Positions 1 through 64,000 of a stretch of DNA of 64,000 nt are shown piece by piece. The number at the start of each line of letters is the position of its first letter. The stretch's first letter is position 1. A program made the translations under genes and the position numbers. Where the stretch lies: positions 121,851 through 185,850 of the forward strand of contig JALHMJ010000005.1 of NCBI GenBank assembly GCA_022844105.1. The letters are read 5' to 3'. Below the pieces are notes generated by a model. It had not been told where the DNA came from. It was given only the letters and a program-made list of their open reading frames with translations, and did not search any database. This DNA comes from Hyphomicrobium sp. Its GTDB lineage: Bacteria; Pseudomonadota; Alphaproteobacteria; Rhizobiales; Hyphomicrobiaceae.

Positions 1-383
1 GCGGCCTCTTCCAGACTGTGGCGGAATGCTGCCAGCGTCTCACCGGCGACCTGCTGGTTGAGTCGCGTCAGTTCGGCCGCTTCCACGCGCGCCTCGCGCT
101 GAGCGACGTCGACGACATCGCGGCAGACCGTCACGACCTCGTTGACATTGCGGCACGCCATCATCCTTCGCGTCGCCGCAATCTCCTGCTCGACGCAGCG
201 AACCATCAGATTGAGCCACGCTTGATTGATGCGAAACGCCTGATCAATGAGCCGTCCATTGATCTCGGTCATCATTGAGAAGACCGGCCTCTGCATGGCC
301 ATCCAAGATTCCAACGTCGCCTTGGCCCGCGCTTCGAGGGCTTGATAATCCATATCGGGCTGAGTCGACTTGTGTGTCTGCAT
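1..383 (-). CDS. Phasin-like protein, 3' end cut off by the window edge
   Basis: This gene is absent from the ORF track because it runs off the left edge. Reading the minus strand from the ATG at 383 gives 127 codons without a stop, beginning MQTHKSTQPDMDYQALEARA. The ATG is preceded by GGGAGAA at good spacing. The chain is almost entirely predicted amphipathic helix with no signal peptide or long hydrophobic stretch. It resembles proteins of the phasin family, which coat polyhydroxyalkanoate granules in the cytoplasm. That fits the second phasin-like gene at 11288 and an organism that handles crotonyl/hydroxybutyryl-CoA. The family call is by character of the sequence only; any other helical cytoplasmic protein remains possible. 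The C-terminus lies outside the window. Confidence 0.6.
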   Translation of the reverse strand, partial: MQTHKSTQPDMDYQALEARAKATLESWMAMQRPVFSMMTEINGRLIDQAFRINQAWLNLMVRCVEQEIAATRRMMACRNVNEVVTVCRDVVDVAQREARVEAAELTRLNQQVAGETLAAFRHSLEEA

Positions 384-611
384 GGTCGTTCTCCCAGTGG
401 AAGGTGAGAAACGCGACGCGGCCTTCGGATTGGGTGCAAAGCACGCATTGAGACACGCGCGGCCTGCTGCTGAACTACGAAGTCATTATAGTCCTCCCCA
501 GACTATCCGACCCGTGGCGGTTCAAGTTATCCCGTGACAATTGCGTGATTGAACGCTGAATTTCATATATTCCGTCTTGCCAAGCTTTCGCCCGTTGCCA
601 GGAAAAAATCT

Positions 612-1214
612 TCAGACGACGGGATGACGTTGGCGAACGATCTCTCGCACGCGCTCCAGTGCGGCATGGTCATCGATGTCGATCAGCTCGGCATCGTCGC
701 GAACCAACACGGTCACAGCGTTGGATATCAGCGCCTTTCCGCCGCGTTCTCCCTCAAGCGCCGCAAGCTTTGCAAAGGCGTCGCGCGGCCACAGCACAGG
801 GTTGCGCTGGTTTCCCGCGCGATCGACGGCATGAACGATGCGGCGTCCGTCGTGCGCGGCAAACGCATCCACCACCTCAAACAAGGTGCGGGTCGTCACG
901 AGCGGCATGTCTCCTGGCAAGATGAGTGCGCCGTCGCGGTCAGCCGCTAGCTCCCGCACCCCCGCCGCGATGGAAAACCCCAGACCATCCTGATCTCCAG
1001 CGCACCTGACCACGCGCACCGCACTTGCACTTAGGACCTGAGCTATGGCCGCGTGATCGGGACCCGTCACGACGATCGTGTCGTCGAAAACGGCCGTGAT
1101 CGATGCCAATGTTCGCACGATCACGGCCTCGCCGCCGACGTCGGCAAGCAACTTGTTTTCCGTCCCAAAACGCCGCGACCGGCCTGCCGCAAGTACGATC
1201 GCCGTCAGCCGCAT
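612..1214 (-). CDS. MobA/MocA-like nucleotidyltransferase
   Basis: A 200-residue protein of the MobA-like NTP transferase family, which includes the CTP:molybdopterin cytidylyltransferase MocA. The N-terminus carries the signature LAAGRSRRFG for nucleotide binding. It is followed by LGFSIAAGV and the metal-binding ILPGDMPLV segment near residue 100, and a late RNPVLWPRDAF motif. The track ORF starts 42 codons earlier, inside arsM. The internal ATG at 1214 is chosen because the family begins right at this Rossmann strand. It lies one base after the arsM stop codon, so the pair is very likely co-transcribed and translationally coupled. MocA normally serves molybdenum hydroxylases; none is visible here, so substrate is uncertain. 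A mogA homologue lies 3 kb away on the other strand. Confidence 0.8.
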   Translation of the reverse strand: MRLTAIVLAAGRSRRFGTENKLLADVGGEAVIVRTLASITAVFDDTIVVTGPDHAAIAQVLSASAVRVVRCAGDQDGLGFSIAAGVRELAADRDGALILPGDMPLVTTRTLFEVVDAFAAHDGRRIVHAVDRAGNQRNPVLWPRDAFAKLAALEGERGGKALISNAVTVLVRDDAELIDIDDHAALERVREIVRQRHPVV

Positions 1215-1215
1215 T

Positions 1216-2268
1216 TCAGCAGCAGGCCCCGCTGGTGCCTTTCGGATCGTCGGTTGCCGTGAAAGGTATCGACGTTCCGCAGCCGGGGAAAATCCCAAAG
1301 TGCGTGTCGAAATTGCCGACGAATGTGAAGTGCGGGGCAAAGCGCGTTTCAGCCAGCATCCGCCATGTGTTGCCGCACACGGGGAAGATGCGTCCCTTCA
1401 CGATGTGATGATGACCGTCGAGGATGAACACGTCGGGTTCGTCTTTTATCGTGCCCTTATAAATCACGGCTTGACCGTAATCCTCACAGGCCGGCTCAAG
1501 TCCATCGAGCTTGAACAGGCGGTAGGTGGCTGAGAAGAACTGCGCCGTGCCGAGTTTCTTGCGGATCGCGTCATTGTTCACAGCGACCGACCGGCTCGTG
1601 ACCAACCGCGGATCGTGAAATCCCGCGCGCTTGGCAAGCGACAGGAAATCGTTCCAATACAGCGCGCCGCCGAGGCACTCGCCGTAAATCTCTGGGTCTT
1701 TGACCAGATCGAAGCTCAATCGCCGATCCGCGTAGACATCCGAAAAGAACAATTCGCCGCCGGGCTTCAGCAAGTCGAAAGCGCCCTTGAGCACGGCCGG
1801 CTTGTCGATTGACAGATTGATCACGCAATTGGAAATGATAACATCGAATGAGCCCGGCTCAAGCCCGAGATCGCTGAGCCTCTCGATGTAACCTTGCAGG
1901 AAGCGTGTGTTTGGTTGCGCATATCCGAACTTCTGCGCGTGCCAATCCACGTGCGCCCGCGCCACGTCGAGTTGCTCTTCTGTCATGTCGACGCCGACGA
2001 CCTCGCCGGTCTCGCCAACAAGCTGCGCCAGCATGTAGGCATCCCGTCCCGATCCCGCTCCCAGATCGAGTATGCGCCGGCCCTTTAAATCGGACGGATG
2101 GACAAGTCCGCAGCCGTAGTATTTGGCCGCAACGTCCGGATGGACGTTCGCGGCAAGCGCCCTCAAATGCGCTGGCATCGCGTCCGCCGTGCAGCACGCC
2201 GACGTTTTCAAATCTTCGGATGATTTCAAAACCTTGCCGTAATAAAGTTTGACGCTGTCGTGATCCAT
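1216..2268 (-). CDS. arsM: Arsenite S-adenosylmethionine methyltransferase ArsM
   Basis: A 350-residue SAM-dependent methyltransferase that methylates trivalent arsenic to volatile or excretable methylarsenicals in the cytoplasm. Visible features are the SAM motif ILDLGAGSGRDAYMLAQ near residue 66 and the arsenic-binding cysteines: a CC pair near residue 25, one Cys in IISNCVINL and one in GECLGGALYWNDF. The length and the C-terminal region with CGNTW and a terminal CC are typical of the long ArsM subfamily. A GGAGGA ribosome-binding site precedes the ATG. It is the first gene of a two-gene operon with the MobA-like protein. No arsR regulator or arsB/acr3 pump is in the window, so it is an isolated ArsM. 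Assignment is firm. Confidence 0.93.
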   Translation of the reverse strand: MDHDSVKLYYGKVLKSSEDLKTSACCTADAMPAHLRALAANVHPDVAAKYYGCGLVHPSDLKGRRILDLGAGSGRDAYMLAQLVGETGEVVGVDMTEEQLDVARAHVDWHAQKFGYAQPNTRFLQGYIERLSDLGLEPGSFDVIISNCVINLSIDKPAVLKGAFDLLKPGGELFFSDVYADRRLSFDLVKDPEIYGECLGGALYWNDFLSLAKRAGFHDPRLVTSRSVAVNNDAIRKKLGTAQFFSATYRLFKLDGLEPACEDYGQAVIYKGTIKDEPDVFILDGHHHIVKGRIFPVCGNTWRMLAETRFAPHFTFVGNFDTHFGIFPGCGTSIPFTATDDPKGTSGACC

Positions 2269-2370
2269 TCTGTCCTCCGCGGTCGTCCCCTAGGGACGCT
2301 ACGATTACCACGATGATCCAGTTTCATCGCGGGTTGAAGCTCACGCAAGCCATTCCACGAAAGCGTCCGG

Positions 2371-2874
2371 CTATGACCACTGCCGGACCGGCAGCGCCCG
2401 CCATTCGGCCCACGGCATATCACGTCCCGGATATGCAACGGTAGCGAACGGCCAATCCTCAGCAAGCCACGAGCGAACGAGCCGCCCCAAGTCCGCATCG
2501 CGCGCCTCATCATCGGGCCCGCTGCGCGCCCAATAATAAACGGCGGCTTCGAAGCCGCGCCGATCGCTCGGAAAAATATAAACGCAGCCAAGGCAACGGC
2601 TCTCGTCAGCAGCCATCACCGTGTAGGCGAACGAGTGCCGGATCGTAAACTCGCGCTGGTGCCAAGCCAGATCGATCAGGTCCTCACCCTTCGTAAGCCC
2701 CGCAGGCCAGGAACTGTCGGGATCAAGCAATCCGCGCAGTCGCCGGGCACTCGCAATAACCGCTTCGAAGTCTTTTTCCAGGTCATCAATCGACAGCATT
2801 CTCAAATAATATCCCGGCCCATCGAGCCGCGGGGGAACAACAAAATCGGGGGATACGAGCATTCGTCCGTACAT
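2371..2874 (-). CDS. GNAT-family N-acetyltransferase-like protein
   Basis: A 167-residue protein that reads as a GNAT acetyltransferase fold. The early segment YYLRMLSIDDLEKDFEAVIA matches the first strand and helix of the fold. The central strands are AYTVMAADESRCLGCVYIFP, and the end includes WFATV-type and PGRDMPWAEWRALP segments. The usual acetyl-CoA pyrophosphate loop (Q/RxxGxG/A) is not clear, so catalytic activity is uncertain. It lies 100 bases upstream of the arsM start on the same strand and could be in the same transcript or have its own promoter. Substrate unknown. Confidence 0.6.
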   Translation of the reverse strand: MYGRMLVSPDFVVPPRLDGPGYYLRMLSIDDLEKDFEAVIASARRLRGLLDPDSSWPAGLTKGEDLIDLAWHQREFTIRHSFAYTVMAADESRCLGCVYIFPSDRRGFEAAVYYWARSGPDDEARDADLGRLVRSWLAEDWPFATVAYPGRDMPWAEWRALPVRQWS

Positions 2875-2986
2875 GCGGATCTTTCAAGCGCAAGCCTAAC
2901 CAGCGCCAATCATCGCGCTGAGGTCGGGCGCCCGCAATGCGCCATCGGGCAGCGCCGCGCCCGCCTCACGCCGCGACGACCCCCGA

Positions 2987-3247
2987 TCACCCCTGCGCGG
3001 ACGCCTTCGCGATGATCTCGGAAATCTCGTCCAGCACCTGAAGCCGTTTCTTACGCTCGTTTTCCATCGTTTCGTCCGAAACCGGCTCAATGTTCGTCTC
3101 CATCCGGTGGATTTCGCGATTGAGTTCATGGTAGCGGTCGGCAAGCTTGGCAAAATGTGAATCTGATAATTTTAGCCCATGAATAATGGCCTTTGCGCCC
3201 GGAAACATTTCATCAAGTTCATTCGGCGTGTTGCGGTTGTCGAGCAT
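2987..3247 (-). CDS. YdcH-family (DUF465) small coiled-coil protein
   Basis: An 86-residue, highly charged helical protein. The pattern LSDSHFAKLADRYHELNREIHRME followed by a second helix ERKKRLQVLDEISEII is the typical two-helix hairpin of the YdcH/DUF465 family, which is abundant in proteobacteria and has no settled function. The track ORF begins 62 codons upstream in another gene's region. The ATG at 3247 is chosen because an AAAGG ribosome-binding site precedes it by about eight bases and because the family starts here. It lies 28 bases downstream of the secreted-protein gene on the same strand and may be co-transcribed with it. Confidence 0.8.
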   Translation of the reverse strand: MLDNRNTPNELDEMFPGAKAIIHGLKLSDSHFAKLADRYHELNREIHRMETNIEPVSDETMENERKKRLQVLDEISEIIAKASAQG

Positions 3248-3275
3248 GTCGTCAGCCTTTCGGTAAGAGTTGGCA

Positions 3276-3548
3276 TTATTGGCAGGTCTGCTCCAGCCGC
3301 CAGCCGACAACGCGACAGCGTTCGCGTCCACGCTTATCGCCCGAACAGACCCGCTTCGGGTAGCGCTTATAAGAGCAGTAATAGTCGGGAAATAAGAACC
3401 CCTCGTAACCGCGCGCCGGGCCGCGCGTGTCATAGTTCTCCTGATAATAAGGCTTCACGTAGCGACGCTGCGCCTCGGCAGGAACCGAGGTGAACAGGCC
3501 AAACCCCGCAACGCCCGCCGCGAATACGAGTGCAATGCTGCGAGTCAT
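3276..3548 (-). CDS. Small secreted basic protein of unknown function
   Basis: A 90-residue protein with a clear N-terminal signal peptide (MTRSIALVFAAGVAGFGLFTSVPAEAQ, cleavage likely after AEA). The mature part is short, tyrosine- and arginine-rich, and has four cysteines (YYCSYKRYPKRVCSG, RERCRVVGWRLEQTCQ) that could form two disulfides in the periplasm. The start is set by a perfect AGGAGG site seven bases before the ATG; the longer track ORF is a read-through of mogA antisense sequence. I do not recognise a family. It is similar in type, not in sequence, to the small secreted proteins at 15784 and 23876. Confidence 0.75.
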   Translation of the reverse strand: MTRSIALVFAAGVAGFGLFTSVPAEAQRRYVKPYYQENYDTRGPARGYEGFLFPDYYCSYKRYPKRVCSGDKRGRERCRVVGWRLEQTCQ

Positions 3549-3713
3549 CGCAACCTCCTGTTCTGCGGCCCCGATGGCGTACCCTTGCCACGGTCCCCAT
3601 CCGCTAGACTTGAGCTGCCTCAAGGACCGGATCAAAGATAACGCCGGTGCAGGCAGCTGGTTCGCGGGCCGTGATCGTGTATAGGGGCGCAAGACCCGTT
3701 TCTGGAGCCGCTC

Positions 3714-4244
3714 ATGATTGCGCGCATCGGCATTGTTACCGTCTCGGACCGCGCCAGCAAAGGCGAGTATGAGGATAAAGGCGGCCCCGCGATCCGCGAT
3801 GTGCTGGCCGAATTGCTCACCTCGCCGTGGGAGCCGGTCGCCCGCGTCATTCCCGACGACCTTGCCGGGATCGAAGCGACATTGCGCGATCTCGCCGACA
3901 CCGAAGGCTGTTGCCTGATCTTGACCACGGGCGGCACCGGTCCCGCCGTTCGCGACGTGACGCCCGAAGCAACGCAAGCCGTGTGTCAAAAAATGATGCC
4001 TGGTTTCGGCGAACTGATGCGGGCGGAAAGCCTAAAGCAGGTTCCAACGGCGATCCTCTCGCGCCAGACAGCCGGCATTCGCGGATCGAGCCTCATTGTC
4101 AATCTGCCTGGCAAACCGGCATCAATCCGGCTGTGCATGTTGGCAGTATTTCCCGCCATCCCCTACTGTATCGACCTCATCGGCGGCCCCCGACTTGAAA
4201 CCAACCCCGCCCTCAGCCGAGCCTTCCGCCCCGGCGGCGCATAA
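3714..4244 (+). CDS. mogA: Molybdopterin adenylyltransferase MogA (MoaB/MogA family)
   Basis: A 176-residue protein of the MoaB/MogA family that activates molybdopterin with ATP to give adenylyl-molybdopterin before molybdenum insertion. Conserved signatures are IGIVTVSDRASKGEYEDKGG at the N-terminus, the LTTGGTGPAVRDVTPEAT nucleotide/pterin-binding loop near residue 70, and NLPGKPASI late in the chain. A GGAG site lies six bases before the ATG. It stands alone, convergent with usg, and 2.5 kb from a MobA-like enzyme that may act in the same cofactor pathway. Confidence 0.9.
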   Translation: MIARIGIVTVSDRASKGEYEDKGGPAIRDVLAELLTSPWEPVARVIPDDLAGIEATLRDLADTEGCCLILTTGGTGPAVRDVTPEATQAVCQKMMPGFGELMRAESLKQVPTAILSRQTAGIRGSSLIVNLPGKPASIRLCMLAVFPAIPYCIDLIGGPRLETNPALSRAFRPGGA

Positions 4245-4246
4245 CT

Positions 4247-4286
4247 TCGCTTCCGGCCGGCTGCACGATCGTGCAGTCGGAAGCGA
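4247..4286. terminator. Strong hairpin between convergent mogA and usg
   Basis: Directly after the mogA stop, TCGCTTCCG pairs with CGGAAGCGA, and inside it lies the 16-base perfect palindrome CTGCACGATCGTGCAG. It sits between two convergent genes, which is where a shared terminator is expected. There is no T-run on either side, so it would have to be a non-canonical terminator or another structured element. Confidence 0.4.
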
Positions 4287-4297
4287 CAAACAATACT

Positions 4298-4567
4298 TCA
4301 GTTTAACCGGAACTCGCCGTCGATGACCTTGAGTTCGGCCGGTCCAATCAACGCCTTGTGGCACACCGTGACGCGGAACAAGAGCCCATCGAGCTTCGCC
4401 TGCCAGAATATCAAAAAGCGGTTCAACTCAGGAAAGGCCGGCGCCTTATCGTACTCCTGCCAGACGTATTGCTGCAGGATCGCGGGATGGTCGGGAAGAC
4501 GATAGAGGATGTCGGCCGTCGTCAATCCGAGACCCTCGATTTGGCGCTGAAAGTCTGTTGTGATCAT
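4298..4567 (-). CDS. usg: Usg family protein
   Basis: An 89-residue protein matching the alphaproteobacterial Usg family, first noted beside the Caulobacter trpFBA genes. The recognisable run is LTTADILYRLPDHPAILQQY with the later FPELNRFLIFWQAKLDGLL. There is no signal peptide and it is presumably cytoplasmic; its molecular role is not established. Here it is not next to trp genes: it is convergent with mogA. A GAAGGAAC ribosome-binding site precedes the ATG. Confidence 0.88.
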   Translation of the reverse strand: MITTDFQRQIEGLGLTTADILYRLPDHPAILQQYVWQEYDKAPAFPELNRFLIFWQAKLDGLLFRVTVCHKALIGPAELKVIDGEFRLN

Positions 4568-4967
4568 GCGTGGCTGTTCCTTCGTGTGGGTTGCCGCCTG
4601 ATCTCAATTCTGTCGTCGACGAGCCGCTCCCGTAAAGTGACTTTTCCGCATAACGCTCGCAAAATCAGAAGCTTATCACTCACCGCAAATTAGTGCTGCC
4701 AGCCCACGCAAAGCCAGAGCCCGCCAACCAATGATGCGATGCAAGCCCGATCCCGAATGGGCGCGTGCGCCACTGTGCATTCAAACGCCAATACTCGCGC
4801 GACATGCGCACGGGCGCGGTGACGTCTTCACGGCAAGCTGCCGGTTGTGGCGCAGAGCGTGTCCACGCGTTGCAGCCAGTTGCCCGTCGTGAGCCGAACA
4901 GCCGTCCGCGACACCGCCCTACCCGATTAACCTTGTAATCAGCGCATCGCATGGCCAAATATGGTCG
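4568..4967. other. 400-base intergenic stretch, nothing identified
   Basis: Lies between the start of usg (minus) and a small plus-strand gene, so it should hold two divergent promoters. The 102-codon minus-strand ORF here (4680-4988) has the arginine/cysteine-rich composition of spurious frames and no ribosome-binding site. I see no convincing RNA gene or repeat. Confidence 0.5.
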
Positions 4968-5216
4968 ATGGACATGTTCGATTATCAAGTCCCGGCTGAG
5001 ATTTATGCCAGCCGAGGTCGTGGGGCCACAAAGCGCCCCATGACATTCTACCGCTTCGACAATGCGGCCGAAGCCATCCGCTTCGTGATGGAGAAATTGC
5101 CGCCGGAGATGCTACTCGGCACCACGATGGAAATCGGCGAAGAGCGGTTCATCGGCAATGACATCAAGCGGTTGTATACGAGTGAGTGTTATCCTCTTGA
5201 TCGCGCCGTATCCTAG
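4968..5216 (+). CDS. Small conserved hypothetical protein
   Basis: An 82-residue protein beginning MDMFDYQVPAEIYASRGRG, with a second possible ATG two codons later. The sequence continues FYRFDNAAEAIRFVMEKLPP and ends with MEIGEERFIGNDIKRLYTSECYPL. It looks like a short cytoplasmic protein of a type common in Hyphomicrobiales, without a known function. It has no signal peptide or membrane segment. Composition and third-position GC fit a real gene, but the ribosome-binding site is weak. Confidence 0.65.
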   Translation: MDMFDYQVPAEIYASRGRGATKRPMTFYRFDNAAEAIRFVMEKLPPEMLLGTTMEIGEERFIGNDIKRLYTSECYPLDRAVS

Positions 5217-5385
5217 CCTCGCCTATGCACCTCAAACGCTCTTTTCCGTCGATACATGGACCTCCCGCATCGGCTACAATGTGCTGCGCACGATCATGAC
5301 TTGCACCATCGGCAGGGGTGGGTCAGACCTCTCGCACTTTGTTTACGCCGCAGCAGGCAGAACGCCTCCTGCATAGGAGAGCACG

Positions 5386-6411
5386 ATGCAGCACCCGGGT
5401 TTTTTTCATCGGGCCGGGCCGTTCACGCTCAAGGAAATTGCCGCCGCCTCGGGCTCCGTTTTGATTGGCGAAGACGCGCGCACCATCGATGATGTGCGCC
5501 CGCTGCACATGGCCTGCGAGCGCGATCTTACCTTCTTTGAAAACCGCAAATATGCAGCCCTTCTCGGCACCACCCGCGCCGGCGCATGCATCCTGTCCGC
5601 CCGCGACGCGTCCAAGGCACCCGGCGGAATTTCGATCCTGACCAGCGATGCGCCGTATCATTCCTTTGCGCGCGTTTTGACACTGTTTTACGCCGATGCC
5701 CTGCGCAGCAAGGCCGCGGCCACAGCCGCCGACAGCAACGGCGCGCTGGTCCACGCAAGTGCTGTAATTTCCGCCGGGGCCACCGTCGAACCCGGAGCCG
5801 TGATCGGCCGTGAAGCGCAGATCGGCGATGGCTCCATCGTCGCCGCCGGCGCCGTCGTAGGCTACCGCGTCGTCGTCGGCCGAAATTGTTACATCGGCCC
5901 CGGCGCCACCGTAACGCACGCGATCCTTGGCGACGGCGTCATCATTCACGCCGGGGTCCGCATCGGGCAGGACGGATTCGGCTTCGCCATGAGCGCCAAA
6001 GGCCACCTGAAGGTTCCCCAGATCGGCCGCGTGGTCATCGGCGATGACGTGGAAATCGGCGCCAATTCCACGATCGATCGCGGCTCGCTCGCCGACACCG
6101 TCATTGGCGAGGGCACAAAGATCGACAACCTCGTGCAGATTGCCCACAACGTCGTCATCGGCAAGCATTGCGTCATCGTTGCGCAAAGCGGTATCGCGGG
6201 ATCAGCCGAAATCGGCGACTTCGTGGTCATGGGCGCGCACTCTGGTGTCATCGGCCATGTAAAGGTCGGCTCGGGCGCCCAGATCGCCGGCAGCGCGCAT
6301 GTGAAGAACGACGTCGAACCCGGAGCGCGAATGGGCGGAACACCCGCCCGTCCATTCAAGGAATGGGCCCGCGAAATTGCCGCCATTCGCCAGCTTGCGA
6401 AGAAATCGTGA
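5386..6411 (+). CDS. lpxD: UDP-3-O-acylglucosamine N-acyltransferase LpxD
   Basis: A 341-residue enzyme of lipid A synthesis. It transfers a 3-hydroxyacyl chain from acyl carrier protein to the 2-amino group of UDP-3-O-acylglucosamine. The N-terminal domain ends near residue 100. The central part is a run of hexapeptide repeats forming a left-handed beta helix (for example [21 protein letters not shown]-like turns and [16 protein letters not shown]). The catalytic His lies in the [10 protein letters not shown] segment. Length is normal for the family. It has a TAGGAGAG-type site before the ATG and is not next to the usual bamA, fabZ or lpxA, so lpxD is separated from the lipid A cluster here. 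Confidence 0.95.
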
Positions 6412-6580
6412 CCTGCCGGTTCCTGCCGCAAAAAACAAAATTGCAATTGGACTTGTAAAACGCGCAAACTACCGCTACATAGCCGTTATCGACTTTTGGC
6501 CGGACAACCAGGCCGCAGCTTCCCTCACGCCTAGGCGTTGCCGGAAGCGCGTTCAGACCCAACCAAATCATCGAAAATGA

Positions 6581-6614
6581 GAGCTAGTGGGTGCGTTCGC
6601 GTGCTTGCTAGCTC
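6581..6614 (+). promoter_or_regulatory. Stem-loop in the leader of the cold-shock gene
   Basis: GAGCTAG (6581) pairs with CTAGCTC (6608) around a loop that itself contains GCGTTCGC. It is followed by a short T-rich stretch and then, 38 bases on, by the csp start codon. Cold-shock mRNAs often have structured leaders that control translation; whether this is one is inference. Confidence 0.35.
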
Positions 6615-6651
6615 GTGAGATTCTTTTTGCCTGACTGAAAAAGGAAAGCCC

Positions 6652-6861
6652 ATGACCCCGGGTACTGTTAAGTTCTACAACTATCAAAAAGGCTTCGGCT
6701 TCATCACGCCGGATGCCGGTGGCAAGGACGTCTTCGTGCACGCGACCGCTCTCGAGCGCGCTGGCCTGCAGGGCCTCGCCGAAGGACAGAAGGTTCGCTT
6801 CGATACCGAAGAGGATCGTCGTTCGGGCAAGATCGCGGTCGGCCGGATTGAGGCTGCATAA
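6652..6861 (+). CDS. CspA-family cold-shock protein
   Basis: A 69-residue single cold-shock domain that binds single-stranded nucleic acid and acts as an RNA chaperone. Both RNA-binding motifs are present: KGFGFI (RNP1) and DVFVH (RNP2). The protein starts [18 protein letters not shown] and has full family length. AAAGGAAA lies before the ATG, and the gene ends in a clear terminator 30 bases downstream, so it is monocistronic. Confidence 0.96.
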
Positions 6862-6892
6862 CAAGCCGCCTCTCCTGCGCACCGCAGTTGGA

Positions 6893-6919
6893 AAGCCGCT
6901 CCGCAAGGGGCGGCTTTTT
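6893..6919 (+). terminator. Rho-independent terminator of the cold-shock gene
   Basis: AAGCCGCTCC pairs with GGGGCGGCTT around the tetraloop GCAA and runs straight into TTTTTC. It lies between the csp stop codon and the channel-fusion gene, which therefore needs its own promoter. Confidence 0.85.
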
Positions 6920-7048
6920 CTTGTGGCGAAGCCTGTGCTTGACAATCGTGCCTCGCGAACGCGCCAAGAAACCGCCATCTCATCGCCACGACTCTTGGGC
7001 TCGGCTCTGTTAGACGTCTTCGACTTGGGGCGGCGGAGAATGGGCGGC

Positions 7049-9310
7049 ATGCGGGCGCAGGCACTGGCGAGTTTCGTTGCGATGGTGTTGGCAGCCAGCG
7101 CTTCGATGATCAGCGGCAGCGCGAAGGCCGCGGCTATCGAAGCCGCCGAAGCAGCCACGAAGCCGCCGCTCAATGTCTCGATTTTCGTCTCCACGCGCAA
7201 CGACGTTTGCTACGACCGTGGTGACGTCGCCGCCATCCGGCATTTCGCGCAAGTCGAGGCCGATCGCATCAATGCCCAGGGCGGCATTGCCGGCCACAAG
7301 CTGAACGTGCGCATCCTCGACGACAATCGCGATCCCAAAAAGTCGATTGTGAACGTCCGCGACGCGCTGACCGATCCCGACACCATCGGCATGATCGGCT
7401 TGTCAAGCTCGGACCGTTCCAAAGCGGTGTTCGACGCCGTGGGCAAGGAGATCAAGCAGAAGAATATTCCGTTCCTTTCTGCGATGTCCGTCAACAGCAT
7501 CTTCGCCGACTATCCCAACGTCTTTTCAATGCGCGCCTCGCAAGACAACGAGCGGCTGCCGGTGTTGGCGCAGTTCGTCCGCCGTACGGGGTTTCAGCGC
7601 CCGGCCTTCATCGGCTTGCGCGATACGCTCTTTTCGACCACTCTTGCCGACGGGCTGAACCGCATTATGAGCGCCTATCTCGTCGCCGATCATCGTCTCG
7701 CCTCGAAAGATGAAAAAGCCGATCCGGCCGATTTTCCCGCCGTCATCGAAGATCTAAAAATCAAGAATCCCGACCTCGTGTTCCTCGCCATCGGCAATGA
7801 TCGCAACGGCGAGTTCATCGCTCAATTGAAGGCAGCCGGCCTGTCGCCTGCCATCCTTCTGACAGGCCGCATTAATTCCGTCTCGACGGACATTTCACGC
7901 GATTATACAGGCACACTTTATGAATTGGTCTGGGACCGGCTGCCCGGCCTCTACAACGCCCGTCTGATGCGCCGCATGGCTGGACAGCCGCCGGAAGATT
8001 GGGTCTTTCTCGGCGGCAAAATCGGCATCGCGCCAGGCTGGGCCAACGGCGAGTGCAAGGAACGCGCGGCGAGCCTTGCCAGCGATCCGCTGTCCGACGA
8101 AAACCTCCGTGCCATCGGCATCGGCACGCAGTACGCCGATATGCTGGGTCTTATCGCCGCCGCGGCCCGCACGGCCCCACGCGAAATCGAGGTCAAGGAC
8201 CTGCGCTCGCATATTCTCGAACAGTTGACGAAAACCTACGCCGCAGGCCGCAATGTGTATCAGGGTCAGTTCGAGAATTGGTCCTTTGACCCCCGTGCGC
8301 GCACCGCCACTCGTACCCCGTTCCTCGTCCAGCTAGCGCCCGGCATGGGACGCACGCAATTGGCACCGCTGCAGTTTGCACGCCTCAAGAACGAGAATTT
8401 GCGCTCGATTGGCACGCAATATATGGATATCGACCTGATCCGCGTTTTCTCCGTCGACGACAACGCCAAGACCTTCCAGGCCGAGTTCTACGTCTCCATG
8501 CGCGACGACGGGCAGGAGAACTCCATCGATCTGATCGAATTCGCCAACGCCGCCATCAACCCGCAGACCAACGATCGGCAAATAACCGTCCGCACGCTGG
8601 CCACGGGCGAAAAGAGCGACGCCTATCCCGATGGCATGAAGATTTATTACGTGTCGGGAAGGTTTCTGTTCCAGCCACAACTTTCGACGTATCCGTTCGA
8701 TACGCAGCGCTTCGCCATTAATATCCGGCCCAAGCGCGGCGACAAACCTTTCATCGTGCAACCTCCCCCGATGGACCTTCGCGATACAGCTGTCGATGCC
8801 GACGGATGGGAGCCGCAGAGCCAATACGTTGGCTACGACGAGGACTTCGTCACGACGATCGATGCCAAAACCCACCAGTCAAGTATCGTGCCTTTTTACA
8901 AGGGCGCCTTTGTGTGGGTCATGTCGCGCGAGACCAACGACTATTTCCTGCGCGTGGTCGTGCCGCTGCTCTTCATCATGGCGGTCGCCTACGTTTCGAT
9001 CTTCATTCCGCTCTCGCACTTCGAAGCGATCGTGACGATTCAGGTGACCGCGTTGCTCTCTGCTGTCGCGCTCTATCTATCGCTGCCCGCCATCGACAGC
9101 GATGCAACGACACTGTCGGACCGAATTTTCCTGTTCGCCTACCTGTCGGTAACGGTGATGATCGCGATCTCTGTGTTGCGTATTAACCCGCTATTTGAGG
9201 CGCGACCAAAGGCGCTCATGGCGTTGACAGCAACGCACGTGGTGTTGATCCCGCTCCTCGCACTTGCAATGGCAGTCTTCGTCCAGCGCGCAAGCTTGGG
9301 GCTGGGATAA
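7049..9310 (+). CDS. Venus-flytrap domain fused to a pentameric ligand-gated ion channel
   Basis: A 753-residue protein with an architecture rare in bacteria. Residues 1-29 are a signal peptide. Residues ~42-435 are a type 1 periplasmic binding (LivJ-like) domain, seen in VEADRINAQGGIAGHKLNVR, the DDNRDP segment and MIGLSSSDRSKAV. Residues ~455-625 are a Cys-loop-receptor-type beta sandwich with TFQAEFYVSMRDD and the Pro-loop TYPFDTQRF at 547-555. Four membrane segments follow: M1 ~632-654, M2 ~658-680 (FEAIVTIQVTALLSAVAL), M3 ~690-711, M4 ~722-746. Aligned from memory to GLIC, M2 has Glu at -2', Thr at 2' and 6', Leu at 9', which suggests a cation pore. It probably forms a homopentamer in the inner membrane and opens when the flytrap or the sandwich binds a solute. 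The track ORF starts 112 codons early inside csp; GGAG ten bases before ATG 7049 favours this start, ATG 7040 is the alternative. Confidence 0.92.
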   Translation: MRAQALASFVAMVLAASASMISGSAKAAAIEAAEAATKPPLNVSIFVSTRNDVCYDRGDVAAIRHFAQVEADRINAQGGIAGHKLNVRILDDNRDPKKSIVNVRDALTDPDTIGMIGLSSSDRSKAVFDAVGKEIKQKNIPFLSAMSVNSIFADYPNVFSMRASQDNERLPVLAQFVRRTGFQRPAFIGLRDTLFSTTLADGLNRIMSAYLVADHRLASKDEKADPADFPAVIEDLKIKNPDLVFLAIGNDRNGEFIAQLKAAGLSPAILLTGRINSVSTDISRDYTGTLYELVWDRLPGLYNARLMRRMAGQPPEDWVFLGGKIGIAPGWANGECKERAASLASDPLSDENLRAIGIGTQYADMLGLIAAAARTAPREIEVKDLRSHILEQLTKTYAAGRNVYQGQFENWSFDPRARTATRTPFLVQLAPGMGRTQLAPLQFARLKNENLRSIGTQYMDIDLIRVFSVDDNAKTFQAEFYVSMRDDGQENSIDLIEFANAAINPQTNDRQITVRTLATGEKSDAYPDGMKIYYVSGRFLFQPQLSTYPFDTQRFAINIRPKRGDKPFIVQPPPMDLRDTAVDADGWEPQSQYVGYDEDFVTTIDAKTHQSSIVPFYKGAFVWVMSRETNDYFLRVVVPLLFIMAVAYVSIFIPLSHFEAIVTIQVTALLSAVALYLSLPAIDSDATTLSDRIFLFAYLSVTVMIAISVLRINPLFEARPKALMALTATHVVLIPLLALAMAVFVQRASLGLG

Positions 9311-9318
9311 TCCTGCCC

Positions 9319-11121
9319 CTAGTTCTCATCCATCTTGAGCGCGGCAATGAAGGCTTCCTGCGGGATTTCGACTTTGCCGAATTCGCGCATCTTCTTCTTG
9401 CCGGCCTTCTGTTTGTCGAGCAGCTTGCGCTTGCGTGAGATATCGCCGCCGTAACATTTGGCGAGCACGTCCTTGCGCAGCGCCTTGATCGTCTCGCGCG
9501 CAATCACCTTGGCTCCAATCGCCGCCTGGAGCGGAATTTGGAACAGGTGAGGCGGGATCAATTCCTTGAGCTTCTCGCACATGGATCGCCCGCGGCTTTC
9601 CGCCCGCGCCCGGTGCACCACGATCGACAGGGCATCCACCGGCTCGCTATTGACGAGGATCGAAAGCTTGACGAGATCGCCTTCTTCGTAGCCCTGGATA
9701 TGGTAGTCGAAGGATGCGTAGCCGCGCGAAACGCTCTTCAGCCGGTCATAGAAATCGAACACCACTTCGTTCAGCGGCAATTCGTAAACGAGCATGGCGC
9801 GCGCGCCGACGTAGGTTAGCGTCTTCTGTCGCCCGCGCCGGTCCTGGCAGAGTTTCAGAACGGCGCCGAGATAGTCGTCGGGCACGAGGATCGTTGCCTC
9901 GATCCACGGCTCTTCGATGTGGTCGATTTTGACAACGTCCGGCATGTCGGCCGGATTGTGCATTTCGACGACGCTGCCACCCTTCATGTGCAAGTGGTAG
10001 ATGACCGACGGCGCCGTGGTGATGAGTTCAAGGTTGAACTCGCGCACGAGGCGCTCGGTGATGATTTCCAAGTGCAGAAGGCCAAGAAACCCGCAACGGA
10101 ATCCGAATCCGAGCGCGGCGGAGCTTTCCGTCTCAAACGAGAAGCTCGCATCGTTGAGACGCAGCCGCGACATGGCCTCGCGCAGATCTTCAAAGTCGGC
10201 GGCGTCGACCGGGAAAAGTCCGCAGAACACCACAGGTTGCGCGGGCTTGAAGCCCGGCAGCGCCTCGGCCGTCGGATGCTTCTCGTCGGTGATGGTGTCG
10301 CCGACCCGCGTATCGGCAACTTCCTTGATTGCGCCGGTGAAAAATCCGATCTCGCCTGGGCCGAGTTCGCCGAGCATCTCCTGCTTTGGCCGGAAGATGC
10401 CGACGCGCTCGACGGGATACGCCCCGTCCGTCGACATCATCTTGACCCGCTGGCCCTTCTTCAGCGTGCCTTCGATCACCCGCACCAGAACCACCACGCC
10501 GAGGTAGGCGTCATACCAGCTGTCGATCAGCATGGCTTTTAGAGGTTTGTTGCGGTCACCCTTTGGTGGCGGCAGCCGTTCGACAATCGCCTCGAGCACG
10601 GCAGCGACATTGAGACCCGTCTTTGCCGAAACACCAATGGCATCCGAAGCATCAATGCCGATGACATCCTCGATCTGCTGCCTGACCCGGTCGGCATCGG
10701 CCGAAGGCAGGTCGATCTTGTTCAGGACCGGTAGGATTTCGAGGTTGTTGTCGAGCGCCTGATAGACGTTGGCAAGCGTCTGGGCTTCAACGCCCTGACT
10801 TGCGTCAACGACGAGAACCGCGCCTTCGCACGCCGCCAGAGAACGCGAAACTTCGTAGGCGAAGTCGACGTGGCCGGGCGTGTCCATCAGATTGAGCTGG
10901 TAGGTCTTGCCGTCCTTGTGCTTGTAATCGAGGCGAACCGTCTGCGCCTTGATCGTAATGCCGCGCTCCCGCTCGATGTCCATGCTGTCGAGGATTTGCG
11001 CCTTCATCTCGCGATCTGAGACGTTGCCGCACAGCTGGATCAGCCGGTCGGACAGCGTCGACTTACCGTGGTCGATATGGGCGATGATCGAAAAGTTGCG
11101 GATCAGGGAAGTATCTGTCAT
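9319..11121 (-). CDS. lepA: Elongation factor 4 (LepA)
   Basis: A 600-residue translational GTPase that binds ribosomes and affects translation initiation or back-translocation. The G domain begins at once: [20 protein letters not shown] (P-loop), then [15 protein letters not shown] (switch I), DTPGHVDF and NKIDLPSAD. The LepA-specific C-terminal domain ends [23 protein letters not shown] 11121 is used, not the track start 11 codons earlier, because homologues begin [13 protein letters not shown]. It is convergent with the ion-channel fusion, the two stops being only 8 bases apart. Confidence 0.97.
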
Positions 11122-11287
11122 GGGCGGCTGATAGCACTTGGGTTTCTCCGGCAAAAGGGCCTTGTCCGGTCACCGTCGAACCGTCGCACGTCGCGGCTGG
11201 CAGACGTCGGAGTACTGGCAAAGCTGGCAACGTGCGACGGCGTGTGCAACAATGCTGGAAACCAATAGATTAACTGGAGGAAATGAC

Positions 11288-11878
11288 ATGGCAGGGATGG
11301 CGAATTCGCGCGGCAAAGGGTTCAAGGACGCGTTGAGCGCGACCGGTGTCAACGAGGAAGTGCAGTCAGCGCTCACGTCGGCCTTCGAGTCGATGTGTGA
11401 CTGGCGCCAGGAGGCTGCCAATCAGGCCGAGCGGCACGGCAACAAGGTGTTCGACAAAATGAGCACCGCCGCCAAGGCGATGGGATGGCCCCCCGAACTG
11501 GTCGACATGACCCGCCAGCAGATGCAGCAGGCGTCCCGGATGCAGATCCAGGTTCTTGATCAAGTGATGGATTCCTGGGAAGGCCAAGTCAAAAATCCAG
11601 GCACGGGAATTCAGATGCCCGGCGTCGCCGGTTCGCCGTTCCAGTTTCCAAACTTCGGCGGTATGCCCGGAATGAGCGGCATGCCAGGAATGCCTGGGAT
11701 GCCAGGAATGCCAGGAATGCCCGACTTCAGCACCCTGCCCACGGCACCACTGCAATTCTGGATGCAGGCTGCTGAGATGTGGCAGAAGAATTGGCAGCAG
11801 GCGATGTCGCAGTGGATGGAAGCGCAGTCGAACATGATGAGTGGCGGGTCCGACAAAGGCCGCCCAGGTAAGCGCTGA
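11288..11878 (+). CDS. Phasin-like protein with C-terminal MPG repeats
   Basis: A 196-residue protein without signal peptide. Residues ~1-100 are amphipathic helix (SALTSAFESMCDWRQEAANQA, MTRQQMQQASRMQIQVLDQVMDSWEGQ), as in phasins or PHA-synthase accessory proteins. A low-complexity segment of seven MPG-type triplets follows at ~126-146. The C-terminus is a short helix rich in Trp, Met and Gln (FWMQAAEMWQKNWQQAMSQWM), well suited to sit on a hydrophobic surface. GGAGG seven bases before ATG 11288 fixes the start; the track ORF begins 50 codons early. A strong terminator follows. A polymer-granule role is an inference from composition and the phasin-like gene at the window start. Confidence 0.65.
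   Translation: MAGMANSRGKGFKDALSATGVNEEVQSALTSAFESMCDWRQEAANQAERHGNKVFDKMSTAAKAMGWPPELVDMTRQQMQQASRMQIQVLDQVMDSWEGQVKNPGTGIQMPGVAGSPFQFPNFGGMPGMSGMPGMPGMPGMPGMPDFSTLPTAPLQFWMQAAEMWQKNWQQAMSQWMEAQSNMMSGGSDKGRPGKR
11663..11725 (+). repeat. Tandem 9-bp repeat encoding Met-Pro-Gly
   Basis: Seven consecutive 9-base units close to ATGCCAGGA, in frame within the phasin-like gene. They encode MPG, MSG, MPG x4 and MPD. Such short in-frame repeats can change copy number by slippage without breaking the frame. Confidence 0.85.
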
Positions 11879-11925
11879 GAGTACGTATCCAACGCGCAGA
11901 TTTAGGCGCGCGCACGGGATTGAAC

Positions 11926-11953
11926 AAACCGGCCGCACCCGCGGCCGGTTTTC
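11926..11953 (+). terminator. Rho-independent terminator of the phasin-like gene
   Basis: A perfect 11-bp stem AAACCGGCCGC / GCGGCCGGTTT with loop ACCC, followed by TTC. It lies 48 bases after the stop codon. Confidence 0.8.
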
Positions 11954-12033
11954 TAGTATCGCCGAGTACAGCGCACAGGATTTCCGCCACGTGTTGCGCA
12001 TTGCTGCGAAAGGTCAACCCAACTAACGTCTCG

Positions 12034-12600
12034 ATCAAGCCCGGCGGCCGGCTCCCCGCCAGGGGAGTCGCCATCCGGCCGGCTCCGCGTAGGTGGCGTC
12101 GGATGGCGCCACAAAAGCTCGCCGGGTCGCACGCACTAATCAAGCCCGGCGGCCGGCTCCCCGCCAGGGGAGTCGCCATCCGGCCGGCTCCGCTTAGGCG
12201 GAGTCGGATGGCGCCACAAAAACTCGCCGGGCGCACGCACTAATCAGGCCCGGCGGCCGGCTCCCCGTCAGGGGAGTCGCCATCCGGCCGGCTCCGCGTG
12301 GGCGGAGTCGGATGGCGCCACAAAAACTCGCCGGGCGCACGCACTAATCAGGCCCGGCGGCCGGCTCCCCGTCAGGGGAGTCGCCATCCGGCCGGCTCCG
12401 CGTAGGCGGAGTCGGATGGCGCCACAAAAACTCGCCGGGCGCACGCACTAATCAGGCCCGGCGGCCGGCTCCCCGTCAGGGGAGTCGCCATCCGGCCGGC
12501 TCCGCGTAGGCGGAGTCGGATGGCGCCACAAAAACTCGCCGGGCCCACGTATTAAGCCCGGCGGCCGGCTCCCCGCCAGGGGAGTCGCCGGGCCCACTAA
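12034..12600. repeat. Tandem array of ~104-bp structured repeats, five full copies and one shortened
   Basis: Full units begin with ATCA(A/G)GCCC at 12034, 12139, 12243, 12347 and 12451 (spacings 105, 104, 104, 104). A shortened sixth unit begins at 12551. Each full unit can fold into a three-way shape. The outer stem is GCCCGGCG with CGCCGGGC. Hairpin A is GGCTCCCC-GTCA-GGGGAGTC. Hairpin B is GCCATCC, then GGCTCCGC-GTAG-GCGGAGTC, then GGATGGC. Differences between copies fall mainly in the loops (GCCA/GTCA, GTAG/TTAG/GTGG). The sixth copy has lost hairpin B yet kept hairpin A and the outer stem exactly. The array fills the gap between the phasin-like terminator and the SulP ribosome-binding site. 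Long ORFs read through it on both strands are artefacts of its 104-base period and GC content. It resembles REP/REPIN-type elements in style. Confidence 0.93.
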
Positions 12601-12614
12601 TAAAGAGGAACGAC

Positions 12615-14186
12615 ATGACGAGCATGGAATCGAGCGGTACGCCGGCGTCAGCCACACCGGCGTCGTCCACGGTCGGCGCGGACGTCCTCGCCTCTGTTGT
12701 CGTTTTCCTCGTCGCGCTGCCTCTGTGCATGGGCATTTCACTCGCCTCAGGTCTGCCGCCGACGGCCGGCATCGTGACCGGCATCATCGGTGGCATCATC
12801 GTCGGCGCGATTGCCGGTTCACCGCTGCAGATCAGCGGCCCAGCCGCAGGCCTGGCTGTTCTCGTTTATGAGCTCGTTCAGGCGCACGGCGTGGAGATGC
12901 TGGGCACCATCGTGCTTTTCGCTGGTCTCCTGCAATTTGCCGCCGGCTCGTTCAAACTGGGGCAGTGGTTTCGCGCCGTCTCCCCCGCCGTCATCCACGG
13001 CATGTTGGCTGGAATTGGCATCCTGATCTTTGCCGCTCAGTTCCACGTGATGCTTGACGGCAAACCAGTCGGTAACGGCATTCAAAATTTGCTGGCGATC
13101 CCAGGCGCGATCGTGACTGCGGTCCAGGCTGGCGATAGCCGCATGACCGCCGGCGAAGTCGGTGCCCTCACGATTGCCGCGATTTTTGCCTGGGCCTCGC
13201 TAGCGCCCAAGCGACTGCGTGTCATACCCGCCCCGCTCGTGGGCGTCGTCGTCGGCATGATGGCCGCAGCGATTTTCCAGATCGATTCGATCAAGTTCGT
13301 CAGCGTCCCGGAAAACTTCTGGTCGACGCTCATCTTCCCGACGCCGGAGCGGATCGGCACGTTTTTCACCAATCCCCATCTGCTGATTGGTGCCGTGGCC
13401 ATTGCATTTATCGCTTCCGCCGAAACGCTGCTTTGCGCTACCGCTGTCGATCAGATGCATTCCGGTCCGCGAACGAAATATGATCGCGAACTCACCGCGC
13501 AAGGCATCGGCAACACACTCTGCGGCGCCCTGGGTGCGCTACCGATGACCGGCGTCATCGTCCGCTCGGGTGCCAATGTGGAAGCAGGCGCCAAGACGCG
13601 GCTGTCTGCGATATTGCACGGCGTCTGGCTTCTGCTCTTTGCCAGCCTCCTTCCTTGGACGCTGACCTACATCCCGCTGTCTTCGCTGGCCGCGGTTCTG
13701 GTTTATACCGGCTACAAGCTCGCCTACCCCAAGATCGTGCCAACGCTGCTGCAGTACGGCACGACGAAAGTCTTTATTTACGTCGCAACCATCGTGATGA
13801 TCGTCTCCACGGACCTTCTCAAGGGCGTGCTGACCGGTGTCGTGCTCTCACTCGCTCGCATTCTCTATGCGCTGTCCCGTCTTGAAATACGCACCGAAGC
13901 GGCCCCCTCTTCAAAACGTATTGACATGCACCTGTCAGGCACCGCGACGGTGATCGGCTTGCCTAAGCTTGCCCAGGCGCTGGAAGCACTGCCGCCAGGA
14001 TCGGAGGTCGTCATCCACATCAACGACCTCGACTACATCGACCATTCGTGTCTCGACCTGCTCGCCAACTGGGAAAAGCAGCACAAAACAACCGGCGGCA
14101 CGTTGACCATCGAGTGGCACCAGTTGGCCCAAAAATACCATCGCCGCCATGGAACATCGGCCGCGGAACCCGCTGTGATGCCCTGA
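12615..14186 (+). CDS. SulP-family anion transporter with STAS domain
   Basis: A 523-residue inner-membrane transporter of the SulP/SLC26 family, which moves sulfate, bicarbonate or other anions by symport or exchange. About 12-14 hydrophobic segments span residues ~20-420, with family-like stretches LPLCMGISLASGLPPTAGI and SPLQISGPAAGLAVLV near the N-terminus. Residues ~430-510 form a C-terminal STAS domain (ATVIGLPKLAQALEALPPGS, then LDYIDHSCLDLLANW). GAGGA lies six bases before the ATG, right after the repeat array, so the array must be in or next to its promoter or leader. No carbonic anhydrase or sulfate gene is adjacent, so the anion is undetermined. Confidence 0.9.
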   Translation: MTSMESSGTPASATPASSTVGADVLASVVVFLVALPLCMGISLASGLPPTAGIVTGIIGGIIVGAIAGSPLQISGPAAGLAVLVYELVQAHGVEMLGTIVLFAGLLQFAAGSFKLGQWFRAVSPAVIHGMLAGIGILIFAAQFHVMLDGKPVGNGIQNLLAIPGAIVTAVQAGDSRMTAGEVGALTIAAIFAWASLAPKRLRVIPAPLVGVVVGMMAAAIFQIDSIKFVSVPENFWSTLIFPTPERIGTFFTNPHLLIGAVAIAFIASAETLLCATAVDQMHSGPRTKYDRELTAQGIGNTLCGALGALPMTGVIVRSGANVEAGAKTRLSAILHGVWLLLFASLLPWTLTYIPLSSLAAVLVYTGYKLAYPKIVPTLLQYGTTKVFIYVATIVMIVSTDLLKGVLTGVVLSLARILYALSRLEIRTEAAPSSKRIDMHLSGTATVIGLPKLAQALEALPPGSEVVIHINDLDYIDHSCLDLLANWEKQHKTTGGTLTIEWHQLAQKYHRRHGTSAAEPAVMP

Positions 14187-14283
14187 CGCGGCCGACGCTG
14201 CACTTTGGCCTACTCTCGTCTTGACGCCGCCATAACACTCGGCATGAGTGACCCAGCCCAATAACTAAAGGAAACGGCCGGGG

Positions 14284-15705
14284 ATGTTCCGCTACCGCTT
14301 TTGTGTCGCCGTGCTGACGGCATTGACCACGACCACCCTGATGGCGGCCGCCGCCGCTAAGGCCCAGGGGATCGAATTCGGCCCGCCTCAAACGAAGCCC
14401 ACCAAAGCGCCGTCTGTCCAGCAGCTGGAGCCCGGCGCCGCGTCAGCAGCAACTGCTCCCGTGCCGGCAGCCGGCGCCGCCAAGCGGCAGGTTCCAGGTC
14501 CCGGAACGCCCAACCCTTTGGCCGAGAAATACTCGACCTCCGGCCTGCCGCCAAAACCCAATCCGGCCAACTGCAAAAACGCTGAAAGTTTCGATGTCTG
14601 GCTCGCCGGCTTCCGCAAGGAAGCCGCGGCCAACGGCGTATCGGCACGCACCATTTCCCGCGCCCTCGATGGCCGCACGCTAGAAACCGGCGTCATCGCG
14701 CGGGATCGCAAACAAGGTTTCTTTGCGCAAAGCTACACGGACTTTGCCGCCAAGCTCGCCACCAATAACCGCGTCCAGAATGGCCGCGCGCAAATCAAGA
14801 AGAACGCCGACGCGTTCGCTCGCGTCACCCGCCAATACGGCGTCCCCGCCTCGGTGATCACCGGCTTCTGGGCGCTCGAAAGCGATTTCGGCGCCGGCAT
14901 GGGCAAGCTGCCGATCATGAATTCTCTGACCACGCTTGCCTATGACTGCCGACGCGGCGCCATGTTCCGCAAGGAGCTGATGGCGGCACTCGACATTATC
15001 GATCGAGGAGATATGTCGCCCGACACAATGATCGGTTCCTGGGCCGGTGAAATCGGCCAGACTCAGTTCCTGCCGACACGGTATCTCGCGCATGCCATCG
15101 ACTACGACGGCGACGGCGACATCAACCTGTTCGCCAACCCGACCGACATCATCGGCTCGACGGCGAACTACATGACCCATCTCGGTTGGCGGCGCGATGA
15201 ACCCTGGCTCGAAGAAGTCATTGTGACGAAGGATCTAGCCTGGGATAAAGCCGATCTGTCCATCAAGCTTCCGCGTTCGCAGTGGTCCGGCTGGGGTGTT
15301 GTGAACGTGGACGGCTCGCCGCTGTCGAGCGACGCACTGCCGGCCTCGCTCATACTTCCCATGGGCCGCTTCGGCCCGGCCTTTCTCGCCTACGAGAACT
15401 TCAATGTTTACCTGCAGTGGAATCAATCGCTGAACTACGCGATCACCGCGGCTTGGCTCTCGACGCGCATCGACGGCGCTCCGCCGATGCAGAAGCCGAA
15501 GCGCGCGATCGCGGTTCTAGCGCCCGATGAGGCCAAGGAACTGCAACGGCAACTAAAGCGGCGCGGCTTCGACGTCGGCGAAATCGACGGCAAAATTGGC
15601 GCCTCGACGCGCGCGGCCGTGAAGGCCATGCAAGTGAAACTCGGGTTTCCGGCCGACAGCTATCCGACGCCGGAACTGCTTGCGGCATTGCGTGGCGAAA
15701 GCTGA
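14284..15705 (+). CDS. Lytic murein transglycosylase (MltB/SLT_2 type) with peptidoglycan-binding domain
   Basis: A 473-residue periplasmic enzyme that cleaves the MurNAc-GlcNAc bond of peptidoglycan with anhydro-ring formation. It has a signal peptide (residues ~1-27), a Pro/Ala-rich linker to ~95, and the SLT_2 catalytic domain ~97-400. The catalytic Glu is in FWALESDFGAG, with the family runs AYDCRRGAMFRKEL and SWAGEIGQTQFLPTRYL. A C-terminal peptidoglycan-binding_1 domain occupies ~405-473 (LQRQLKRRGFDVGEIDGKIG). AAAGGAAA precedes the ATG and a terminator follows. A second, shorter paralogue lies at 22931. Confidence 0.93.
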   Translation: MFRYRFCVAVLTALTTTTLMAAAAAKAQGIEFGPPQTKPTKAPSVQQLEPGAASAATAPVPAAGAAKRQVPGPGTPNPLAEKYSTSGLPPKPNPANCKNAESFDVWLAGFRKEAAANGVSARTISRALDGRTLETGVIARDRKQGFFAQSYTDFAAKLATNNRVQNGRAQIKKNADAFARVTRQYGVPASVITGFWALESDFGAGMGKLPIMNSLTTLAYDCRRGAMFRKELMAALDIIDRGDMSPDTMIGSWAGEIGQTQFLPTRYLAHAIDYDGDGDINLFANPTDIIGSTANYMTHLGWRRDEPWLEEVIVTKDLAWDKADLSIKLPRSQWSGWGVVNVDGSPLSSDALPASLILPMGRFGPAFLAYENFNVYLQWNQSLNYAITAAWLSTRIDGAPPMQKPKRAIAVLAPDEAKELQRQLKRRGFDVGEIDGKIGASTRAAVKAMQVKLGFPADSYPTPELLAALRGES

Positions 15706-15727
15706 CTGCATGCAGTTTACAAACGAA

Positions 15728-15766
15728 TTGGCTGCCGTCCCGTTGAGACGACAGCCAAATTTTTTG
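15728..15766 (+). terminator. Terminator after the lytic transglycosylase gene
   Basis: TTGGCTGCCGTC pairs with GACGACAGCCAA with one mismatch, followed by ATTTTTTG. It ends before the convergent gene at 15784. Confidence 0.75.
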
Positions 15767-15783
15767 CAAATCGTGACGGCTAC

Positions 15784-16092
15784 TCAGAGCTTGCAGATCG
15801 TCGCCGAGCCGCGGCACGTCCAACCAAACGATCCGCCCGGCGAACAGCTGTACTTGCGCGGCCCAAACGAGTAGCCGGGCGTCGAACCGTTGGCCATCCA
15901 TGACGCCCAAGCACCCCAGTCGACCGCCTGCAACAGCGCTTCATCAACTTGGAATTTTGCGTCCTTTTCCGATCCGGCCGACCCGACGGCACCCTTGCGG
16001 ACGCACTCCTTGGCTTCGGCGGACACGGCTGCGCCCAACATTAAAGCCGCGGCGGCAAGAGCGCCCGCCATGCACTTCAGTGATTTCATCAT
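15784..16092 (-). CDS. Small secreted cysteine-containing protein
   Basis: A 102-residue protein with signal peptide MMKSLKCMAGALAAAALMLGAAVSAEA and a mature part of about 75 residues. It has four cysteines (KECVRKG, KYSCSPGG, WTCRG, TICKL) and a Trp-rich middle (QAVDWGAWASWMANGS). GTGGAGAC seven bases before ATG 16092 supports this start over the longer track ORF. I recognise no domain. It is probably a periplasmic or extracellular disulfide-bonded protein, expressed alone. Confidence 0.75.
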   Translation of the reverse strand: MMKSLKCMAGALAAAALMLGAAVSAEAKECVRKGAVGSAGSEKDAKFQVDEALLQAVDWGAWASWMANGSTPGYSFGPRKYSCSPGGSFGWTCRGSATICKL

Positions 16093-16257
16093 TGTCTGTC
16101 TCCACCCGTTGTTCGAGGAATCAACGCACACAATCCTGGTCCTAGAAATTGCCAATGCCTATTGGCTGCATTCGTAAAACGTGGGGATCGCCGTCAGGTC
16201 TTGGTGCATAAATGCGGTCAGACCGAACCAACAAGCGGATAAGCGACACTCGAAGGG

Positions 16258-17040
16258 ATGACATCGGTGCCCCTTAGACTGGCACGACTTAGGGCGGCCG
16301 CGGCCTTCGGACTATTGATCGCTTGGGTGCCGGCGTCGCCGGCCGGCAGCGTTCAACCGGGAATTATCGGCGAAGACGACCGTCAACTCATTGATTCCGT
16401 TAGCTCACCCTGGACTGCGATCGGGCAGGTGAACATCGGCGGCTATCGCGCCATCGGCCAGTGCACGGGCACGCTCGTGCGCCCCGATCTCGTCATTACC
16501 GCCGCCCATTGCGTGATGGACAACGCCAAATCGCAGCCCTTTCCGCTGCGCAACATTCATTTCCTCGCCGGTGTGCGGGGTGGCGAACGCCGGGGCAACG
16601 CCGATGCGAAATGCCTGCGCTTTTTGCCCGGTTACGCCTATGTCGCGCAGCGCACCGCCAGTGGGGTTCCACTCAGCGCGATGTTCAAGGACGTCGTCGC
16701 CATCGTGCTCGACCGACAAATTGACGTTCCACCCGCCCGCATGGCCAATCCGCGCTCATGGGCAACAGGACAGGCGCTCCTGCATGCGGCCTATCCAGCC
16801 GATCAGCGCTTCCGCCTGTCCGCCCATGTCGGCTGTCGATTGCTGCGCCCGAGCCGGCCGGTGCCTGTTTGGCTGACCGACTGCGACACCCACCCGGCAA
16901 GTTCCGGCGGCCCGGTTTTTGTCGACGAAGACGGCGAACTGCGCCTCGCCGCCGTCATGGTCGGCGCCGGCGCCCGCAACAGCACAGCGGTCCCTCTCGC
17001 CCAATGGCAAGACCTGCTCGATGGTCACGGATGCGAGTGA
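16258..17040 (+). CDS. Secreted trypsin-like serine protease (S1 family)
   Basis: A 260-residue secreted protease. The signal peptide covers ~1-30. The catalytic triad is visible: His in VITAAHCV (~85), Asp in MFKDVVAIVLD (~143) and Ser in THPASSGGPVF (~218). The early CTGTLVRPDLVITAAHC is typical of the S1B / V8-type and related bacterial trypsin-like enzymes. The ATG at 16258 sits right against AAGGG; a GTG three codons on (16267) has better spacing and gives an equally good signal peptide. It is divergent from the small secreted protein and followed by a convergent gene, so it is monocistronic. Substrate unknown. Confidence 0.87.
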   Translation: MTSVPLRLARLRAAAAFGLLIAWVPASPAGSVQPGIIGEDDRQLIDSVSSPWTAIGQVNIGGYRAIGQCTGTLVRPDLVITAAHCVMDNAKSQPFPLRNIHFLAGVRGGERRGNADAKCLRFLPGYAYVAQRTASGVPLSAMFKDVVAIVLDRQIDVPPARMANPRSWATGQALLHAAYPADQRFRLSAHVGCRLLRPSRPVPVWLTDCDTHPASSGGPVFVDEDGELRLAAVMVGAGARNSTAVPLAQWQDLLDGHGCE

Positions 17041-17054
17041 GCGTATCGGCGCTG

Positions 17055-17714
17055 TCAGGCCTTCTCGTCGCCAGCCAGAACCTTGCCCATCCAGTCGTCG
17101 ATCGTGATTTGGCCGATTTTTTCGACGACCGCCGTCTCATGTGGACGCAGAACATCCTGCACGCCGTCGATGCGTTTCCACTCGCAAAATGGTGTCTCAG
17201 CACTTTCCAGCGGCGCATAGCGAGAGGCCTGCACCTTCTGATAGCGGTGCACATAGCGCGGGCAGTTCATGAACACTTCGCTGACCGTCACGATCACGGC
17301 CAATTCGGCTTCCTTGAAATTCGCCAGAACCTGCGGATCACGCGACAGTCGCGCCCGGCCCTGCAAACGCAACCGGAACGGCTTTTCAAAATCGATGAAC
17401 AGCAGCCCCACGTCTGGATTGCCGGCGATGTTGCCCATTGAAAGGTACATGCCGTTGCCGTCGTAGCTTGGAAAAGCGATCGTCTGCGCATCCAGAACAC
17501 GCACGAAGCCGGGTGTTCCGCCTTTATAGGAAACCGTCGGCCGGCCGCGATCGTCGACGGATGAGAGAAAGCACATGTCGCGTGCTTCGATGAATGCCTT
17601 CTCAAGGTCGCCGACTTCGGTCTTGACGGCGATCACTTCGATACGGTCGGCCATCGGCCGCGACTGGAACTCGTCCTGCAGGGCGCGGTGCTCGGGTCCA
17701 TAAAGACGGCTCAT
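17055..17714 (-). CDS. Pyridoxamine 5'-phosphate oxidase-like FMN-binding protein
   Basis: A 219-residue protein of the split-barrel PNPOx-like superfamily. Recognisable strands are MCFLSSVDDRGRPTVSYKGG, IAFPSYDGNGMYLSMGNIAGN and VGLLFIDFEKPFRLRLQGRA, which line the FMN site. The C-terminal part contains CPRYVHRYQ. It is cytoplasmic with no signal peptide. Such proteins reduce small molecules or bind flavin or haem; the exact substrate cannot be read off. GGGAGAG precedes the ATG. It is transcribed divergently from nadD. Confidence 0.85.
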   Translation of the reverse strand: MSRLYGPEHRALQDEFQSRPMADRIEVIAVKTEVGDLEKAFIEARDMCFLSSVDDRGRPTVSYKGGTPGFVRVLDAQTIAFPSYDGNGMYLSMGNIAGNPDVGLLFIDFEKPFRLRLQGRARLSRDPQVLANFKEAELAVIVTVSEVFMNCPRYVHRYQKVQASRYAPLESAETPFCEWKRIDGVQDVLRPHETAVVEKIGQITIDDWMGKVLAGDEKA

Positions 17715-17835
17715 GACGTTTGCTCTCCCGTCGTTTTGGTGTTGTGGTTGGCCGCCGCTTATAGCATTTCGGATGGCCGCCGCCGCCGTAAGGCCCCGAG
17801 CTTTCTTGGCCTGACTTCACATTTCGAGGCCCCTG

Positions 17836-18465
17836 TTGCGCCGCGACCCGAGATCATTCGGAGCTATTACCGTCCCGACGCCGCCTTCGCCGCGCGGACG
17901 CCGGATCGGCATTATGGGAGGCTCGTTCAACCCCCCGCATGCCGGTCACTTTTTGGCGGCGGCGGAGGCGATGAAGCGTCTCCGCCTCGATGAAGTGTGG
18001 TGGATCGTGACGCCCGGTAATCCGCTCAAATCAAATGGAGCGTTGCAGCCCCTTTCCAAACGCATGGCCGCCGTTCGCGCTCTGGCCGCCCACCCGCGCA
18101 TGCGGGTGACGGCGTTCGAAGCAGCGCTCGGTTCGCCCTTTACGGCCGTCACCCTCCAGTTCCTCGTCCGGCGCTTTCCCAGTGTCGCGTTTGTCTGGGT
18201 GATGGGAGCCGACAACCTCGCCACTTTCGATCGCTGGCAAAATTGGCGCGGTATCGCCGCAACAATGCCGATCGCAGTGGTCGACCGCCCGGGCTACCGC
18301 CTGAAGGCGCTGGCATCTCCGGCCGCCAAAGCGCTGGCGGACAGCCGCCAGCCCGAATCCTCAGCGGCCGGTTTGGCCGGCCAGTCGCCGCCGTCGTGGG
18401 TTTTTCTGACCAATCGCTTGCTTCCGCAGTCTTCAACGCAAATTCGCCAAGCGCTTGAAGATTAA
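17836..18465 (+). CDS. nadD: Nicotinate-nucleotide adenylyltransferase NadD
   Basis: A 209-residue enzyme that adenylates nicotinate mononucleotide in NAD synthesis. The nucleotidyltransferase signature GIMGGSFNPPHAGHFLAA lies at ~24-41, with TPGNPLKS, the conserved VWVMGADNLATFDRW and the late FLTNRLLPQSSTQIR. The proposed start is a TTG at 17836 with GAGG seven bases upstream; the extra ~20 residues before the first strand are typical of alphaproteobacterial NadD. It heads the nadD-rsfS-rlmH cluster common in this class. Confidence 0.93.
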   Translation: MRRDPRSFGAITVPTPPSPRGRRIGIMGGSFNPPHAGHFLAAAEAMKRLRLDEVWWIVTPGNPLKSNGALQPLSKRMAAVRALAAHPRMRVTAFEAALGSPFTAVTLQFLVRRFPSVAFVWVMGADNLATFDRWQNWRGIAATMPIAVVDRPGYRLKALASPAAKALADSRQPESSAAGLAGQSPPSWVFLTNRLLPQSSTQIRQALED

Positions 18466-18631
18466 CGTTTAAATGACGTCACGCGGTGGCATTTGTCGTT
18501 GCGCGGACGCGGCGCCGGTTGCCGAGAAGGCTGCGCGGCCCTATCTTTCGTTGCGTTGGTGTTGGGCCAACCCGAAACTGGCATCGCGCCGGTCCTTCGC
18601 GACGGCAACCGAAAGGACAAAAGACCCACAC

Positions 18632-19048
18632 ATGCCAACCTCCACCGGAGCCGCCCCGAAGGGCGCTTCTATCGCCGCCAAGCCGCTCGAAGGCCAGGCC
18701 GCGACCGCAACGGCTGAACTGCTCAAGGACGTCGTCGAGTGGCTCGACGAAGCCAAAGCCGAAGAGATCGTAACGGTCAATCTCGCTGGCAAATCTTCCA
18801 TCGGCGATTACATGGTCATCGCCTCGGGACGCTCGGACCGCCATGTTGGCGCGATTGCCGAACAATTGCGCAAAAAATTAAAGGATGCTGGATACCCGAC
18901 GGTGCGCGTCGAAGGCCAGCCAACCTGCGATTGGGTGCTGATCGATAGCGGCGACATCATCGTCCATGTCTTCCGGCCCGAAGTTCGCGAATTCTACAAT
19001 CTCGAAAAAATGTGGTCACTCGACCGTCCGGCCGACGCGGCGCACTGA
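18632..19048 (+). CDS. rsfS: Ribosome silencing factor RsfS
   Basis: A 138-residue protein of the RsfS/Iojap family. It binds ribosomal protein uL14 and blocks subunit joining when nutrients are short. The core starts LLKDVVEWLDEAKAEEIVTVNL and contains GDYMVIASGRSDRHVGAIAEQL and YPTVRVEGQPTCDWVLIDSGDIIVHVF, as in the family. ATG 18632 is used instead of the track start 53 codons earlier, as that stretch has spurious composition; GAAAGGAC lies somewhat far upstream. It lies between nadD and rlmH on one strand. Confidence 0.92.
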   Translation: MPTSTGAAPKGASIAAKPLEGQAATATAELLKDVVEWLDEAKAEEIVTVNLAGKSSIGDYMVIASGRSDRHVGAIAEQLRKKLKDAGYPTVRVEGQPTCDWVLIDSGDIIVHVFRPEVREFYNLEKMWSLDRPADAAH

Positions 19049-19090
19049 TCGGGTCATCGAGGCGGCGCGAGCCACCGTGCGAAGGGCGGC

Positions 19091-19570
19091 ATGCGCATCG
19101 AAATACTGGCCGTCGGCCGTCTCAAGGACGAAGCCGAATCGTCCATTGTCGCGCGCTATCAGAAGCGCTTCGGCCAAACCGGCCGCGCCTGCGGTCTGGG
19201 TCCCCTACTTATCACCGAATTCGCTGAAAGCCGTGCCGCCTCGGCGGCCGAGCGCAAGTCCGATGAATCGGCTCGCCTTTTGAAGGCAGCGGGCTCGGCG
19301 GCGCTTGTTGTATTGGACGTGGCGGGTCGCTCCCTGACGAGCGAAGACTTCGCCACACATCTGCGAACTTTGACCGAAGGCGGCACCAAATCATGTGCCT
19401 TTCTGATTGGCGGACCTGATGGGCATGACCCCGCGGTACGGGCCACCCAATCGCTCCCGCTGTCGCTTGGAGTCCTCACACTTCCCCATGGGCTGGCCCG
19501 CGTGATCCTGGCCGAGCAGCTTTACCGTGCCGCTACAATTCTGACCGGGCACCCATATCACCGCGCCTAG
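19091..19570 (+). CDS. rlmH: 23S rRNA (pseudouridine-1915-N3)-methyltransferase RlmH
   Basis: A 159-residue SPOUT methyltransferase that modifies pseudouridine 1915 in helix 69 of 23S rRNA. It has the N-terminal MRIEILAVGRLKDEAES, the SAM-binding knot FLIGGPDGHD, and the C-terminal LPHGLARVILAEQLYRAATI with HPYHRA at the end. AAGGG lies five bases before the ATG. It is the last gene of nadD-rsfS-rlmH. Confidence 0.95.
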   Translation: MRIEILAVGRLKDEAESSIVARYQKRFGQTGRACGLGPLLITEFAESRAASAAERKSDESARLLKAAGSAALVVLDVAGRSLTSEDFATHLRTLTEGGTKSCAFLIGGPDGHDPAVRATQSLPLSLGVLTLPHGLARVILAEQLYRAATILTGHPYHRA

Positions 19571-19750
19571 AAGCTGTTTGTGGCTTGGCGACGATGCGCC
19601 ATCCGGCTATTGGCTGTCACAGACGGGCGCAAAGCCCGCACAGCACGGCCTGACGATGATACGGGAAAGCCGGGGGGTTCCGACGGCCCGAACGTCGGTG
19701 GGGAACAAGCGCTTAAACTGCGTCAGTTGCGTCAGTCGAGGAGAACGTCC

Positions 19751-21019
19751 ATGTCGACCAGTGTCATCGAGATCCTGAAAGGTCTTGTCACGCCCAGCCT
19801 GCTCAACTCCGTAGGCCCGGCAATCGGATTGTCGGGCGATATCGCAGGCCGCGGCCTCAACGACATGATCGGTCAATACCTCGGAGCGCTCGTCCATCAG
19901 ACCGGTGATCGCGATGCGATGTCGAACATCGCCGACATGGCCAATTCTGTCGCGCGCGACAGCTCGGGCCTCAACGATCTCAAGGGTCTGCTCGCCGGCG
20001 GCATTCCAAGCACGATGGCCGTCCTCGCTGGCAACCGCTTGATGGGTTCGCTATTCGGCGTGTGGCAAGCGTCAGTCGTCCACAAGGTTGCCGCTGCCGC
20101 TGGCATGAAGCCGGAAGCTTCCTCCTCGCTCTTCAATCTTGCCGCTCCGCTGGTCCTGTCCGCCATTGCCAAGCGTCTCGGCGGCGGTGCCCTCACCGGT
20201 GCGGCGCTGGCGGCCCTCCTCGGCCAGGAGAAGGGCGCGCTTTTGGGTGGTTTGGGGTCTGCAGCCGCTGCTGTCATGTCGCCGGTCAAAGCGGCAGCAA
20301 CCGCCGCAGCCGCACCAGCCGCCCGCGCAGCGGCCCCCGTAGTGGCTGCAGCCGCCGCTGCTCCCGTTGCCACTGCTTATGCCGGCCGCGACAATGGATT
20401 GTTCACGTCGTTCCTTTGGCTTCTGGTGCCGCTCGCGTTCATCGGCTGGCTAGCATGGCAGAAACTCCATGAACCGCCCGCTGAGCCACCTGCACCTGCG
20501 GCAGCGGCACAACCCGCACCGGCTGCCACCGCAGCTCCGCAAGCCGCGGCCGCCCCGGCTCCCACTTTGGCGCGCATTGCCCTCGCCGGTGGCCCTCAGA
20601 TCGAGGCCGCCTCCGATGGCGTCGAGACCAAGATCGTCAACTTCATCAACGACGCCAACGCGGCGATCGATAAACAAACGTGGTTCAATTTCGATCGGCT
20701 GACCTTCGAAACCGGCGCAACGAGCCTCACGTCAGAATCGAAGGCTCAAATCGACAACATGGTGGCGATCCTCAATGCCTATCCGGCCGTGAAGATCAAG
20801 ATTGGCGGCTACACCGACAATACCGGTGATGCGCAGGCCAACTTGGAATTGTCCGGCAAACGCGCGGTCAAGGTCATGGAAGCCATCGTCGCTGCCGGAA
20901 TTGCAGCCGATCGTGTCGAGGCCGAAGGCTACGGCGATCAGTTTCAGATCGCCGACAATACGACAGAGGAAGGCCGCGCCAAAAATCGCCGCACGGCCGT
21001 CAGCGTGCGCGCGAAATAG
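19751..21019 (+). CDS. Membrane protein with DUF937-like N-terminus and OmpA C-terminal domain
   Basis: A 422-residue protein. Residues ~1-170 are helical and glycine/alanine-rich (LKGLVTPSLLNSVGPAIGLSG, then LFNLAAPLVLSAIAKRLGGG), resembling the DUF937/YidB-type domain. After a poly-Ala hinge a single membrane segment follows at ~216-235 (LFTSFLWLLVPLAFIGWLAW), then a Pro/Ala-rich linker. Residues ~300-422 form an OmpA/MotB peptidoglycan-binding domain: FDRLTFETGATSL, VKIKIGGYTDNTGDAQANLE and the terminal GRAKNRRTAVSV. It probably spans the inner membrane and grips peptidoglycan. GAGGAG seven bases before ATG 19751 sets the start. A terminator follows at once. Confidence 0.85.
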   Translation: MSTSVIEILKGLVTPSLLNSVGPAIGLSGDIAGRGLNDMIGQYLGALVHQTGDRDAMSNIADMANSVARDSSGLNDLKGLLAGGIPSTMAVLAGNRLMGSLFGVWQASVVHKVAAAAGMKPEASSSLFNLAAPLVLSAIAKRLGGGALTGAALAALLGQEKGALLGGLGSAAAAVMSPVKAAATAAAAPAARAAAPVVAAAAAAPVATAYAGRDNGLFTSFLWLLVPLAFIGWLAWQKLHEPPAEPPAPAAAAQPAPAATAAPQAAAAPAPTLARIALAGGPQIEAASDGVETKIVNFINDANAAIDKQTWFNFDRLTFETGATSLTSESKAQIDNMVAILNAYPAVKIKIGGYTDNTGDAQANLELSGKRAVKVMEAIVAAGIAADRVEAEGYGDQFQIADNTTEEGRAKNRRTAVSVRAK

Positions 21020-21045
21020 TCGACGGCATTGCACTGGACTGCAAC

Positions 21046-21071
21046 GAGCGGGACGCAAGTTCCGCTCTTTT
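21046..21071 (+). terminator. Terminator after the OmpA-domain gene
   Basis: GAGCGGGAC pairs with GTTCCGCTC (one G-U pair) around GCAA, followed by TTTTC. It abuts the stop codon of the convergent SDR gene. Confidence 0.8.
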
Positions 21072-21898
21072 CACATCTTCTGCACGAACCAGTCGACGGT
21101 TCTTTGCGGCGCCACGCGCTTCAGTATCGCGGTGATGTACGTCGGCGTGGTGACGTAATAGCGCATCTTGGGCCGCTGGCTCTCGACAGCGTGCACGAGC
21201 TTTTCCGCGACGGCTTCCGGCTCTAGCTTGAACGTATCGTTTCCACCCTGTTTCATGCGTTCCAGCCGGGCTTCGTACACAACCCGATGCGGTGAATTCG
21301 GGATGTCGACGGTATGGAGAAAATTCTCCAGTGCGTGCTCCACAAATCGCGTGCGGATCGGTCCCGGCTCGATGAGCGAAACGTGCACACCGCTGCCTGC
21401 CAGTTCCATGCGCATACTGTCGCTCAGAGCTTCCATGGCAAATTTGGTCGCGCAGTAGGCTCCCCGGAAGGGCGCGGCCACAAGACCCAGAACCGACGAA
21501 CATTGGACAATTCGCCCGTGCCCCTGCTCACGCATGACCGGGAGAACGCGCCGGGTCAGATCGTGCTGCGCAAAAAGATTGACCTCGAACTGCCGCCGCA
21601 GAACGTCGACGGTCAGGTCCTCGATCGCGCCGACTTGCCCATAAGCCGCGTTGTTGAAGAGCGCGTCGATGCGTCCACCCGACAGAGACATGGCGCGATC
21701 AAAGCAGGTTGCAATGGAGGCCGGATTTGCCAAATCAAGCTGCACCGCGTCGACGCCGATGTCCGCGCGCAGCGTCGCCAGATCCGCATCCTTGCGCGCC
21801 GTCGCGATCACCGACCAGCCACGCGCTTTCATCATGCGCGCCGAGGCGAGCCCGATGCCCGACGAGCAACCGGTGATCAAGATGGTGCGCGCGCTCAT
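21071..21898 (-). CDS. Short-chain dehydrogenase/reductase (SDR family)
   Basis: A 275-residue NAD(P)-dependent oxidoreductase of the classical SDR family. The cofactor motif TGCSSGIG is at the N-terminus, then NNAAYG, the catalytic Ser in QCSSVLGL, and YCATK with catalytic Tyr and Lys at ~152-156. The C-terminal region is long enough for a lipid- or steroid-type SDR. The ATG at 21898, preceded by GGAGA, is used; the track ORF extends 57 codons into the neighbour. It follows the cobalamin-binding protein gene by 29 bases on the same strand, so the two are probably an operon. Substrate is unknown. Confidence 0.9.
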   Translation of the reverse strand: MSARTILITGCSSGIGLASARMMKARGWSVIATARKDADLATLRADIGVDAVQLDLANPASIATCFDRAMSLSGGRIDALFNNAAYGQVGAIEDLTVDVLRRQFEVNLFAQHDLTRRVLPVMREQGHGRIVQCSSVLGLVAAPFRGAYCATKFAMEALSDSMRMELAGSGVHVSLIEPGPIRTRFVEHALENFLHTVDIPNSPHRVVYEARLERMKQGGNDTFKLEPEAVAEKLVHAVESQRPKMRYYVTTPTYITAILKRVAPQRTVDWFVQKM

Positions 21899-21927
21899 GC
21901 AGGTCTCCAGGATGAAATAGCAGAAGA

Positions 21928-22872
21928 TCAGGTCGGCCAGACCACATAGGCCTCGCCGAGATGGCCGTAGGTGCGCACGTCGGGGTGCAAAATCTCGGCA
22001 AGAATTTCGGCGCTCTCGACAAGGCGCGGCCCCGGCCGGTTGAAAAACGCATTGCCGTCGGCAACGCACACGCGGCCCTCCCGCACGGCCCGAAGCGACA
22101 TGAACAGCGGATTGTTACGCAAGGCCTCCATCTCCGGCAGCGACGTTGCAATGTCGTATCCGCACGGGGCAACCAGAAGGATGTCGGGATCGGCCGTCGC
22201 CATCTCGTCCCAAGTGATCCAGGGCGAATTGTGGCCAGATACGCCAAACGGACTGATGCCACCCGCGATCGTGATGAGTTCGGGCATCCAGTGTCCACCC
22301 GACATCGGCGGCTCGATCCATTCGACAAAGCCAAGTTTCGGTCGCTCGCGGCCTTCGACGTCTCGGGCGATATCCGCGATGCGGCTCTGCATCGTGGCAA
22401 CAAGGTCCTTGCCCGTATCCGGCCGGCCGATGGCAGCAGCGACGGCCTCAATGTCGGTGTAGACATCATCCATCGTATGCGGACGCAGCGAAACAATTCG
22501 CGCCCGGCTATCGGTCCAGTTGCACAACGCCTGCTCGACGTCGGCCAAGGAAACCGCGCAGACCTCGCATTGGTCCTGAGTGAGAATGATATCGGGTCTA
22601 AGGTCGCGCATCCGGTCGGCATCGACTTCATAGACGGCAAGGCCCTGTTCCAGCAGACCCTTCACCGACCGGTCGATCTCTGCGCTTGTTGCGCCGTGCA
22701 CCTTGAATTTAGCGCGCGTCAGCTGCGGCAATTCATGAACGGAGGCGGGATAATCACATTCGTGCGAACGGGCGACCTGCAGCGACCCGGCTCCTAGGCC
22801 GTGCAGAATTTCCGTTGCGCTAGCGATCAGCGAGATGACACGCGGCTGGGCGTCGGGATGTTGCTTGCTCAT
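21928..22872 (-). CDS. BtuF-like cobalamin-binding protein without signal peptide
   Basis: A 314-residue protein of the helical-backbone binding-protein family (Peripla_BP_2, like BtuF and FhuD). It starts RVISLIASATEILHGLGAGS and continues VARSHECDYPASV, both typical of the cobalamin-binding subgroup, with DIILTQDQCEVCAVS in the middle. There is no secretion signal, as in many proteins of this subgroup. It may therefore bind corrinoid in the cytoplasm, or the annotation of the family may be loose. No btuB, btuC or btuD is adjacent. The adenosylcobalamin-dependent mutase Ecm at 29978 gives a reason for cobalamin handling, but a link is inference. Confidence 0.78.
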   Translation of the reverse strand: MSKQHPDAQPRVISLIASATEILHGLGAGSLQVARSHECDYPASVHELPQLTRAKFKVHGATSAEIDRSVKGLLEQGLAVYEVDADRMRDLRPDIILTQDQCEVCAVSLADVEQALCNWTDSRARIVSLRPHTMDDVYTDIEAVAAAIGRPDTGKDLVATMQSRIADIARDVEGRERPKLGFVEWIEPPMSGGHWMPELITIAGGISPFGVSGHNSPWITWDEMATADPDILLVAPCGYDIATSLPEMEALRNNPLFMSLRAVREGRVCVADGNAFFNRPGPRLVESAEILAEILHPDVRTYGHLGEAYVVWPT

Positions 22873-22930
22873 GCCCGCGTCATGGCATCAGCCGACGTGA
22901 TTCACAAGGCCCGTGCCCCAGAACGGGGGG

Positions 22931-23737
22931 TTACTGCAGCTTGTCTGCCATGACTGCGATCGTCCGCGCATAAACGTCGGCCTTGTTCCAATCTTTGATG
23001 ACGCCGTAGTTCGCCGATCCGGGCTCCCACGAGCCGCCGGGCTGCCAGCCGTGACCCTTCATGAAACTGGCGGTTGACGCGAGGATGTCGGGCACGGAAT
23101 GAACCAGATCGCGCCGGCCGTCACCGTCGAAATCGACCGCATATTTGTCGTAGGAGCCAGGCAAGAACTGAACCTGCCCGATTTCTCCAGCCCACCCGCC
23201 GCGCATCTCGGCCGGGGTCATGTCACCTTTCTGCACGATGCGCAGCGCCGCCATCAGGTGGCCGGTGAAAAACTCGGAACGGCGGCAATCATAGGCCAGC
23301 GTCGCGATCGATTGGATGATCGAATACTTGCCGGCTCCGTCGCGGCCGAAATTGGTCTCAAGGCCCCAGATCGAGACCAGGATCTCCTTCGGGACACCAT
23401 AGCGCTTTTCGATCCGCGCCAGCACACCTGCGTGGGTTTTCATTTTTGAGCGCGCACTGGCAACAAGCCCCCCACCCACGCGCCGCGCGTAGAAGTCTTC
23501 GAAGCTGAGTTTGAATGATTTCTGTGAGCGATCGCGACGAATGACATTGCGATCATACGTGACGCCGGACAGCGCGCGATTGAGGGTCGCCTGTGAAATT
23601 CCCGCTGATTGGGCCTGCCCTTCAAAACTCGAAAGCCAGGCGGAAAAGCCGCTGCCGTCGTTGCCGCATGATTTGGCCCATGCCGGGGCGGCGCAGGTGA
23701 CTGCCAGTAGTGCGGCGATAGATGCGGCGGCGCGCAT
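22931..23737 (-). CDS. Lytic murein transglycosylase (MltB/SLT_2 type), short form
   Basis: A 268-residue secreted paralogue of the enzyme at 14284, without the C-terminal peptidoglycan-binding domain. The signal peptide is MRAAASIAALLAVTCAAPAWA. The catalytic Glu lies in SIWGLETNFGRDG; AYDCRRSEFFTGHL and GWAGEIGQVQFLPGSYDKY are the family runs. GGGAG eight bases before ATG 23737 supports this start. It probably trims or remodels peptidoglycan in the periplasm. Monocistronic by its spacing. Confidence 0.92.
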   Translation of the reverse strand: MRAAASIAALLAVTCAAPAWAKSCGNDGSGFSAWLSSFEGQAQSAGISQATLNRALSGVTYDRNVIRRDRSQKSFKLSFEDFYARRVGGGLVASARSKMKTHAGVLARIEKRYGVPKEILVSIWGLETNFGRDGAGKYSIIQSIATLAYDCRRSEFFTGHLMAALRIVQKGDMTPAEMRGGWAGEIGQVQFLPGSYDKYAVDFDGDGRRDLVHSVPDILASTASFMKGHGWQPGGSWEPGSANYGVIKDWNKADVYARTIAVMADKLQ

Positions 23738-23822
23738 GAGATACTCCCGAAATTGAGCCTCGAGCGTCTTGCGACCAGACTGTGGCAATATATCGGGACC
23801 AGCGCGATGCGTCGCAGTTACG

Positions 23823-23852
23823 AAAAGGCGGCAGTCTTTCGACTACCGCCTT
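23823..23852 (-). terminator. Terminator for the small secreted-protein gene at 23876
   Basis: On the minus strand AAGGCGGTAGTC pairs with GACTGCCGCCTT around GAAA (one mismatch), followed by TTTCG. It lies 24 bases past the stop codon of the gene at 23876. Confidence 0.7.
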
Positions 23853-23875
23853 CATAAATCACGGAACGACCCGTG

Positions 23876-24178
23876 TTAACGGCACAACCAGATTCCACCA
23901 AGGGAGACGCATCCACGCGAACGATAATTATAAGGCCGCGAGTTGTAGCGATTCCACGAACGATAGCGGTAATAGCGCCGATCCCGGCGCCAGTCATTGC
24001 GACGCAATTCGCGGCGATCGTTGACGCCGTCGCGGTCACGATCGCGATATTGCACGTCGACGACCTGATTAACCGGCTGTGTCGCAGCGGCTGCACCCGA
24101 GAGCGGAGCGGCTGATGCCTGCGTGCTCATGATGCTCGCGAAGGCCAGAACGGCCATCGTCAATACGGTCTTTCTCAC
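23876..24178 (-). CDS. Small secreted Arg/Tyr-rich protein
   Basis: A ~100-residue protein with signal peptide RKTVLTMAVLAFASIMSTQASA and a mature part rich in Arg, Tyr and Asp (YRDRDRDGVNDRRELRRND, RYYRYRSWNRY), ending GCVSLGGIWLCR. The DRDRDGVNDR run resembles a calcium-binding-type acidic motif but is a single copy. The GTG at 24178, with AAGGAG six bases upstream, is chosen; the in-frame ATG at 24196 is an alternative that would overlap that ribosome-binding site. Function unknown; similar low-complexity periplasmic proteins are common in Hyphomicrobiales. Confidence 0.7.
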   Translation of the reverse strand: MRKTVLTMAVLAFASIMSTQASAAPLSGAAAATQPVNQVVDVQYRDRDRDGVNDRRELRRNDWRRDRRYYRYRSWNRYNSRPYNYRSRGCVSLGGIWLCR

Positions 24179-24375
24179 GAAAATCTCCTTGCTCATGTTC
24201 TCGTTGCTCTCGAAAGCTTTTCCCCGGCGTGACCCTGGGCGTGCGGCTCTCGTTTGAACCAGACACATGAAAAACAACGATCGGAAGTCCAAGTTCCGTC
24301 GCCCAAATCGCAATAAAAATTTGATTGTGCAGGAACTTTCAGCCCCGAGCCGTTCAGCAGGCGTCACATCAGGGT

Positions 24376-24780
24376 TCAGTGAGAAATAAGCTTGAGTTCA
24401 ATGAAGACATCGCCATCGGGCATCTTCATTTTCAGCACGTCGCTCTCGCGCGTGTAGCTCTCGACGGTTTCAAGCGATGCCAAGTAAGCGCGCTCGATAC
24501 TCATCGCACCGAGGCAGTAAAGTCGTTTGCTCTGCGGTGCGCCAATATCGATCGCCACTGCGTCGCGATACTCAACTGGCGCCCAGAACTGATTGCAGCC
24601 CGTGCTGCCAACGACGCGATCGGCAGCGAATGTCAATGTCAGCCCCGGCGGAACATCGACGCCTTGCACCTTTACGACCGTCCAGCTTGTGCCTGCGAGC
24701 GACGACTGTGCGCAAGCGGCGTCATGGAAAAACAACGGCGCCGCAGCTGCACAGATCAAGACACCCAGCCGCACGCGCAC
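24376..24780 (-). CDS. META domain (HslJ-like) secreted protein
   Basis: A 134-residue protein with signal peptide (~1-24, ending AACAQ) and a META domain: SLAGTSWTVVKVQGVDV, LTFAADRVVGSTGCNQFWAPV and the closing VLKMKMPDG. META/HslJ proteins are periplasmic or outer-membrane-associated and linked to stress, without a clear activity. It starts with GTG only two bases after the mcd stop codon, so it is translated in the same mRNA as mcd and probably coupled to it, an odd partner for a central-carbon enzyme. Confidence 0.82.
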   Translation of the reverse strand: MRVRLGVLICAAAAPLFFHDAACAQSSLAGTSWTVVKVQGVDVPPGLTLTFAADRVVGSTGCNQFWAPVEYRDAVAIDIGAPQSKRLYCLGAMSIERAYLASLETVESYTRESDVLKMKMPDGDVFIELKLISH

Positions 24781-24782
24781 TC

Positions 24783-26462
24783 TTAGTTTGCGCCTTCAAG
24801 GAGCCGGCGGGCAATAACTTGCGCCTGGATCTCCGCGGCGCCCTCAAAGATGTTGAGAATGCGCGCATCGCACAAGACCCGCGACACCGGATATTCGAGT
24901 GCGAAGCCGTTCCCGCCGTGAATCTGCAAAGCATTGTCTGCGTTCGCCCAGGCAACACGTGCGCCGAGCAGTTTGGCCATCCCGGCTTCGAGGTCGCAGC
25001 GGCGGCCTTGATCCTTCTCCCGCGCAGCGAAGTACGTCAGCTGGCGCGCGACCATGGTCTCGACCGCCATCATCACGACCTTGTTGGCAACGCGCGGAAA
25101 TTTGTAGATCGGGCTGCCGAATTGCACACGATCGAGCGCATACTTCAGCGCCAGGTCCATCGCGCACTGTGCCACGCCGACGGCGCGTGCCGCGGTCTGG
25201 ATACGCGCGCCCTCGAACGTTGCCATCAGCTGCTTGAAGCCCTGACCTTCGACCCCGCCAAGAAGGCTTTCCGCCGGCACTTCGAACGCGTCGAAGGAAA
25301 TGTCGTATTCTTTCATGCCGCGATAGCCGAGCACTTCGATCTCGCCACCCGACATACCCTTTGCCGGGAACGGGATCTCATCCGAGCCACGCGGCTTCTC
25401 GGCAAGGAACATCGACAGACCCTTGTAGCCCTTCTCGTTCGGATTGGTGCGCGCCAGCACGGTCATGACATCGGCGCGGACAGGGTGCGTGATCCAGGTC
25501 TTCTGGCCGGTTATCTTCCAGACTTCGCCTTCTTTCACAGCGCGCGTCTTAAGCGAAGCGAGATCCGAGCCGGTGTTGGGTTCGGTGAAGACCGCCGTCG
25601 GCAGCACGTCACCGGCAGCAATGGCCGGCAGGTACTTTTGTTTCTGTTCCGGCGTTCCGTTGTGCAGGATGAGTTCACCAGCGATTTCTGCGCGCGTCCC
25701 AAGCGAACCGACGCCGATATAGCCGCGCGACAGTTCTTCCGAGACGACGCACATCGCCAGCTTGCCAAGGCCCATGCCGCCGTATTCTTCCGGCAGCGAG
25801 ATCGCAAACACACCGAGTTCTGCCAAACTGCGGTAGGTTTCGAGCGGAATGTATTCGTTTTTCAAATGCCACTCGTGCGCATAGGGCACGACTTCCGCAT
25901 CTGAGAATGTCTTCATCTGCTCGGCAATTTCGGCGTGCGTTTCATCGAGACCGCTCGCACCATAGGTCGTTGCGCCCTGCATGGCTTCGATCAATTCGGC
26001 AAGGCGATGCTTGACCGGCTCCGAGCCGCCTTCGGCGATGAGATCGGCGACCGCATCTTCAAACTTGCGGACATCGGCGCGTAGGATACCCAGAGCATCC
26101 GGTCGAATGATTTCGACCTGGCTCATCGGGATGCCGCCGGCAATTTGAGCGCAATATTCGGCGAACGATGCAGCCAGAAGAAGCTGTTCGAATTCACCGA
26201 ATTTTGCCTCGGTCTGCAGGTTCGCCGCCCAGACGTTCATCTGCCGGAGCGCTTCGACCGTGGTGGCGAGCCAGGCGAGACCATGCGCGGCGTGCTGCGC
26301 GGCATCGATACCACCTGCGTCCTGGATGCGTTGCCGCACACCAGTCTTGGCAAGAGCCAGCATCCGATCAGCTGCGCCCACTGCCTCGGCCGTCCGCTCG
26401 ATAAGATTCTGGGGATCAGATGCGACTCCGCCGGACTTGGGCTTCAACTGAGCGATGGTCAT
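24783..26462 (-). CDS. mcd: (2S)-methylsuccinyl-CoA dehydrogenase (ethylmalonyl-CoA pathway)
   Basis: A 559-residue flavoprotein of the acyl-CoA dehydrogenase family. It is about 170 residues longer than ordinary members because of an N-terminal helical domain, the hallmark of Mcd, which oxidises (2S)-methylsuccinyl-CoA to mesaconyl-CoA. The ACAD part starts near residue 170 and shows LPEEYGGMG, AVFTEPNTGSDLASLKT, TGQKTWITHPVRADV and, near the end, QIHGGNGFALEYPVSRVLCD. The presence of ccr and ecm within 5 kb makes the specific assignment strong. GGAGGAC precedes the ATG. Downstream it is coupled to the META-domain gene. Confidence 0.9.
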   Translation of the reverse strand: MTIAQLKPKSGGVASDPQNLIERTAEAVGAADRMLALAKTGVRQRIQDAGGIDAAQHAAHGLAWLATTVEALRQMNVWAANLQTEAKFGEFEQLLLAASFAEYCAQIAGGIPMSQVEIIRPDALGILRADVRKFEDAVADLIAEGGSEPVKHRLAELIEAMQGATTYGASGLDETHAEIAEQMKTFSDAEVVPYAHEWHLKNEYIPLETYRSLAELGVFAISLPEEYGGMGLGKLAMCVVSEELSRGYIGVGSLGTRAEIAGELILHNGTPEQKQKYLPAIAAGDVLPTAVFTEPNTGSDLASLKTRAVKEGEVWKITGQKTWITHPVRADVMTVLARTNPNEKGYKGLSMFLAEKPRGSDEIPFPAKGMSGGEIEVLGYRGMKEYDISFDAFEVPAESLLGGVEGQGFKQLMATFEGARIQTAARAVGVAQCAMDLALKYALDRVQFGSPIYKFPRVANKVVMMAVETMVARQLTYFAAREKDQGRRCDLEAGMAKLLGARVAWANADNALQIHGGNGFALEYPVSRVLCDARILNIFEGAAEIQAQVIARRLLEGAN

Positions 26463-26948
26463 GGGTCGTTGTCCTCCAAAATGTCGTTCAGGTTAAAGCC
26501 CGGTCGAAAGGCTACCCGGGTTAACCACCGGCGTGGTCGCCCTGGATGGTCACAATTAGCCGTCCTGTGGGGGCTGGCAATCGCAACCTTGCGCGACACG
26601 CGAGCGCGGCCATGTGATGCGTCTCACAAGCGAGGAGTGAAACAACTTCAACTGCTTGAAGTTTCATCGGCTCCCAGGACCAACCCCCGTAACGCAATAA
26701 GCCGCTAACGCTTTCCCTCCGCATAACGGGACGATTACGGTTCGAAATCGCCTCCGGATCGTTGCTGCCAGTGGTTCCCTACAGGTTCTTGCCGCGTCAC
26801 CACGCCGGCGGGCGGTTCGACGCATCCGCACGGGGCTACTTCCATGCAACATGCCGCGCATTAAGGATAGCCGAAGGCTTGGAGATCTCGACCTCCCTCG
26901 TTGGGGGGGCTAGTTTTCTGTGTCCGGCTTAAATAGATCGTCCGCAGC
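26463..26948. other. 486-base divergent promoter region between mcd and the YihY-type gene
   Basis: Both flanking genes start here and read away from each other, so it should contain both promoters and any pathway regulator sites. The ORFs of 65-67 codons inside are arginine-rich with no ribosome-binding site and look spurious. I could not identify an operator or riboswitch by eye. Confidence 0.5.
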
Positions 26949-27821
26949 ATGAACCGTTATCGCACCTTCCTCGGCGCCCTATACAGGCTTTACGAGCATT
27001 CCGGCTTCTCCCTTGCGGGAGCTGTGGCCTTTTCGTTTGTGGTGTCGCTTTTCCCATTCTGCATCTTTGTCGGCGCCCTGTCGGGCATCTTCGGCGGACG
27101 TGAATTGGCCGTGCGCGCCGTGGCCCAGTTGTTCGACATCTTGCCCGAGGCCGTCGCATCGGCTCTGGCTCCGCAGGTGGAATCGATCATGGGTTCGAGC
27201 CGCATCGATTTGTTGACGGTGTCGGGATTTCTCGCCCTGTTCTTTGCCACCAGTGCCATCGAGACCATGCGGGCCGCCCTTAACGGCGCCTACCGAGTGC
27301 GCGAAACCCGTCCCTACCCGCTCTGCCTGGCCATCAGCATGTGCTTCGTGTTCGTCAGCGCCGTGTCGATGCTCGTGCTGACCTGGGCCGTGGTTTTTGG
27401 ACCCGCAATTGCCGCCAAGCTGGCCGAATTCGAGCCGGCCTGGGCCAAGAAAATCCTGGAATCGAATTGGGTCGACACGTTCCAGCGCTATGCCCTTGCC
27501 ATCGCCGTGATCACCTCTCTGCTGCTCGCCTTCCATCTTTGGCTGGCCGCAGGCCGGCGCCGCCTCACTGATGTCTTGCCGGGCGTCCTGGTGTCCGTGT
27601 CTCTGTGGATCGTCGTCGCAGCGCTTTACTCCTACTACCTCGATCTCAGCGACTACACGCGCTTTTATGCCGGCCTCTCTCAGCTCATGATTGCGCTTAT
27701 TTTCTTTCAGTTCACGGCGATGATCATCATCCTCGGCGCCGAGATTAATCGCGGCATCATGGAACTGAAGAAGCTCGGCAACGGCGTGCATCTGGATGAA
27801 GGCGAACCGGAAGGCGCGTGA
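26949..27821 (+). CDS. YihY/BrkB-family inner-membrane protein
   Basis: A 290-residue polytopic membrane protein with about six membrane segments. The family is recognisable from the N-terminal LYRLYEHSGFSLAGAVAFSFVVSLFPFC, from the helix-breaking FFATSAIETMRAALNGAYRV and from the last segment QFTAMIIILGAEINRGI. YihY/BrkB proteins have been proposed as transporters or were once miscalled ribonuclease BN; function is unsettled. It sits between mcd and ccr but on the opposite strand, so a shared operon is excluded. The ribosome-binding site is weak. Confidence 0.87.
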   Translation: MNRYRTFLGALYRLYEHSGFSLAGAVAFSFVVSLFPFCIFVGALSGIFGGRELAVRAVAQLFDILPEAVASALAPQVESIMGSSRIDLLTVSGFLALFFATSAIETMRAALNGAYRVRETRPYPLCLAISMCFVFVSAVSMLVLTWAVVFGPAIAAKLAEFEPAWAKKILESNWVDTFQRYALAIAVITSLLLAFHLWLAAGRRRLTDVLPGVLVSVSLWIVVAALYSYYLDLSDYTRFYAGLSQLMIALIFFQFTAMIIILGAEINRGIMELKKLGNGVHLDEGEPEGA

Positions 27822-27849
27822 GGCGATCGGATTTCCACAATGCCGGCAT

Positions 27850-27882
27850 AAAAAAAGGAGCGGTCAATTCACCGCTCCTTTC
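27850..27882. terminator. Bidirectional terminator between the YihY-type gene and ccr
   Basis: AAGGAGCGGT pairs perfectly with ACCGCTCCTT around CAATTC. The seven-A run on the left gives a U-tract for minus-strand transcripts of ccr, and TTTCC on the right serves the plus strand weakly. Confidence 0.85.
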
Positions 27883-27911
27883 CACGTCTCAAGGCTTCGT
27901 CTGGTCGCTCA

Positions 27912-29240
27912 TTAAACGAGCCGTTGCTGGCTGGCTTCAATGGTGTCTTCCAGCGTTTTCAAACCTGTTGTCGGCGCCGACACGAGAACGGCCATGTTGC
28001 CCGGCTTATGTTCGTTGCGCATCATGACCATGTGCGCCTTCGGGATGTGCTCCCACGAAAAGACCTCCGACATGCACGGGTCGATGCGTCGTTCGACAAC
28101 GAGTTTGTTGGCCTGCGAAGCCTGTTGGAGGTTGGCGAAGTGCGAGCCCTGCACGCGCTTCTGGTGCATCCAGAGATAGCGCGCATCCATCGTCAGATTG
28201 TAGCCCGTCGTGCCGGCACAGATAACGACCATGCCGCCGCGCTTGACGATCTGCACCGAGACCGGGATTGTCGTTTCGCCGGGATGCTCGAACACGCAGT
28301 CGACGTTGACGCCCTTGCCGGTAATGTCCCAGATCGCCTTACCGAATCCACGCATTTCCTTCAGCCAGGTGTTGTATTCCGGTGAGCCGACCTTCGGCAG
28401 TTGCCCCCAGCACTTGAAGTTTTTGCGGTTGATGACGCCCTTGGCGCCGAGCTGCATGACAAAGTCGCGCTTGTCGTCGTCGGAGATGACGCCAATGGCG
28501 TTGGCGCCTGACGTGGCGCATAGCTGCACCGCAAATGCGCCCAGACCGCCAGCCGCTCCCCAAACCAGCACGTTATGACCCGGCCGAAGCACATGCGGAC
28601 GGTGGCCGAACAACATGCGATAGGCGGTGGCGAGGGTGAGCGTGTAGCAGGCGCTCTCTTCCCAGGAGAGATGTTTTGGCCGCTCCAGCAATTGGCGATC
28701 CTGCACGCGACAGAACTGCGCGAACGACCCGTCCGGCGTCTCATAACCCCAGATGCGCTGCGACGGAGAGAACATCGGGTCGCCGCCGTTGCACTCCTCG
28801 TCGTCGCCGTCATCCTGATTGCAGTGGACGACGACTTCATCTCCGACCTTCCAACGTTTCACCTTGGACCCGACGGCCCAAACGATGCCCGAGGCGTCCG
28901 ATCCGCAAATGTGGTAGGGAAATTTGTGCACGTCGTTAATCGGCGAGATCGGCACGCCCAGCGAAGCCCACACGCCGTTGTAATTGACGCCGGCCGCCAT
29001 CACGAGAACGAGTACGTCGTGGCTGTCGAGTTCCCAGGTCGGCAAGACCTCCACCTGCATGGCCTTGTCCGGTTCGCCATGCCGGTCGGCGCGAATTGCC
29101 CAAGCGTACATGTTTTTCGGCACATGGCCGAGCGGCGGGATCTCGCCAATTTCATAAAGATCCTTTTTGACCGCCACGTCGGCCGGCGCGCCAACCGCTG
29201 CACCTGCTTGATTATCTTTGGCGGTTTTCTGGCTCGACAT
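27912..29240 (-). CDS. ccr: Crotonyl-CoA carboxylase/reductase
   Basis: A 442-residue MDR-family enzyme that reductively carboxylates crotonyl-CoA with NADPH and CO2 to ethylmalonyl-CoA, the key step of the ethylmalonyl-CoA pathway. Typical stretches are VLVMAAGVNYNGVWASLG, HICGSDASGIVWAVG, the long insert QDDGDDEECNGGDPMFSPSQ, the NADPH loop VWGAAGGLGAFAVQL and the CO2-site region DCVFEHPGETT. AAGGAGA lies nine bases before the ATG. It is monocistronic, with a strong terminator on its 3' side, and divergent from ecm and a small membrane gene. Confidence 0.97.
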   Translation of the reverse strand: MSSQKTAKDNQAGAAVGAPADVAVKKDLYEIGEIPPLGHVPKNMYAWAIRADRHGEPDKAMQVEVLPTWELDSHDVLVLVMAAGVNYNGVWASLGVPISPINDVHKFPYHICGSDASGIVWAVGSKVKRWKVGDEVVVHCNQDDGDDEECNGGDPMFSPSQRIWGYETPDGSFAQFCRVQDRQLLERPKHLSWEESACYTLTLATAYRMLFGHRPHVLRPGHNVLVWGAAGGLGAFAVQLCATSGANAIGVISDDDKRDFVMQLGAKGVINRKNFKCWGQLPKVGSPEYNTWLKEMRGFGKAIWDITGKGVNVDCVFEHPGETTIPVSVQIVKRGGMVVICAGTTGYNLTMDARYLWMHQKRVQGSHFANLQQASQANKLVVERRIDPCMSEVFSWEHIPKAHMVMMRNEHKPGNMAVLVSAPTTGLKTLEDTIEASQQRLV

Positions 29241-29494
29241 GTTGTCGTCTCTCCTTAACCGACGTCGGATCCCCTAAGACCGGGCGCCCCACGCAAACGG
29301 CCCTGCCTCTTTTTGTGACGGCTGTGTTTCAAGCACTTTTTCGCGCCGCAATAAAGGGCTTGTTTCGCGGCTTCGGCCGCCTGTCAACGCGACGTTAACG
29401 GCATGGTGGTACCCTGACCCGACGTACTGACCCAGACACCTGCGACGACTTATCCGGTGCGGTGGGAGGATCGGGTCGAATTAAGGCCAGAGCC

Positions 29495-29842
29495 ATGCCT
29501 GAAATGATCACGGCCTTTCTCCGGGACTTTGCCCAGATCGATAGCCAGTCGATGACCATTCTGTTGGTCATGGTCGGCTGGTCGGCGCTGGTCATTCATC
29601 TCGCGGTCGATAGCAAAACCTTCACCGCTGTGTTCATCCCCGGCATGCTGCTTGGCGGCATGACCACGTTCTATCTGGCGCGCATAGTCCCGTTTTTCAT
29701 TGTCAGCGCCAAAGACATCAATGCGATTATTCTGAGCGTCCTTGGCATCGTTGTCGGGTTTCTGGCGACCGTTCTCCTCATTAGCCTTCTCCACTGGATC
29801 AGAGAACTCCGCCGGCCCTTGACGGTCGATAGCCGCGGCTGA
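29495..29842 (+). CDS. Small three-helix membrane protein of unknown function
   Basis: A ~115-residue, strongly hydrophobic protein. Three membrane segments are likely: MTILLVMVGWSALVIHLAV, FIPGMLLGGMTTFYLARIV and AIILSVLGIVVGFLATVLLI. It ends in a short basic tail (HWIRELRRPL). Start ATG 29495 is the most likely, with an ATG three codons later as alternative; the track start is an upstream GTG. It precedes ecm by 135 bases on the same strand but probably has no metabolic role in the pathway. No family recognised. Confidence 0.65.
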   Translation: MPEMITAFLRDFAQIDSQSMTILLVMVGWSALVIHLAVDSKTFTAVFIPGMLLGGMTTFYLARIVPFFIVSAKDINAIILSVLGIVVGFLATVLLISLLHWIRELRRPLTVDSRG

Positions 29843-29977
29843 TCCCCGCCACCGCTCGCCCAATCCTCCTCGCTTTACGGGTGCCTTGCGACAGCAGGGT
29901 GCTTTGCGTTGCCAAGGCGTGCGGATAGTTTAAACAACGGCGCACTGGCGAAAGCTTGAACCATCGTGGGATCGACC

Positions 29978-31978
29978 ATGGCTGAGAAGGACAAGACGGC
30001 GGCGGCAGTGGCGGGTGGGCGCGATAAGCCCTGGCTCTTCCGCACCTATGCCGGTCATTCGACGGCAGCCAAATCCAATGAGCTTTATAAGAAGAATCTG
30101 TCCAAGGGACAGACCGGCCTGTCGATCGCCTTCGACCTGCCGACCCAGACCGGCTACGACAGCGATCATGAACTGGCCCGCGGCGAAGTCGGCAAGGTCG
30201 GCGTTCCGGTCTCACACCTGGGCGATATGCGCACGCTCTTCGGCGGTATCCCGCTCGACCAGATGAACACGTCGATGACGATCAACGCCACCGCCGCGTG
30301 GCTGCTGTCACTCTATGTGGCCGTCGCCGATGAAACCGGTGCTTCCCGCCAGCAGCTCACCGGCACGATCCAGAACGACATCATCAAGGAATACCTGTCG
30401 CGCGGAACGTATGTATTCCCGCCGGAGCCGTCGCTGCGGCTCATCAAGGACACCATCGTCTTTTCCACGAAGGAAGTTCCCAAGTGGAATCCGACCAACG
30501 TGTGTTCCTACCACTTGCAGGAAGCCGGCGCGACGCCGGTTCAGGAGCTTGCCTTCGCACTCGCCACCGCGCTCGCCGTACTCGACACGGTGAAGGCGTC
30601 AGGCGAGGTGCCGGCTGCGGAATTCGGCAACGTGGTCGGGCGCGTCTCCTTCTTCGTCAACGCCGGCATGCGCTTCATCACAGAGCTGTGCAAGATGCGC
30701 GCGTTCACCGAGCTTTGGGACGAAATCACGCGCGAACGCTATGGCGTAACGGACGCCAAGAACCGCTACTTCCGCTACGGCGTGCAGGTCAACTCGCTCG
30801 GCCTCACCGAGCCGCAGCCTGAAAACAACGTTTACCGAATCCTTCTCGAAATGCTGGCGGTCACGCTGTCCAAGAATGCCCGTGCCCGCGCCGTGCAGTT
30901 GCCGGCTTGGAATGAAGCTTTAGGCCTGCCGCGCCCGTGGGACCAGCAGTGGTCGCTGCGCATGCAGCAGATCCTGGCCTATGAAACCGACCTTCTCGAA
31001 TACGGCGACATCTTCGACGGTTCGACCGAGATCAAGCGCAAGGTCGACGAATTGAAGGAACAGGCCAAGTCCGAACTGAAGACGATCGAGGCCATGGGCG
31101 GCGCGGTCTCGGCCATCGACTATATGAAGCGCCGTCTCGTCGAAAGCGGTACCAACCGCTTCTCTGGCATTGAGAGCGGCCAACAAATTGTCGTCGGCGT
31201 CAACAAGTGGCTCGAGACCGAACCGTCGCCGCTCACCACGGGCGAAGGCTCGATCATGGTCGTGGATCCCGCGGTCGAAGCCCAGCAGATTGAGAAGCTG
31301 CAGGCCTGGAAGGCCGAGCGCGACAACAAGGCAGCAGCCGCCGCACTCGCCGAAGTGGAACGCGCGGCCAAGGAAGGTCGTAACATCATGGAATCGTCCA
31401 TCGCCGCCGCGAAAGCCGGCGTGACGACGGGCGAGTGGGGCACCGCGCTGCGCAAAATCTTCGGCGAATACCGTGCCCCGACCGGCGTCGCCCAGGCCGC
31501 CGCTCAGCGCGATGGCGCGGGCCTCGATGTGGTCCGTGCCTCCGTTGAAGCGGTGTCGGCAAAGCTGGGCCGCCGCATCAAGTTCCTGGTCGGCAAGCCG
31601 GGCCTCGACGGACATTCGAACGGGGCCGAACAGATTGCCGTTCGCGCCCGCGATGTCGGCATGGAAGTGGTGTATGAAGGCATCCGCCTGACGCCCGCCC
31701 AGATTGTGCGCGCCGCCGGAGACGAGGCCGTTCACGTCGTCGGCCTGTCTATTTTGTCGGGTAGTCACGTTCCGCTCGTAAAGGAAGTCATGGAGCGTAT
31801 GCGCAAGGACGGCTTGCACGACATTCCCCTCATCGTCGGCGGTATCATTCCGCCGGAAGACGCCAAGACCTTGAAAGCCTTCGGCGTCGCCGCCGTCTAT
31901 ACTCCCAAGGACTTCCAGCTGAACGACATCATGGCCGATATCGTCCGCCTCGTGGATACCAACGCCAAGGCGGCGTGA
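29978..31978 (+). CDS. ecm: (2R)-ethylmalonyl-CoA mutase, adenosylcobalamin-dependent
   Basis: A 666-residue mutase converting (2R)-ethylmalonyl-CoA to (2S)-methylsuccinyl-CoA. The N-terminal substrate domain starts WLFRTYAGHSTAAKSNELYK and includes LSIAFDLPTQTGYDSDHELA, which places it in the methylmalonyl-CoA mutase superfamily. The C-terminal B12-binding domain begins near residue 535 with the base-off motif LDGHSNGAEQIA, followed by SILSGSHVPLVKEV and VGGIIPPEDAKTL. The sequence form and the presence of mcd and ccr point to Ecm and not methylmalonyl-CoA mutase. ATG 29978 is used over an upstream GTG at 29966. Confidence 0.93.
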   Translation: MAEKDKTAAAVAGGRDKPWLFRTYAGHSTAAKSNELYKKNLSKGQTGLSIAFDLPTQTGYDSDHELARGEVGKVGVPVSHLGDMRTLFGGIPLDQMNTSMTINATAAWLLSLYVAVADETGASRQQLTGTIQNDIIKEYLSRGTYVFPPEPSLRLIKDTIVFSTKEVPKWNPTNVCSYHLQEAGATPVQELAFALATALAVLDTVKASGEVPAAEFGNVVGRVSFFVNAGMRFITELCKMRAFTELWDEITRERYGVTDAKNRYFRYGVQVNSLGLTEPQPENNVYRILLEMLAVTLSKNARARAVQLPAWNEALGLPRPWDQQWSLRMQQILAYETDLLEYGDIFDGSTEIKRKVDELKEQAKSELKTIEAMGGAVSAIDYMKRRLVESGTNRFSGIESGQQIVVGVNKWLETEPSPLTTGEGSIMVVDPAVEAQQIEKLQAWKAERDNKAAAAALAEVERAAKEGRNIMESSIAAAKAGVTTGEWGTALRKIFGEYRAPTGVAQAAAQRDGAGLDVVRASVEAVSAKLGRRIKFLVGKPGLDGHSNGAEQIAVRARDVGMEVVYEGIRLTPAQIVRAAGDEAVHVVGLSILSGSHVPLVKEVMERMRKDGLHDIPLIVGGIIPPEDAKTLKAFGVAAVYTPKDFQLNDIMADIVRLVDTNAKAA

Positions 31979-31999
31979 TCATCTCAGAAAGTGCTTCGA

Positions 32000-32350
32000 A
32001 TGCGCGAAGAAGTCCGTCTCAAATTTGAGCGCGAAGTCCGCAAGCAGTGGATCGCGCGCGGTGCCTACGCCGCCGCCGCGCTGGTCGTTGTGGCGGCGCT
32101 GGCCTGGTTCACCGACCTTGATGCCCATGTCGAGAAGCGCGAGGTCGCCGGCGTTGTCGAGAAGGTTTTGCCCATCCAAGGCGGCTCGACACAGGCGATC
32201 CAGAACGGCCTCAACGTCGACGTCAAACTCGATGACGGGCGCCATGCCCGCGTCCTGGTGCTGAAGGCTACCCACCCCGAAGTCGGGTCGCATGTGGCCA
32301 TTTTCGAACACGTTCACTGGTCCGGCCGCACCACGTTCAGCTGGAAATAA
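32000..32350 (+). CDS. Small single-pass membrane protein of unknown function
   Basis: A 116-residue protein with a charged N-terminus (MREEVRLKFEREVRKQWIARG), one membrane helix at ~22-38 (AYAAAALVVVAALAWFTDL) and a ~75-residue beta-rich outside domain (VEKREVAGVVEKVLPIQGGS, DGRHARVLVLKATHPEVGSHVAIFEHVHW). The outer part looks like a small barrel. It starts 21 bases after the ecm stop and is probably in the same transcript. Function unknown. Confidence 0.7.
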   Translation: MREEVRLKFEREVRKQWIARGAYAAAALVVVAALAWFTDLDAHVEKREVAGVVEKVLPIQGGSTQAIQNGLNVDVKLDDGRHARVLVLKATHPEVGSHVAIFEHVHWSGRTTFSWK

Positions 32351-32443
32351 TCCAACAGCCGTCGTTGACGCTGTGGACGCTGTGCGGTTAAGTGCGCCGC
32401 TCGCAAGCCTGCATCGGGCCTTGCGATATAGACTGAACGTTAT

Positions 32444-32528
32444 GCGGGTGTGGTGGAATTGGTAGACGCGCCGGACTCAAAATCCGGTTCCGAGAGGAGT
32501 GTCGGTTCAACTCCGACCACCCGCACCA
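32444..32528 (+). tRNA. tRNA-Leu, anticodon CAA
   Basis: The acceptor arm GCGGGTG pairs with CACCCGC, followed by discriminator A and an encoded CCA. The anticodon arm is CCGGA-CTCAAAA-TCCGG, giving anticodon CAA, which reads UUG. A long variable arm (TTCCGAGAGGAGTGTCGG region) and the T-arm loop GTTCAAC are present, as expected for a leucine tRNA. The downstream D,D-carboxypeptidase ORF in the track begins inside this tRNA only because no stop intervenes. Confidence 0.97.
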
Positions 32529-32743
32529 TGTTTAATTGCGCGATGCCGCCCGCCAACCCATCGCGCGGGTTTCGGTTCGAGGAATGTTCTCGAACCCGCA
32601 CCACCTTCTCCTCTTTTGTCCCAGAACAGCCGCGAGCCGAGCGATCCGGCCGTGTCCCGCGCGATGAGATCCCACCCGGACTTCCCCTCACGTTGCGGTG
32701 CTTTCCAGGAATGTGGTACCGGAAGGGGCCGCGGAGGGTCCTG

Positions 32744-33880
32744 ATGCGCTCAATGCCCGTTATGGTCGTTGCCTTGTTTGCCATCGTCGTCGCCGTGCGG
32801 CCCGCCGCCGCCGGCCCCGCGCTGCTGTTTGACGCCTCCGACGGCAAGGTCCTTTACGCTGAGGAGATGGACGACCAGTGGCACCCCGCGTCTCTGACCA
32901 AGATCATGACCGCCTACATGGCCTTCAAGGCCATAAAGGCTGGCAAACTTCATCTCGATGACAAGGTCATTTGCTCCGATCTCGCCAATAAACAGCCACC
33001 GTCAAAAATCGGATTGCCCGTCGGCGGCGAGATGACCGTAGAACTCGCCCTTCAGGCACTTATCATCAAGTCCGCCAACGACGTCGCCGTCATGCTGGCC
33101 GAAAAAATTTCCGGCAACGAGCCCCAGTTCGTGGCCGACATGAACGCCACCGCGCGCGATCTGGGCATGACGCGCACGACGTTCGCCAATCCGAATGGCT
33201 TGCCAGCATTCAATCAGGTGACGACTGCTCGCGATCTGGCCAAGCTCGCCCGCGCCGTTTCGGCTGAATTTCCCCAATACGCGCCCTATTGGGCCATGAC
33301 CCAGATGCGCATCGGCAAGATTAGGCTCGCCTCGCACAATGGCTTGCTGAAAACATTCGAAGGCGCCGACGGGCTCAAGACCGGCTTCATCTGCGACAGC
33401 GGTTTCAACGTCGTGGCAAGTGCCACGCGTGACGGTCGACGCCTGATGGCGGTTGTCTTGGGCGAACCTTCCGGCGGCGATCGCAACATTCGGGCCGCAA
33501 GCCTGCTTGAACATGGCTTCCAGCAGCTGGGATGGAAGCAGCTCTTCAACATGACGACAATCGACAACCAGCCGATCGCTCCCGACGCCCGCGGCCCGAT
33601 CAGTGTTCGCTCGACGATCCAATCCTGGGACTGTGGCAATGGCCGCCGCAACCCCGCCGTCGAGGCCCGCCGTGAGCGCATCAAGGCGGCCAAGGCGAAG
33701 CGTGAAAAGGCCAAGCAGGCCGCCGTCAACCAAAAGGCCGAAACGGGCACTGGCGAAAAACCACCTGCAACTGGGACACCGGCGAAGAAAAAGCCGTCCG
33801 CCGCTGGCACACCGGAAGCGTCCGTGTCCACCAAACCGCCATCGGCGCCCCCCGCGACTGCCCCGGCCGTTCAAAATTAA
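32744..33880 (+). CDS. D-alanyl-D-alanine carboxypeptidase (class C PBP, peptidase S11)
   Basis: A 378-residue low-molecular-mass penicillin-binding protein that removes the terminal D-Ala from peptidoglycan stem peptides. The signal peptide is residues ~1-23. The active-site motifs are SLTK (in HPASLTKIMTAYMAFK), SAN (IIKSANDVAVMLAE) and KTG (EGADGLKTGFICDSG). Residues ~300-378 are a Lys/Ala/Pro-rich tail, longer than usual for the family, which may bind membrane or wall. GGAGGG six bases before ATG 32744 supports the start; the track ORF extends into the tRNA. Stand-alone gene. Confidence 0.93.
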   Translation: MRSMPVMVVALFAIVVAVRPAAAGPALLFDASDGKVLYAEEMDDQWHPASLTKIMTAYMAFKAIKAGKLHLDDKVICSDLANKQPPSKIGLPVGGEMTVELALQALIIKSANDVAVMLAEKISGNEPQFVADMNATARDLGMTRTTFANPNGLPAFNQVTTARDLAKLARAVSAEFPQYAPYWAMTQMRIGKIRLASHNGLLKTFEGADGLKTGFICDSGFNVVASATRDGRRLMAVVLGEPSGGDRNIRAASLLEHGFQQLGWKQLFNMTTIDNQPIAPDARGPISVRSTIQSWDCGNGRRNPAVEARRERIKAAKAKREKAKQAAVNQKAETGTGEKPPATGTPAKKKPSAAGTPEASVSTKPPSAPPATAPAVQN

Positions 33881-34003
33881 ATCTCTGAAATTAATACCGT
33901 TTTTCGTTCAGTCGGCCGCCTGATCCTGGCGAGAGGCGGACTGGCGTCGTTTTTGCTGATCCCCGGCAACACGAGGCAGAACTGACCGAGAAAGAGCCGA
34001 CGC

Positions 34004-34237
34004 ATGCCGACCGCATGGCATCCCGATGAGGATCCAACCCCCGCACCCCGCGATGTGGAATTCATGGCCGCCGTCCTGGAAGGCCGGCACGGCTGGCTGG
34101 CCGCCGACGTGGCCGAATTCTTCTCCACCTATCACAGCCAGCATGGCGACACCGGGCGATCCTGGGCCTGGGCAGGCGTCGCCGAAGTCGTCCGCCAACG
34201 CGCCGTCGAGCGCATTGAGCGGGCCGAGGCGTTTTAA
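34004..34237 (+). CDS. Small hypothetical protein
   Basis: A 77-residue soluble protein, MPTAWHPDEDPTPAPRDVEF then EGRHGWLAADVAEFFSTYHSQHG and a C-terminal helix VAEVVRQRAVERIERAEAF. It has no signal peptide. The composition and a purine-rich AAAGAG upstream support it. It sits 27 bases before the flippase gene on the same strand and may be co-transcribed. No family recognised. Confidence 0.6.
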   Translation: MPTAWHPDEDPTPAPRDVEFMAAVLEGRHGWLAADVAEFFSTYHSQHGDTGRSWAWAGVAEVVRQRAVERIERAEAF

Positions 34238-34264
34238 TCAGTTTCCGCTATCTCAAACGGCCTC

Positions 34265-35650
34265 TTGCCACGGATCGACGCTGTGCTCGCACAAGCCCGC
34301 CAACTTATGATCGATGTCACGCAGCCGCGGGACGACCGCGCGCGCGCGCAGCATGATGCGGTTGTCGCCTTTGGCCTGCGCGTTGCGAGCGCGGCGTTGC
34401 TCTATTTCACCCAGGTCGTCATGGCCCGCTGGATTGGCAGCCACGATTACGGGATCTACGTCTTTGTCTGGACTTGGGTGCTGGTGCTCGGCGGAATTAC
34501 GCACCTGGGCTTGAACGCGGCCATGATGCGCCTGTTGCCCGAGTATAAGGAACATGGGCAACTTGACCGCTTTCGCGCGCTTGTTCGCGGCGGGCGAATT
34601 TTTGCACTGTCGGCTGGCACGCTGCTCGCCGGCTTGGGCATGGCCGGCCTTTACCTGTTTGGCGACCATCTCACCGCGACGTACGTTTTGCCGGCGTATC
34701 TTGCGCTCATCTGCGTGCCGCTCTTTGCGCTGACCGAAGTGCAGGATGGCATTGGCCGCGGACAGGCCTGGATCTGGATTGGTCTCCTGCCGCCCTATGT
34801 CTTGCGCCCGGCCCTTGTTCTTGTCGCGATGACGGCCGCCTGGGCCGCCGAATTGCCGATGAACGCCACCACCGCGGCGGGTGCGGCCATCGTCGCGACT
34901 TGGGGTGCGGCCCTGGCGCAAACACTCATGCTCAATCGCAAACTGAAGCACGAAGTTGCAACGGGCGGGCGCGACTATGACTTCAGGGGCTGGTTGGCAG
35001 TATCAGTCCCCCTCGTCGTTGTCGCCGCCGCCGAACTGATGCTTCAAAACACCGATATCCTCGTGGTGTCGAGCTTCATGACACCGACGGATGTCGCGAT
35101 CTACTTCGCCTCCGCCAAGACCATGAGCCTCATCATGTTCGTGCACTACGCGGTCGGCAGCGCGGTCGCCAATCGCTTCGCATCGCTCAACGCCCGCGGC
35201 GACAAGGAACAATTGCGCGCTTTCGTTCGCGACGCCGTGAACTGGACGTTTTGGCCGTCACTGGCAAGCGCTCTAGTCATTCTAGCGCTAGGCAAACCGC
35301 TACTCTGGCTGTTTGGGCCACAGTTCGAAGCCGGCTATCCGGTCATGTTCATTTTGGTCGTCGGCTTTCTTTTCCGGTCCTCCTTCGGCCCGGCGGAAGT
35401 TCTATTGTCGATGCTTGGCGAACATCAGGTCTGCGCCGCGGTCCTCATCGTCTCAGCACTGTTGAACGTCGCACTGAACTTTGCGCTCGTCCCGCCGTTC
35501 GGCCTCCTCGGCGCGGCGACAGCCACGTCGATCTCGCTCGCAACGGCCGCGCTGATGAACTATGTCGCCGCGCGCCGCCGGCTGGACATCGAGATCGCGA
35601 TATGGCGCAATTTCCCGGACGGCGTGCTCACGCCGAAGCCGCTGGCCTGA
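34265..35650 (+). CDS. Polysaccharide flippase (Wzx/MATE-like)
   Basis: A ~460-residue polytopic membrane protein with about 12-14 membrane segments, of the oligosaccharidyl-lipid flippase superfamily. The pattern ALLYFTQVVMARWIGSHDYGIYVFVW near residue 40 and the later LLSMLGEHQVCAAVLIVSALLNVALN are characteristic. It would move lipid-linked glycans across the inner membrane, yet no glycosyltransferase gene is adjacent, so the glycan is unknown. The start is uncertain: TTG at 34265 or ATG at 34307, neither with a strong ribosome-binding site. Confidence 0.85.
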   Translation: MPRIDAVLAQARQLMIDVTQPRDDRARAQHDAVVAFGLRVASAALLYFTQVVMARWIGSHDYGIYVFVWTWVLVLGGITHLGLNAAMMRLLPEYKEHGQLDRFRALVRGGRIFALSAGTLLAGLGMAGLYLFGDHLTATYVLPAYLALICVPLFALTEVQDGIGRGQAWIWIGLLPPYVLRPALVLVAMTAAWAAELPMNATTAAGAAIVATWGAALAQTLMLNRKLKHEVATGGRDYDFRGWLAVSVPLVVVAAAELMLQNTDILVVSSFMTPTDVAIYFASAKTMSLIMFVHYAVGSAVANRFASLNARGDKEQLRAFVRDAVNWTFWPSLASALVILALGKPLLWLFGPQFEAGYPVMFILVVGFLFRSSFGPAEVLLSMLGEHQVCAAVLIVSALLNVALNFALVPPFGLLGAATATSISLATAALMNYVAARRRLDIEIAIWRNFPDGVLTPKPLA

Positions 35651-35659
35651 TGCCTCAGC

Positions 35660-36310
35660 TCACATCGGTGAGGCGAGTACCAGTGTCCAGAATGATTTGA
35701 ATTCCGTTTTAGGATCCTGGATCAGCGCCAAGCCCATTTCGGACGCATCCGCCAGCAACAGGTTCTTGTTGTGCCCCGGACTTGCCTTCCAGCCGCGCAT
35801 GACTTCCTGGAAATCAATCTGGCCGGTACCGACGTTTTCGGCAGCAAGCCGCGCTTTATATCCGGTGCGCTTAACCCGGTCCCACGGATTGGAGCCGTCC
35901 GACCCATAGTGCGAGATGCGGTCCCACTTCGAAAGGTCGCGTGAATGGCCTTTGGCGGCTTCCGCCAGCTCGGCGTTGAGCTTCACCGGCTTCAATTTGT
36001 GATCGCGACGATACTGATTGATGATGTCGCGCGCCTTCTCCGGGTCAAGCGCGGTCGAGGAGTAATCGCGATCGGCCAGCATCCCCTTGGTGGCATTTTC
36101 ATAGCTGCCTTTGGGGGCCTGATCGTTCAAGCGGGCGAGCTGCACCGGCCGATTGACGGACGGTTCGCCTCCCAGACCGACGCTCGGAGTCGGCCGCTTG
36201 GAAACGGCGGACGTCTGATCCTCGGCAAATCCGGACGAGATCGATCCGCTATTGAGACTGCAGGCGGTCAGGCCAATGGCGGCACAAACCGCAACGGCAA
36301 CGCGATACAT
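35660..36310 (-). CDS. CAP-domain lipoprotein
   Basis: A 216-residue protein with a lipoprotein signal peptide: MYRVAVAVCAAIGLTACS has a lipobox LTAC, so Cys-17 is probably lipidated. After a Ser/Pro-rich linker the CAP (SCP/PR-1) domain starts near residue 85: INQYRRDHKLKPVKLNAELA, then AAKGHSRDLSKWDRISHYGS and WKASPGHNKNLLL. The two histidines of the CAP cleft are present. These proteins are secreted or surface-anchored, with unclear activity in bacteria. GGGAG nine bases before ATG 36310 sets the start; the track begins 15 codons earlier. It is convergent with the flippase gene. Confidence 0.9.
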   Translation of the reverse strand: MYRVAVAVCAAIGLTACSLNSGSISSGFAEDQTSAVSKRPTPSVGLGGEPSVNRPVQLARLNDQAPKGSYENATKGMLADRDYSSTALDPEKARDIINQYRRDHKLKPVKLNAELAEAAKGHSRDLSKWDRISHYGSDGSNPWDRVKRTGYKARLAAENVGTGQIDFQEVMRGWKASPGHNKNLLLADASEMGLALIQDPKTEFKSFWTLVLASPM

Positions 36311-36726
36311 GATGCTTACTCCCGCCAGATGACGCGCGGTATTCCTTTCGACCATCGCAGAGACCCGTTAACTGCCCGTTAATGGTAAATCGGTTGCAAA
36401 CGCCAATCGCGGCACGACCGCACTTGGGCTTTGCTCCTGTCCACACGCTCCGGCGCGACTTATCCCTCGACACCTCAAGGATATTTACGCCTGCGATGGT
36501 GTCGTGATTTGGGCGCGGTGGCGGCAAACTCCGGACAAGCGCTACTTCCCTGTGGTGAGATTCATCAGCAACTCGTTTGCCTGACCGTGGCCGGACGGAC
36601 TCAGGCCATACAGTTGCCGCGCGCAATTGGCTGCGACCCCTTTCAACTGTTTCATTTCTCTCGCAGTCTCGACTGTCAAAGTGCCGGTGATTCGCGCATC
36701 CGGACTGCATGAGGGAGGCCCAACCC
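36311..36726. other. 416-base divergent intergenic region
   Basis: It lies between the CAP lipoprotein (minus) and the winged-helix gene (plus) and should hold both promoters. ORFs of 64-93 codons on both strands lack ribosome-binding sites and have no recognisable features. I see no repeats or RNA gene. Confidence 0.5.
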
Positions 36727-37863
36727 ATGCCCGCACGTGCCGGCGAGGCGGTCATCGAAACCGCCCGCGACGCCGTTGTCGGACCCGTCGAGACTTTGCT
36801 GCTCGCGCGCATTGCGTGCGAAGGCGGAGCCACGCGCAGTGATCTGGTGCGCGATGCGGGCGTGTTGCTACAGCACAAAATGGCGCCCGCGCAGGTGCGC
36901 ACGACAATTGATAACGCAGTTGCAGCACTCCTTGCAGCCGGACTTGCAGGCGAAACGCGCGGCCGCTTTGCGGCAACGCCGTTGGGCACGCAAGCTGCCG
37001 GCCGGTTCTTGCAAACCACAGTTTGCCCTGCCAATTGGGATCAGGTCCGCGACATCGCTTTGGTGGCCAAAGCGCTGGGCCTCGGCGCCGAGCCCCACTC
37101 CCGTAAGACAGCGCTCGCCAGACCGGAGGGACTGCGCACCGCCATTCTGCAACGGACCTATGGGCTGAAGGGCAAGAAGAACATTCCCGATGCGAAACTG
37201 CGCGCGCAGTTGGCGCTTGTGGCGTTGGAGCGAGCCTTCGGCAACAAGATCAAGGCCGGGTTCTCCAAGGGGTCGGGTCTGCCGTCGAAGGCTGCCCGGA
37301 CCCTGGCCGGTCAGCTCGCCGCATCGCCGCGTGATTTTCCAACCGACGCCAAGCTGATCGCGCAATTGGCAGCCGATGCTGTCGGCGCCGCGCAGGTCGA
37401 TTGCGACGTCGTCCGTCTGGCCATTTTGCGCCGGATGATCACGCAGTTTCTCGATGTAAGCTCACCCGTTCGCCAAGCGCCGGCGGCCAGAAGCCCCAAA
37501 TCCGACGCGCCGGCAGATCTCATCAATTCGGCCGCCAATGACACAAAGCCGGAAAAAGGCCCGCCGCCGCGCCCTGGTCTGGAGCAGTTCTCGTCCGCCG
37601 TTCGGCACGCGGCACAAAAAAGTGCTCAAGGGTGGCCGGCGAAAGCGTTTATCTCTCACGTCTGGGAAACGATTCGCATCGAGAATGAGATCTGGGCGCT
37701 GTCCGAGATCGAGTTCAAGTCGATGCTTGTCGAAGCCAACCGTCGCGGCGCCGTAAGCCTGGTGACCGCCGACTTGAAGAACCGAGATCTCCGCCAGGAC
37801 ATTGAACGGTCGGCAACGCCCGACCGCAACACCGTCTGGCATTACGTCCGCATTGAAGATTGA
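36727..37863 (+). CDS. Putative winged-helix protein, partner of the dual ATPase
   Basis: A 378-residue soluble protein. The first ~90 residues read as a winged-helix fold (LLLARIACEGGATRSDLVRD, then VRTTIDNAVAALLAAGLAGE and a wing-like GRFAATPLG). The middle is helical and positively charged (LKGKKNIPDAKLRAQLALVALE). After a disordered Pro-rich linker at ~260-285, the last ~85 residues look like a second winged helix: KAFISHVWETIRIENEIWAL, EFKSMLVEANRRGAVSLVTA and a closing VWHYVRIED. GGGAGG seven bases before the ATG at 36727 places the start there, six codons after the track start. It ends 40 bases before the large ATPase gene, so the two form an operon. The architecture suggests a DNA-binding or adaptor subunit. 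I do not recognise a named family. Confidence 0.7.
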   Translation: MPARAGEAVIETARDAVVGPVETLLLARIACEGGATRSDLVRDAGVLLQHKMAPAQVRTTIDNAVAALLAAGLAGETRGRFAATPLGTQAAGRFLQTTVCPANWDQVRDIALVAKALGLGAEPHSRKTALARPEGLRTAILQRTYGLKGKKNIPDAKLRAQLALVALERAFGNKIKAGFSKGSGLPSKAARTLAGQLAASPRDFPTDAKLIAQLAADAVGAAQVDCDVVRLAILRRMITQFLDVSSPVRQAPAARSPKSDAPADLINSAANDTKPEKGPPPRPGLEQFSSAVRHAAQKSAQGWPAKAFISHVWETIRIENEIWALSEIEFKSMLVEANRRGAVSLVTADLKNRDLRQDIERSATPDRNTVWHYVRIED

Positions 37864-37903
37864 AGTGCTGCCTTTCTGATTGGCGCATCGAGGCATGGGT
37901 CGC

Positions 37904-40900
37904 ATGGGTTTGATTGCAAAGAGCACGTCGAACGAAGACGCAAAGGATTGGGCAGCCGATGAGCTGGCCCATGCCTTTGAGCATTCGATCACGTGGGAAG
38001 ATGACATCTGGCGTGCCGACCCTGTCGATGTCGGTGAGGTCCATTCCAAGGCCCGGCTGAAGTTTGCCACAACACTACGCTCCGTTACGGCAGGCAAGGG
38101 TGCCGCCAATCAGGCCCGCATTCTGCTGTTCCACGGCCAGTCCGGCGCCGGCAAGACGCATCTTCTGCGCGCTTTGCGCACGTCCTCTCACCGCACCGGC
38201 GAGGCCTATTTCGGCTACGCCCAGATGACGCCCGACATCGCCAGCTATGCCGACTATTTTCTTCGCCGCCTCGTCCATTCATTGGAGAAATCCTATGACC
38301 CCGACACGCCGGGCATCAGCGGACTGACACGGCTCACGACCAAGCTGGTCTCGGATAGCGCGGTCCTGCCGGCAAAAGATCTCGAACATCTGCGCGACGC
38401 GGCACTCGATGAGGACGAACTCGCCCGCCTTGTTCTGCGTCTTGCCGATGACATCGTCGCCGCGCCGAAACTTGCCAACGAAGACCTCGACATCAATATC
38501 GTGCGCGCGCTGCTCTACATGGAGCGTCGCGATCCGCGCATCGACCAGCGCATCCGCCAGTATCTCAATGGCCGCCAACTCACCTCGCTGGCGCATCAAG
38601 CCGTTGCCGCCCTCGATCCTAACACCGGCGAAGACCGCGCCTTCGAGATTATCACCTCGCTCGGCAAGCTGATCTGGACCGTTGAAAAAGCCTCGCTCGT
38701 CTTTGCCATCGACCAAGTCGAGGATTTGCGGTTCTTCGACGACGCTGAAGAACGCTTCCAAAAAGCCGTGCGCGATCTCATCCAAATTGCCAATCGGCTC
38801 AGCAACGCCATCGTCATCATCTCCTGCCTCGACGATTTCTACGGTCAGGTGCGCGGCGCGCTGCCCCAGTCCTATCTCGACCGCATCGAGAAATCGGGTC
38901 CGGTTGCTCTGCTCGAAAGCCGCACGCCGGAAGAAGCGCGCCTCATCATTGCACGGCGCCTGCAGCATGAAGCCGAAGCCAAGGCTGATGGTCTGGCCTA
39001 CCCCGATCCCACCCAATTTTTCGGGCCGCAGTTCTTTGAGGAATTCGGCGGTCTGTCGACACGGCGGCTTCTCGAACATGCGCAGTCGCGTCTTCGCGAA
39101 CAAGTCAACGGCGAACCCGAAGAGCGTGAACAACAATCCGGCGGCTGGGCCTCCACGCTCGCCTCTGTTCTTGGCGGCATTTTCAGTGATGGCGACAACA
39201 CCGGCCAGCGCACCTCGTCGGCGGCGATGGACTATCGCGAGATGTGGGAGCGTTTCCAATCGGCGTCGGAAGCCGAGATCCCATCCGATGACCGTGAATT
39301 GCTGGAGATACTGACCGCGGGCCTGACGCTCGCTAAGGACGAATGGGCCGGTGACGTCGTGCTCGCCACCAACCGCCTTGATCTGGCCGACGATCTGCCC
39401 GCGTTCGATGTCGTCATCCGGCACAAGAAGACGGGACACGCCGCTGAGGCCAGAGTGTTCTTGTGTAATCGCAAGACCCAGGGTGGCGGCCTGAAGCGCC
39501 AGATGGATAAGGTGCTGTCGGCGATGGCCGGCAAAGCCTGTTTCATGCTCCGCGCGTCTGACTTCCCGCCCAACGGCAAGAATCAAACCGCGCAGGCCAT
39601 GCGCAAGTTTCGCGAAAGCGGCGGCCGCCAGATCATCGTGCCAATCCCTGAGTGGGAGCGCATCATGACGGTGCGCGAGTTCCACGCCCATTATCGCCAG
39701 GACCCTGGCTTCACGGCCTGGTTCGAGGACGCGCGCCTTCTGTCGAACATCATGGTCGTAATCCAGTTGCTGCGCCTCGACCTCCTCGGTCGCGGCTTGC
39801 CGCGCACGGCCAAGCCCGATGACACGAAAGCCGTTGCTGCACCCGCACCGGCTGCTGAAACCCCAGGTGAGGCCGCCGCGCTCACGCCCGGCGGATGGAC
39901 GACGTCGTGGACCGACAGTGACAACGAACAGCTGCCGGCCAACGACGACGAACTTCCGCTCTCTGTCATCCTCGATGAAAACGGCAGCACCGGCTCGATC
40001 CTCGCGGGCCGGGAAAGTGGCGCACGCTCAAAGCCCATCACGCTCAACAAAGACGTGCTGAAGCGTCATGCCGCCGTTCTGGGCGGTTCCGGTTCCGGCA
40101 AAACGACGCTCGCACTCTGCCTCATCGAGCAATTACTGCTGCAAGGCATTCCGGCCGTGCTGCTCGACCGCAAAGGCGACCTGTGCTCCTACGCCAACCC
40201 GGATGTCTGGCGCGCCAACGACCATGAATTTACCGACCGTCGTGGCGACCGCGAGAAGCTTGCCGACGCCATCGACGTTGCGGTCTATACGCCCGGCCGC
40301 GCCTCCGGCCGTCCGATCTCGATCACGCTGCTGCCCAACGGCATCAACGAACTGCCCGAACACGAACAGCAATTGCTGGCCAATCTTTCGTCGGCCGCGC
40401 TGGGCGAAATGTTGCATTTGAAAAATTCTGCGACGCATCAAAAGCAGTCGGGCACGCTGTCGGTCGCCCTGCGCATTCTCGGATCGCGCTACAGCCGCGA
40501 AGTCACGCTGGCCGATCTCATCGCGCTGCTCGAAGACGAAGACCCCGAACTGACCGATCTGACGCAGCGCATGGACCCGTCGGGCAAGATTCGCCGCGAT
40601 CTCGTGGCCCAGCTCGACAGCTTGCGCCACCGCAACTCCGCCCTTTTCGAAGGCGGCGGCGAGAGCCTGCGCATGGAAAGCCTGCTCGGTATCGGCCCGT
40701 TCGCGCGCGAAGGCCGCACGCGGTTGTCGATCATCTACACGGGCTTCCTCGGCGACAATGAAAACATTCTGTTCTGGGTTGCGCAGTTTCTGTCAGAGGC
40801 CCTACGCTTCTGCCAGCGCAATCCGAACGATGAATTGCAGGCCGTCGTCATGTTCGACGAGGCCGACCTCTATATTCCGGCCAACGCCAAGCCCGCGACC

Positions 40901-41281
40901 GCCGAACCGTTGCAGAGCCTTTTGAAACGCGCCCGCTCGGCCGGTCTCGGCCTGATGCTCGCCACGCAATCGCCGGGCGATCTCGACTATAAGAGCCGCG
41001 ACCAGATCACGAGCTGGTTCATCGGGCGTGTGCGCGAGGATACCGCGCTGCGCAAGCTGAAGGCCGCCTTCCAAAGCGAAAGCGGTCTCGACCCTGCAGC
41101 CGTTCTGCCGCATCAGACCGTCGGTGAATTCCACCTCGTGCAGGAAGGTCATGTGCGCTCGATGAAGGCGCAGCGGTCACTGATCGAAGCCGAACAGGTG
41201 CCCTTCGATCGGATCGAGCAACTGGCCCACGAGACCAAAGGACAGGACGAAAAGCAGCTGAAGCTTTTTGACGTGCGGTGA
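37904..41281 (+). CDS. Large protein with two P-loop ATPase modules, the second HerA/DUF87-like
   Basis: A 1125-residue cytoplasmic protein. Module 1 (residues ~40-420) is an AAA-type ATPase with Walker A GQSGAGKTH at ~80-88, Walker B LVFAIDQVED at ~266 and a sensor-like VIISCLDDF. A middle region (~430-660) with a mixed alpha/beta stretch (VVIRHKKTGHAAEARVFLC) follows, then a Pro/Ala linker. Module 2 (~690-1125) is HerA/VirB4/FtsK-like: Walker A GGSGSGKTTLA at ~727, DRKGDLCSYANPDVW, Walker B AVVMFDEADLYIPA at ~981 and LATQSPGDLDYK at ~1021. This suggests a hexameric DNA or protein translocase gated by the first ATPase. ATG 37904 is used because GAGG lies ten bases upstream; TTG 37880 and ATG 37895 are alternatives. 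No nuclease, methylase or helicase is adjacent. Function unknown. Confidence 0.85.
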   Translation: MGLIAKSTSNEDAKDWAADELAHAFEHSITWEDDIWRADPVDVGEVHSKARLKFATTLRSVTAGKGAANQARILLFHGQSGAGKTHLLRALRTSSHRTGEAYFGYAQMTPDIASYADYFLRRLVHSLEKSYDPDTPGISGLTRLTTKLVSDSAVLPAKDLEHLRDAALDEDELARLVLRLADDIVAAPKLANEDLDINIVRALLYMERRDPRIDQRIRQYLNGRQLTSLAHQAVAALDPNTGEDRAFEIITSLGKLIWTVEKASLVFAIDQVEDLRFFDDAEERFQKAVRDLIQIANRLSNAIVIISCLDDFYGQVRGALPQSYLDRIEKSGPVALLESRTPEEARLIIARRLQHEAEAKADGLAYPDPTQFFGPQFFEEFGGLSTRRLLEHAQSRLREQVNGEPEEREQQSGGWASTLASVLGGIFSDGDNTGQRTSSAAMDYREMWERFQSASEAEIPSDDRELLEILTAGLTLAKDEWAGDVVLATNRLDLADDLPAFDVVIRHKKTGHAAEARVFLCNRKTQGGGLKRQMDKVLSAMAGKACFMLRASDFPPNGKNQTAQAMRKFRESGGRQIIVPIPEWERIMTVREFHAHYRQDPGFTAWFEDARLLSNIMVVIQLLRLDLLGRGLPRTAKPDDTKAVAAPAPAAETPGEAAALTPGGWTTSWTDSDNEQLPANDDELPLSVILDENGSTGSILAGRESGARSKPITLNKDVLKRHAAVLGGSGSGKTTLALCLIEQLLLQGIPAVLLDRKGDLCSYANPDVWRANDHEFTDRRGDREKLADAIDVAVYTPGRASGRPISITLLPNGINELPEHEQQLLANLSSAALGEMLHLKNSATHQKQSGTLSVALRILGSRYSREVTLADLIALLEDEDPELTDLTQRMDPSGKIRRDLVAQLDSLRHRNSALFEGGGESLRMESLLGIGPFAREGRTRLSIIYTGFLGDNENILFWVAQFLSEALRFCQRNPNDELQAVVMFDEADLYIPANAKPATAEPLQSLLKRARSAGLGLMLATQSPGDLDYKSRDQITSWFIGRVREDTALRKLKAAFQSESGLDPAAVLPHQTVGEFHLVQEGHVRSMKAQRSLIEAEQVPFDRIEQLAHETKGQDEKQLKLFDVR

Positions 41282-42060
41282 TTTCAGCCGCTTTGACACC
41301 TAATTGAGCGACGTTTTCTGTAGGGATTTCAAAAGGTTTGAGCTTAAACAGCTATATTTTGTGCAATGCGGCATCACGTTCGCCATTGCGAGATCACATT
41401 GTGACGGAAATCCAATAGCCTCATGCACGGGACATTTTCCCGTGTAAAGATTTCGTGATCTGCAGTGTGACAGGGCGTGGGCACAACGCAGATAGATGTC
41501 CCGAGGCGCTGAGGGGAATAGCGTCGAAGGACACGTATCCGGCCGAGGACCGGAATTAGTGTGCGGGGTTGTGTGTAATGGCAGGTAAATCGTTTTTGAT
41601 GTTGGTGCTGGCGTCGATGCTCGGCCCGGCTGTCGGCGTTGGTCTCTTCGTTCTTCTGAACGCTTTTTAAGACCGCCGATAATGGTTGTGGAGCGCGCTC
41701 GAGGCGCTGCGCGAAATACTTCGCGTAAATTCATGTCTTACGGCAATCGTTGGCGCGCGCGCAAAACGAATTGAGGCCCGCCCGCAATCCGGCCGGCAGC
41801 GGGGGCTTCCGGTTCAGCGCAGGCGGGCCTCGCATCGGGGAGCGGCCAGGAGGGCGGTTAGGCCAACCCCCATCCAGGTGTCACCCCAGCCAGAGCCCGT
41901 GCGGGAAAGCCCTGGCTGGAATGAGCACCAAGTCTCCTGTTCAACAGTCCGACGGTTTTGATCCTTTCGGGGCGGTCCGGATGTTTTACCGGCGGTCTGT
42001 CTCAGGGAGCAGTGAACTGAATAAGAACGGTGTGATGCGCAGGATATTCCAGCGCGTTCA
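41282..42060. other. Long intergenic region with hairpins, no established RNA gene
   Basis: 779 bases between the dual ATPase and the anti-sigma gene. It contains the small ORF at 41578 and an ACGGG/CCCGT hairpin near 41427. A GC-rich stretch holds GAGGCCCGCC (about 41773) pairing with GGCGGGCCTC (about 41822), and CCAGCCAG (41889) pairing with CTGGCTGG (41912). I tested it by eye against RNase P RNA, tmRNA, 6S and cobalamin riboswitch landmarks and found no match. The plus-strand ORF from 41750 is mostly antisense to the anti-sigma gene. Confidence 0.5.
41578..41670 (+). CDS. Possible 30-residue single-helix membrane peptide
   Basis: Too short for the ORF track. ATG at 41578 gives MAGKSFLMLVLASMLGPAVG and then VGLFVLLNAF before TAA. 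It has a lysine near the start and one hydrophobic helix of about 22 residues, the usual layout of small bacterial membrane proteins. GCGGGGTT lies about ten bases upstream. Coding is not proven; codon choice is compatible with the neighbours. Confidence 0.4.
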   Translation: MAGKSFLMLVLASMLGPAVGVGLFVLLNAF

Positions 42061-42861
42061 TCAATTTCCTGCGCCGCCTTCAACTGCAGGCGCAGCGGCC
42101 CAACCCTTCTCAATCAGGAACTCTTCTTCCACCGGCGTCAGTTCGCTCCGTCCGGGAAGCGCCTTCACGACGCTCCCGACCACGCCATCGAGCGCATCGC
42201 TTTCGCCTTGGCTGGCATTGCGCGTCGTGGCGCTCTGGTCGGCGCCCCCCGTCAACACGCGGATCCTCCAATCACCGTCGTTCTCGCGGCACGCAAGTCC
42301 CTGCGGACCCTTATTTCGGCCGACAATTTCGTACTGCCGGCAAATGCGGCCGTCACTATCGCGCACCGACAGGAGCGGACGGATATCGCCCTCCTTGTCG
42401 AGCTCCCTGGTATTTGAGGGAATGGTGTCGAGCGCAACCTGCAGCCGGCCGGCGGCGACAAACCCGTCGCGATCGGCGCGCACGAGCGTGTCATCTGCAG
42501 GGGGTGTTGCGAGCAGTGATGCTCCAACGCCCACGCCGATCAGCAATGTGGCCGCATAGCCAGCGGCCGGCAGGAGACTAAAACCTCCCGGAAAAAACCG
42601 GTCCATCAATCCCTGACGCGCGACGGGCTTTTTTACATTCGACGTCGTGCCACGAATGGTGTCGAGCAGCCGGTCGGGGATGGGCGCCGCAAGCACCGCA
42701 TCGAATGCGGTCAGCTGGCCCGGCGCCGTCGCAAGAAACGGCTGTAACCGGTCCCGTAACGCCGGATCGACGGCGAGAAGGCTCTCCAGCCAGGCCTTTT
42801 CCTCGGCCGAAACCCGGCCGTCGGCGTAGCCCATAATGATTTCGTCAGGAACGTGTACCAA
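42061..42861 (-). CDS. Anti-sigma factor, membrane-anchored
   Basis: A 266-residue protein with an N-terminal cytoplasmic helical domain (VPDEIIMGYADGRVSAEEKA, typical of anti-sigma factors that start with a short helical bundle), one membrane segment near residue 100-120 (LLPAAGYAATLLIGVGVGASL) and a periplasmic part with the segment RICRQYEIVGRNKGPQGLAC. The start proposed is TTG 42861, with AGGAG seven bases upstream. It overlaps the end of the sigma gene by 17 bases, which suggests translational coupling; ATG 42900 is an alternative. Adjacent sigma and anti-sigma genes are the normal arrangement for ECF systems. The inducing signal is unknown. Confidence 0.8.
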   Translation of the reverse strand: MVHVPDEIIMGYADGRVSAEEKAWLESLLAVDPALRDRLQPFLATAPGQLTAFDAVLAAPIPDRLLDTIRGTTSNVKKPVARQGLMDRFFPGGFSLLPAAGYAATLLIGVGVGASLLATPPADDTLVRADRDGFVAAGRLQVALDTIPSNTRELDKEGDIRPLLSVRDSDGRICRQYEIVGRNKGPQGLACRENDGDWRIRVLTGGADQSATTRNASQGESDALDGVVGSVVKALPGRSELTPVEEEFLIEKGWAAAPAVEGGAGN

Positions 42862-43387
42862 GGAGGCGCTCCTGTTGCTGAGGATTGGCGATGCCGGCAT
42901 CGGCAGAGATATGCTGGAAAAGGGCCTGACGGGCCCGTGACAGGCGGCTCATGACGGTCCCGATCGGCACGTTCAGGATTGATGCGGCGTCTTTGTAGGA
43001 AAGTCCGTCGACGCAGACCATGGTGACGAGCACCTGTTGCTCCGGCGGCAGTTTATCCATGCCTTCGCTGACGGCGGCCAGCGTGAGCCTGGTTTCGGTT
43101 ACGGTTCGACCGTCTTCGCCAGCAAGACCCACCGCCTCGTCAATGTCGAGCACGGGACCGCGGACCTTTTCGGACCGCTTGCGATCAAGCCAGAGATTTT
43201 GCGCGATCCGGTACATCCAACTCTCGAGCTTCGTTCCAGGCTCCCACTGATCCAGACGCGAGAGCGCACGCTCGCACGTGTCCTGGACGAGATCGTCGGC
43301 CTGATCCATGTTTCTCGTGAGCGCGAATGCGAACCTGCGCAAACGCGGCAGGAACTCGATCATTCGGGCCCTTACATCTTCCGTCAC
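42845..43387 (-). CDS. ECF-type RNA polymerase sigma factor
   Basis: A 180-residue ECF sigma factor. Region 2 is RMIEFLPRLRRFAFALTRNMDQADDLVQDTCERAL, followed by the WEPGTKLESWMYRIAQNLWLDRKR segment. Region 4 is KLPPEQQVLVTMVCVDGLSYKDAASILNVPIGTVMSRLSRAR. The start is a GTG at 43387 with GAGAGG seven bases upstream; the 509-codon track ORF is an extension antisense to the penicillin-binding protein gene. It is co-transcribed with the anti-sigma factor and divergent from the PBP gene at 43598, which makes the PBP a candidate regulon member. Confidence 0.9.
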   Translation of the reverse strand: MTEDVRARMIEFLPRLRRFAFALTRNMDQADDLVQDTCERALSRLDQWEPGTKLESWMYRIAQNLWLDRKRSEKVRGPVLDIDEAVGLAGEDGRTVTETRLTLAAVSEGMDKLPPEQQVLVTMVCVDGLSYKDAASILNVPIGTVMSRLSRARQALFQHISADAGIANPQQQERLLGTRS

Positions 43388-43597
43388 GGACTGCCCTCTC
43401 CGCGGCGCTTCGCAATAAGAACGAGGTGGTTGCCCGGATATTCCATGCCTTTCCCAGCTGTGGGAAGGCGCCATTCGGGCGCGATGCCGACACGGCCGAG
43501 CCGCAAACGGGCCGAGGCGGTGCCACAAACCACGTCTAGGTTCGCCTGAGGCCAAGCCCCGGGCCGCGGGCAGTGCGGGCCGCATTCGGCTAGGTGT

Positions 43598-46078
43598 ATG
43601 GGAAGTATCATCAAATTCCTTACGGCACTTGTCGAGACGGCGTCTCGCGTGCCGGTTCTGGTGTTGCGATTTTTGACCGAGTGGGTGGTCTTCAACCCGC
43701 GACTCGGCCCTTTGCGGCACGTGTTCACCGCCGCCATAGCCTATGTCGTCTTCGCATTGTGTCTCGTGTATGTCGTCGCGCCCATTCGTGCGGTCACCGG
43801 CGCCTACACAACCGCCGACAAGCTGAAATACGACGCCGAGCGCTGGATCGCGACCGCCATCTACGACCGTCGCGGCAGCTTTGTTGGCACATTCGATCCC
43901 CGCCTGGATAGCGTCCGGGACGTGAACTACACCGACCGATCCATCGAGATGGGCGATTACACCGCAAACCCGGATCACAAGTCGATCCCCGTGCGCGAAG
44001 TGCCGGATTTTTATTGGAAGTGTCTCGTCTACCACGAGGACCGCTACCTTGGCACGTGGCTCAATCCGTTCGGCATCGATCTGCTGGGCGTCCTGAAAAT
44101 CCCTCTTTCGTCCGTCCAGCGCACGATCGCCGCCCGCCGCCCGTCGATCGGGGTCGGCGGCTCGACCTTGCCGATGCAGTTTGTCCGCGTCATCTACAAG
44201 ACGCCGCCCGATGTCAGCGAAGGCGGCCTGACAAAGCTTAAGCGCAAATTCGGTGAGTGGTGGCTGGCTCCGGTCGTCTACCGTGTCTTGACCCGCGACG
44301 GCGATACCGCTCTCAGACAGTGGGCGGCCAACCACATCTGGCTGGCACAACGCACAGGCGGTGCGCCGCTGCACGGCGTCGAGGTCACGAGTCGCATCGT
44401 ATTCGGCAAAGAGGCGAGCCAGCTCAGCATCGCCGAGCAGATGGTGCTGGCCTCCGCCGTCAATAAGCCGATCATCCTGATGACCGGCAGCGACAAGCTC
44501 AATGAGGTTCGCCTCGACCGCTGGCGCTACATCACCGAGGTTCGCGCCCGCACCTGCGCCGAAAAGCTGCTGACAGATGAAAAAGAAAAGGCCGCGGTGG
44601 TGTTCGAGCTGATCGGCCTTGCCGGCGGTCCGCCCGATCCCAAGGTCCGGCCGCGTCTGCAGGAAGCGCTAGATAAGTTCGCCCCCACGCTTGCCGCGCG
44701 TGCCCAGGCCAATCCCGTCATTCGCGCCAATGCATTGCTGCCCTCGGCCCGCTTCGGGGTCCGCGAGGAAATGAAACAAACCTATGGCTTTTCCTGGCGC
44801 ACCTACGTCCGCGGCGTGACCACCACACTCGATACGGTCGAGAACTTGGAATACGGCGCGAAAATCACGGCCGCGCTTGCCCGCATTGACCAGAACGAGC
44901 GCGCCCGGATCTCATCCGGCTACGCCCTCGATCCGGCCCGTGCTGACGCCGAAACGAAGGTGCCCAACGTTGTTGTCGTCGCCGCCGACCACAAAGGCGA
45001 GATCGTTCGCTATTACGAGACTGGCGAAACGGCCGCCTACTTCGGCGCTCCCGTCGCCCGCAGCCCGCGTACCGGTCGCTATCAGGCCGAACATGATCCG
45101 CGCATGATCGCATCGACCGGCAAGATCATTGCGGCCATCGCCATTGCCAATACCATGCGCGATACCATCGAAAGCCCCTATCTCGACACGCAAGCCCCGG
45201 AAGTCGGATTGGATACGTGCGCCCGAGGCGGCAGCGCACGCCACGCCCGTCGTGCCATCGTCGCCTTCGCCTGCTCGCTCAATAATCCGCTTATGAACCG
45301 GACAGCGCTCGTGGGGCAGCCGCGCATACAGAAACTTATCGACCGGCTGGGCTTCACGATGCCGCCCGCCGACGCGTTTGGTTCCGGTGTTCCGCCATCG
45401 ACCGCAGTCGTAATGGGCCAGATATCTGGTAGTCCCCGCCGCGTTCACATGATGTCGTCCGTGGTGTTGTCGTCGCTCCTGCGGCGCGGTTCCGTGCCGG
45501 TCAAGTTGCCGACGCTGGTGAGATCCTACGACTACACAAGCACAGCTGCCGCCACGGCCGCTGCCGGTCCCGTCGCCAACGGCGTTATTCCCTCCGACGT
45601 CATCAAGCCAGACGCCGTCCCGCTCGTCCGTGCTTTGCTTCAATCACCTCTGTGCTACGCCACCGGCAAGAAGCCGGCCGGCACGCTGCGCTCGCTGTCG
45701 CACTGGTGCGCCGCGCGCCGCAACGATCTGCGCTTTCACTTTGCCAAGACCGGCACCCAGGTGACCGAAGACCCCAACGCAACCGTCGATGTCTGGACGA
45801 CGGGTGGCCTCCAATTCACCAATGGTGCGGCCTACAGTTACGTCGTGCTCGTTGGCACGGGGTCGGTCCGCGAACCTTGGGCGACGGCACTGCACGCGTC
45901 GCAGATCGCAGCGCCGCTGCTTGAAGTGCTCCTCGAAGACTTGAAATCATTAAGCCGCAACAACCCGCAACCCGGGCTCCTGCCGGCCCCTCCCGCCGCT
46001 GTGCCCTTCGCAGCCTTGCCCGCCGCCCCCCGGCGCAGCGCCGCCGACGAAATCTTGCGCAATCTTGCCCGGCCCTGA
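43598..46078 (+). CDS. Class A penicillin-binding protein-like enzyme with deviant GT51 motifs
   Basis: An 826-residue inner-membrane protein with a membrane anchor at ~42-62, a glycosyltransferase 51 domain ~130-330 and a transpeptidase domain ~440-790. The transpeptidase triad is complete: STGK at 506-509, SLN at 560-562, KTGT at 717-720. The GT51 motifs are altered: the catalytic-Glu motif reads YHEDRYLGTW, and the usual GGSTITQQ reads GGSTLPMQ at 188-194. The distal FGKEASQLSIAEQMVLASA is normal. It may be a specialised peptidoglycan synthase, or its glycosyltransferase may be weak. It is divergent from an ECF sigma/anti-sigma pair, about 210 bases away. Confidence 0.87.
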   Translation: MGSIIKFLTALVETASRVPVLVLRFLTEWVVFNPRLGPLRHVFTAAIAYVVFALCLVYVVAPIRAVTGAYTTADKLKYDAERWIATAIYDRRGSFVGTFDPRLDSVRDVNYTDRSIEMGDYTANPDHKSIPVREVPDFYWKCLVYHEDRYLGTWLNPFGIDLLGVLKIPLSSVQRTIAARRPSIGVGGSTLPMQFVRVIYKTPPDVSEGGLTKLKRKFGEWWLAPVVYRVLTRDGDTALRQWAANHIWLAQRTGGAPLHGVEVTSRIVFGKEASQLSIAEQMVLASAVNKPIILMTGSDKLNEVRLDRWRYITEVRARTCAEKLLTDEKEKAAVVFELIGLAGGPPDPKVRPRLQEALDKFAPTLAARAQANPVIRANALLPSARFGVREEMKQTYGFSWRTYVRGVTTTLDTVENLEYGAKITAALARIDQNERARISSGYALDPARADAETKVPNVVVVAADHKGEIVRYYETGETAAYFGAPVARSPRTGRYQAEHDPRMIASTGKIIAAIAIANTMRDTIESPYLDTQAPEVGLDTCARGGSARHARRAIVAFACSLNNPLMNRTALVGQPRIQKLIDRLGFTMPPADAFGSGVPPSTAVVMGQISGSPRRVHMMSSVVLSSLLRRGSVPVKLPTLVRSYDYTSTAAATAAAGPVANGVIPSDVIKPDAVPLVRALLQSPLCYATGKKPAGTLRSLSHWCAARRNDLRFHFAKTGTQVTEDPNATVDVWTTGGLQFTNGAAYSYVVLVGTGSVREPWATALHASQIAAPLLEVLLEDLKSLSRNNPQPGLLPAPPAAVPFAALPAAPRRSAADEILRNLARP

Positions 46079-46191
46079 TGGCGAGCAGCGCCGAGCCTGC
46101 GGCCAACGTCCACCCCTCCACGCGCTTGCGTCGTACAGACTTTTCGCGCATGCAAAGCCCGATTTGAGCAACGCGGGAGGCACGGAGAGCC

Positions 46192-47037
46192 ATGAAGCTG
46201 GTGCGGTTCGGGAACAGCGGCGCAGAACGGCCTGGGCTCGTCGATGGCAGCGGGCAGATCCGCGATCTGACCGGCCACGTTGCCGACATTGGCGGCGCCA
46301 CGCTTGGCAAGGATACGCTTGACCGCCTCCGCGCCCTGGATCCGTCAAGCCTGCCGCTGGCACCCGCCGGCGTGCGCCTTGGCGCGCCCGTCGCCCGCCC
46401 GTGGAGCTTTATCGCCGTCGGACTCAACTATGCCGACCACGCTCGCGAAACCGGTCAGGATATTCCGTCCGAACCCATCCTCTTCAACAAGCTCGGCAAC
46501 TCCATCTGCGGCCCCAACGACGACGTGATCTACCCCAAGAACGCCGATCGCATGGATTGGGAACTGGAGTTCGCTTTCGTCATCGGCAAGCGCGCCCGCT
46601 ACGTTGAAGAAAAAGATGCGCTGGATTTCGTCGCCGGCTACGCCATCTGCAACGACGTTTCCGAACGACGCTTTCAGATGAAGCGCAATGGCCAGTGGAT
46701 GAAGGGCAAGTGCGCCGAGACGTTCGGTCCACTCGGTCCTTGGTTGGTCACGGCGGACGAAATCGATCCGTCCAACCTCGACATGGAATTGAAGATCAAC
46801 GGCGAGACGCGCCAGAAGGGCTCGACTTCGACGATGATCTTTTCCGTTCCCTACCTCGTCGCCTACATCACGCAGTTCTGCGTCCTTGAGCCCGGCGATG
46901 TCGTCACGACCGGGACGCCGCCCGGCGTGGGCTCAGGCATGAAGCCGCCGCAATACTTGAAGGCCGGCGACGTGATGGAGTTGACGATCGAAGGCCTCGG
47001 CACGCAGCGTCAGACGGTCATACCTTTTTCCAGCTGA
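46192..47037 (+). CDS. Fumarylacetoacetate hydrolase family protein
   Basis: A 281-residue cytoplasmic enzyme of the FAH superfamily, whose members hydrolyse or decarboxylate 2-oxo/acylpyruvate-type compounds using a divalent metal. The C-terminal catalytic region shows FIAVGLNYADHARETG, LEFAFVIGKRARYV with the metal-binding Glu, YAICNDVSERRFQ and TTGTPPGVGSG. The short N-terminal domain is of the YcgM / 2-hydroxyhepta-diene-dioate type. The ATG follows a GGAGAG-like sequence. Substrate cannot be read off; no catabolic cluster is adjacent. It lies 114 bases after the PBP gene. Confidence 0.9.
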   Translation: MKLVRFGNSGAERPGLVDGSGQIRDLTGHVADIGGATLGKDTLDRLRALDPSSLPLAPAGVRLGAPVARPWSFIAVGLNYADHARETGQDIPSEPILFNKLGNSICGPNDDVIYPKNADRMDWELEFAFVIGKRARYVEEKDALDFVAGYAICNDVSERRFQMKRNGQWMKGKCAETFGPLGPWLVTADEIDPSNLDMELKINGETRQKGSTSTMIFSVPYLVAYITQFCVLEPGDVVTTGTPPGVGSGMKPPQYLKAGDVMELTIEGLGTQRQTVIPFSS

Positions 47038-47050
47038 CGTCCCCGCCCGC

Positions 47051-48271
47051 TCACGACGCGATCCGAAGGCCGCTGAGCCGTTGCGCGATGGTCCGGAAGG
47101 TCGCCGATAGTTCGGTACCGTTCGCTGCATCGAAGAAGTGCTTCGGTGACGACGCGCAGTGCTGAAGGATCGGCAGGACTTCCGCGGGAACCTGAAACCC
47201 GACGGTATAGATCGTCACGCCGGCCGCCTTCATGTTGGTGCACAGCAAGCGCGCCTGAGCTTCGGCATTCCCGTTGCCGCTTTCATAGTAGGAATTGAAC
47301 ATTCCGTCGGTCATGAGAATGGCGACCTTCTGGTACTCTTCGTCGTCATACGCAACCGGGGTGCTATCTGCCGGCCAAAGCGTGGACCAGTTGGGGGACA
47401 GCAAATACCACGCCCAGGCCGTACCGAGATGTCCAGCCGTATTGCCGCTCGCTCTCAGTCCATTGATGTGCGCGAGAATATCATCCCGAACATTCGTGAG
47501 CGGCAGCACCGAACTTGCCGGGCAGCTCGCGGAACGCATGTTGAACGTGCCAGTGGTCGGATCGGCATCGGTGAAGGCCGCCGTTCCGGAACGGTCCGTA
47601 AGGCATGTCGAATTTGCGCCCGCATAGGCGCGGCCGCGGCGATCAAATCGGTTGCCGATACGCGTCGCATAGCTTCCAGCATTCACGGAAGTCGCAAACG
47701 GGGCGATGGCGATCTTGTGATCGCTTCCGTTCGCGTTCGCGTCCAAGAGGATGTCGACCAGGTCACTCGACGCTGACTTGAGATCGGCGATTTTGCTACC
47801 AAGCATCGACCCGCTGACATCAAGCATCATCGAAAGTTCGACATTGCGCACGTCGTAAATGGCTTGCGACTGTGTGCTGATCGGGATCGTATCCTGGCCG
47901 ATGATTCCTGCCAGCGTTGAATCGATGCTGAGATTGGCCGTCAGCGTCACGCCGTGATTGATGCGATCGATGGTCGCCGAGATGTTTCGTTCGCGCAGTG
48001 GAAGCCCGTCGAAATTGGCATCGAAGTATTGGTTGGCGAGCGCTACCAGGTCTGCGTCGCCGGTGTTTTCAAGACGCAAGCTCTTAGCAGCAGCCAGGGC
48101 GGCCGCATCCAGCGCTCCGCCTGCGTCGATGGAAACGCGCGTTCCCCGCGCCATGTCCACCGACACGCCAACGGTAATGACGATGAAAAGCAGCATCATG
48201 CCGAAGAGCGGGGCAATTGACCCGCGTTCGGCGGTGGCAAATGCCTGCAAAAAACGCGAACGGGGGATCAC
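47051..48271 (-). CDS. TadG-like pilus-assembly protein with von Willebrand A domain, copy 1
   Basis: A 406-residue protein. The N-terminus has a TadE/TadG-type membrane segment: ERGSIAPLFGMMLLFIVITVG. The following DAGGALDAAALAAAKSLRL is typical of the family. A VWA domain starts near residue 140 with the metal-site motif MMLDVSGSML, later TNVRDDILAHINGL and AILMTDGMFNSYYESGNG. It probably sits in the inner membrane with the VWA domain in the periplasm or outside. The GTG at 48271, with GGGAG eight bases upstream, is the likely start. It is a tandem paralogue of the next gene. No other tad genes are present, so a pilus role is unproven. Confidence 0.85.
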   Translation of the reverse strand: MIPRSRFLQAFATAERGSIAPLFGMMLLFIVITVGVSVDMARGTRVSIDAGGALDAAALAAAKSLRLENTGDADLVALANQYFDANFDGLPLRERNISATIDRINHGVTLTANLSIDSTLAGIIGQDTIPISTQSQAIYDVRNVELSMMLDVSGSMLGSKIADLKSASSDLVDILLDANANGSDHKIAIAPFATSVNAGSYATRIGNRFDRRGRAYAGANSTCLTDRSGTAAFTDADPTTGTFNMRSASCPASSVLPLTNVRDDILAHINGLRASGNTAGHLGTAWAWYLLSPNWSTLWPADSTPVAYDDEEYQKVAILMTDGMFNSYYESGNGNAEAQARLLCTNMKAAGVTIYTVGFQVPAEVLPILQHCASSPKHFFDAANGTELSATFRTIAQRLSGLRIAS

Positions 48272-48486
48272 GGCTTTTCTCCCTGAAACTGAATAAGCGG
48301 TCGTAATGCTCACTAAGCAATTGCGTCGCAAATTTTAAAGGAGTTTTAGCATCAGGACGTATGCTGAAATTAAACTGCAATGAATAGGGAGTAAACGAGC
48401 GTCCGATTAGCCAACGAATTGATGTCAAAGCCGCGCGGCGGTCCCGAATTGACACGCGCGGCAGTGCGCTTCGATTGGCGGCGATC

Positions 48487-49722
48487 TCAAGAAGAGATGC
48501 GAAGCCCGTTCAGGCGATTGGCGATGGTCTTGAAGGTCTCGCGCAATTCGCCGCCGTCGGTCGCATTGAAGAAGTGCTTGGGCGACGTGGCGCAGTACTT
48601 CAATGTCGGAACCACATCGGCAGGAACCTGAAATCCGATGGTGTAGATGGAAATACCTTTGGCCTTCATGCTGTCACATAAGCTGCGAGCCTGAGCGACC
48701 GCGTCTCCATTGTCGGATTCGTAGTAGGAATTGAACATTCCGTCGGTCATCAGAATGGCGACCTTCTGGACGCCCTTGTCGTCGTAGTCGGATGGCTCGC
48801 TGTCACTGGGCAAAACGTCATTCCATTCCGGCGAAAGCATATACCAGGCCCACGCGATGCCGAGATGGCCGGCCGTCATGCCGCTCGCCTGCATGGCGTC
48901 GATGGCGGCCTTGATGACATCGACATTCTTGGTCAGCGGGAGCACAGCCTGCGACGGGCAGAACGACGCCTTCTGTCCGAGCGGGTAAGCGCCGCCGGAC
49001 GCGTCCGTAAAGGCCATCGAGCCCGAGCGCTCGGTTACGCAAGTCGTGTTGGGGAAAGTGTTGGGTTTCTTCTTGCCCTTTGGCGGCAGTGGCTCAACCG
49101 TCACCAGGTCAACGAGCGCTCCCGCATTCACCGCAGTCGAGAACGGCGATACGGAAATGCGATTGCCGGAGTTCTCTGCATCGGCAGGGAGCAGAATATC
49201 GACCAGATCTTTTGCCGCCGTCTTCAGATCGGCGAGTTTTGTCCCGCCCATCGATCCGCTCACGTCGAGCATCATCGACACTTCGACGTCCTTGACATCG
49301 AATACGGCCGTCGACGTGACGCGAACTTCCAAGTAATCCTTACCCATCACGGCCGAGACCGTGGTCGGCACCCTCAGATCCGCGACGATTTTGACGCTAT
49401 TGATCGTGCGATCGACGACCACCGAGAAATTCTCGAGCGATGCATCATTGGCCAGATTGGGGAAATTCAATTCCCAATACTGCTGAATGAGCAGTTTCAG
49501 CTCAGCATCTGTAGGATTGGTGAGACGAAGGCTCTTCGCCGCCGCAAGCGCTGCTGCATCCAGCGCATTGCTGGCGAAAGTCGAGATCCGGCTGCCGCGC
49601 GCGCCATCGATGCTAATGCCCATCAGAAAAATCATGACAAGCAGGGCCAAGCCAAACAATGGCGCTACCGCGCCCCGCTCCGATGTGCGGAATTCTTTAC
49701 CGAATTGGCGATTAATCGACAT
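48487..49722 (-). CDS. TadG-like protein with von Willebrand A domain, copy 2
   Basis: A 411-residue paralogue of the gene downstream, with the same layout: membrane segment ERGAVAPLFGLALLVMIFLMG, the ALDAAALAAAKSLRL stretch, the VWA motif MMLDVSGSMGG and AILMTDGMFNSYYESDNG, and an ending LNGLRISS nearly identical to LSGLRIAS in copy 1. ATG 49722 is chosen; the track ORF runs 75 codons further upstream through non-coding sequence. The two genes are separated by 215 bases, so each may have its own promoter. A stretch around the MTDGMFNSYYES codons is almost identical in DNA between the copies. Confidence 0.85.
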   Translation of the reverse strand: MSINRQFGKEFRTSERGAVAPLFGLALLVMIFLMGISIDGARGSRISTFASNALDAAALAAAKSLRLTNPTDAELKLLIQQYWELNFPNLANDASLENFSVVVDRTINSVKIVADLRVPTTVSAVMGKDYLEVRVTSTAVFDVKDVEVSMMLDVSGSMGGTKLADLKTAAKDLVDILLPADAENSGNRISVSPFSTAVNAGALVDLVTVEPLPPKGKKKPNTFPNTTCVTERSGSMAFTDASGGAYPLGQKASFCPSQAVLPLTKNVDVIKAAIDAMQASGMTAGHLGIAWAWYMLSPEWNDVLPSDSEPSDYDDKGVQKVAILMTDGMFNSYYESDNGDAVAQARSLCDSMKAKGISIYTIGFQVPADVVPTLKYCATSPKHFFNATDGGELRETFKTIANRLNGLRISS

Positions 49723-49962
49723 GTTGTTTATCACCGCAAGAGACTGCACAGATTTACTATTGCGCGGGTAAACAGATTGCTGCGTTAAGAGCCTAATTCG
49801 GTTGGATTGGTACGTGTCAAAATTTCCCGGTTGTTTTTTCCTGAACCGGACTGTCAAAAATGACGTGTCCGTCGCAAGAAAATCGTAACCATTGTCTTTC
49901 GGAAAATCCAAAGACCCCGCGCGGAGCGCAGGGCCTTGCAGGTTCACTAGGGTCGTGTCCGA

Positions 49963-52900
49963 CTAATTCGGACGGCGGCGATCCATGTCAGGCCTGTAAT
50001 CACCAGGCGTCGCTCCTTCGGCGAAATCTTCGATGAGAACGGCGACCTTTTGCCAGTCCGCGCTGTCGTTGCGGCCGATCTTGCTCAACGCCGCCTCATG
50101 CAACTTGAGCCGCTGCAGGAGTTGACGCTCTTTCATTTCCAGCTGGCCCTCCCCGTCGGCGGCCTCCAGGCTCTCGATCAGCCTGAACAGGATTTCCTGA
50201 TAGCGTCCGCCCTGTAAAAGCAACAGAGCCGGCAGAATGCTCTGCAGTTCGGCCAAGACATTGTCGATGGCATCCCTGGAGAATTCCTCGTGGCGCAATG
50301 CGTCGGCGGCGCGTTCGATCTCCTCGCTGAATTCCTGCAGGTCGGTGTCGATGTGGACGCCGACGGAGCGCTGCTGCTGGCACAGCCGGCGCAGTTGCTC
50401 GCCCAGTATGTTGGCTTGTGGCAGTGCACCACTGAGCACGAGATCGCGATAAGCCGACGGTGCAAGGCCCATCGCCATCATGAGGCGCTGTCGAATGGCC
50501 GTCTGTTCCACGTCACCGCGGCCGGCCGGCTGTGCCCCTTGTGAGAGACGGCCACCCTCGGCGGGTCGATGTTCGAGTGCCGGCCTCTCGCCGATCAGTG
50601 ATCCGCCGAAAACAGACATGTCGGGGTGCTGCCCATTGTCGAGACGGTACGCGCTCGAAGTAAACAGGGCCCGCGCCCGCAGGCGCGCCAGCGTCTGGTA
50701 CAGATCGCGATGGATGAAATAGTGCGTGCCCGCTTCGTCCGCGCGCTGCACGCGCTGGTGGACCGCGCCCGCATTGAGGACTTGCCGGACGACACGCTTG
50801 TCGGCGTCGATCTCGATATCCCCGAGCTTCATCTCGGCCATGAATCCGTGCTTCTCGGTAATCGGATGCATGTAGGAGAGGACCGTATCAATATTGCGCG
50901 CGACGTCCGGGAGCAGCGCTACCGATACGGTCTTCTCCATCTCCGCGATGGTCGCGTGCTGGGTATTGGCCTGAAACGCTTTCTTCGAAACGTTTGACAA
51001 GAACTCGAATAATTCCGCCCGAACCAGATAGCGATCATGCGTCGGGTCGTATTCCACGGCATGAATCGTGGCGCCGGCGTTAAGAACGCCGATGACGCGT
51101 TCCGCGCTCTGCGGATCCAGCCGATCCGGGCGGACTTCGGCCATGAACCCCCGATCGTTGGTGATCGGCCGCATGGATTGCAAAGTCACGCGCGCTGTTT
51201 CGAACGTGTCGGGCAGCAGGGCGTTCTCGATAATGCCTTCGAGCTGTTCCGCCGTGCGTGCCTTCGACGTCGGCACGTCCGACAGCGGCGAACGCACCGC
51301 GTTGGCGCCGAACAGTCCGGACATGAAGATCAAACCGTCGATGGCGATTGCAATGGCGAGCGCCAGGTAGGCCAGTCGATTGCCGTCCTGAAACGCGTTG
51401 ATCGATACGACGAAATTGTGCGCTTTGTCATCGCGGTTCAGTTCGATGAAGTTGATCTTGGTGCGTAGCGCATCAGTATCGTGCGACGGCAGACCACTGT
51501 CGGCGAGGCAACGTCGCGAAAAGCCCAGCAGTTCATCCGTTGATTTGTTGGCGTTGAGCTTTTCTCCACCGATGCAGCTGGCCGCGAAAATCTGGGCACC
51601 GGCATCCAGCGTAAAAAGCAGAGCCGCTGCTTCCTGGGCACGTTTGGGCTCGCAATCGATGCCGGCCACGCGATCCTTGGTCGATGGCGTCGAGGTCATC
51701 GCATTGAGAAGCTGCGTGCATTGTTCATGCACGGCCTTGAGCCCTTCTCCGCTCGGCTTCTGCCGGAACGCCGCACGCGCCGCCTCAAACTCCGGCAAAA
51801 CTCGCCCCGGATCGACCTTCGGCGACGCAAGTGCTGATTGCTCAGGCTGCGAGGCCGCAGCGATCCGCTGTTGTGCGGTGTCGGCTTCACCTTTCAGCTT
51901 GGCGAGGCCACCGTCGATGCCGGCCAGTTCCCGCTTGATGGCATCGATCCGCCCGCTTGTTTCATCGACACGCTTCTGCGCGTCCTTCACACGCTGTTCG
52001 CCGATTTTGTAATAGTCCTGCAGCTTGGCGAGTTCGGCAGTCCGCTCGCGATAAATCTGGCCGCGGCCGATCTTCAACGTGCCTTCGACACCCTTTTCCT
52101 CAGCCATGGCCTCGACGCGCTTGGCGTCGACTTCCTTGGCCCGCGCATCGAGTTCACTCTTCTTTGTCTGCAAGTCCGCGACGAGCGCCGGACGGTCGGC
52201 TTCAAGCCGAGATACTTCTTCCGTCAGCGCGATCTTCTTTGTGGCGAGGCCGGACTGGCTGCCTTCCGCCGTTGCGATGCGCTCCTGCTGTTCGGCAATT
52301 CCGCGCCGACGTTCTTCTATCTGCTCGACATAATAGGCTTCGATCAGCTTTTCCGCACCGCGTGAGGCGGTCGCGAGCTTGTCGAGTTCTGCATCATACG
52401 CGCGCCAGCCGCCCGACTTGAACAGTCCATCGGCCGCCTCGATGCGGCGCGTTTCAATGGTCTGGCCAATGTCGGCGACAATCCCGCCAACCTGGTTTTG
52501 TGCGCGTAGCTCCGCAGCGCGCACCCGTTCGCCTTGTGGAAAGATGGCGTTGAAGCGGCTGTCGAACGAGAAAAAGACAGACGAGGCCATGCAGGCGAGA
52601 AACATGACCCACAACATCGCGTTCTTGGTGATGACACGCGACGTTTGCAGATAGGGGCGCACCACGTCACTGGCGGAATAGAGCGCCACCAGCCCCGCAA
52701 TAAGCAGGCCCACGACCACGATCAGGACGCTGTCGCTCATCTCCAGTGGTGCGGCGCTGTTTGCTTCTCCACCAAATCCGCCGAGGACCGTGCGCACGAA
52801 AAGAAACGCAAGCAACAGAAAGAGAAAGAGGCCAAGGAGCCCGCCGGCAACCGTCTGCAATGAGCGGGACAGCCCTCCGGATTGGACGGCCGCCCTTTGG

Positions 52901-53283
52901 CTCATCCCCGTGGCAAAGCTTTCGCCGATCAGCCAGGCAATGATCAGCATGATCCCTTGAATGCCGAACGTCACCATGAACGACAGAACGGGTTCGTTGG
53001 TGAAATTCCTCATCCCGTCCCAGGTCGTCCAGCCGGATGCGAGGGACAGGACCAGACCAGTGGTGCCGAGCAGGGCCAGCCGCCAGTTGGTGAAGAACAC
53101 GTCTTCGACCGCTTTCCACAAGCGCGGCAAGATCCGGTACAGCCCCGACAGAATGAGGAGCAGGGCGACGCCCAGAAAAATCTTGCCCGCCAGCGACTGG
53201 AGGACTGCTGGATCCTGCAGTGCCGACAAATCAGGCCACGTCGCTCCAGCGGCCGGCGGTGTGATCGAAACGTCTGCGGCCAT
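49963..53283 (-). CDS. 1106-residue multi-pass membrane protein with coiled coil and duplicated domain, function unknown
   Basis: The N-terminal ~245 residues hold about six membrane segments (IFLGVALLLILSGLYRIL, LALLGTTGLVLSLASGW, FMVTFGIQGIMLIIAWLIG, LLGLFLFLLLAFLFV, VLIVVVGLLIAGLVALY, AMLWVMFLACMASSVFF). Residues ~270-480 are a long coiled coil rich in Glu, Lys and Arg. Another membrane segment is at ~640-660 (LAYLALAIAIAIDGLIFMSG). Two similar ~75-residue modules follow (LPDTFETARVTLQSMRPIT and LPDVARNIDTVLSYMHPIT), each with a GFMAE strand and a VLNAGA motif. The last ~220 residues are helical. ATG 53283 fits better than the track start. It is divergent from zur and follows no recognised operon. 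I do not recognise the family; a mechanosensitive or envelope-spanning role is only a guess from the layout. Confidence 0.8.
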   Translation of the reverse strand: MAADVSITPPAAGATWPDLSALQDPAVLQSLAGKIFLGVALLLILSGLYRILPRLWKAVEDVFFTNWRLALLGTTGLVLSLASGWTTWDGMRNFTNEPVLSFMVTFGIQGIMLIIAWLIGESFATGMSQRAAVQSGGLSRSLQTVAGGLLGLFLFLLLAFLFVRTVLGGFGGEANSAAPLEMSDSVLIVVVGLLIAGLVALYSASDVVRPYLQTSRVITKNAMLWVMFLACMASSVFFSFDSRFNAIFPQGERVRAAELRAQNQVGGIVADIGQTIETRRIEAADGLFKSGGWRAYDAELDKLATASRGAEKLIEAYYVEQIEERRRGIAEQQERIATAEGSQSGLATKKIALTEEVSRLEADRPALVADLQTKKSELDARAKEVDAKRVEAMAEEKGVEGTLKIGRGQIYRERTAELAKLQDYYKIGEQRVKDAQKRVDETSGRIDAIKRELAGIDGGLAKLKGEADTAQQRIAAASQPEQSALASPKVDPGRVLPEFEAARAAFRQKPSGEGLKAVHEQCTQLLNAMTSTPSTKDRVAGIDCEPKRAQEAAALLFTLDAGAQIFAASCIGGEKLNANKSTDELLGFSRRCLADSGLPSHDTDALRTKINFIELNRDDKAHNFVVSINAFQDGNRLAYLALAIAIAIDGLIFMSGLFGANAVRSPLSDVPTSKARTAEQLEGIIENALLPDTFETARVTLQSMRPITNDRGFMAEVRPDRLDPQSAERVIGVLNAGATIHAVEYDPTHDRYLVRAELFEFLSNVSKKAFQANTQHATIAEMEKTVSVALLPDVARNIDTVLSYMHPITEKHGFMAEMKLGDIEIDADKRVVRQVLNAGAVHQRVQRADEAGTHYFIHRDLYQTLARLRARALFTSSAYRLDNGQHPDMSVFGGSLIGERPALEHRPAEGGRLSQGAQPAGRGDVEQTAIRQRLMMAMGLAPSAYRDLVLSGALPQANILGEQLRRLCQQQRSVGVHIDTDLQEFSEEIERAADALRHEEFSRDAIDNVLAELQSILPALLLLQGGRYQEILFRLIESLEAADGEGQLEMKERQLLQRLKLHEAALSKIGRNDSADWQKVAVLIEDFAEGATPGDYRPDMDRRRPN

Positions 53284-53589
53284 GTCCGTCAAACCCCTGC
53301 TGTACGACTTGGCACCGCCAGCCAAGCTCGGCCGTTGCGACCCCCCAACGCGATACAGTAAACGGGGTTGCGCCTGCGATCCGTCGCGCGCGTCGCCAGT
53401 TCAAGGTCGTACGGCGTCCAAATTGCGGCACGCGAATGCAATTGCGAATTAAAGTTTATTCACAGCGGTCGAAAGCGCTCAGCGGGGCCGCCGTTGGCTA
53501 TGGCAAACCTTCGCGCAATCGTTATATTATAACGCTTGCAGCAGTGGCCCGCCGCCATGGAAGGGGCCGGTCGGGAGCAGGGCAGTCCC
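53284..53589. other. 306-base divergent region upstream of zur
   Basis: It separates the large membrane protein (minus) from zur (plus). Apart from the Zur-type palindrome listed separately I see nothing in it. The 5' part of the zur ORF in the track (53536-53589) lies here and is treated as leader. Confidence 0.5.
53521..53533. promoter_or_regulatory. Zur-type operator palindrome
   Basis: GTTATATTATAAC is a perfect inverted repeat (GTTATA-T-TATAAC) 57 bases before the zur ATG. It matches the core GTTATAnTATAAC known from proteobacterial Zur boxes, and its AT-rich sequence could overlap the -10 element. It implies zinc-dependent autorepression of zur-znuC-znuB. Confidence 0.8.
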
Positions 53590-54141
53590 ATGAGCGATAC
53601 GCAAGTTCCCCCCAACGCGGCTCCCGTCAAGGCGGAGGCTAAGGCAGATCCTCGTTCGCCATTCCCAAATCCCAACCAGCAGACAGCAAAAAAGCTGGCT
53701 CAGACGGTCGAGCGGGCCACGCAGGTGTTTGCGGACCGTGGACTGCGGTTTACCAAGCTTCGCCAGCAGGTCTTTGCCGAAATTGCCGCCACGCATGCCT
53801 CGATCGGCGCTTACGAAATCCTCGCGCGCCTCGGTGAGAAGGGCACGCGGGTTGCCCCGATTTCCATCTACCGCGCCATCGATGCCCTTCTGGACGCCGG
53901 CGTCATCCATCGCCTTGAGAGCAAAAACGCATTTTTTGCGTGCCGCCGCACCGATCACACGGTCAAGGGCAAACGGCCGATCTTCTTGTCCTGCGAAAAG
54001 TGCGGTGCCGTCGGCGAAGTTGACGGTCAGCACATCTTCGACCTCATTGGAGAAGCCGCAAAGGGTGCCAAGTTCAACCCTCGCGTCAAGTTCGTCGAAG
54101 TTTCGGGCTTCTGCCCGCGCTGTGCCACCGGCGAAACCTGA
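53590..54141 (+). CDS. zur: Zinc uptake regulator Zur (Fur family)
   Basis: A 183-residue Fur-family repressor. The DNA-binding domain includes RFTKLRQQVFAEIAATHASIGAYEILARL and the recognition helix region APISIYRAIDALLDAGVIHRL. The dimerisation domain contains two CxxC pairs, CEKCG and CPRC, the structural zinc site. Identity as Zur and not Fur rests on the downstream znuCB and the Zur-type palindrome. A ~25-residue Pro/Ala-rich N-terminal extension is unusual. ATG 53590 is used; AGGGC lies just upstream. It probably represses its own operon when zinc is plentiful. Confidence 0.9.
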   Translation: MSDTQVPPNAAPVKAEAKADPRSPFPNPNQQTAKKLAQTVERATQVFADRGLRFTKLRQQVFAEIAATHASIGAYEILARLGEKGTRVAPISIYRAIDALLDAGVIHRLESKNAFFACRRTDHTVKGKRPIFLSCEKCGAVGEVDGQHIFDLIGEAAKGAKFNPRVKFVEVSGFCPRCATGET

Positions 54142-54200
54142 GCCGACCGATTTGATGACAGTTTCCACCAGCCGGCCTTTTGGTCCGAAGGAGAAAAATC

Positions 54201-55124
54201 ATGATCGGCGCTGAAGCGACCGGCGCCGAAGCTGAGGCCTCGGTCGCAAAACCCGGCGAACTTTCGCCCCACCAGCATCATGGGCACGATCACAGCACGT
54301 GCGGCGGCTGCGGTCACGACCACACCACCGCTAAGGCCATCGACACCTCCGCTCTGGTCAGCGCCCGCGGCATGTCTTTGCAGCGCGGCGCCCGCCTCGT
54401 CCTCGACCAAGTGGATGTCGACATTCACCCCCGCGAGATCGTCACCCTGATCGGTCCGAACGGGTCCGGCAAGACCAGCCTCGTGCGGGCGTTGCTTGGC
54501 CTAGAAGAACTCTCCAGCGGACAGATAAGCCGCGTCGAAGGGCTCAAGGTCGGCTACGTCCCGCAGCGGTTCGATATCGACCGCGCGTTGCCAATGACGG
54601 TCGGCCGCTTTTTGTCGCTCGGCCGCCGGACGTCACGCGAAGACGTGCGCTTGATTTTGTCGGAGGTCGGTGCCGAACGCTGCATCGACCAGCAGCTGAG
54701 CGAATTATCGGGTGGAGAACTGCAGCGCGTACTTCTCGCCCGGGCGCTGGCTGCCAATCCCGATCTCCTGGTGCTGGATGAACCGGTCCGCGGCGTCGAT
54801 TACACAGGCGAGGCCGATCTCTATGCGCTCATCGGCCGATTGCGCGATGAGCGCGGTATGGGTGTGCTTCTGGTTTCCCACGATCTTCACGTCGTCATGG
54901 CGCAGGCCGACCGTGTTCTTTGTCTCAATCGGCACATCTGCTGCTCCGGCGTTCCCGAAACGGTGGCGCAGCATCCCGAATACATGCGCCTGTTTGGCCC
55001 CGAGACCGCGCGGGCATTCGGCGTTTATCGCCACCATCACGATCACGCCCACGGTCTCGACGGCCGCGAACTGCCGTCCGCCGCTGGCGAAAAATCCGCC
55101 CAGACGTCTGGGGAGACGCCGTGA
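54201..55124 (+). CDS. znuC: Zinc ABC transporter ATP-binding protein ZnuC, with His-rich ends
   Basis: A 307-residue ATPase of the high-affinity zinc importer. Walker A is LIGPNGSGKTSL, the signature motif LSGGELQRVLLARAL and Walker B LLVLDEPVRGVDYTG. It carries a ~60-residue N-terminal extension containing HQHHGHDHSTCGGCGHDH and a C-terminal HHHDHAHG, both apt to bind zinc. GAAGGAGAAAAATC precedes ATG 54201. Its stop codon overlaps the znuB start, so the two are translationally coupled. It lies 59 bases after zur. Confidence 0.93.
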   Translation: MIGAEATGAEAEASVAKPGELSPHQHHGHDHSTCGGCGHDHTTAKAIDTSALVSARGMSLQRGARLVLDQVDVDIHPREIVTLIGPNGSGKTSLVRALLGLEELSSGQISRVEGLKVGYVPQRFDIDRALPMTVGRFLSLGRRTSREDVRLILSEVGAERCIDQQLSELSGGELQRVLLARALAANPDLLVLDEPVRGVDYTGEADLYALIGRLRDERGMGVLLVSHDLHVVMAQADRVLCLNRHICCSGVPETVAQHPEYMRLFGPETARAFGVYRHHHDHAHGLDGRELPSAAGEKSAQTSGETP

Positions 55125-55909
55125 TCGAGCCCTTTCTGTTGCGGGCGCTAGCCGCAGGGATCGGTCTGGCGATCATTGCCGCCCCCTTGGGCGCCGTCCT
55201 GGTCTGGAACCGGATGGCCTATTTCGGCGAGACGGTCGCGCAGGCCAGCCTCGTCGGTGTGGCGCTCGGACTTCTACTCAACATCGACGTGACCGTGAGC
55301 GTGATCGTCACGACACTGGCCGTCGCAGCCCTCCTGATTGTGCTCGGTCGCCAGAAGCTCATCCCTCTTGATGCAATCCTGGGCCTCACGCACCACGGCA
55401 CATTGGCGCTCGGCGTCATCGCAACAACGCTGTTGGCCGGCCCCTCCGTCGATCTCATGGGCTACCTGTTCGGGGATGTTTTTGCCGTCACCGGCGCCGA
55501 TCTTTGGCTGATTTATGGTGGCGGTGCTGTTGTCTTGGCGGTCATGGCCTATCTCTGGCAGCAGTTGCTGCGCGTGGCGGTACATGAAGAATTGGCGTCT
55601 GCTGAAGGGGTGTCTTCCCGCTGGGTCCGGGCAGCGTTCATCATCGTGCTGGCGCTGACCATTGCAATAGCGATCAAGATTGTCGGCGTGCTGCTCGCCA
55701 TTGCTTTTCTGATTGTCCCCATCGTCGCGGCGCGGCCGTTCGCGACCACGCCCGAAGGCCTCGTCGTCATCGCGGCGGCTGTCGGTGCGGCCAGTGTCGC
55801 GCTTGGCTTGACGTTGTCCGCGAACGCCGATGCCCCAGGCGGCCCCTCGATCGTCTTGTGCATGGCGCTGATTGCCGGTGCGTCCCTGTTCGTGTCCGCC
55901 CGCCGCTAA
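55121..55909 (+). CDS. znuB: Zinc ABC transporter permease ZnuB
   Basis: A 262-residue inner-membrane permease of the ABC-3 family with about eight membrane segments. It begins IEPFLLRALAAGIGLAIIAAPLG and shows the coupling-loop region WNRMAYFGETVAQASLVGVAL and, near the end, KIVGVLLAIAFLIVPIVAARPF. The start is a GTG at 55121 that shares the bases GTGA with the znuC stop; GGGGAG lies upstream. The track ORF start at 54920 is inside znuC. No znuA gene for the periplasmic binding protein is in the window. Confidence 0.93.
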   Translation: MIEPFLLRALAAGIGLAIIAAPLGAVLVWNRMAYFGETVAQASLVGVALGLLLNIDVTVSVIVTTLAVAALLIVLGRQKLIPLDAILGLTHHGTLALGVIATTLLAGPSVDLMGYLFGDVFAVTGADLWLIYGGGAVVLAVMAYLWQQLLRVAVHEELASAEGVSSRWVRAAFIIVLALTIAIAIKIVGVLLAIAFLIVPIVAARPFATTPEGLVVIAAAVGAASVALGLTLSANADAPGGPSIVLCMALIAGASLFVSARR

Positions 55910-56002
55910 CGCCACGCGTCGACGCGACCCAACGATCTGGCGGTCGGCCCGCCTATGGGCTAGGTAAGAACGTATGCCGCAACCGGACCGCGAGATCGCA
56001 CC

Positions 56003-57292
56003 ATGAGTTCCGTAGTCAATCCGACCCTTGCGCCGCGCCGCCCATCGGTCGCTGTATCGGTTGGCGGCGTCATCGTGGGCGGCGGTGCGCCCATCGTTGT
56101 CCAGTCGATGACCAACACCGACACGGCCGACATCAAGGGGACCATCGATCAGGTCGCAGCCCTCGCTCGCGCCGGTTCGGAAATTGTCCGCATCACGGTC
56201 GACCGCGACGAGGCCGCCAAAGCCGTCCCGCATATCCGGGATGGGCTCCTGAAACGTGGCGTCACGGTCCCTTTGGTTGGCGACTTCCACTACATCGGTC
56301 ACAAGCTGCTGGCCGAAAACCCGGCCTGTGCCGAAGCCCTCGACAAGTACCGCATCAATCCCGGCAACGTCGGCTTCAAGGACAAGCGCGACCGCCAGTT
56401 CTCTTCCATTGTTGAAATGGCGATCCGCTACGGCAAGCCGGTTCGCATCGGCGTCAACTGGGGTTCGCTCGACCAGGAGCTCCTCACGCACCTGATGGAC
56501 GAAAACGCCGTCGCACCGCAACCCAAGGACGCTCGCGAAGTGATGCGCGAGGCGATGGTGCAGTCGGGCCTGCTGTCCGCCGCCCGCGCCGAAGAACTTG
56601 GGCTTGGCGCCGACAAGATCATCATCTCGGCGAAGGTGTCCGCCGTGCAGGACCTCATTGCCTGCTACGCCATATTGGCCAGCCGCTGCAATTATGCTCT
56701 CCACCTCGGACTGACCGAGGCGGGCATGGGATCGAAGGGAATCGTCGCGTCGTCCGCGGCGATGGGCATCCTGCTGCAGAAGGGCATCGGCGACACGATC
56801 CGCTTCTCGCTGACCCCCGAACCCGGCGGCGACCGGACACTGGAAGTCCGCGCCGCGCAGGAATTGCTGCAGACGATGGGGTTCCGTGCCTTCGTGCCCG
56901 TCGTCGCCGCCTGTCCCGGCTGCGGTCGCACGACGTCAACGACATTCCAGGAACTCGCGCGCGACGTGCAGGATATGATCCGCGATCGGATGCCGGTCTG
57001 GAAAACACGCTACCCCGGCGTTGAAAATCTCAACCTTGCCGTCATGGGCTGCATCGTCAACGGTCCCGGTGAATCCAAGCACGCCGATATCGGGATCTCG
57101 CTGCCCGGAACCGGGGAAGCCCCCGCCGCGCCGATCTTTGTCGACGGTGAAAAGTTCACGACACTGCGCGGCCCCCTCATCTCTGAAGAGTTTAAGGTTC
57201 TGGTCGAGGAATACATCGAGAACCGCTACGCCCACGGCGCGCCCAAAGGCCAGCGCCTGACCGCCAAGGCCAAACCCGAAGCAGTGGGTTGA
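56003..57292 (+). CDS. ispG: 4-Hydroxy-3-methylbut-2-enyl diphosphate synthase IspG (GcpE)
   Basis: A 429-residue [4Fe-4S] enzyme of the methylerythritol phosphate pathway, converting MEcPP to HMBPP for isoprenoid synthesis. Family runs are [35 protein letters not shown] and, at the C-terminus, the cluster cysteines in [13 protein letters not shown] and [10 protein letters not shown]. The length is normal for the proteobacterial form. It is 93 bases after znuB on the same strand, and the terminator at 57317 follows. Confidence 0.96.
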
Positions 57293-57316
57293 TCCGGCGA
57301 CCGGCCTCATAAAACA

Positions 57317-57353
57317 AAAGGCCGGACCTCTGGGCAGAGGGTCCGGCCCCGTT
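57317..57353. terminator. Bidirectional terminator hairpin after ispG
   Basis: GGCCGGACC-TCT pairs with AGA-GGGTCCGGCC around GGGC with a small bulge. On the minus strand it runs into TTTTGTTTTA, a better U-tract than the plus-strand CCGTTT. It can serve ispG and the convergent gene ending at 57486. Confidence 0.7.
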
Positions 57354-57382
57354 TGACCGCCTCGAGGGGAGGAGGCGGAGTG

Positions 57383-57462
57383 GCCGTCTCGCTCGGGTAA
57401 CGGGAATGAACAATCCCCGCGGGAGAGAGAGGCGAGACGGCAGTTTCGACTGGGCAGTCGAA
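57383..57462. other. Structured intergenic element, possible small RNA
   Basis: GCCGTCTCGC at 57383 pairs perfectly with GCGAGACGGC at 57432, enclosing 39 bases. Immediately after comes a second hairpin, TTCGACTG with CAGTCGAA (57445-57462). The element lies between the terminator of ispG and the stop of the Cas2-like gene, so it is not needed for either. No known RNA family was recognised. Confidence 0.4.
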
Positions 57463-57485
57463 GTTCAATTAGTGTTTGGTCAAAC

Positions 57486-57857
57486 TCAGCACGCTTCTGC
57501 AAACGGCAGCTCAGGTTCGTCGGCACGCTCGCCGGCAAGCGGCGCTACCACCGGGAACGCGATGATGTTCGTGTGCTCGGAAACGTCGATACCGGCGCGG
57601 CGTTGACGGAACCAGCGCAGTGACGTGTTCGTCATCACCGCTTCTTCCTTCACGGGCTGAATCAGGAGACCGTCGTCGGTCTCGAGATACCGCCCGAGCC
57701 AGGCTTCGAGAGTGTCTTCGCTTTCGTCCGAGCGCACGTACCACGTGTTCTCCAATGGGCGCGCCCAGCTTGAGCCAAGGCTCATGATGGCGTGGGCGAC
57801 GACATGCTTGGAGACGTGAGGCTTGGCGAGATCGTAGGAGATGAGGTAGGTGCGCAT
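57486..57857 (-). CDS. Cas2/VapD-fold-like small protein (SinR family), not in a CRISPR locus
   Basis: A 123-residue protein beginning MRTYLISYDLAKPHVSKHVV. The ferredoxin-like alternation of a first strand ending in Asp (LISYDL), then a helix, then ENTWYVRSDES and DDGLLIQPVKEEAV follows the pattern of Cas2/VapD-type endoribonucleases and of the stand-alone SinR family proteins. It has an extra ~45-residue C-terminal tail. No cas1, repeats or antitoxin are next to it. It may be an RNase, or an inactive relative. AAGGAG ten bases before ATG 57857 fixes the start, 27 codons after the track start. Confidence 0.6.
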   Translation of the reverse strand: MRTYLISYDLAKPHVSKHVVAHAIMSLGSSWARPLENTWYVRSDESEDTLEAWLGRYLETDDGLLIQPVKEEAVMTNTSLRWFRQRRAGIDVSEHTNIIAFPVVAPLAGERADEPELPFAEAC

Positions 57858-58063
57858 CGGGGGGAGCTCCTTGGGCTGGAGGAGAGTTCGAGATCTATTG
57901 TACGAGGTACGCCGGGGGGACTCTATGGCCGTGAACATAGGAAGAACATGGCGTGAGTCGCGGGCTCCGTCCAGGCAAAGTTCTGATTTTGTTCTTCTCA
58001 GCCGCGGCGAAATAAATATTTAAATTAAATCAAGGCGTTACACAGTTGTATGGTGTGCTTGTA

Positions 58064-58387
58064 TCAACCAAACAGGTTCAGCTGGTCCGGGCTGCGTGTC
58101 TTCAGCGGCAATCGCCTGTGACGGCTCGCATCCACATGTCCGACGAGCTGTGGATAGCGTGTGGAGAACTCGGCGAGCGCGATCTCTCTCGCACGCGGAA
58201 AGCGCGTGCCTTCCCAGATTTCATAGATGCGGCGTGGATCGCATCGATAGCGTTCGAGAAGATCTTTGCGCCGCACACGCAACCAGCGTGCGATCCAAAT
58301 ATCGATGGCATCTTTCTCGGTCAGCGCGCGCGCCGTGTTGAATGCGGGCGGTGCAACTTCCGGACGATGTGAAAACGGCAACGGCAT
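58064..58387 (-). CDS. Small conserved protein with possible helix-turn-helix
   Basis: A 107-residue protein, [20 protein letters not shown] then [30 protein letters not shown], a helix pair [24 protein letters not shown], and the end [11 protein letters not shown]. The basic helices and the pattern [18 protein letters not shown] could be a DNA-binding helix-turn-helix. The start ATG 58387 is chosen because the remaining 180 codons of the track ORF are antisense to hisA. The ribosome-binding site is weak. No defined family recognised. Confidence 0.65.
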
Positions 58388-58489
58388 CGGGAACTCGGAC
58401 GAACGCTTGACGAAACGACCACAGACGCGATTGATCGCGCTGAACTCCAGCAATCTTATGACCGCGGCGGTGCGGCGAGCGAGAAAAAA

Positions 58490-59218
58490 GTGATTCTCTT
58501 TCCGGCCATCGACCTCAAGGACGGCCAATGCGTCCGACTGAAGCTCGGCGAGATGAGCCAGGCCACGGTTTTCAATGATGATCCGGCCGCGCAGGCTGCC
58601 GCATTCGAGGCTCAGGGCTTCACCTATTTGCACGTCGTCGACCTGAATGGCGCCTTCGCTGGCATGCCCGTCAATGGCGCAGCGGTCGACGCAATCCTCA
58701 AGCGCGTTCGGATGCCGGTTCAACTCGGCGGCGGCATCCGCGATCTTGCAACCATCGAGAATTGGCTCGCCAAAGGGATAAGCCGCGTGATCTTGGGCAC
58801 GGTCGCGGTCCGCGATCCGGCGCTCGTCAAAGAGGCGTGTCGAATGTTTCCCGGCCGCGTCGCTGTCGGGATCGACGCCAAAGGCGGCAAGGTTGCCGTC
58901 GAAGGTTGGGCTGAAACGTCGCAATTGTCCGCCATCGATCTCGCGCGCCGCTTCGAAGACGCAGGCGTCGCCGCCATCATCTATACCGACATCGAGCGCG
59001 ACGGCGTGCTCAAGGGGCTCAATCTGCCGGCCACGGTTGAACTTGCCCGCGCCACGTCAATTCCGGTGATCGCGTCCGGCGGTCTGGCCTCCATCGACGA
59101 CGTGAAGGCACTGCTGACACCTGAGTATCGCTTGCTCGAAGGCGCGATTACCGGCCGCGCCCTCTACGACGGCCGTATCGACCCGAAAGAAGCTCTCGCC
59201 CTGCTCGCGGCAGCCTAG
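58490..59218 (+). CDS. hisA: ProFAR isomerase HisA (histidine biosynthesis)
   Basis: A 242-residue TIM-barrel enzyme that isomerises the aminoaldose ProFAR to the aminoketose PRFAR in histidine synthesis. It starts [20 protein letters not shown] with catalytic Asp, and has [20 protein letters not shown], the phosphate-binding region and [14 protein letters not shown]. The start is GTG at 58490 after a purine-rich AGAAAAAA. hisH and hisF, its usual partners, are not in the window, so hisA stands alone here or lies outside a longer cluster. Confidence 0.95.
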
Positions 59219-59228
59219 CCCAGTTGCA

Positions 59229-59498
59229 TTACGTCCGATCCGGATCGGATTTGCTGAGTTCCGGCGGCGGATCGCTTTTGCCGCCGCGCCACCAGGTTTT
59301 GAAATTCTGCCGCCACAGCCGGACGCGCGGAATGTCGTACGACAATACCACCAGTCCGAGCGGCACCATCCAGAATCCCAACACTGGAAGAAACCCCAGC
59401 AGCCCGAATAGAATAAGGAGCACGCCGATACCAATCCGCGCCGGTGCCCGATCGGGCAGATCGTATCTCCAATTACCGATGCGGATGGTGCGGGCCAC
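59229..59498 (-). CDS. Small two-helix membrane protein
   Basis: An 89-residue protein with two close membrane segments (IGIGVLLILFGLLGFLPVLG, WMVPLGLVVLSY) between charged ends. The N-terminus MARTIRIGNWRYDLPDRAPA and the C-terminal RLWRQNFKTWWRGG are basic on the cytoplasmic side. It is convergent with hisA, 10 bases apart, and 30 bases downstream of ubiE on the same strand. Function unknown. Confidence 0.7.
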   Translation of the reverse strand: MARTIRIGNWRYDLPDRAPARIGIGVLLILFGLLGFLPVLGFWMVPLGLVVLSYDIPRVRLWRQNFKTWWRGGKSDPPPELSKSDPDRT

Positions 59499-59528
59499 GA
59501 CGACATCCCTTTTGCATGACCGCGAAGC

Positions 59529-60305
59529 TTAAATTCGCCAGCCGCTATGGATGGCGGCGACGCCGCCGGTCAGATTACGATAGCTGACATTACTGAAGCC
59601 CGCTGCCCGGATCATGGCCGCAAACGTCTCTTGCTTGGGAAACTTGCGGATCGACTCCACGAGATACTGGTAGGGTTGCGCATCGCCCGCCGCCAGCCGC
59701 CCCAGTCGCGGGATCACCTCGAACGAGTGGAAATCGTAGATCCGGTCGAGGATCGGCACCTGCACGTCCGAAAATTCGAGACACAGGAAATGACCGCCTG
59801 TCTTCAGGACGCGGCGAGCTTCCGATAGCGCCTTGTCGATGTGCGTCACGTTCCGGATGCCGAACGAAATCGTGTAGGCATCAAAGCTCTTATCCGGGAA
59901 CGGAAGCTCTTCCGCGTTGCCTTCGACCAGTGTGATGCGGTCTGCGAGCCCGGCATCGGTCACCCGCCGCCGGCCGACCTCCAGCATCTCCGGGCTGATG
60001 TCGCAGATCACAGCTGAGGTATTCGGCCCCGCTGCCGCAAGGCAGCGCATGGCAATGTCGCCCGTCCCGCCCGCGACATCCAGGAGCCGGAATGCGGCGT
60101 CGGCCCGCGGCGGATTGAGCGCGGCGACAAAATCCGATTTCCACAGCCGGTGAAGTCCGCCGGACATGAGGTCGTTCATCAGATCGTAGCGCTCGGCAAC
60201 CTTGGAAAACACGTCGTTGACAAGGCTCTGACGCTCGTCTTCGGTGACGGTTCTAAAACCAAAAGATGTATTGGGGTTCGCCGCTGTTGGTTCGGGTGTG
60301 CTCAT
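59529..60305 (-). CDS. ubiE: Ubiquinone/menaquinone C-methyltransferase UbiE
   Basis: A ~258-residue SAM-dependent methyltransferase that adds the C-methyl group in ubiquinone (and, where present, menaquinone) synthesis. The SAM motif is [16 protein letters not shown], with the family runs [41 protein letters not shown] and [34 protein letters not shown] 60305 is the likely start, with ATG 60317 and 60332 as alternatives; no strong ribosome-binding site decides. No ubiB or mutM is adjacent, unlike many alphaproteobacteria. Confidence 0.94.
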
Positions 60306-60354
60306 GACGGCAATCATATCGTCTGAGGTCACGCCCCGCTATGGGGCAATTGCA

Positions 60355-61350
60355 TCAGGTCTGCAGCAGGGGATGTGGTGTGCCGTTCTCCAGATAATCC
60401 GCCACCGCCTTAGCCAGCACCGGCGCCAGCAAAAATCCGTGCCGGTAGGCACCATTCACCATAATGCTGGCGCCGCCGTCGATGACGCGCGCACGCGGGA
60501 CGTTATCGGCAAACGCCGGCCGCACGCCGGCGCTCATTTCGAGCACCTCGGCCTCACCGAATGCGGGATGCACGGTGTAGGCCGCCCCCAGCAGTTCGAG
60601 CGCGGACCGCACCGACACGGAACCCGCGTCCTCGCTTTCGATCATCGTCGCGCCGACGAGATACCGGTTCTCGCCCCACGGCACGATGTACAGCGGGTGC
60701 CGCGGATGCATGAGTCGCACTGGACGTTTCAAGTTGATATCCGCCGTGCGCAGCAGGAGACGCTCGCCGCGCACGCCGCGTAAATCCGCAAGCAGGTGCC
60801 GCGCGCCAAGTCCGCGGCAATCGACGATGAGCCGTTCCCGGTCGCTTTCCTCCAACGCGCGACCGAAATGCAGATCAACGCCCGCCTCGCCGCAGGCCCG
60901 CAACAGGAATGCGAGTGCTGCAGGTGTGGCGACATGCGCTTCATCGGGAAAAAACAGGGCCGTCGTGAACCGGTCGGCCAGATCAGGCTCGAGCGCGGCA
61001 AGTGCCGCGCGGTCGAGCGTTCGATGCTGTGTCGTCATCTTGGCGAAGCGCACCAGATCCGGCTGGTCGCGTGACGTCGCGACGACGAGACTGCCGTTGT
61101 CGATCGTCTCGGGATAAATCGCTCGCCACAGGACCAATCCATCGGCGCCAAGGTCTCGCACAACATTGGGCGCCGATTCCGCTTCGGCCCACGGCGCCAG
61201 CATCGCCCCAGCATGGCGGCTCGCCGAATGACTGAGCGGCTCGACATGCCAGTCAACGAGCATGACCGGAAATCCGCGGTGGGCAAGTGTCAATGCCTGC
61301 CACAGTCCGATGACCCCGGCGCCGGCGACGGTGATGCGTTGACGCGACAT
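60355..61350 (-). CDS. thiO: FAD-dependent glycine oxidase-like protein ThiO
   Basis: A 331-residue FAD-dependent amine oxidase of the DAO family. The FAD motif is ITVAGAGVIGLWQALTLAHRG; later runs are LVDWHVEPLSHSASRHAGAM and, at the C-terminus, VNGAYRHGFLLAPVLAKAVADY, which matches ThiO, the enzyme that makes dehydroglycine for the thiazole of thiamin. thiS, thiG and thiE are not in the window, so ThiO is assigned from sequence character; another D-amino-acid-type oxidase is possible. It begins 3 bases after the ggt stop and so is in an operon with it. Confidence 0.82.
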   Translation of the reverse strand: MSRQRITVAGAGVIGLWQALTLAHRGFPVMLVDWHVEPLSHSASRHAGAMLAPWAEAESAPNVVRDLGADGLVLWRAIYPETIDNGSLVVATSRDQPDLVRFAKMTTQHRTLDRAALAALEPDLADRFTTALFFPDEAHVATPAALAFLLRACGEAGVDLHFGRALEESDRERLIVDCRGLGARHLLADLRGVRGERLLLRTADINLKRPVRLMHPRHPLYIVPWGENRYLVGATMIESEDAGSVSVRSALELLGAAYTVHPAFGEAEVLEMSAGVRPAFADNVPRARVIDGGASIMVNGAYRHGFLLAPVLAKAVADYLENGTPHPLLQT

Positions 61351-61353
61351 GTT

Positions 61354-63150
61354 TCAGTCTCCGAGTGCCGCGCCTTCGCGACGCGGATCGCTGCCGCCCT
61401 CGATGATCCCATCGCGCCGGGTCAGGATGTTGAGGCCTGAATTCATGAGATCGACGTTGAGGCTTTGCCCATAGGATTTGAGCCGCAGCCCCAACAGGAT
61501 CGATTGCCAGTCGCTCTCTAGGTCAGCATCGGCTCCCATGCTGCCGAAGTTCGTGAGCGCCGCGGCCTGATAGGCATCGAGCTTCCAGTCCATAAGGCCA
61601 ATCAGTGCTTTGGTCACGAACATGATGATGCGCCCGCCGCCCGGCGAACCGGCGACGGCGAAGACGCGACCCTTGTCGTCGAACACGATCGTCGGCGCCA
61701 TGGTGCTGCGCGGCCGCTTGCCGGCCTCAACGCGATTGGCAATAGGCCGCCCATCCTTGTCGGCGGGAACGAATGAAAAATCCGTCAGCTCGTTGTTGAG
61801 CAGAAATCCGGCAGCCATGATACCTGAACCAAATACGCCTTCGATCGTCGTGGTCATGGCAACGGCGTTGCCGTCCGCATCAATCACTGAGATATGGCTC
61901 GTCCCCGTCGTCTCCAGCGTGGCATCGACGCCATGGGTCCGCTGTGCAAGTCCCGGCGGCAATCCAGGCTCCGGCGCTGTCATGGCCTTGTTCGGATCGA
62001 TGAGTTTGCGGCGGTCATCCAGATATGCGGGATCGATCAGCCCGGACGGGATCGGCACGAATGCGGGATCGGCCAAATAGCGACCGCGGTCGGCATAGGC
62101 TAGTTTTTCGGCTTCCAGAATGAGATGCACGCCCTCAGGCGGCAATCGGCCGTCGGTGACGCGGCCAAGATCAAAGGGCGCCAGGAGGCCCAGGATCTGC
62201 GCGATGGCAATTCCGCCCGATGACGGCGGCCCCATGCTGCAGACTTTGTACGCGCGATAGGTGATACAAACCGGATCGCGCGTTTCGATTTTGTAGCCGG
62301 CAAGGTCGCCCGCCGAAAGATCACCTGGCACGTTGGGGGCCTTGGCAACCGCCGCCACGATGGCATCGGCGACCGGTCCCGAATAAAACCCATCCGGCCC
62401 TTTGTCCGCGATCATCTGCAGCGTCGCGGCGTACTCCGCGTTGCGGATCACCGATCCGGCGGCGCGAGGTGATCCGGTCTCGTCGAAATAATAGCACTTC
62501 GCGGTCGCATCGAATGCTCCCGCGCCGGTGATTTGAAGCAGAAGATGCAATCGGGGGGTGACGGTAAAGCCGTCCCGTGCCAGCTGGATCGCTGGCTGAA
62601 AAAGCTGCGGCCACGGGAGTTTGCCATGTGCCTCGTGCGCAGCCTTCAAGAGCCGCACCAATCCTGGCGTGCCGATGCTCAGTCCAGAATGAACTGCGCG
62701 CTCAAACGGCATCGGAGTGCCGTTGGACAAAAATCTGTCCGGCTTGGCAGCCGCCGGCGCGGTCTCGCGGCCGTCGTAGGCGATGAGGCGACTATGTGCG
62801 TTGTTCCAATGGAGCAGAAACGCGCCGCCGCCCAGGCCGGATGACTGCGGCTCCACAAGCCCCAGAACCAATTGCGCGGCGATCGCCGCATCGACCGCCG
62901 ATCCGCCCGCGCGCAGCATCGCTTGCCCAGCTTCCGAGGCAACCCTGCTCGATGTTGCGATCATGAATTTTTGGCTGCGGACAAGCGCGCCTTCGACCCG
63001 CGTCGTGGTGGCTTCGGGTTCGACAAGTTGGCGTTGCGCCAGACTGGCGTGCGGCGCCAGGACGGTCGCCAATAATAGCGATGCCGAAAACAGTACGGCG
63101 ATCGAGCGACTATGGCGTGTCGGGCATGGCAGGCTTGGATGCGGGCTCAT
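61354..63150 (-). CDS. ggt: Gamma-glutamyltransferase (Ggt)
   Basis: A 598-residue periplasmic Ntn-hydrolase that cleaves gamma-glutamyl bonds such as in glutathione. The signal peptide (~1-38) ends HASLAQ. The family features are MLRAGGSAVDAAIAAQLVLGLVEPQSSGLGGGAF, the catalytic Thr in ETTGTSHISVIDADG, from which autoprocessing yields the small subunit, and GSPGGGRIIMFV. ATG 63150 is used; the track ORF begins 77 codons earlier without a ribosome-binding site. ThiO follows in the same operon. Confidence 0.94.
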   Translation of the reverse strand: MSPHPSLPCPTRHSRSIAVLFSASLLLATVLAPHASLAQRQLVEPEATTTRVEGALVRSQKFMIATSSRVASEAGQAMLRAGGSAVDAAIAAQLVLGLVEPQSSGLGGGAFLLHWNNAHSRLIAYDGRETAPAAAKPDRFLSNGTPMPFERAVHSGLSIGTPGLVRLLKAAHEAHGKLPWPQLFQPAIQLARDGFTVTPRLHLLLQITGAGAFDATAKCYYFDETGSPRAAGSVIRNAEYAATLQMIADKGPDGFYSGPVADAIVAAVAKAPNVPGDLSAGDLAGYKIETRDPVCITYRAYKVCSMGPPSSGGIAIAQILGLLAPFDLGRVTDGRLPPEGVHLILEAEKLAYADRGRYLADPAFVPIPSGLIDPAYLDDRRKLIDPNKAMTAPEPGLPPGLAQRTHGVDATLETTGTSHISVIDADGNAVAMTTTIEGVFGSGIMAAGFLLNNELTDFSFVPADKDGRPIANRVEAGKRPRSTMAPTIVFDDKGRVFAVAGSPGGGRIIMFVTKALIGLMDWKLDAYQAAALTNFGSMGADADLESDWQSILLGLRLKSYGQSLNVDLMNSGLNILTRRDGIIEGGSDPRREGAALGD

Positions 63151-63212
63151 GCCCAATTGGTTGCCCCGAAAGACGCCGCAGCGCAACTTTTCTGGGAAAT
63201 GCACAGCCCGCG

Positions 63213-63244
63213 AAAAAAAGGCAGGCGCCGCGTGGACGCCTGCC
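63213..63244 (-). terminator. Terminator for the secreted-protein gene at 63270
   Basis: On the minus strand GGCAGGCG pairs with CGCCTGCC around a short loop and is followed by TTTTTTTCG. It separates the gene at 63270 from ggt. Confidence 0.8.
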
Positions 63245-63269
63245 CTGTCAATTCGAATGTACCGCCGTG

Positions 63270-63767
63270 TTACTTCTTCACCGTCACGATGAAAGTCACT
63301 TCGGCGTCTTTCTTTTCCTTGCCGGCGCGGACGATCTTGGCGCCGCACTTGTACGACGACGAGAAACCTTCGATCTTGCATGTCTTGGTGTTGACCGTGA
63401 AGTCGATGTCGCGCTTGTTGTCGACGCGATTGATATCGATCGGGTCGTCGACGCTGACGTCCTTGTCGAACACGGAGAGGTTCACCTTGACGACGCCGGC
63501 TTTGACTTTCTTCGACAGTACCCAGTTAGGAGTAATCGACGTTTCCTGCTTGACCGTCGGGGATGCGACCGACTCACCACCGATGGTGGCCTTGGCGTAA
63601 AAATCGCCTTTCGAGAATGCGTCGGCCTGATCGAGCGCGCGTAGGCGCGTGATCTTGATGATCACTTCAGGATCCTTGGCCGCTGCTGTCGTGGTCGTCG
63701 TGGCAAGGGCAAATGTGGAAAGCGGCAGCGCAGCGAGCGCACAAGCAAGGGCGCGGAACTTGGACAT
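63270..63767 (-). CDS. Secreted C2-like-domain protein of unknown function
   Basis: A 165-residue protein with signal peptide MSKFRALACALAALPLSTFALA, a short Thr/Ala-rich spacer and a beta-rich domain of about 125 residues. The domain begins VIIKITRLRALDQADAFSKG and later reads VVKVNLSVFDKDVSVDDPIDIN, which is C2-like in its spacing of acidic residues and strands. Two cysteines (TKTCKIEG, SYKCGAK) may form a disulfide. GGAG eight bases before ATG 63767 supports the start. It would act in the periplasm; C2 similarity is by eye only. Confidence 0.65.
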   Translation of the reverse strand: MSKFRALACALAALPLSTFALATTTTTAAAKDPEVIIKITRLRALDQADAFSKGDFYAKATIGGESVASPTVKQETSITPNWVLSKKVKAGVVKVNLSVFDKDVSVDDPIDINRVDNKRDIDFTVNTKTCKIEGFSSSYKCGAKIVRAGKEKKDAEVTFIVTVKK

Positions 63768-64000
63768 GGACAATCTCCAAACAACTTATGGGACACGCGA
63801 GATCACACCGCATAAGGACGCCGCCCGGAGGGAAAGCGCAGCCTGAAGTGTCGATCGTGGCGGGACGCTAGCAGGAACATGTGGGACTGTGATCGGACGA
63901 CACCCGTTCCTCCTGCGATCCTCCGCCGGGCGTTGCGCTTAGGTGACAGGGCGTCTTAGCCAAAATGGCAAAACTCCTAGTCTTATCAGTGAAAGTCACG

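Follow-up and report, generated by a model that had tools for sequence, protein, structure and literature searches.

A pair of adjacent genes, A and B, in a 64,000-nucleotide stretch of Hyphomicrobium DNA (hereafter, the window) is best explained, with a probability that we put at about 0.5, as encoding an ATP-driven double-stranded DNA translocase, one that either arose by domestication of mobile Orc/Cdc6-HerA capture systems or has a common ancestor with them, and as being fixed today among the chromosomal housekeeping genes of a Hyphomicrobiales clade. A fixed, nuclease-free, motor-intact DNA translocase is most simply read as serving the cell's own chromosome.

Organization of the gene pair

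Genes A and B lie on the same (+) strand, 31 nt apart, in agreement with the two tightly spaced open reading frames reported by the first-pass annotation. The 416-base region that it placed ahead of the pair fits the sequence if the divergent CAP-domain gene begins at an internal ATG near 36310. Its description of the pair as standing alone between unrelated genes holds at the window locus, except that a conserved ORF for a 30-aa microprotein comes after B. Scans for a sigma-70 promoter upstream of A and for Rfam families downstream of B gave no match. The features of the pair, in window coordinates, are:

36727-37863, + strand: gene A, multi-winged-helix partner, 378 aa (ORF from ATG 36709; adjoins B in 66/67 family genomes)
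36784-37011, + strand: A, N-terminal winged-helix-like region, residues ~20-95 (AlphaFold2, pLDDT about 96)
37579-37860, + strand: A, C-terminal winged-helix-like domain, residues ~285-378, common to the divergent pairs
37895-41281, + strand: gene B, AAA/endonuclease-like/HerA protein, 1128 aa (ORF from TTG 37880, an alternative start)
38102-39094, + strand: B, Orc/Cdc6- and BrxD-like AAA module, residues ~70-400 (Pfam AAA_22/AAA_16; BrxD profile)
38132-38161, + strand: AAA Walker A, HGQSGAGKTH (G81, G84, G86, K87, T88 and H89 invariant)
38711-38716, + strand: AAA Walker B as Asp-Gln (D273 Q274), not Asp-Glu; invariant in 34/34 aligned relatives
39233-39787, + strand: B, restriction-endonuclease-like fold, probably non-catalytic, residues ~447-631 (E483, D505, and R520 where lysine is usual)
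39992-41224, + strand: B, HerA/FtsK-type translocase motor, residues ~700-1110 (Pfam HerA_C, DUF87)
40082-40108, + strand: HerA Walker A, GGSGSGKTT (G733, S734, G735, K736 and T737 invariant)
40856-40861, + strand: HerA Walker B, Asp-Glu (D988 E989), invariant
41578-41670, + strand: candidate third member, a 30-aa predicted transmembrane microprotein, MAGKSFLMLVLASMLGPAVGVGLFVLLNAF (consensus roughly MVAKSFLMLVLATLLGPAVGVGLFVLLNTF), recognized by coding pattern and position

Protein B joins two ATPase modules and an endonuclease-like fold

The AAA and HerA/FtsK-like modules assigned earlier to the large protein are confirmed by Pfam, which matches B with AAA_22 (6.6e-12), AAA_16 (9.9e-9), HerA_C and DUF87 (3.4e-11 each), and all the motifs quoted for them are present. 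In addition, a BrxD profile matches the AAA part in 22 of 34 relatives, and among PADLOC profiles mad8 scores best on B, in its HerA part (7.3e-22). No NCBIfam model reached its own cut-off on the pair, and a PDB sequence search with the AAA and middle parts of B gave nothing convincing. We dropped family assignment from Pfam, NCBIfam or PADLOC matches taken alone, since none of them offers a full-length family.

As far as can be read from the sequence, the HerA motifs of B are intact. The Walker B motif of the AAA module is Asp-Gln, also in the divergent types included in the alignment of 34 relatives, which suggests that ATP hydrolysis by this module is altered.

Between the two ATPase modules lies a third, endonuclease-like module (residues ~447-631), which the earlier domain reading of B had missed. 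Modelled as residues 436-665 from 78 sequences (pLDDT 85.7), it shows the order helix-strand-strand-strand-helix-strand-helix-strand. In a fold search of the PDB, MspJI is the best match (E 2.2e-3, probability 0.93-0.99) and Avs3 and AspBHI are also among the best; RNase H and other folds are present as well, and no match passes E = 0.001. The element order and the matches to MspJI, Avs3 and AspBHI suggest a restriction-endonuclease-like fold for the module. E483 and D505 are conserved in 71 of 71 close relatives, and the third motif has arginine at position 520, not lysine, in all 71; the module is probably non-catalytic. In the segment behind this fold, the expected site of the C-terminal winged helix of an Orc part, the model shows helices only.

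Protein A is a fast-evolving, predicted winged-helix partner

AlphaFold2 (pLDDT 87) places one winged-helix-like region at residues 20-95 of A and another at 285-378, with helices between them. The earlier claim that A has a winged helix at each end is thus supported by the model, but not by sequence or structure databases: A has no significant match in Pfam or the PDB, and a PDB sequence search gave nothing convincing. The fold matches are weak, led by MukF and JetA-type kleisin subunits (E 0.009-0.16, not significant) and followed by many winged-helix regulators; in contrast to those kleisin-type subunits, the pair has no SMC-like partner. Profile comparisons with one DptG sequence, for A, and with one DptF sequence detected no relation. 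A changes much faster than B (48-77% versus 77-93% identity), and its C-terminal region is the portion still recognizable in the most divergent pairs.

A conserved microprotein ORF follows the pair

The microprotein ORF, which was too short for the ORF list, lies ~300 nt after B and encodes one hydrophobic stretch. Its variability at codon positions 1, 2 and 3 is 0.84, 0.22 and 1.51 bits, a pattern for which we regard the ORF as coding, and its median dN/dS is 0.13. Of 67 family genomes, 50 have a match directly after B with E under 1e-5 (weakest 5.7e-6, in G102) and four more have weak matches; in some genera the best match sits elsewhere. Among 32 genomes outside the family nothing rises beyond chance level, and the microprotein is apparently restricted to the family. 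It is a possible third member of the pair, the link being positional.

Comparison with known systems

The first-pass annotation did not recognize the composition of the pair, yet the domain set has already been described. Mobile neighbourhoods with an Orc/CDC6 AAA, an inactive endonuclease fold, an active endonuclease, HerA/FtsK and winged helices have been reported, a subset of which adds a fast-evolving multi-winged-helix gene, and a counter-invader role has been predicted for them under the name 'HerA-FtsK capture' (PMC10853773). The window pair shares with this class the Orc/Cdc6-type AAA, the (here probably) inactive endonuclease fold, the HerA/FtsK motor and the separate, fast-evolving multi-winged-helix partner. 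It differs in that AAA, endonuclease-like and HerA modules are fused as one chain, in lacking an active endonuclease and a mobile neighbourhood, and in being a core pair of one clade. The winged-helix partner of the published subset has 2-4 winged helices and is related to DndG/SspB; A shows two winged-helix regions in its model and no detectable relation to one DptG sequence. Since active endonuclease and mobility are both absent, we class the pair as a variant of Orc/CDC6-HerA capture systems and refrain from naming it a defence system.

Other systems share single parts with the pair. DndFGH and DptFGH likewise combine a HerA motor with a winged-helix partner, and the HerA of a Rhodomicrobium-type pair is 39% identical to a DptH-position protein; however, they have three genes rather than two, and the window-type HerA is only ~19% identical to that protein. 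The locus has no three-gene DndF-DndG-DndH operon, and the pair has no DptF or DptG match. BrxD of BREX type 2 has an Orc/Cdc6-like AAA module but is a standalone ATPase, classed as Orc-Cdc6 (PMC12839542), whereas the AAA module of B is fused; no BREX gene (PglX, PglZ, BrxC) is among the ten scanned neighbours. The mad8 profile of MADS, the best PADLOC profile on the HerA part of B, is 314 aa long, and no further mad genes occur in the scanned neighbourhood. FtsK/SpoIIIE belong to the same HerA/FtsK superfamily of DNA-translocating ATPases, but HerA models fit B better (3.4e-11 versus 3.1e-3), and no N- or C-terminal (gamma) domain of FtsK is among the 25 Pfam matches listed. Unlike HerA-nuclease and HerA-SIR2 systems, B has no nuclease or SIR2 partner beside it.

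Distribution and inheritance

Of the 103 genomes in the window's family, 102 have B, among them all 76 near-complete ones; two of the 102 matches, both in fragmented assemblies (G012 and G089), are weak and HerA-like only. A was found, adjoining B, in 66 of the 67 family genomes searched. Matching public contigs are mostly titled Hyphomicrobium, Filomicrobium or Hyphomicrobiaceae MAGs. Conservation of the pair across the whole family is far above chance, and the pair, near-universal and syntenic, is not mobile. Between close relatives dN/dS is 0.04-0.06 for B and 0.15 for A, rough values with synonymous sites near saturation, by which the pair is under strong purifying selection.

Upstream of the pair, 47 of 56 loci have the divergent CAP gene; downstream, 30 of 56 have a transglycosylase gene. 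The locus in family f30 has the identical set of upstream neighbours. None of ten neighbouring proteins matches a PADLOC defence profile, and the neighbours are ordinary chromosomal genes. No active nuclease was found in A, B or the scanned neighbours, and no repair genes were found at the window locus. On the minus strand, at 42061-43390, lie genes for an ECF-type sigma factor and a probable anti-sigma factor, the latter beside the pair in close relatives only.

When 249 genomes from the order were searched with a profile built on the AAA and middle parts, matches were confined to families f1, f2, f16, f23, f27, f29, f30, f36 and f43, apart from two sporadic copies of another type, of which one is a second copy in G128 and the other lies in an f39 genome. 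Among 318 genomes of the class the window alone matched, with none in the other 317. In 299 genomes of the phylum, the window aside, the matches were a single carrier from the same order, the f39 copy and a partial match, the HerA-less protein of L237 described below. Weak matches elsewhere cover only HerA (~residues 700-1100, 25-30% identity) and are other HerA-like proteins. Viral contigs yielded 171 pattern matches and no relative of the pair; plasmids yielded four partial matches to B.

In an RpoB tree, a single-gene tree of modest support, the 23 carriers are all placed together (SH-aLRT 89), in a group within which five f28 genomes are nested (support 95). We take f28 to be the Methyloceanibacter family, one member presumably being Methyloceanibacter caenitepidi Gela4. 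In its 30 genomes there is no match in 29, and the match in the remaining one is of a different, mobile-like type.

Divergent relatives

Family f27, which we take to be Rhodomicrobiaceae (G224 presumably being Rhodomicrobium vannielii ATCC 17100), carries in 6 of 6 sampled genomes a second, very divergent pair of the same layout, whose B is ~20-22% identical to the window B in both halves. In this type the HerA is most similar (39%) to the DptH-position protein mentioned above, which a Priestia plasmid encodes next to dptF and dptG. The AAA part clusters with that of a pair carried by a conjugative plasmid of Xanthobacter. This last pair (L136 7736-10191, Xanthobacter autotrophicus Py2 plasmid pXAUT01) is of the divergent type, and its B stops after the AAA part beside an IS3-type element. 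In one Rhodomicrobium-family genome (L123 7023-17977) the divergent pair lies near the gene for the main sigma factor and, by sequence reading, a primase gene.

A third, sporadic type (L121, L128 and L243) has a HerA nearer to the window type (27-31% for L121 and L128). In the Rhodomicrobium-family genome of L121 (7745-15117) it is a second B-like protein, next to which lie a gene with a DUF559 endonuclease-like domain and, farther out, an NYN-like gene; this is likely a mobile defence-type relative. Elsewhere in the phylum (L237 6633-9259), a 608-aa protein has AAA and endonuclease-like parts without HerA, beside a 267-aa partner.

Discussion

The first-pass annotation proposed a defence, DNA-segregation or repair machine, a list that includes the likely answer, and our results move the balance from a defence cassette toward a resident chromosomal function because of family-wide conservation, vertical inheritance and ordinary context. 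These were also what it had named as speaking against its defence cassette, and for the window's family they largely hold. We therefore reject the defence island as the default reading, given the near-universal presence and ordinary neighbours.

As a housekeeping translocase, the pair would work as follows. The winged helices of A would recognize or grip DNA; the AAA module of B would bind ATP and act as loader or switch, possibly a slow or non-hydrolysing one because its Walker B motif is Asp-Gln; the endonuclease-like module would hold DNA without cutting it; and the HerA motors would form a ring and pump the duplex. Ring assembly, DNA pumping, a complex of A with B and a chromosomal role, be it segregation, transport or maintenance, are what we infer from the domains and the distribution.

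Near-universal presence is no proof of housekeeping, since defence systems, too, may reach fixation within a clade, and some related copies do look mobile, such as the IS-broken pair on a conjugative plasmid and the copy with a DUF559 nuclease neighbour. The pair could accordingly be a resident counter-invader that captures plasmid or phage DNA by recognizing it with winged helices and pumping it with HerA, its fixation in this clade being incidental; we consider this possible though doubtful. Invader sensors often evolve fast, as A does relative to B; plasmid-borne and nuclease-linked relatives are known; the HerA and AAA parts resemble the defence proteins mad8, BrxD and DptH; and the domain set matches the published class (PMC10853773). 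That class, however, is described with an active nuclease, and none is fused or adjacent here, while near-100% presence, a stable locus and the lack of defence neighbours also argue against such a role. We give even less credence to a DNA-repair or recombination machine with HerA-type end processing, an improbable reading to which the HerA motor of B and the proximity of one Rhodomicrobium-family divergent pair to main sigma factor and primase genes (a sequence reading) would be congenial; neither a NurA-like or other active nuclease partner nor repair genes at the locus accompany the pair.

A special case of the housekeeping translocase is that the pair is the motor, or part of the motor, that carries chromosomal DNA via the hypha into the bud. 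The pair occurs in the hypha-forming Hyphomicrobium and in Filomicrobium, and its divergent second type in 6 of 6 genomes of the presumed Rhodomicrobiaceae, while neither type is found in the 30 genomes of the presumed Methyloceanibacter family. Cultured Methyloceanibacter is scored without hyphae and Hyphomicrobium with hyphae (PMC7996495, Table 1). This contrast, however, comes down to one or at most two evolutionary events, most carrier families have no cultured members, several taxon identities are presumptive, and the pair also occurs in a family f30 MAG that is titled Methyloligella. Moreover, the pair is absent from every genome sampled outside the order, which means that stalk-budding lineages elsewhere must manage without it and that stalk-budding as such does not need it. 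We consider such a motor unlikely on present evidence. A role in hyphal chromosome transport is weakly supported but attractive, and worth testing because hypha-forming genera belong to the clade and Methyloceanibacter to the family free of both types.

A still more speculative, and quite unlikely, scenario is that two very divergent versions of a mobile anti-invader capture machine were domesticated as the hyphal chromosome motor of Hyphomicrobiaceae and Rhodomicrobiaceae, and that the machine was lost in the related hypha-free family; the 30-aa microprotein may then anchor the motor in Hyphomicrobiaceae. If the housekeeping reading is true, a defence-type DNA translocase would have been turned into a fixed housekeeping machine, and the pair would be a single-locus candidate for how hypha-budding bacteria draw their chromosome through a narrow tube.
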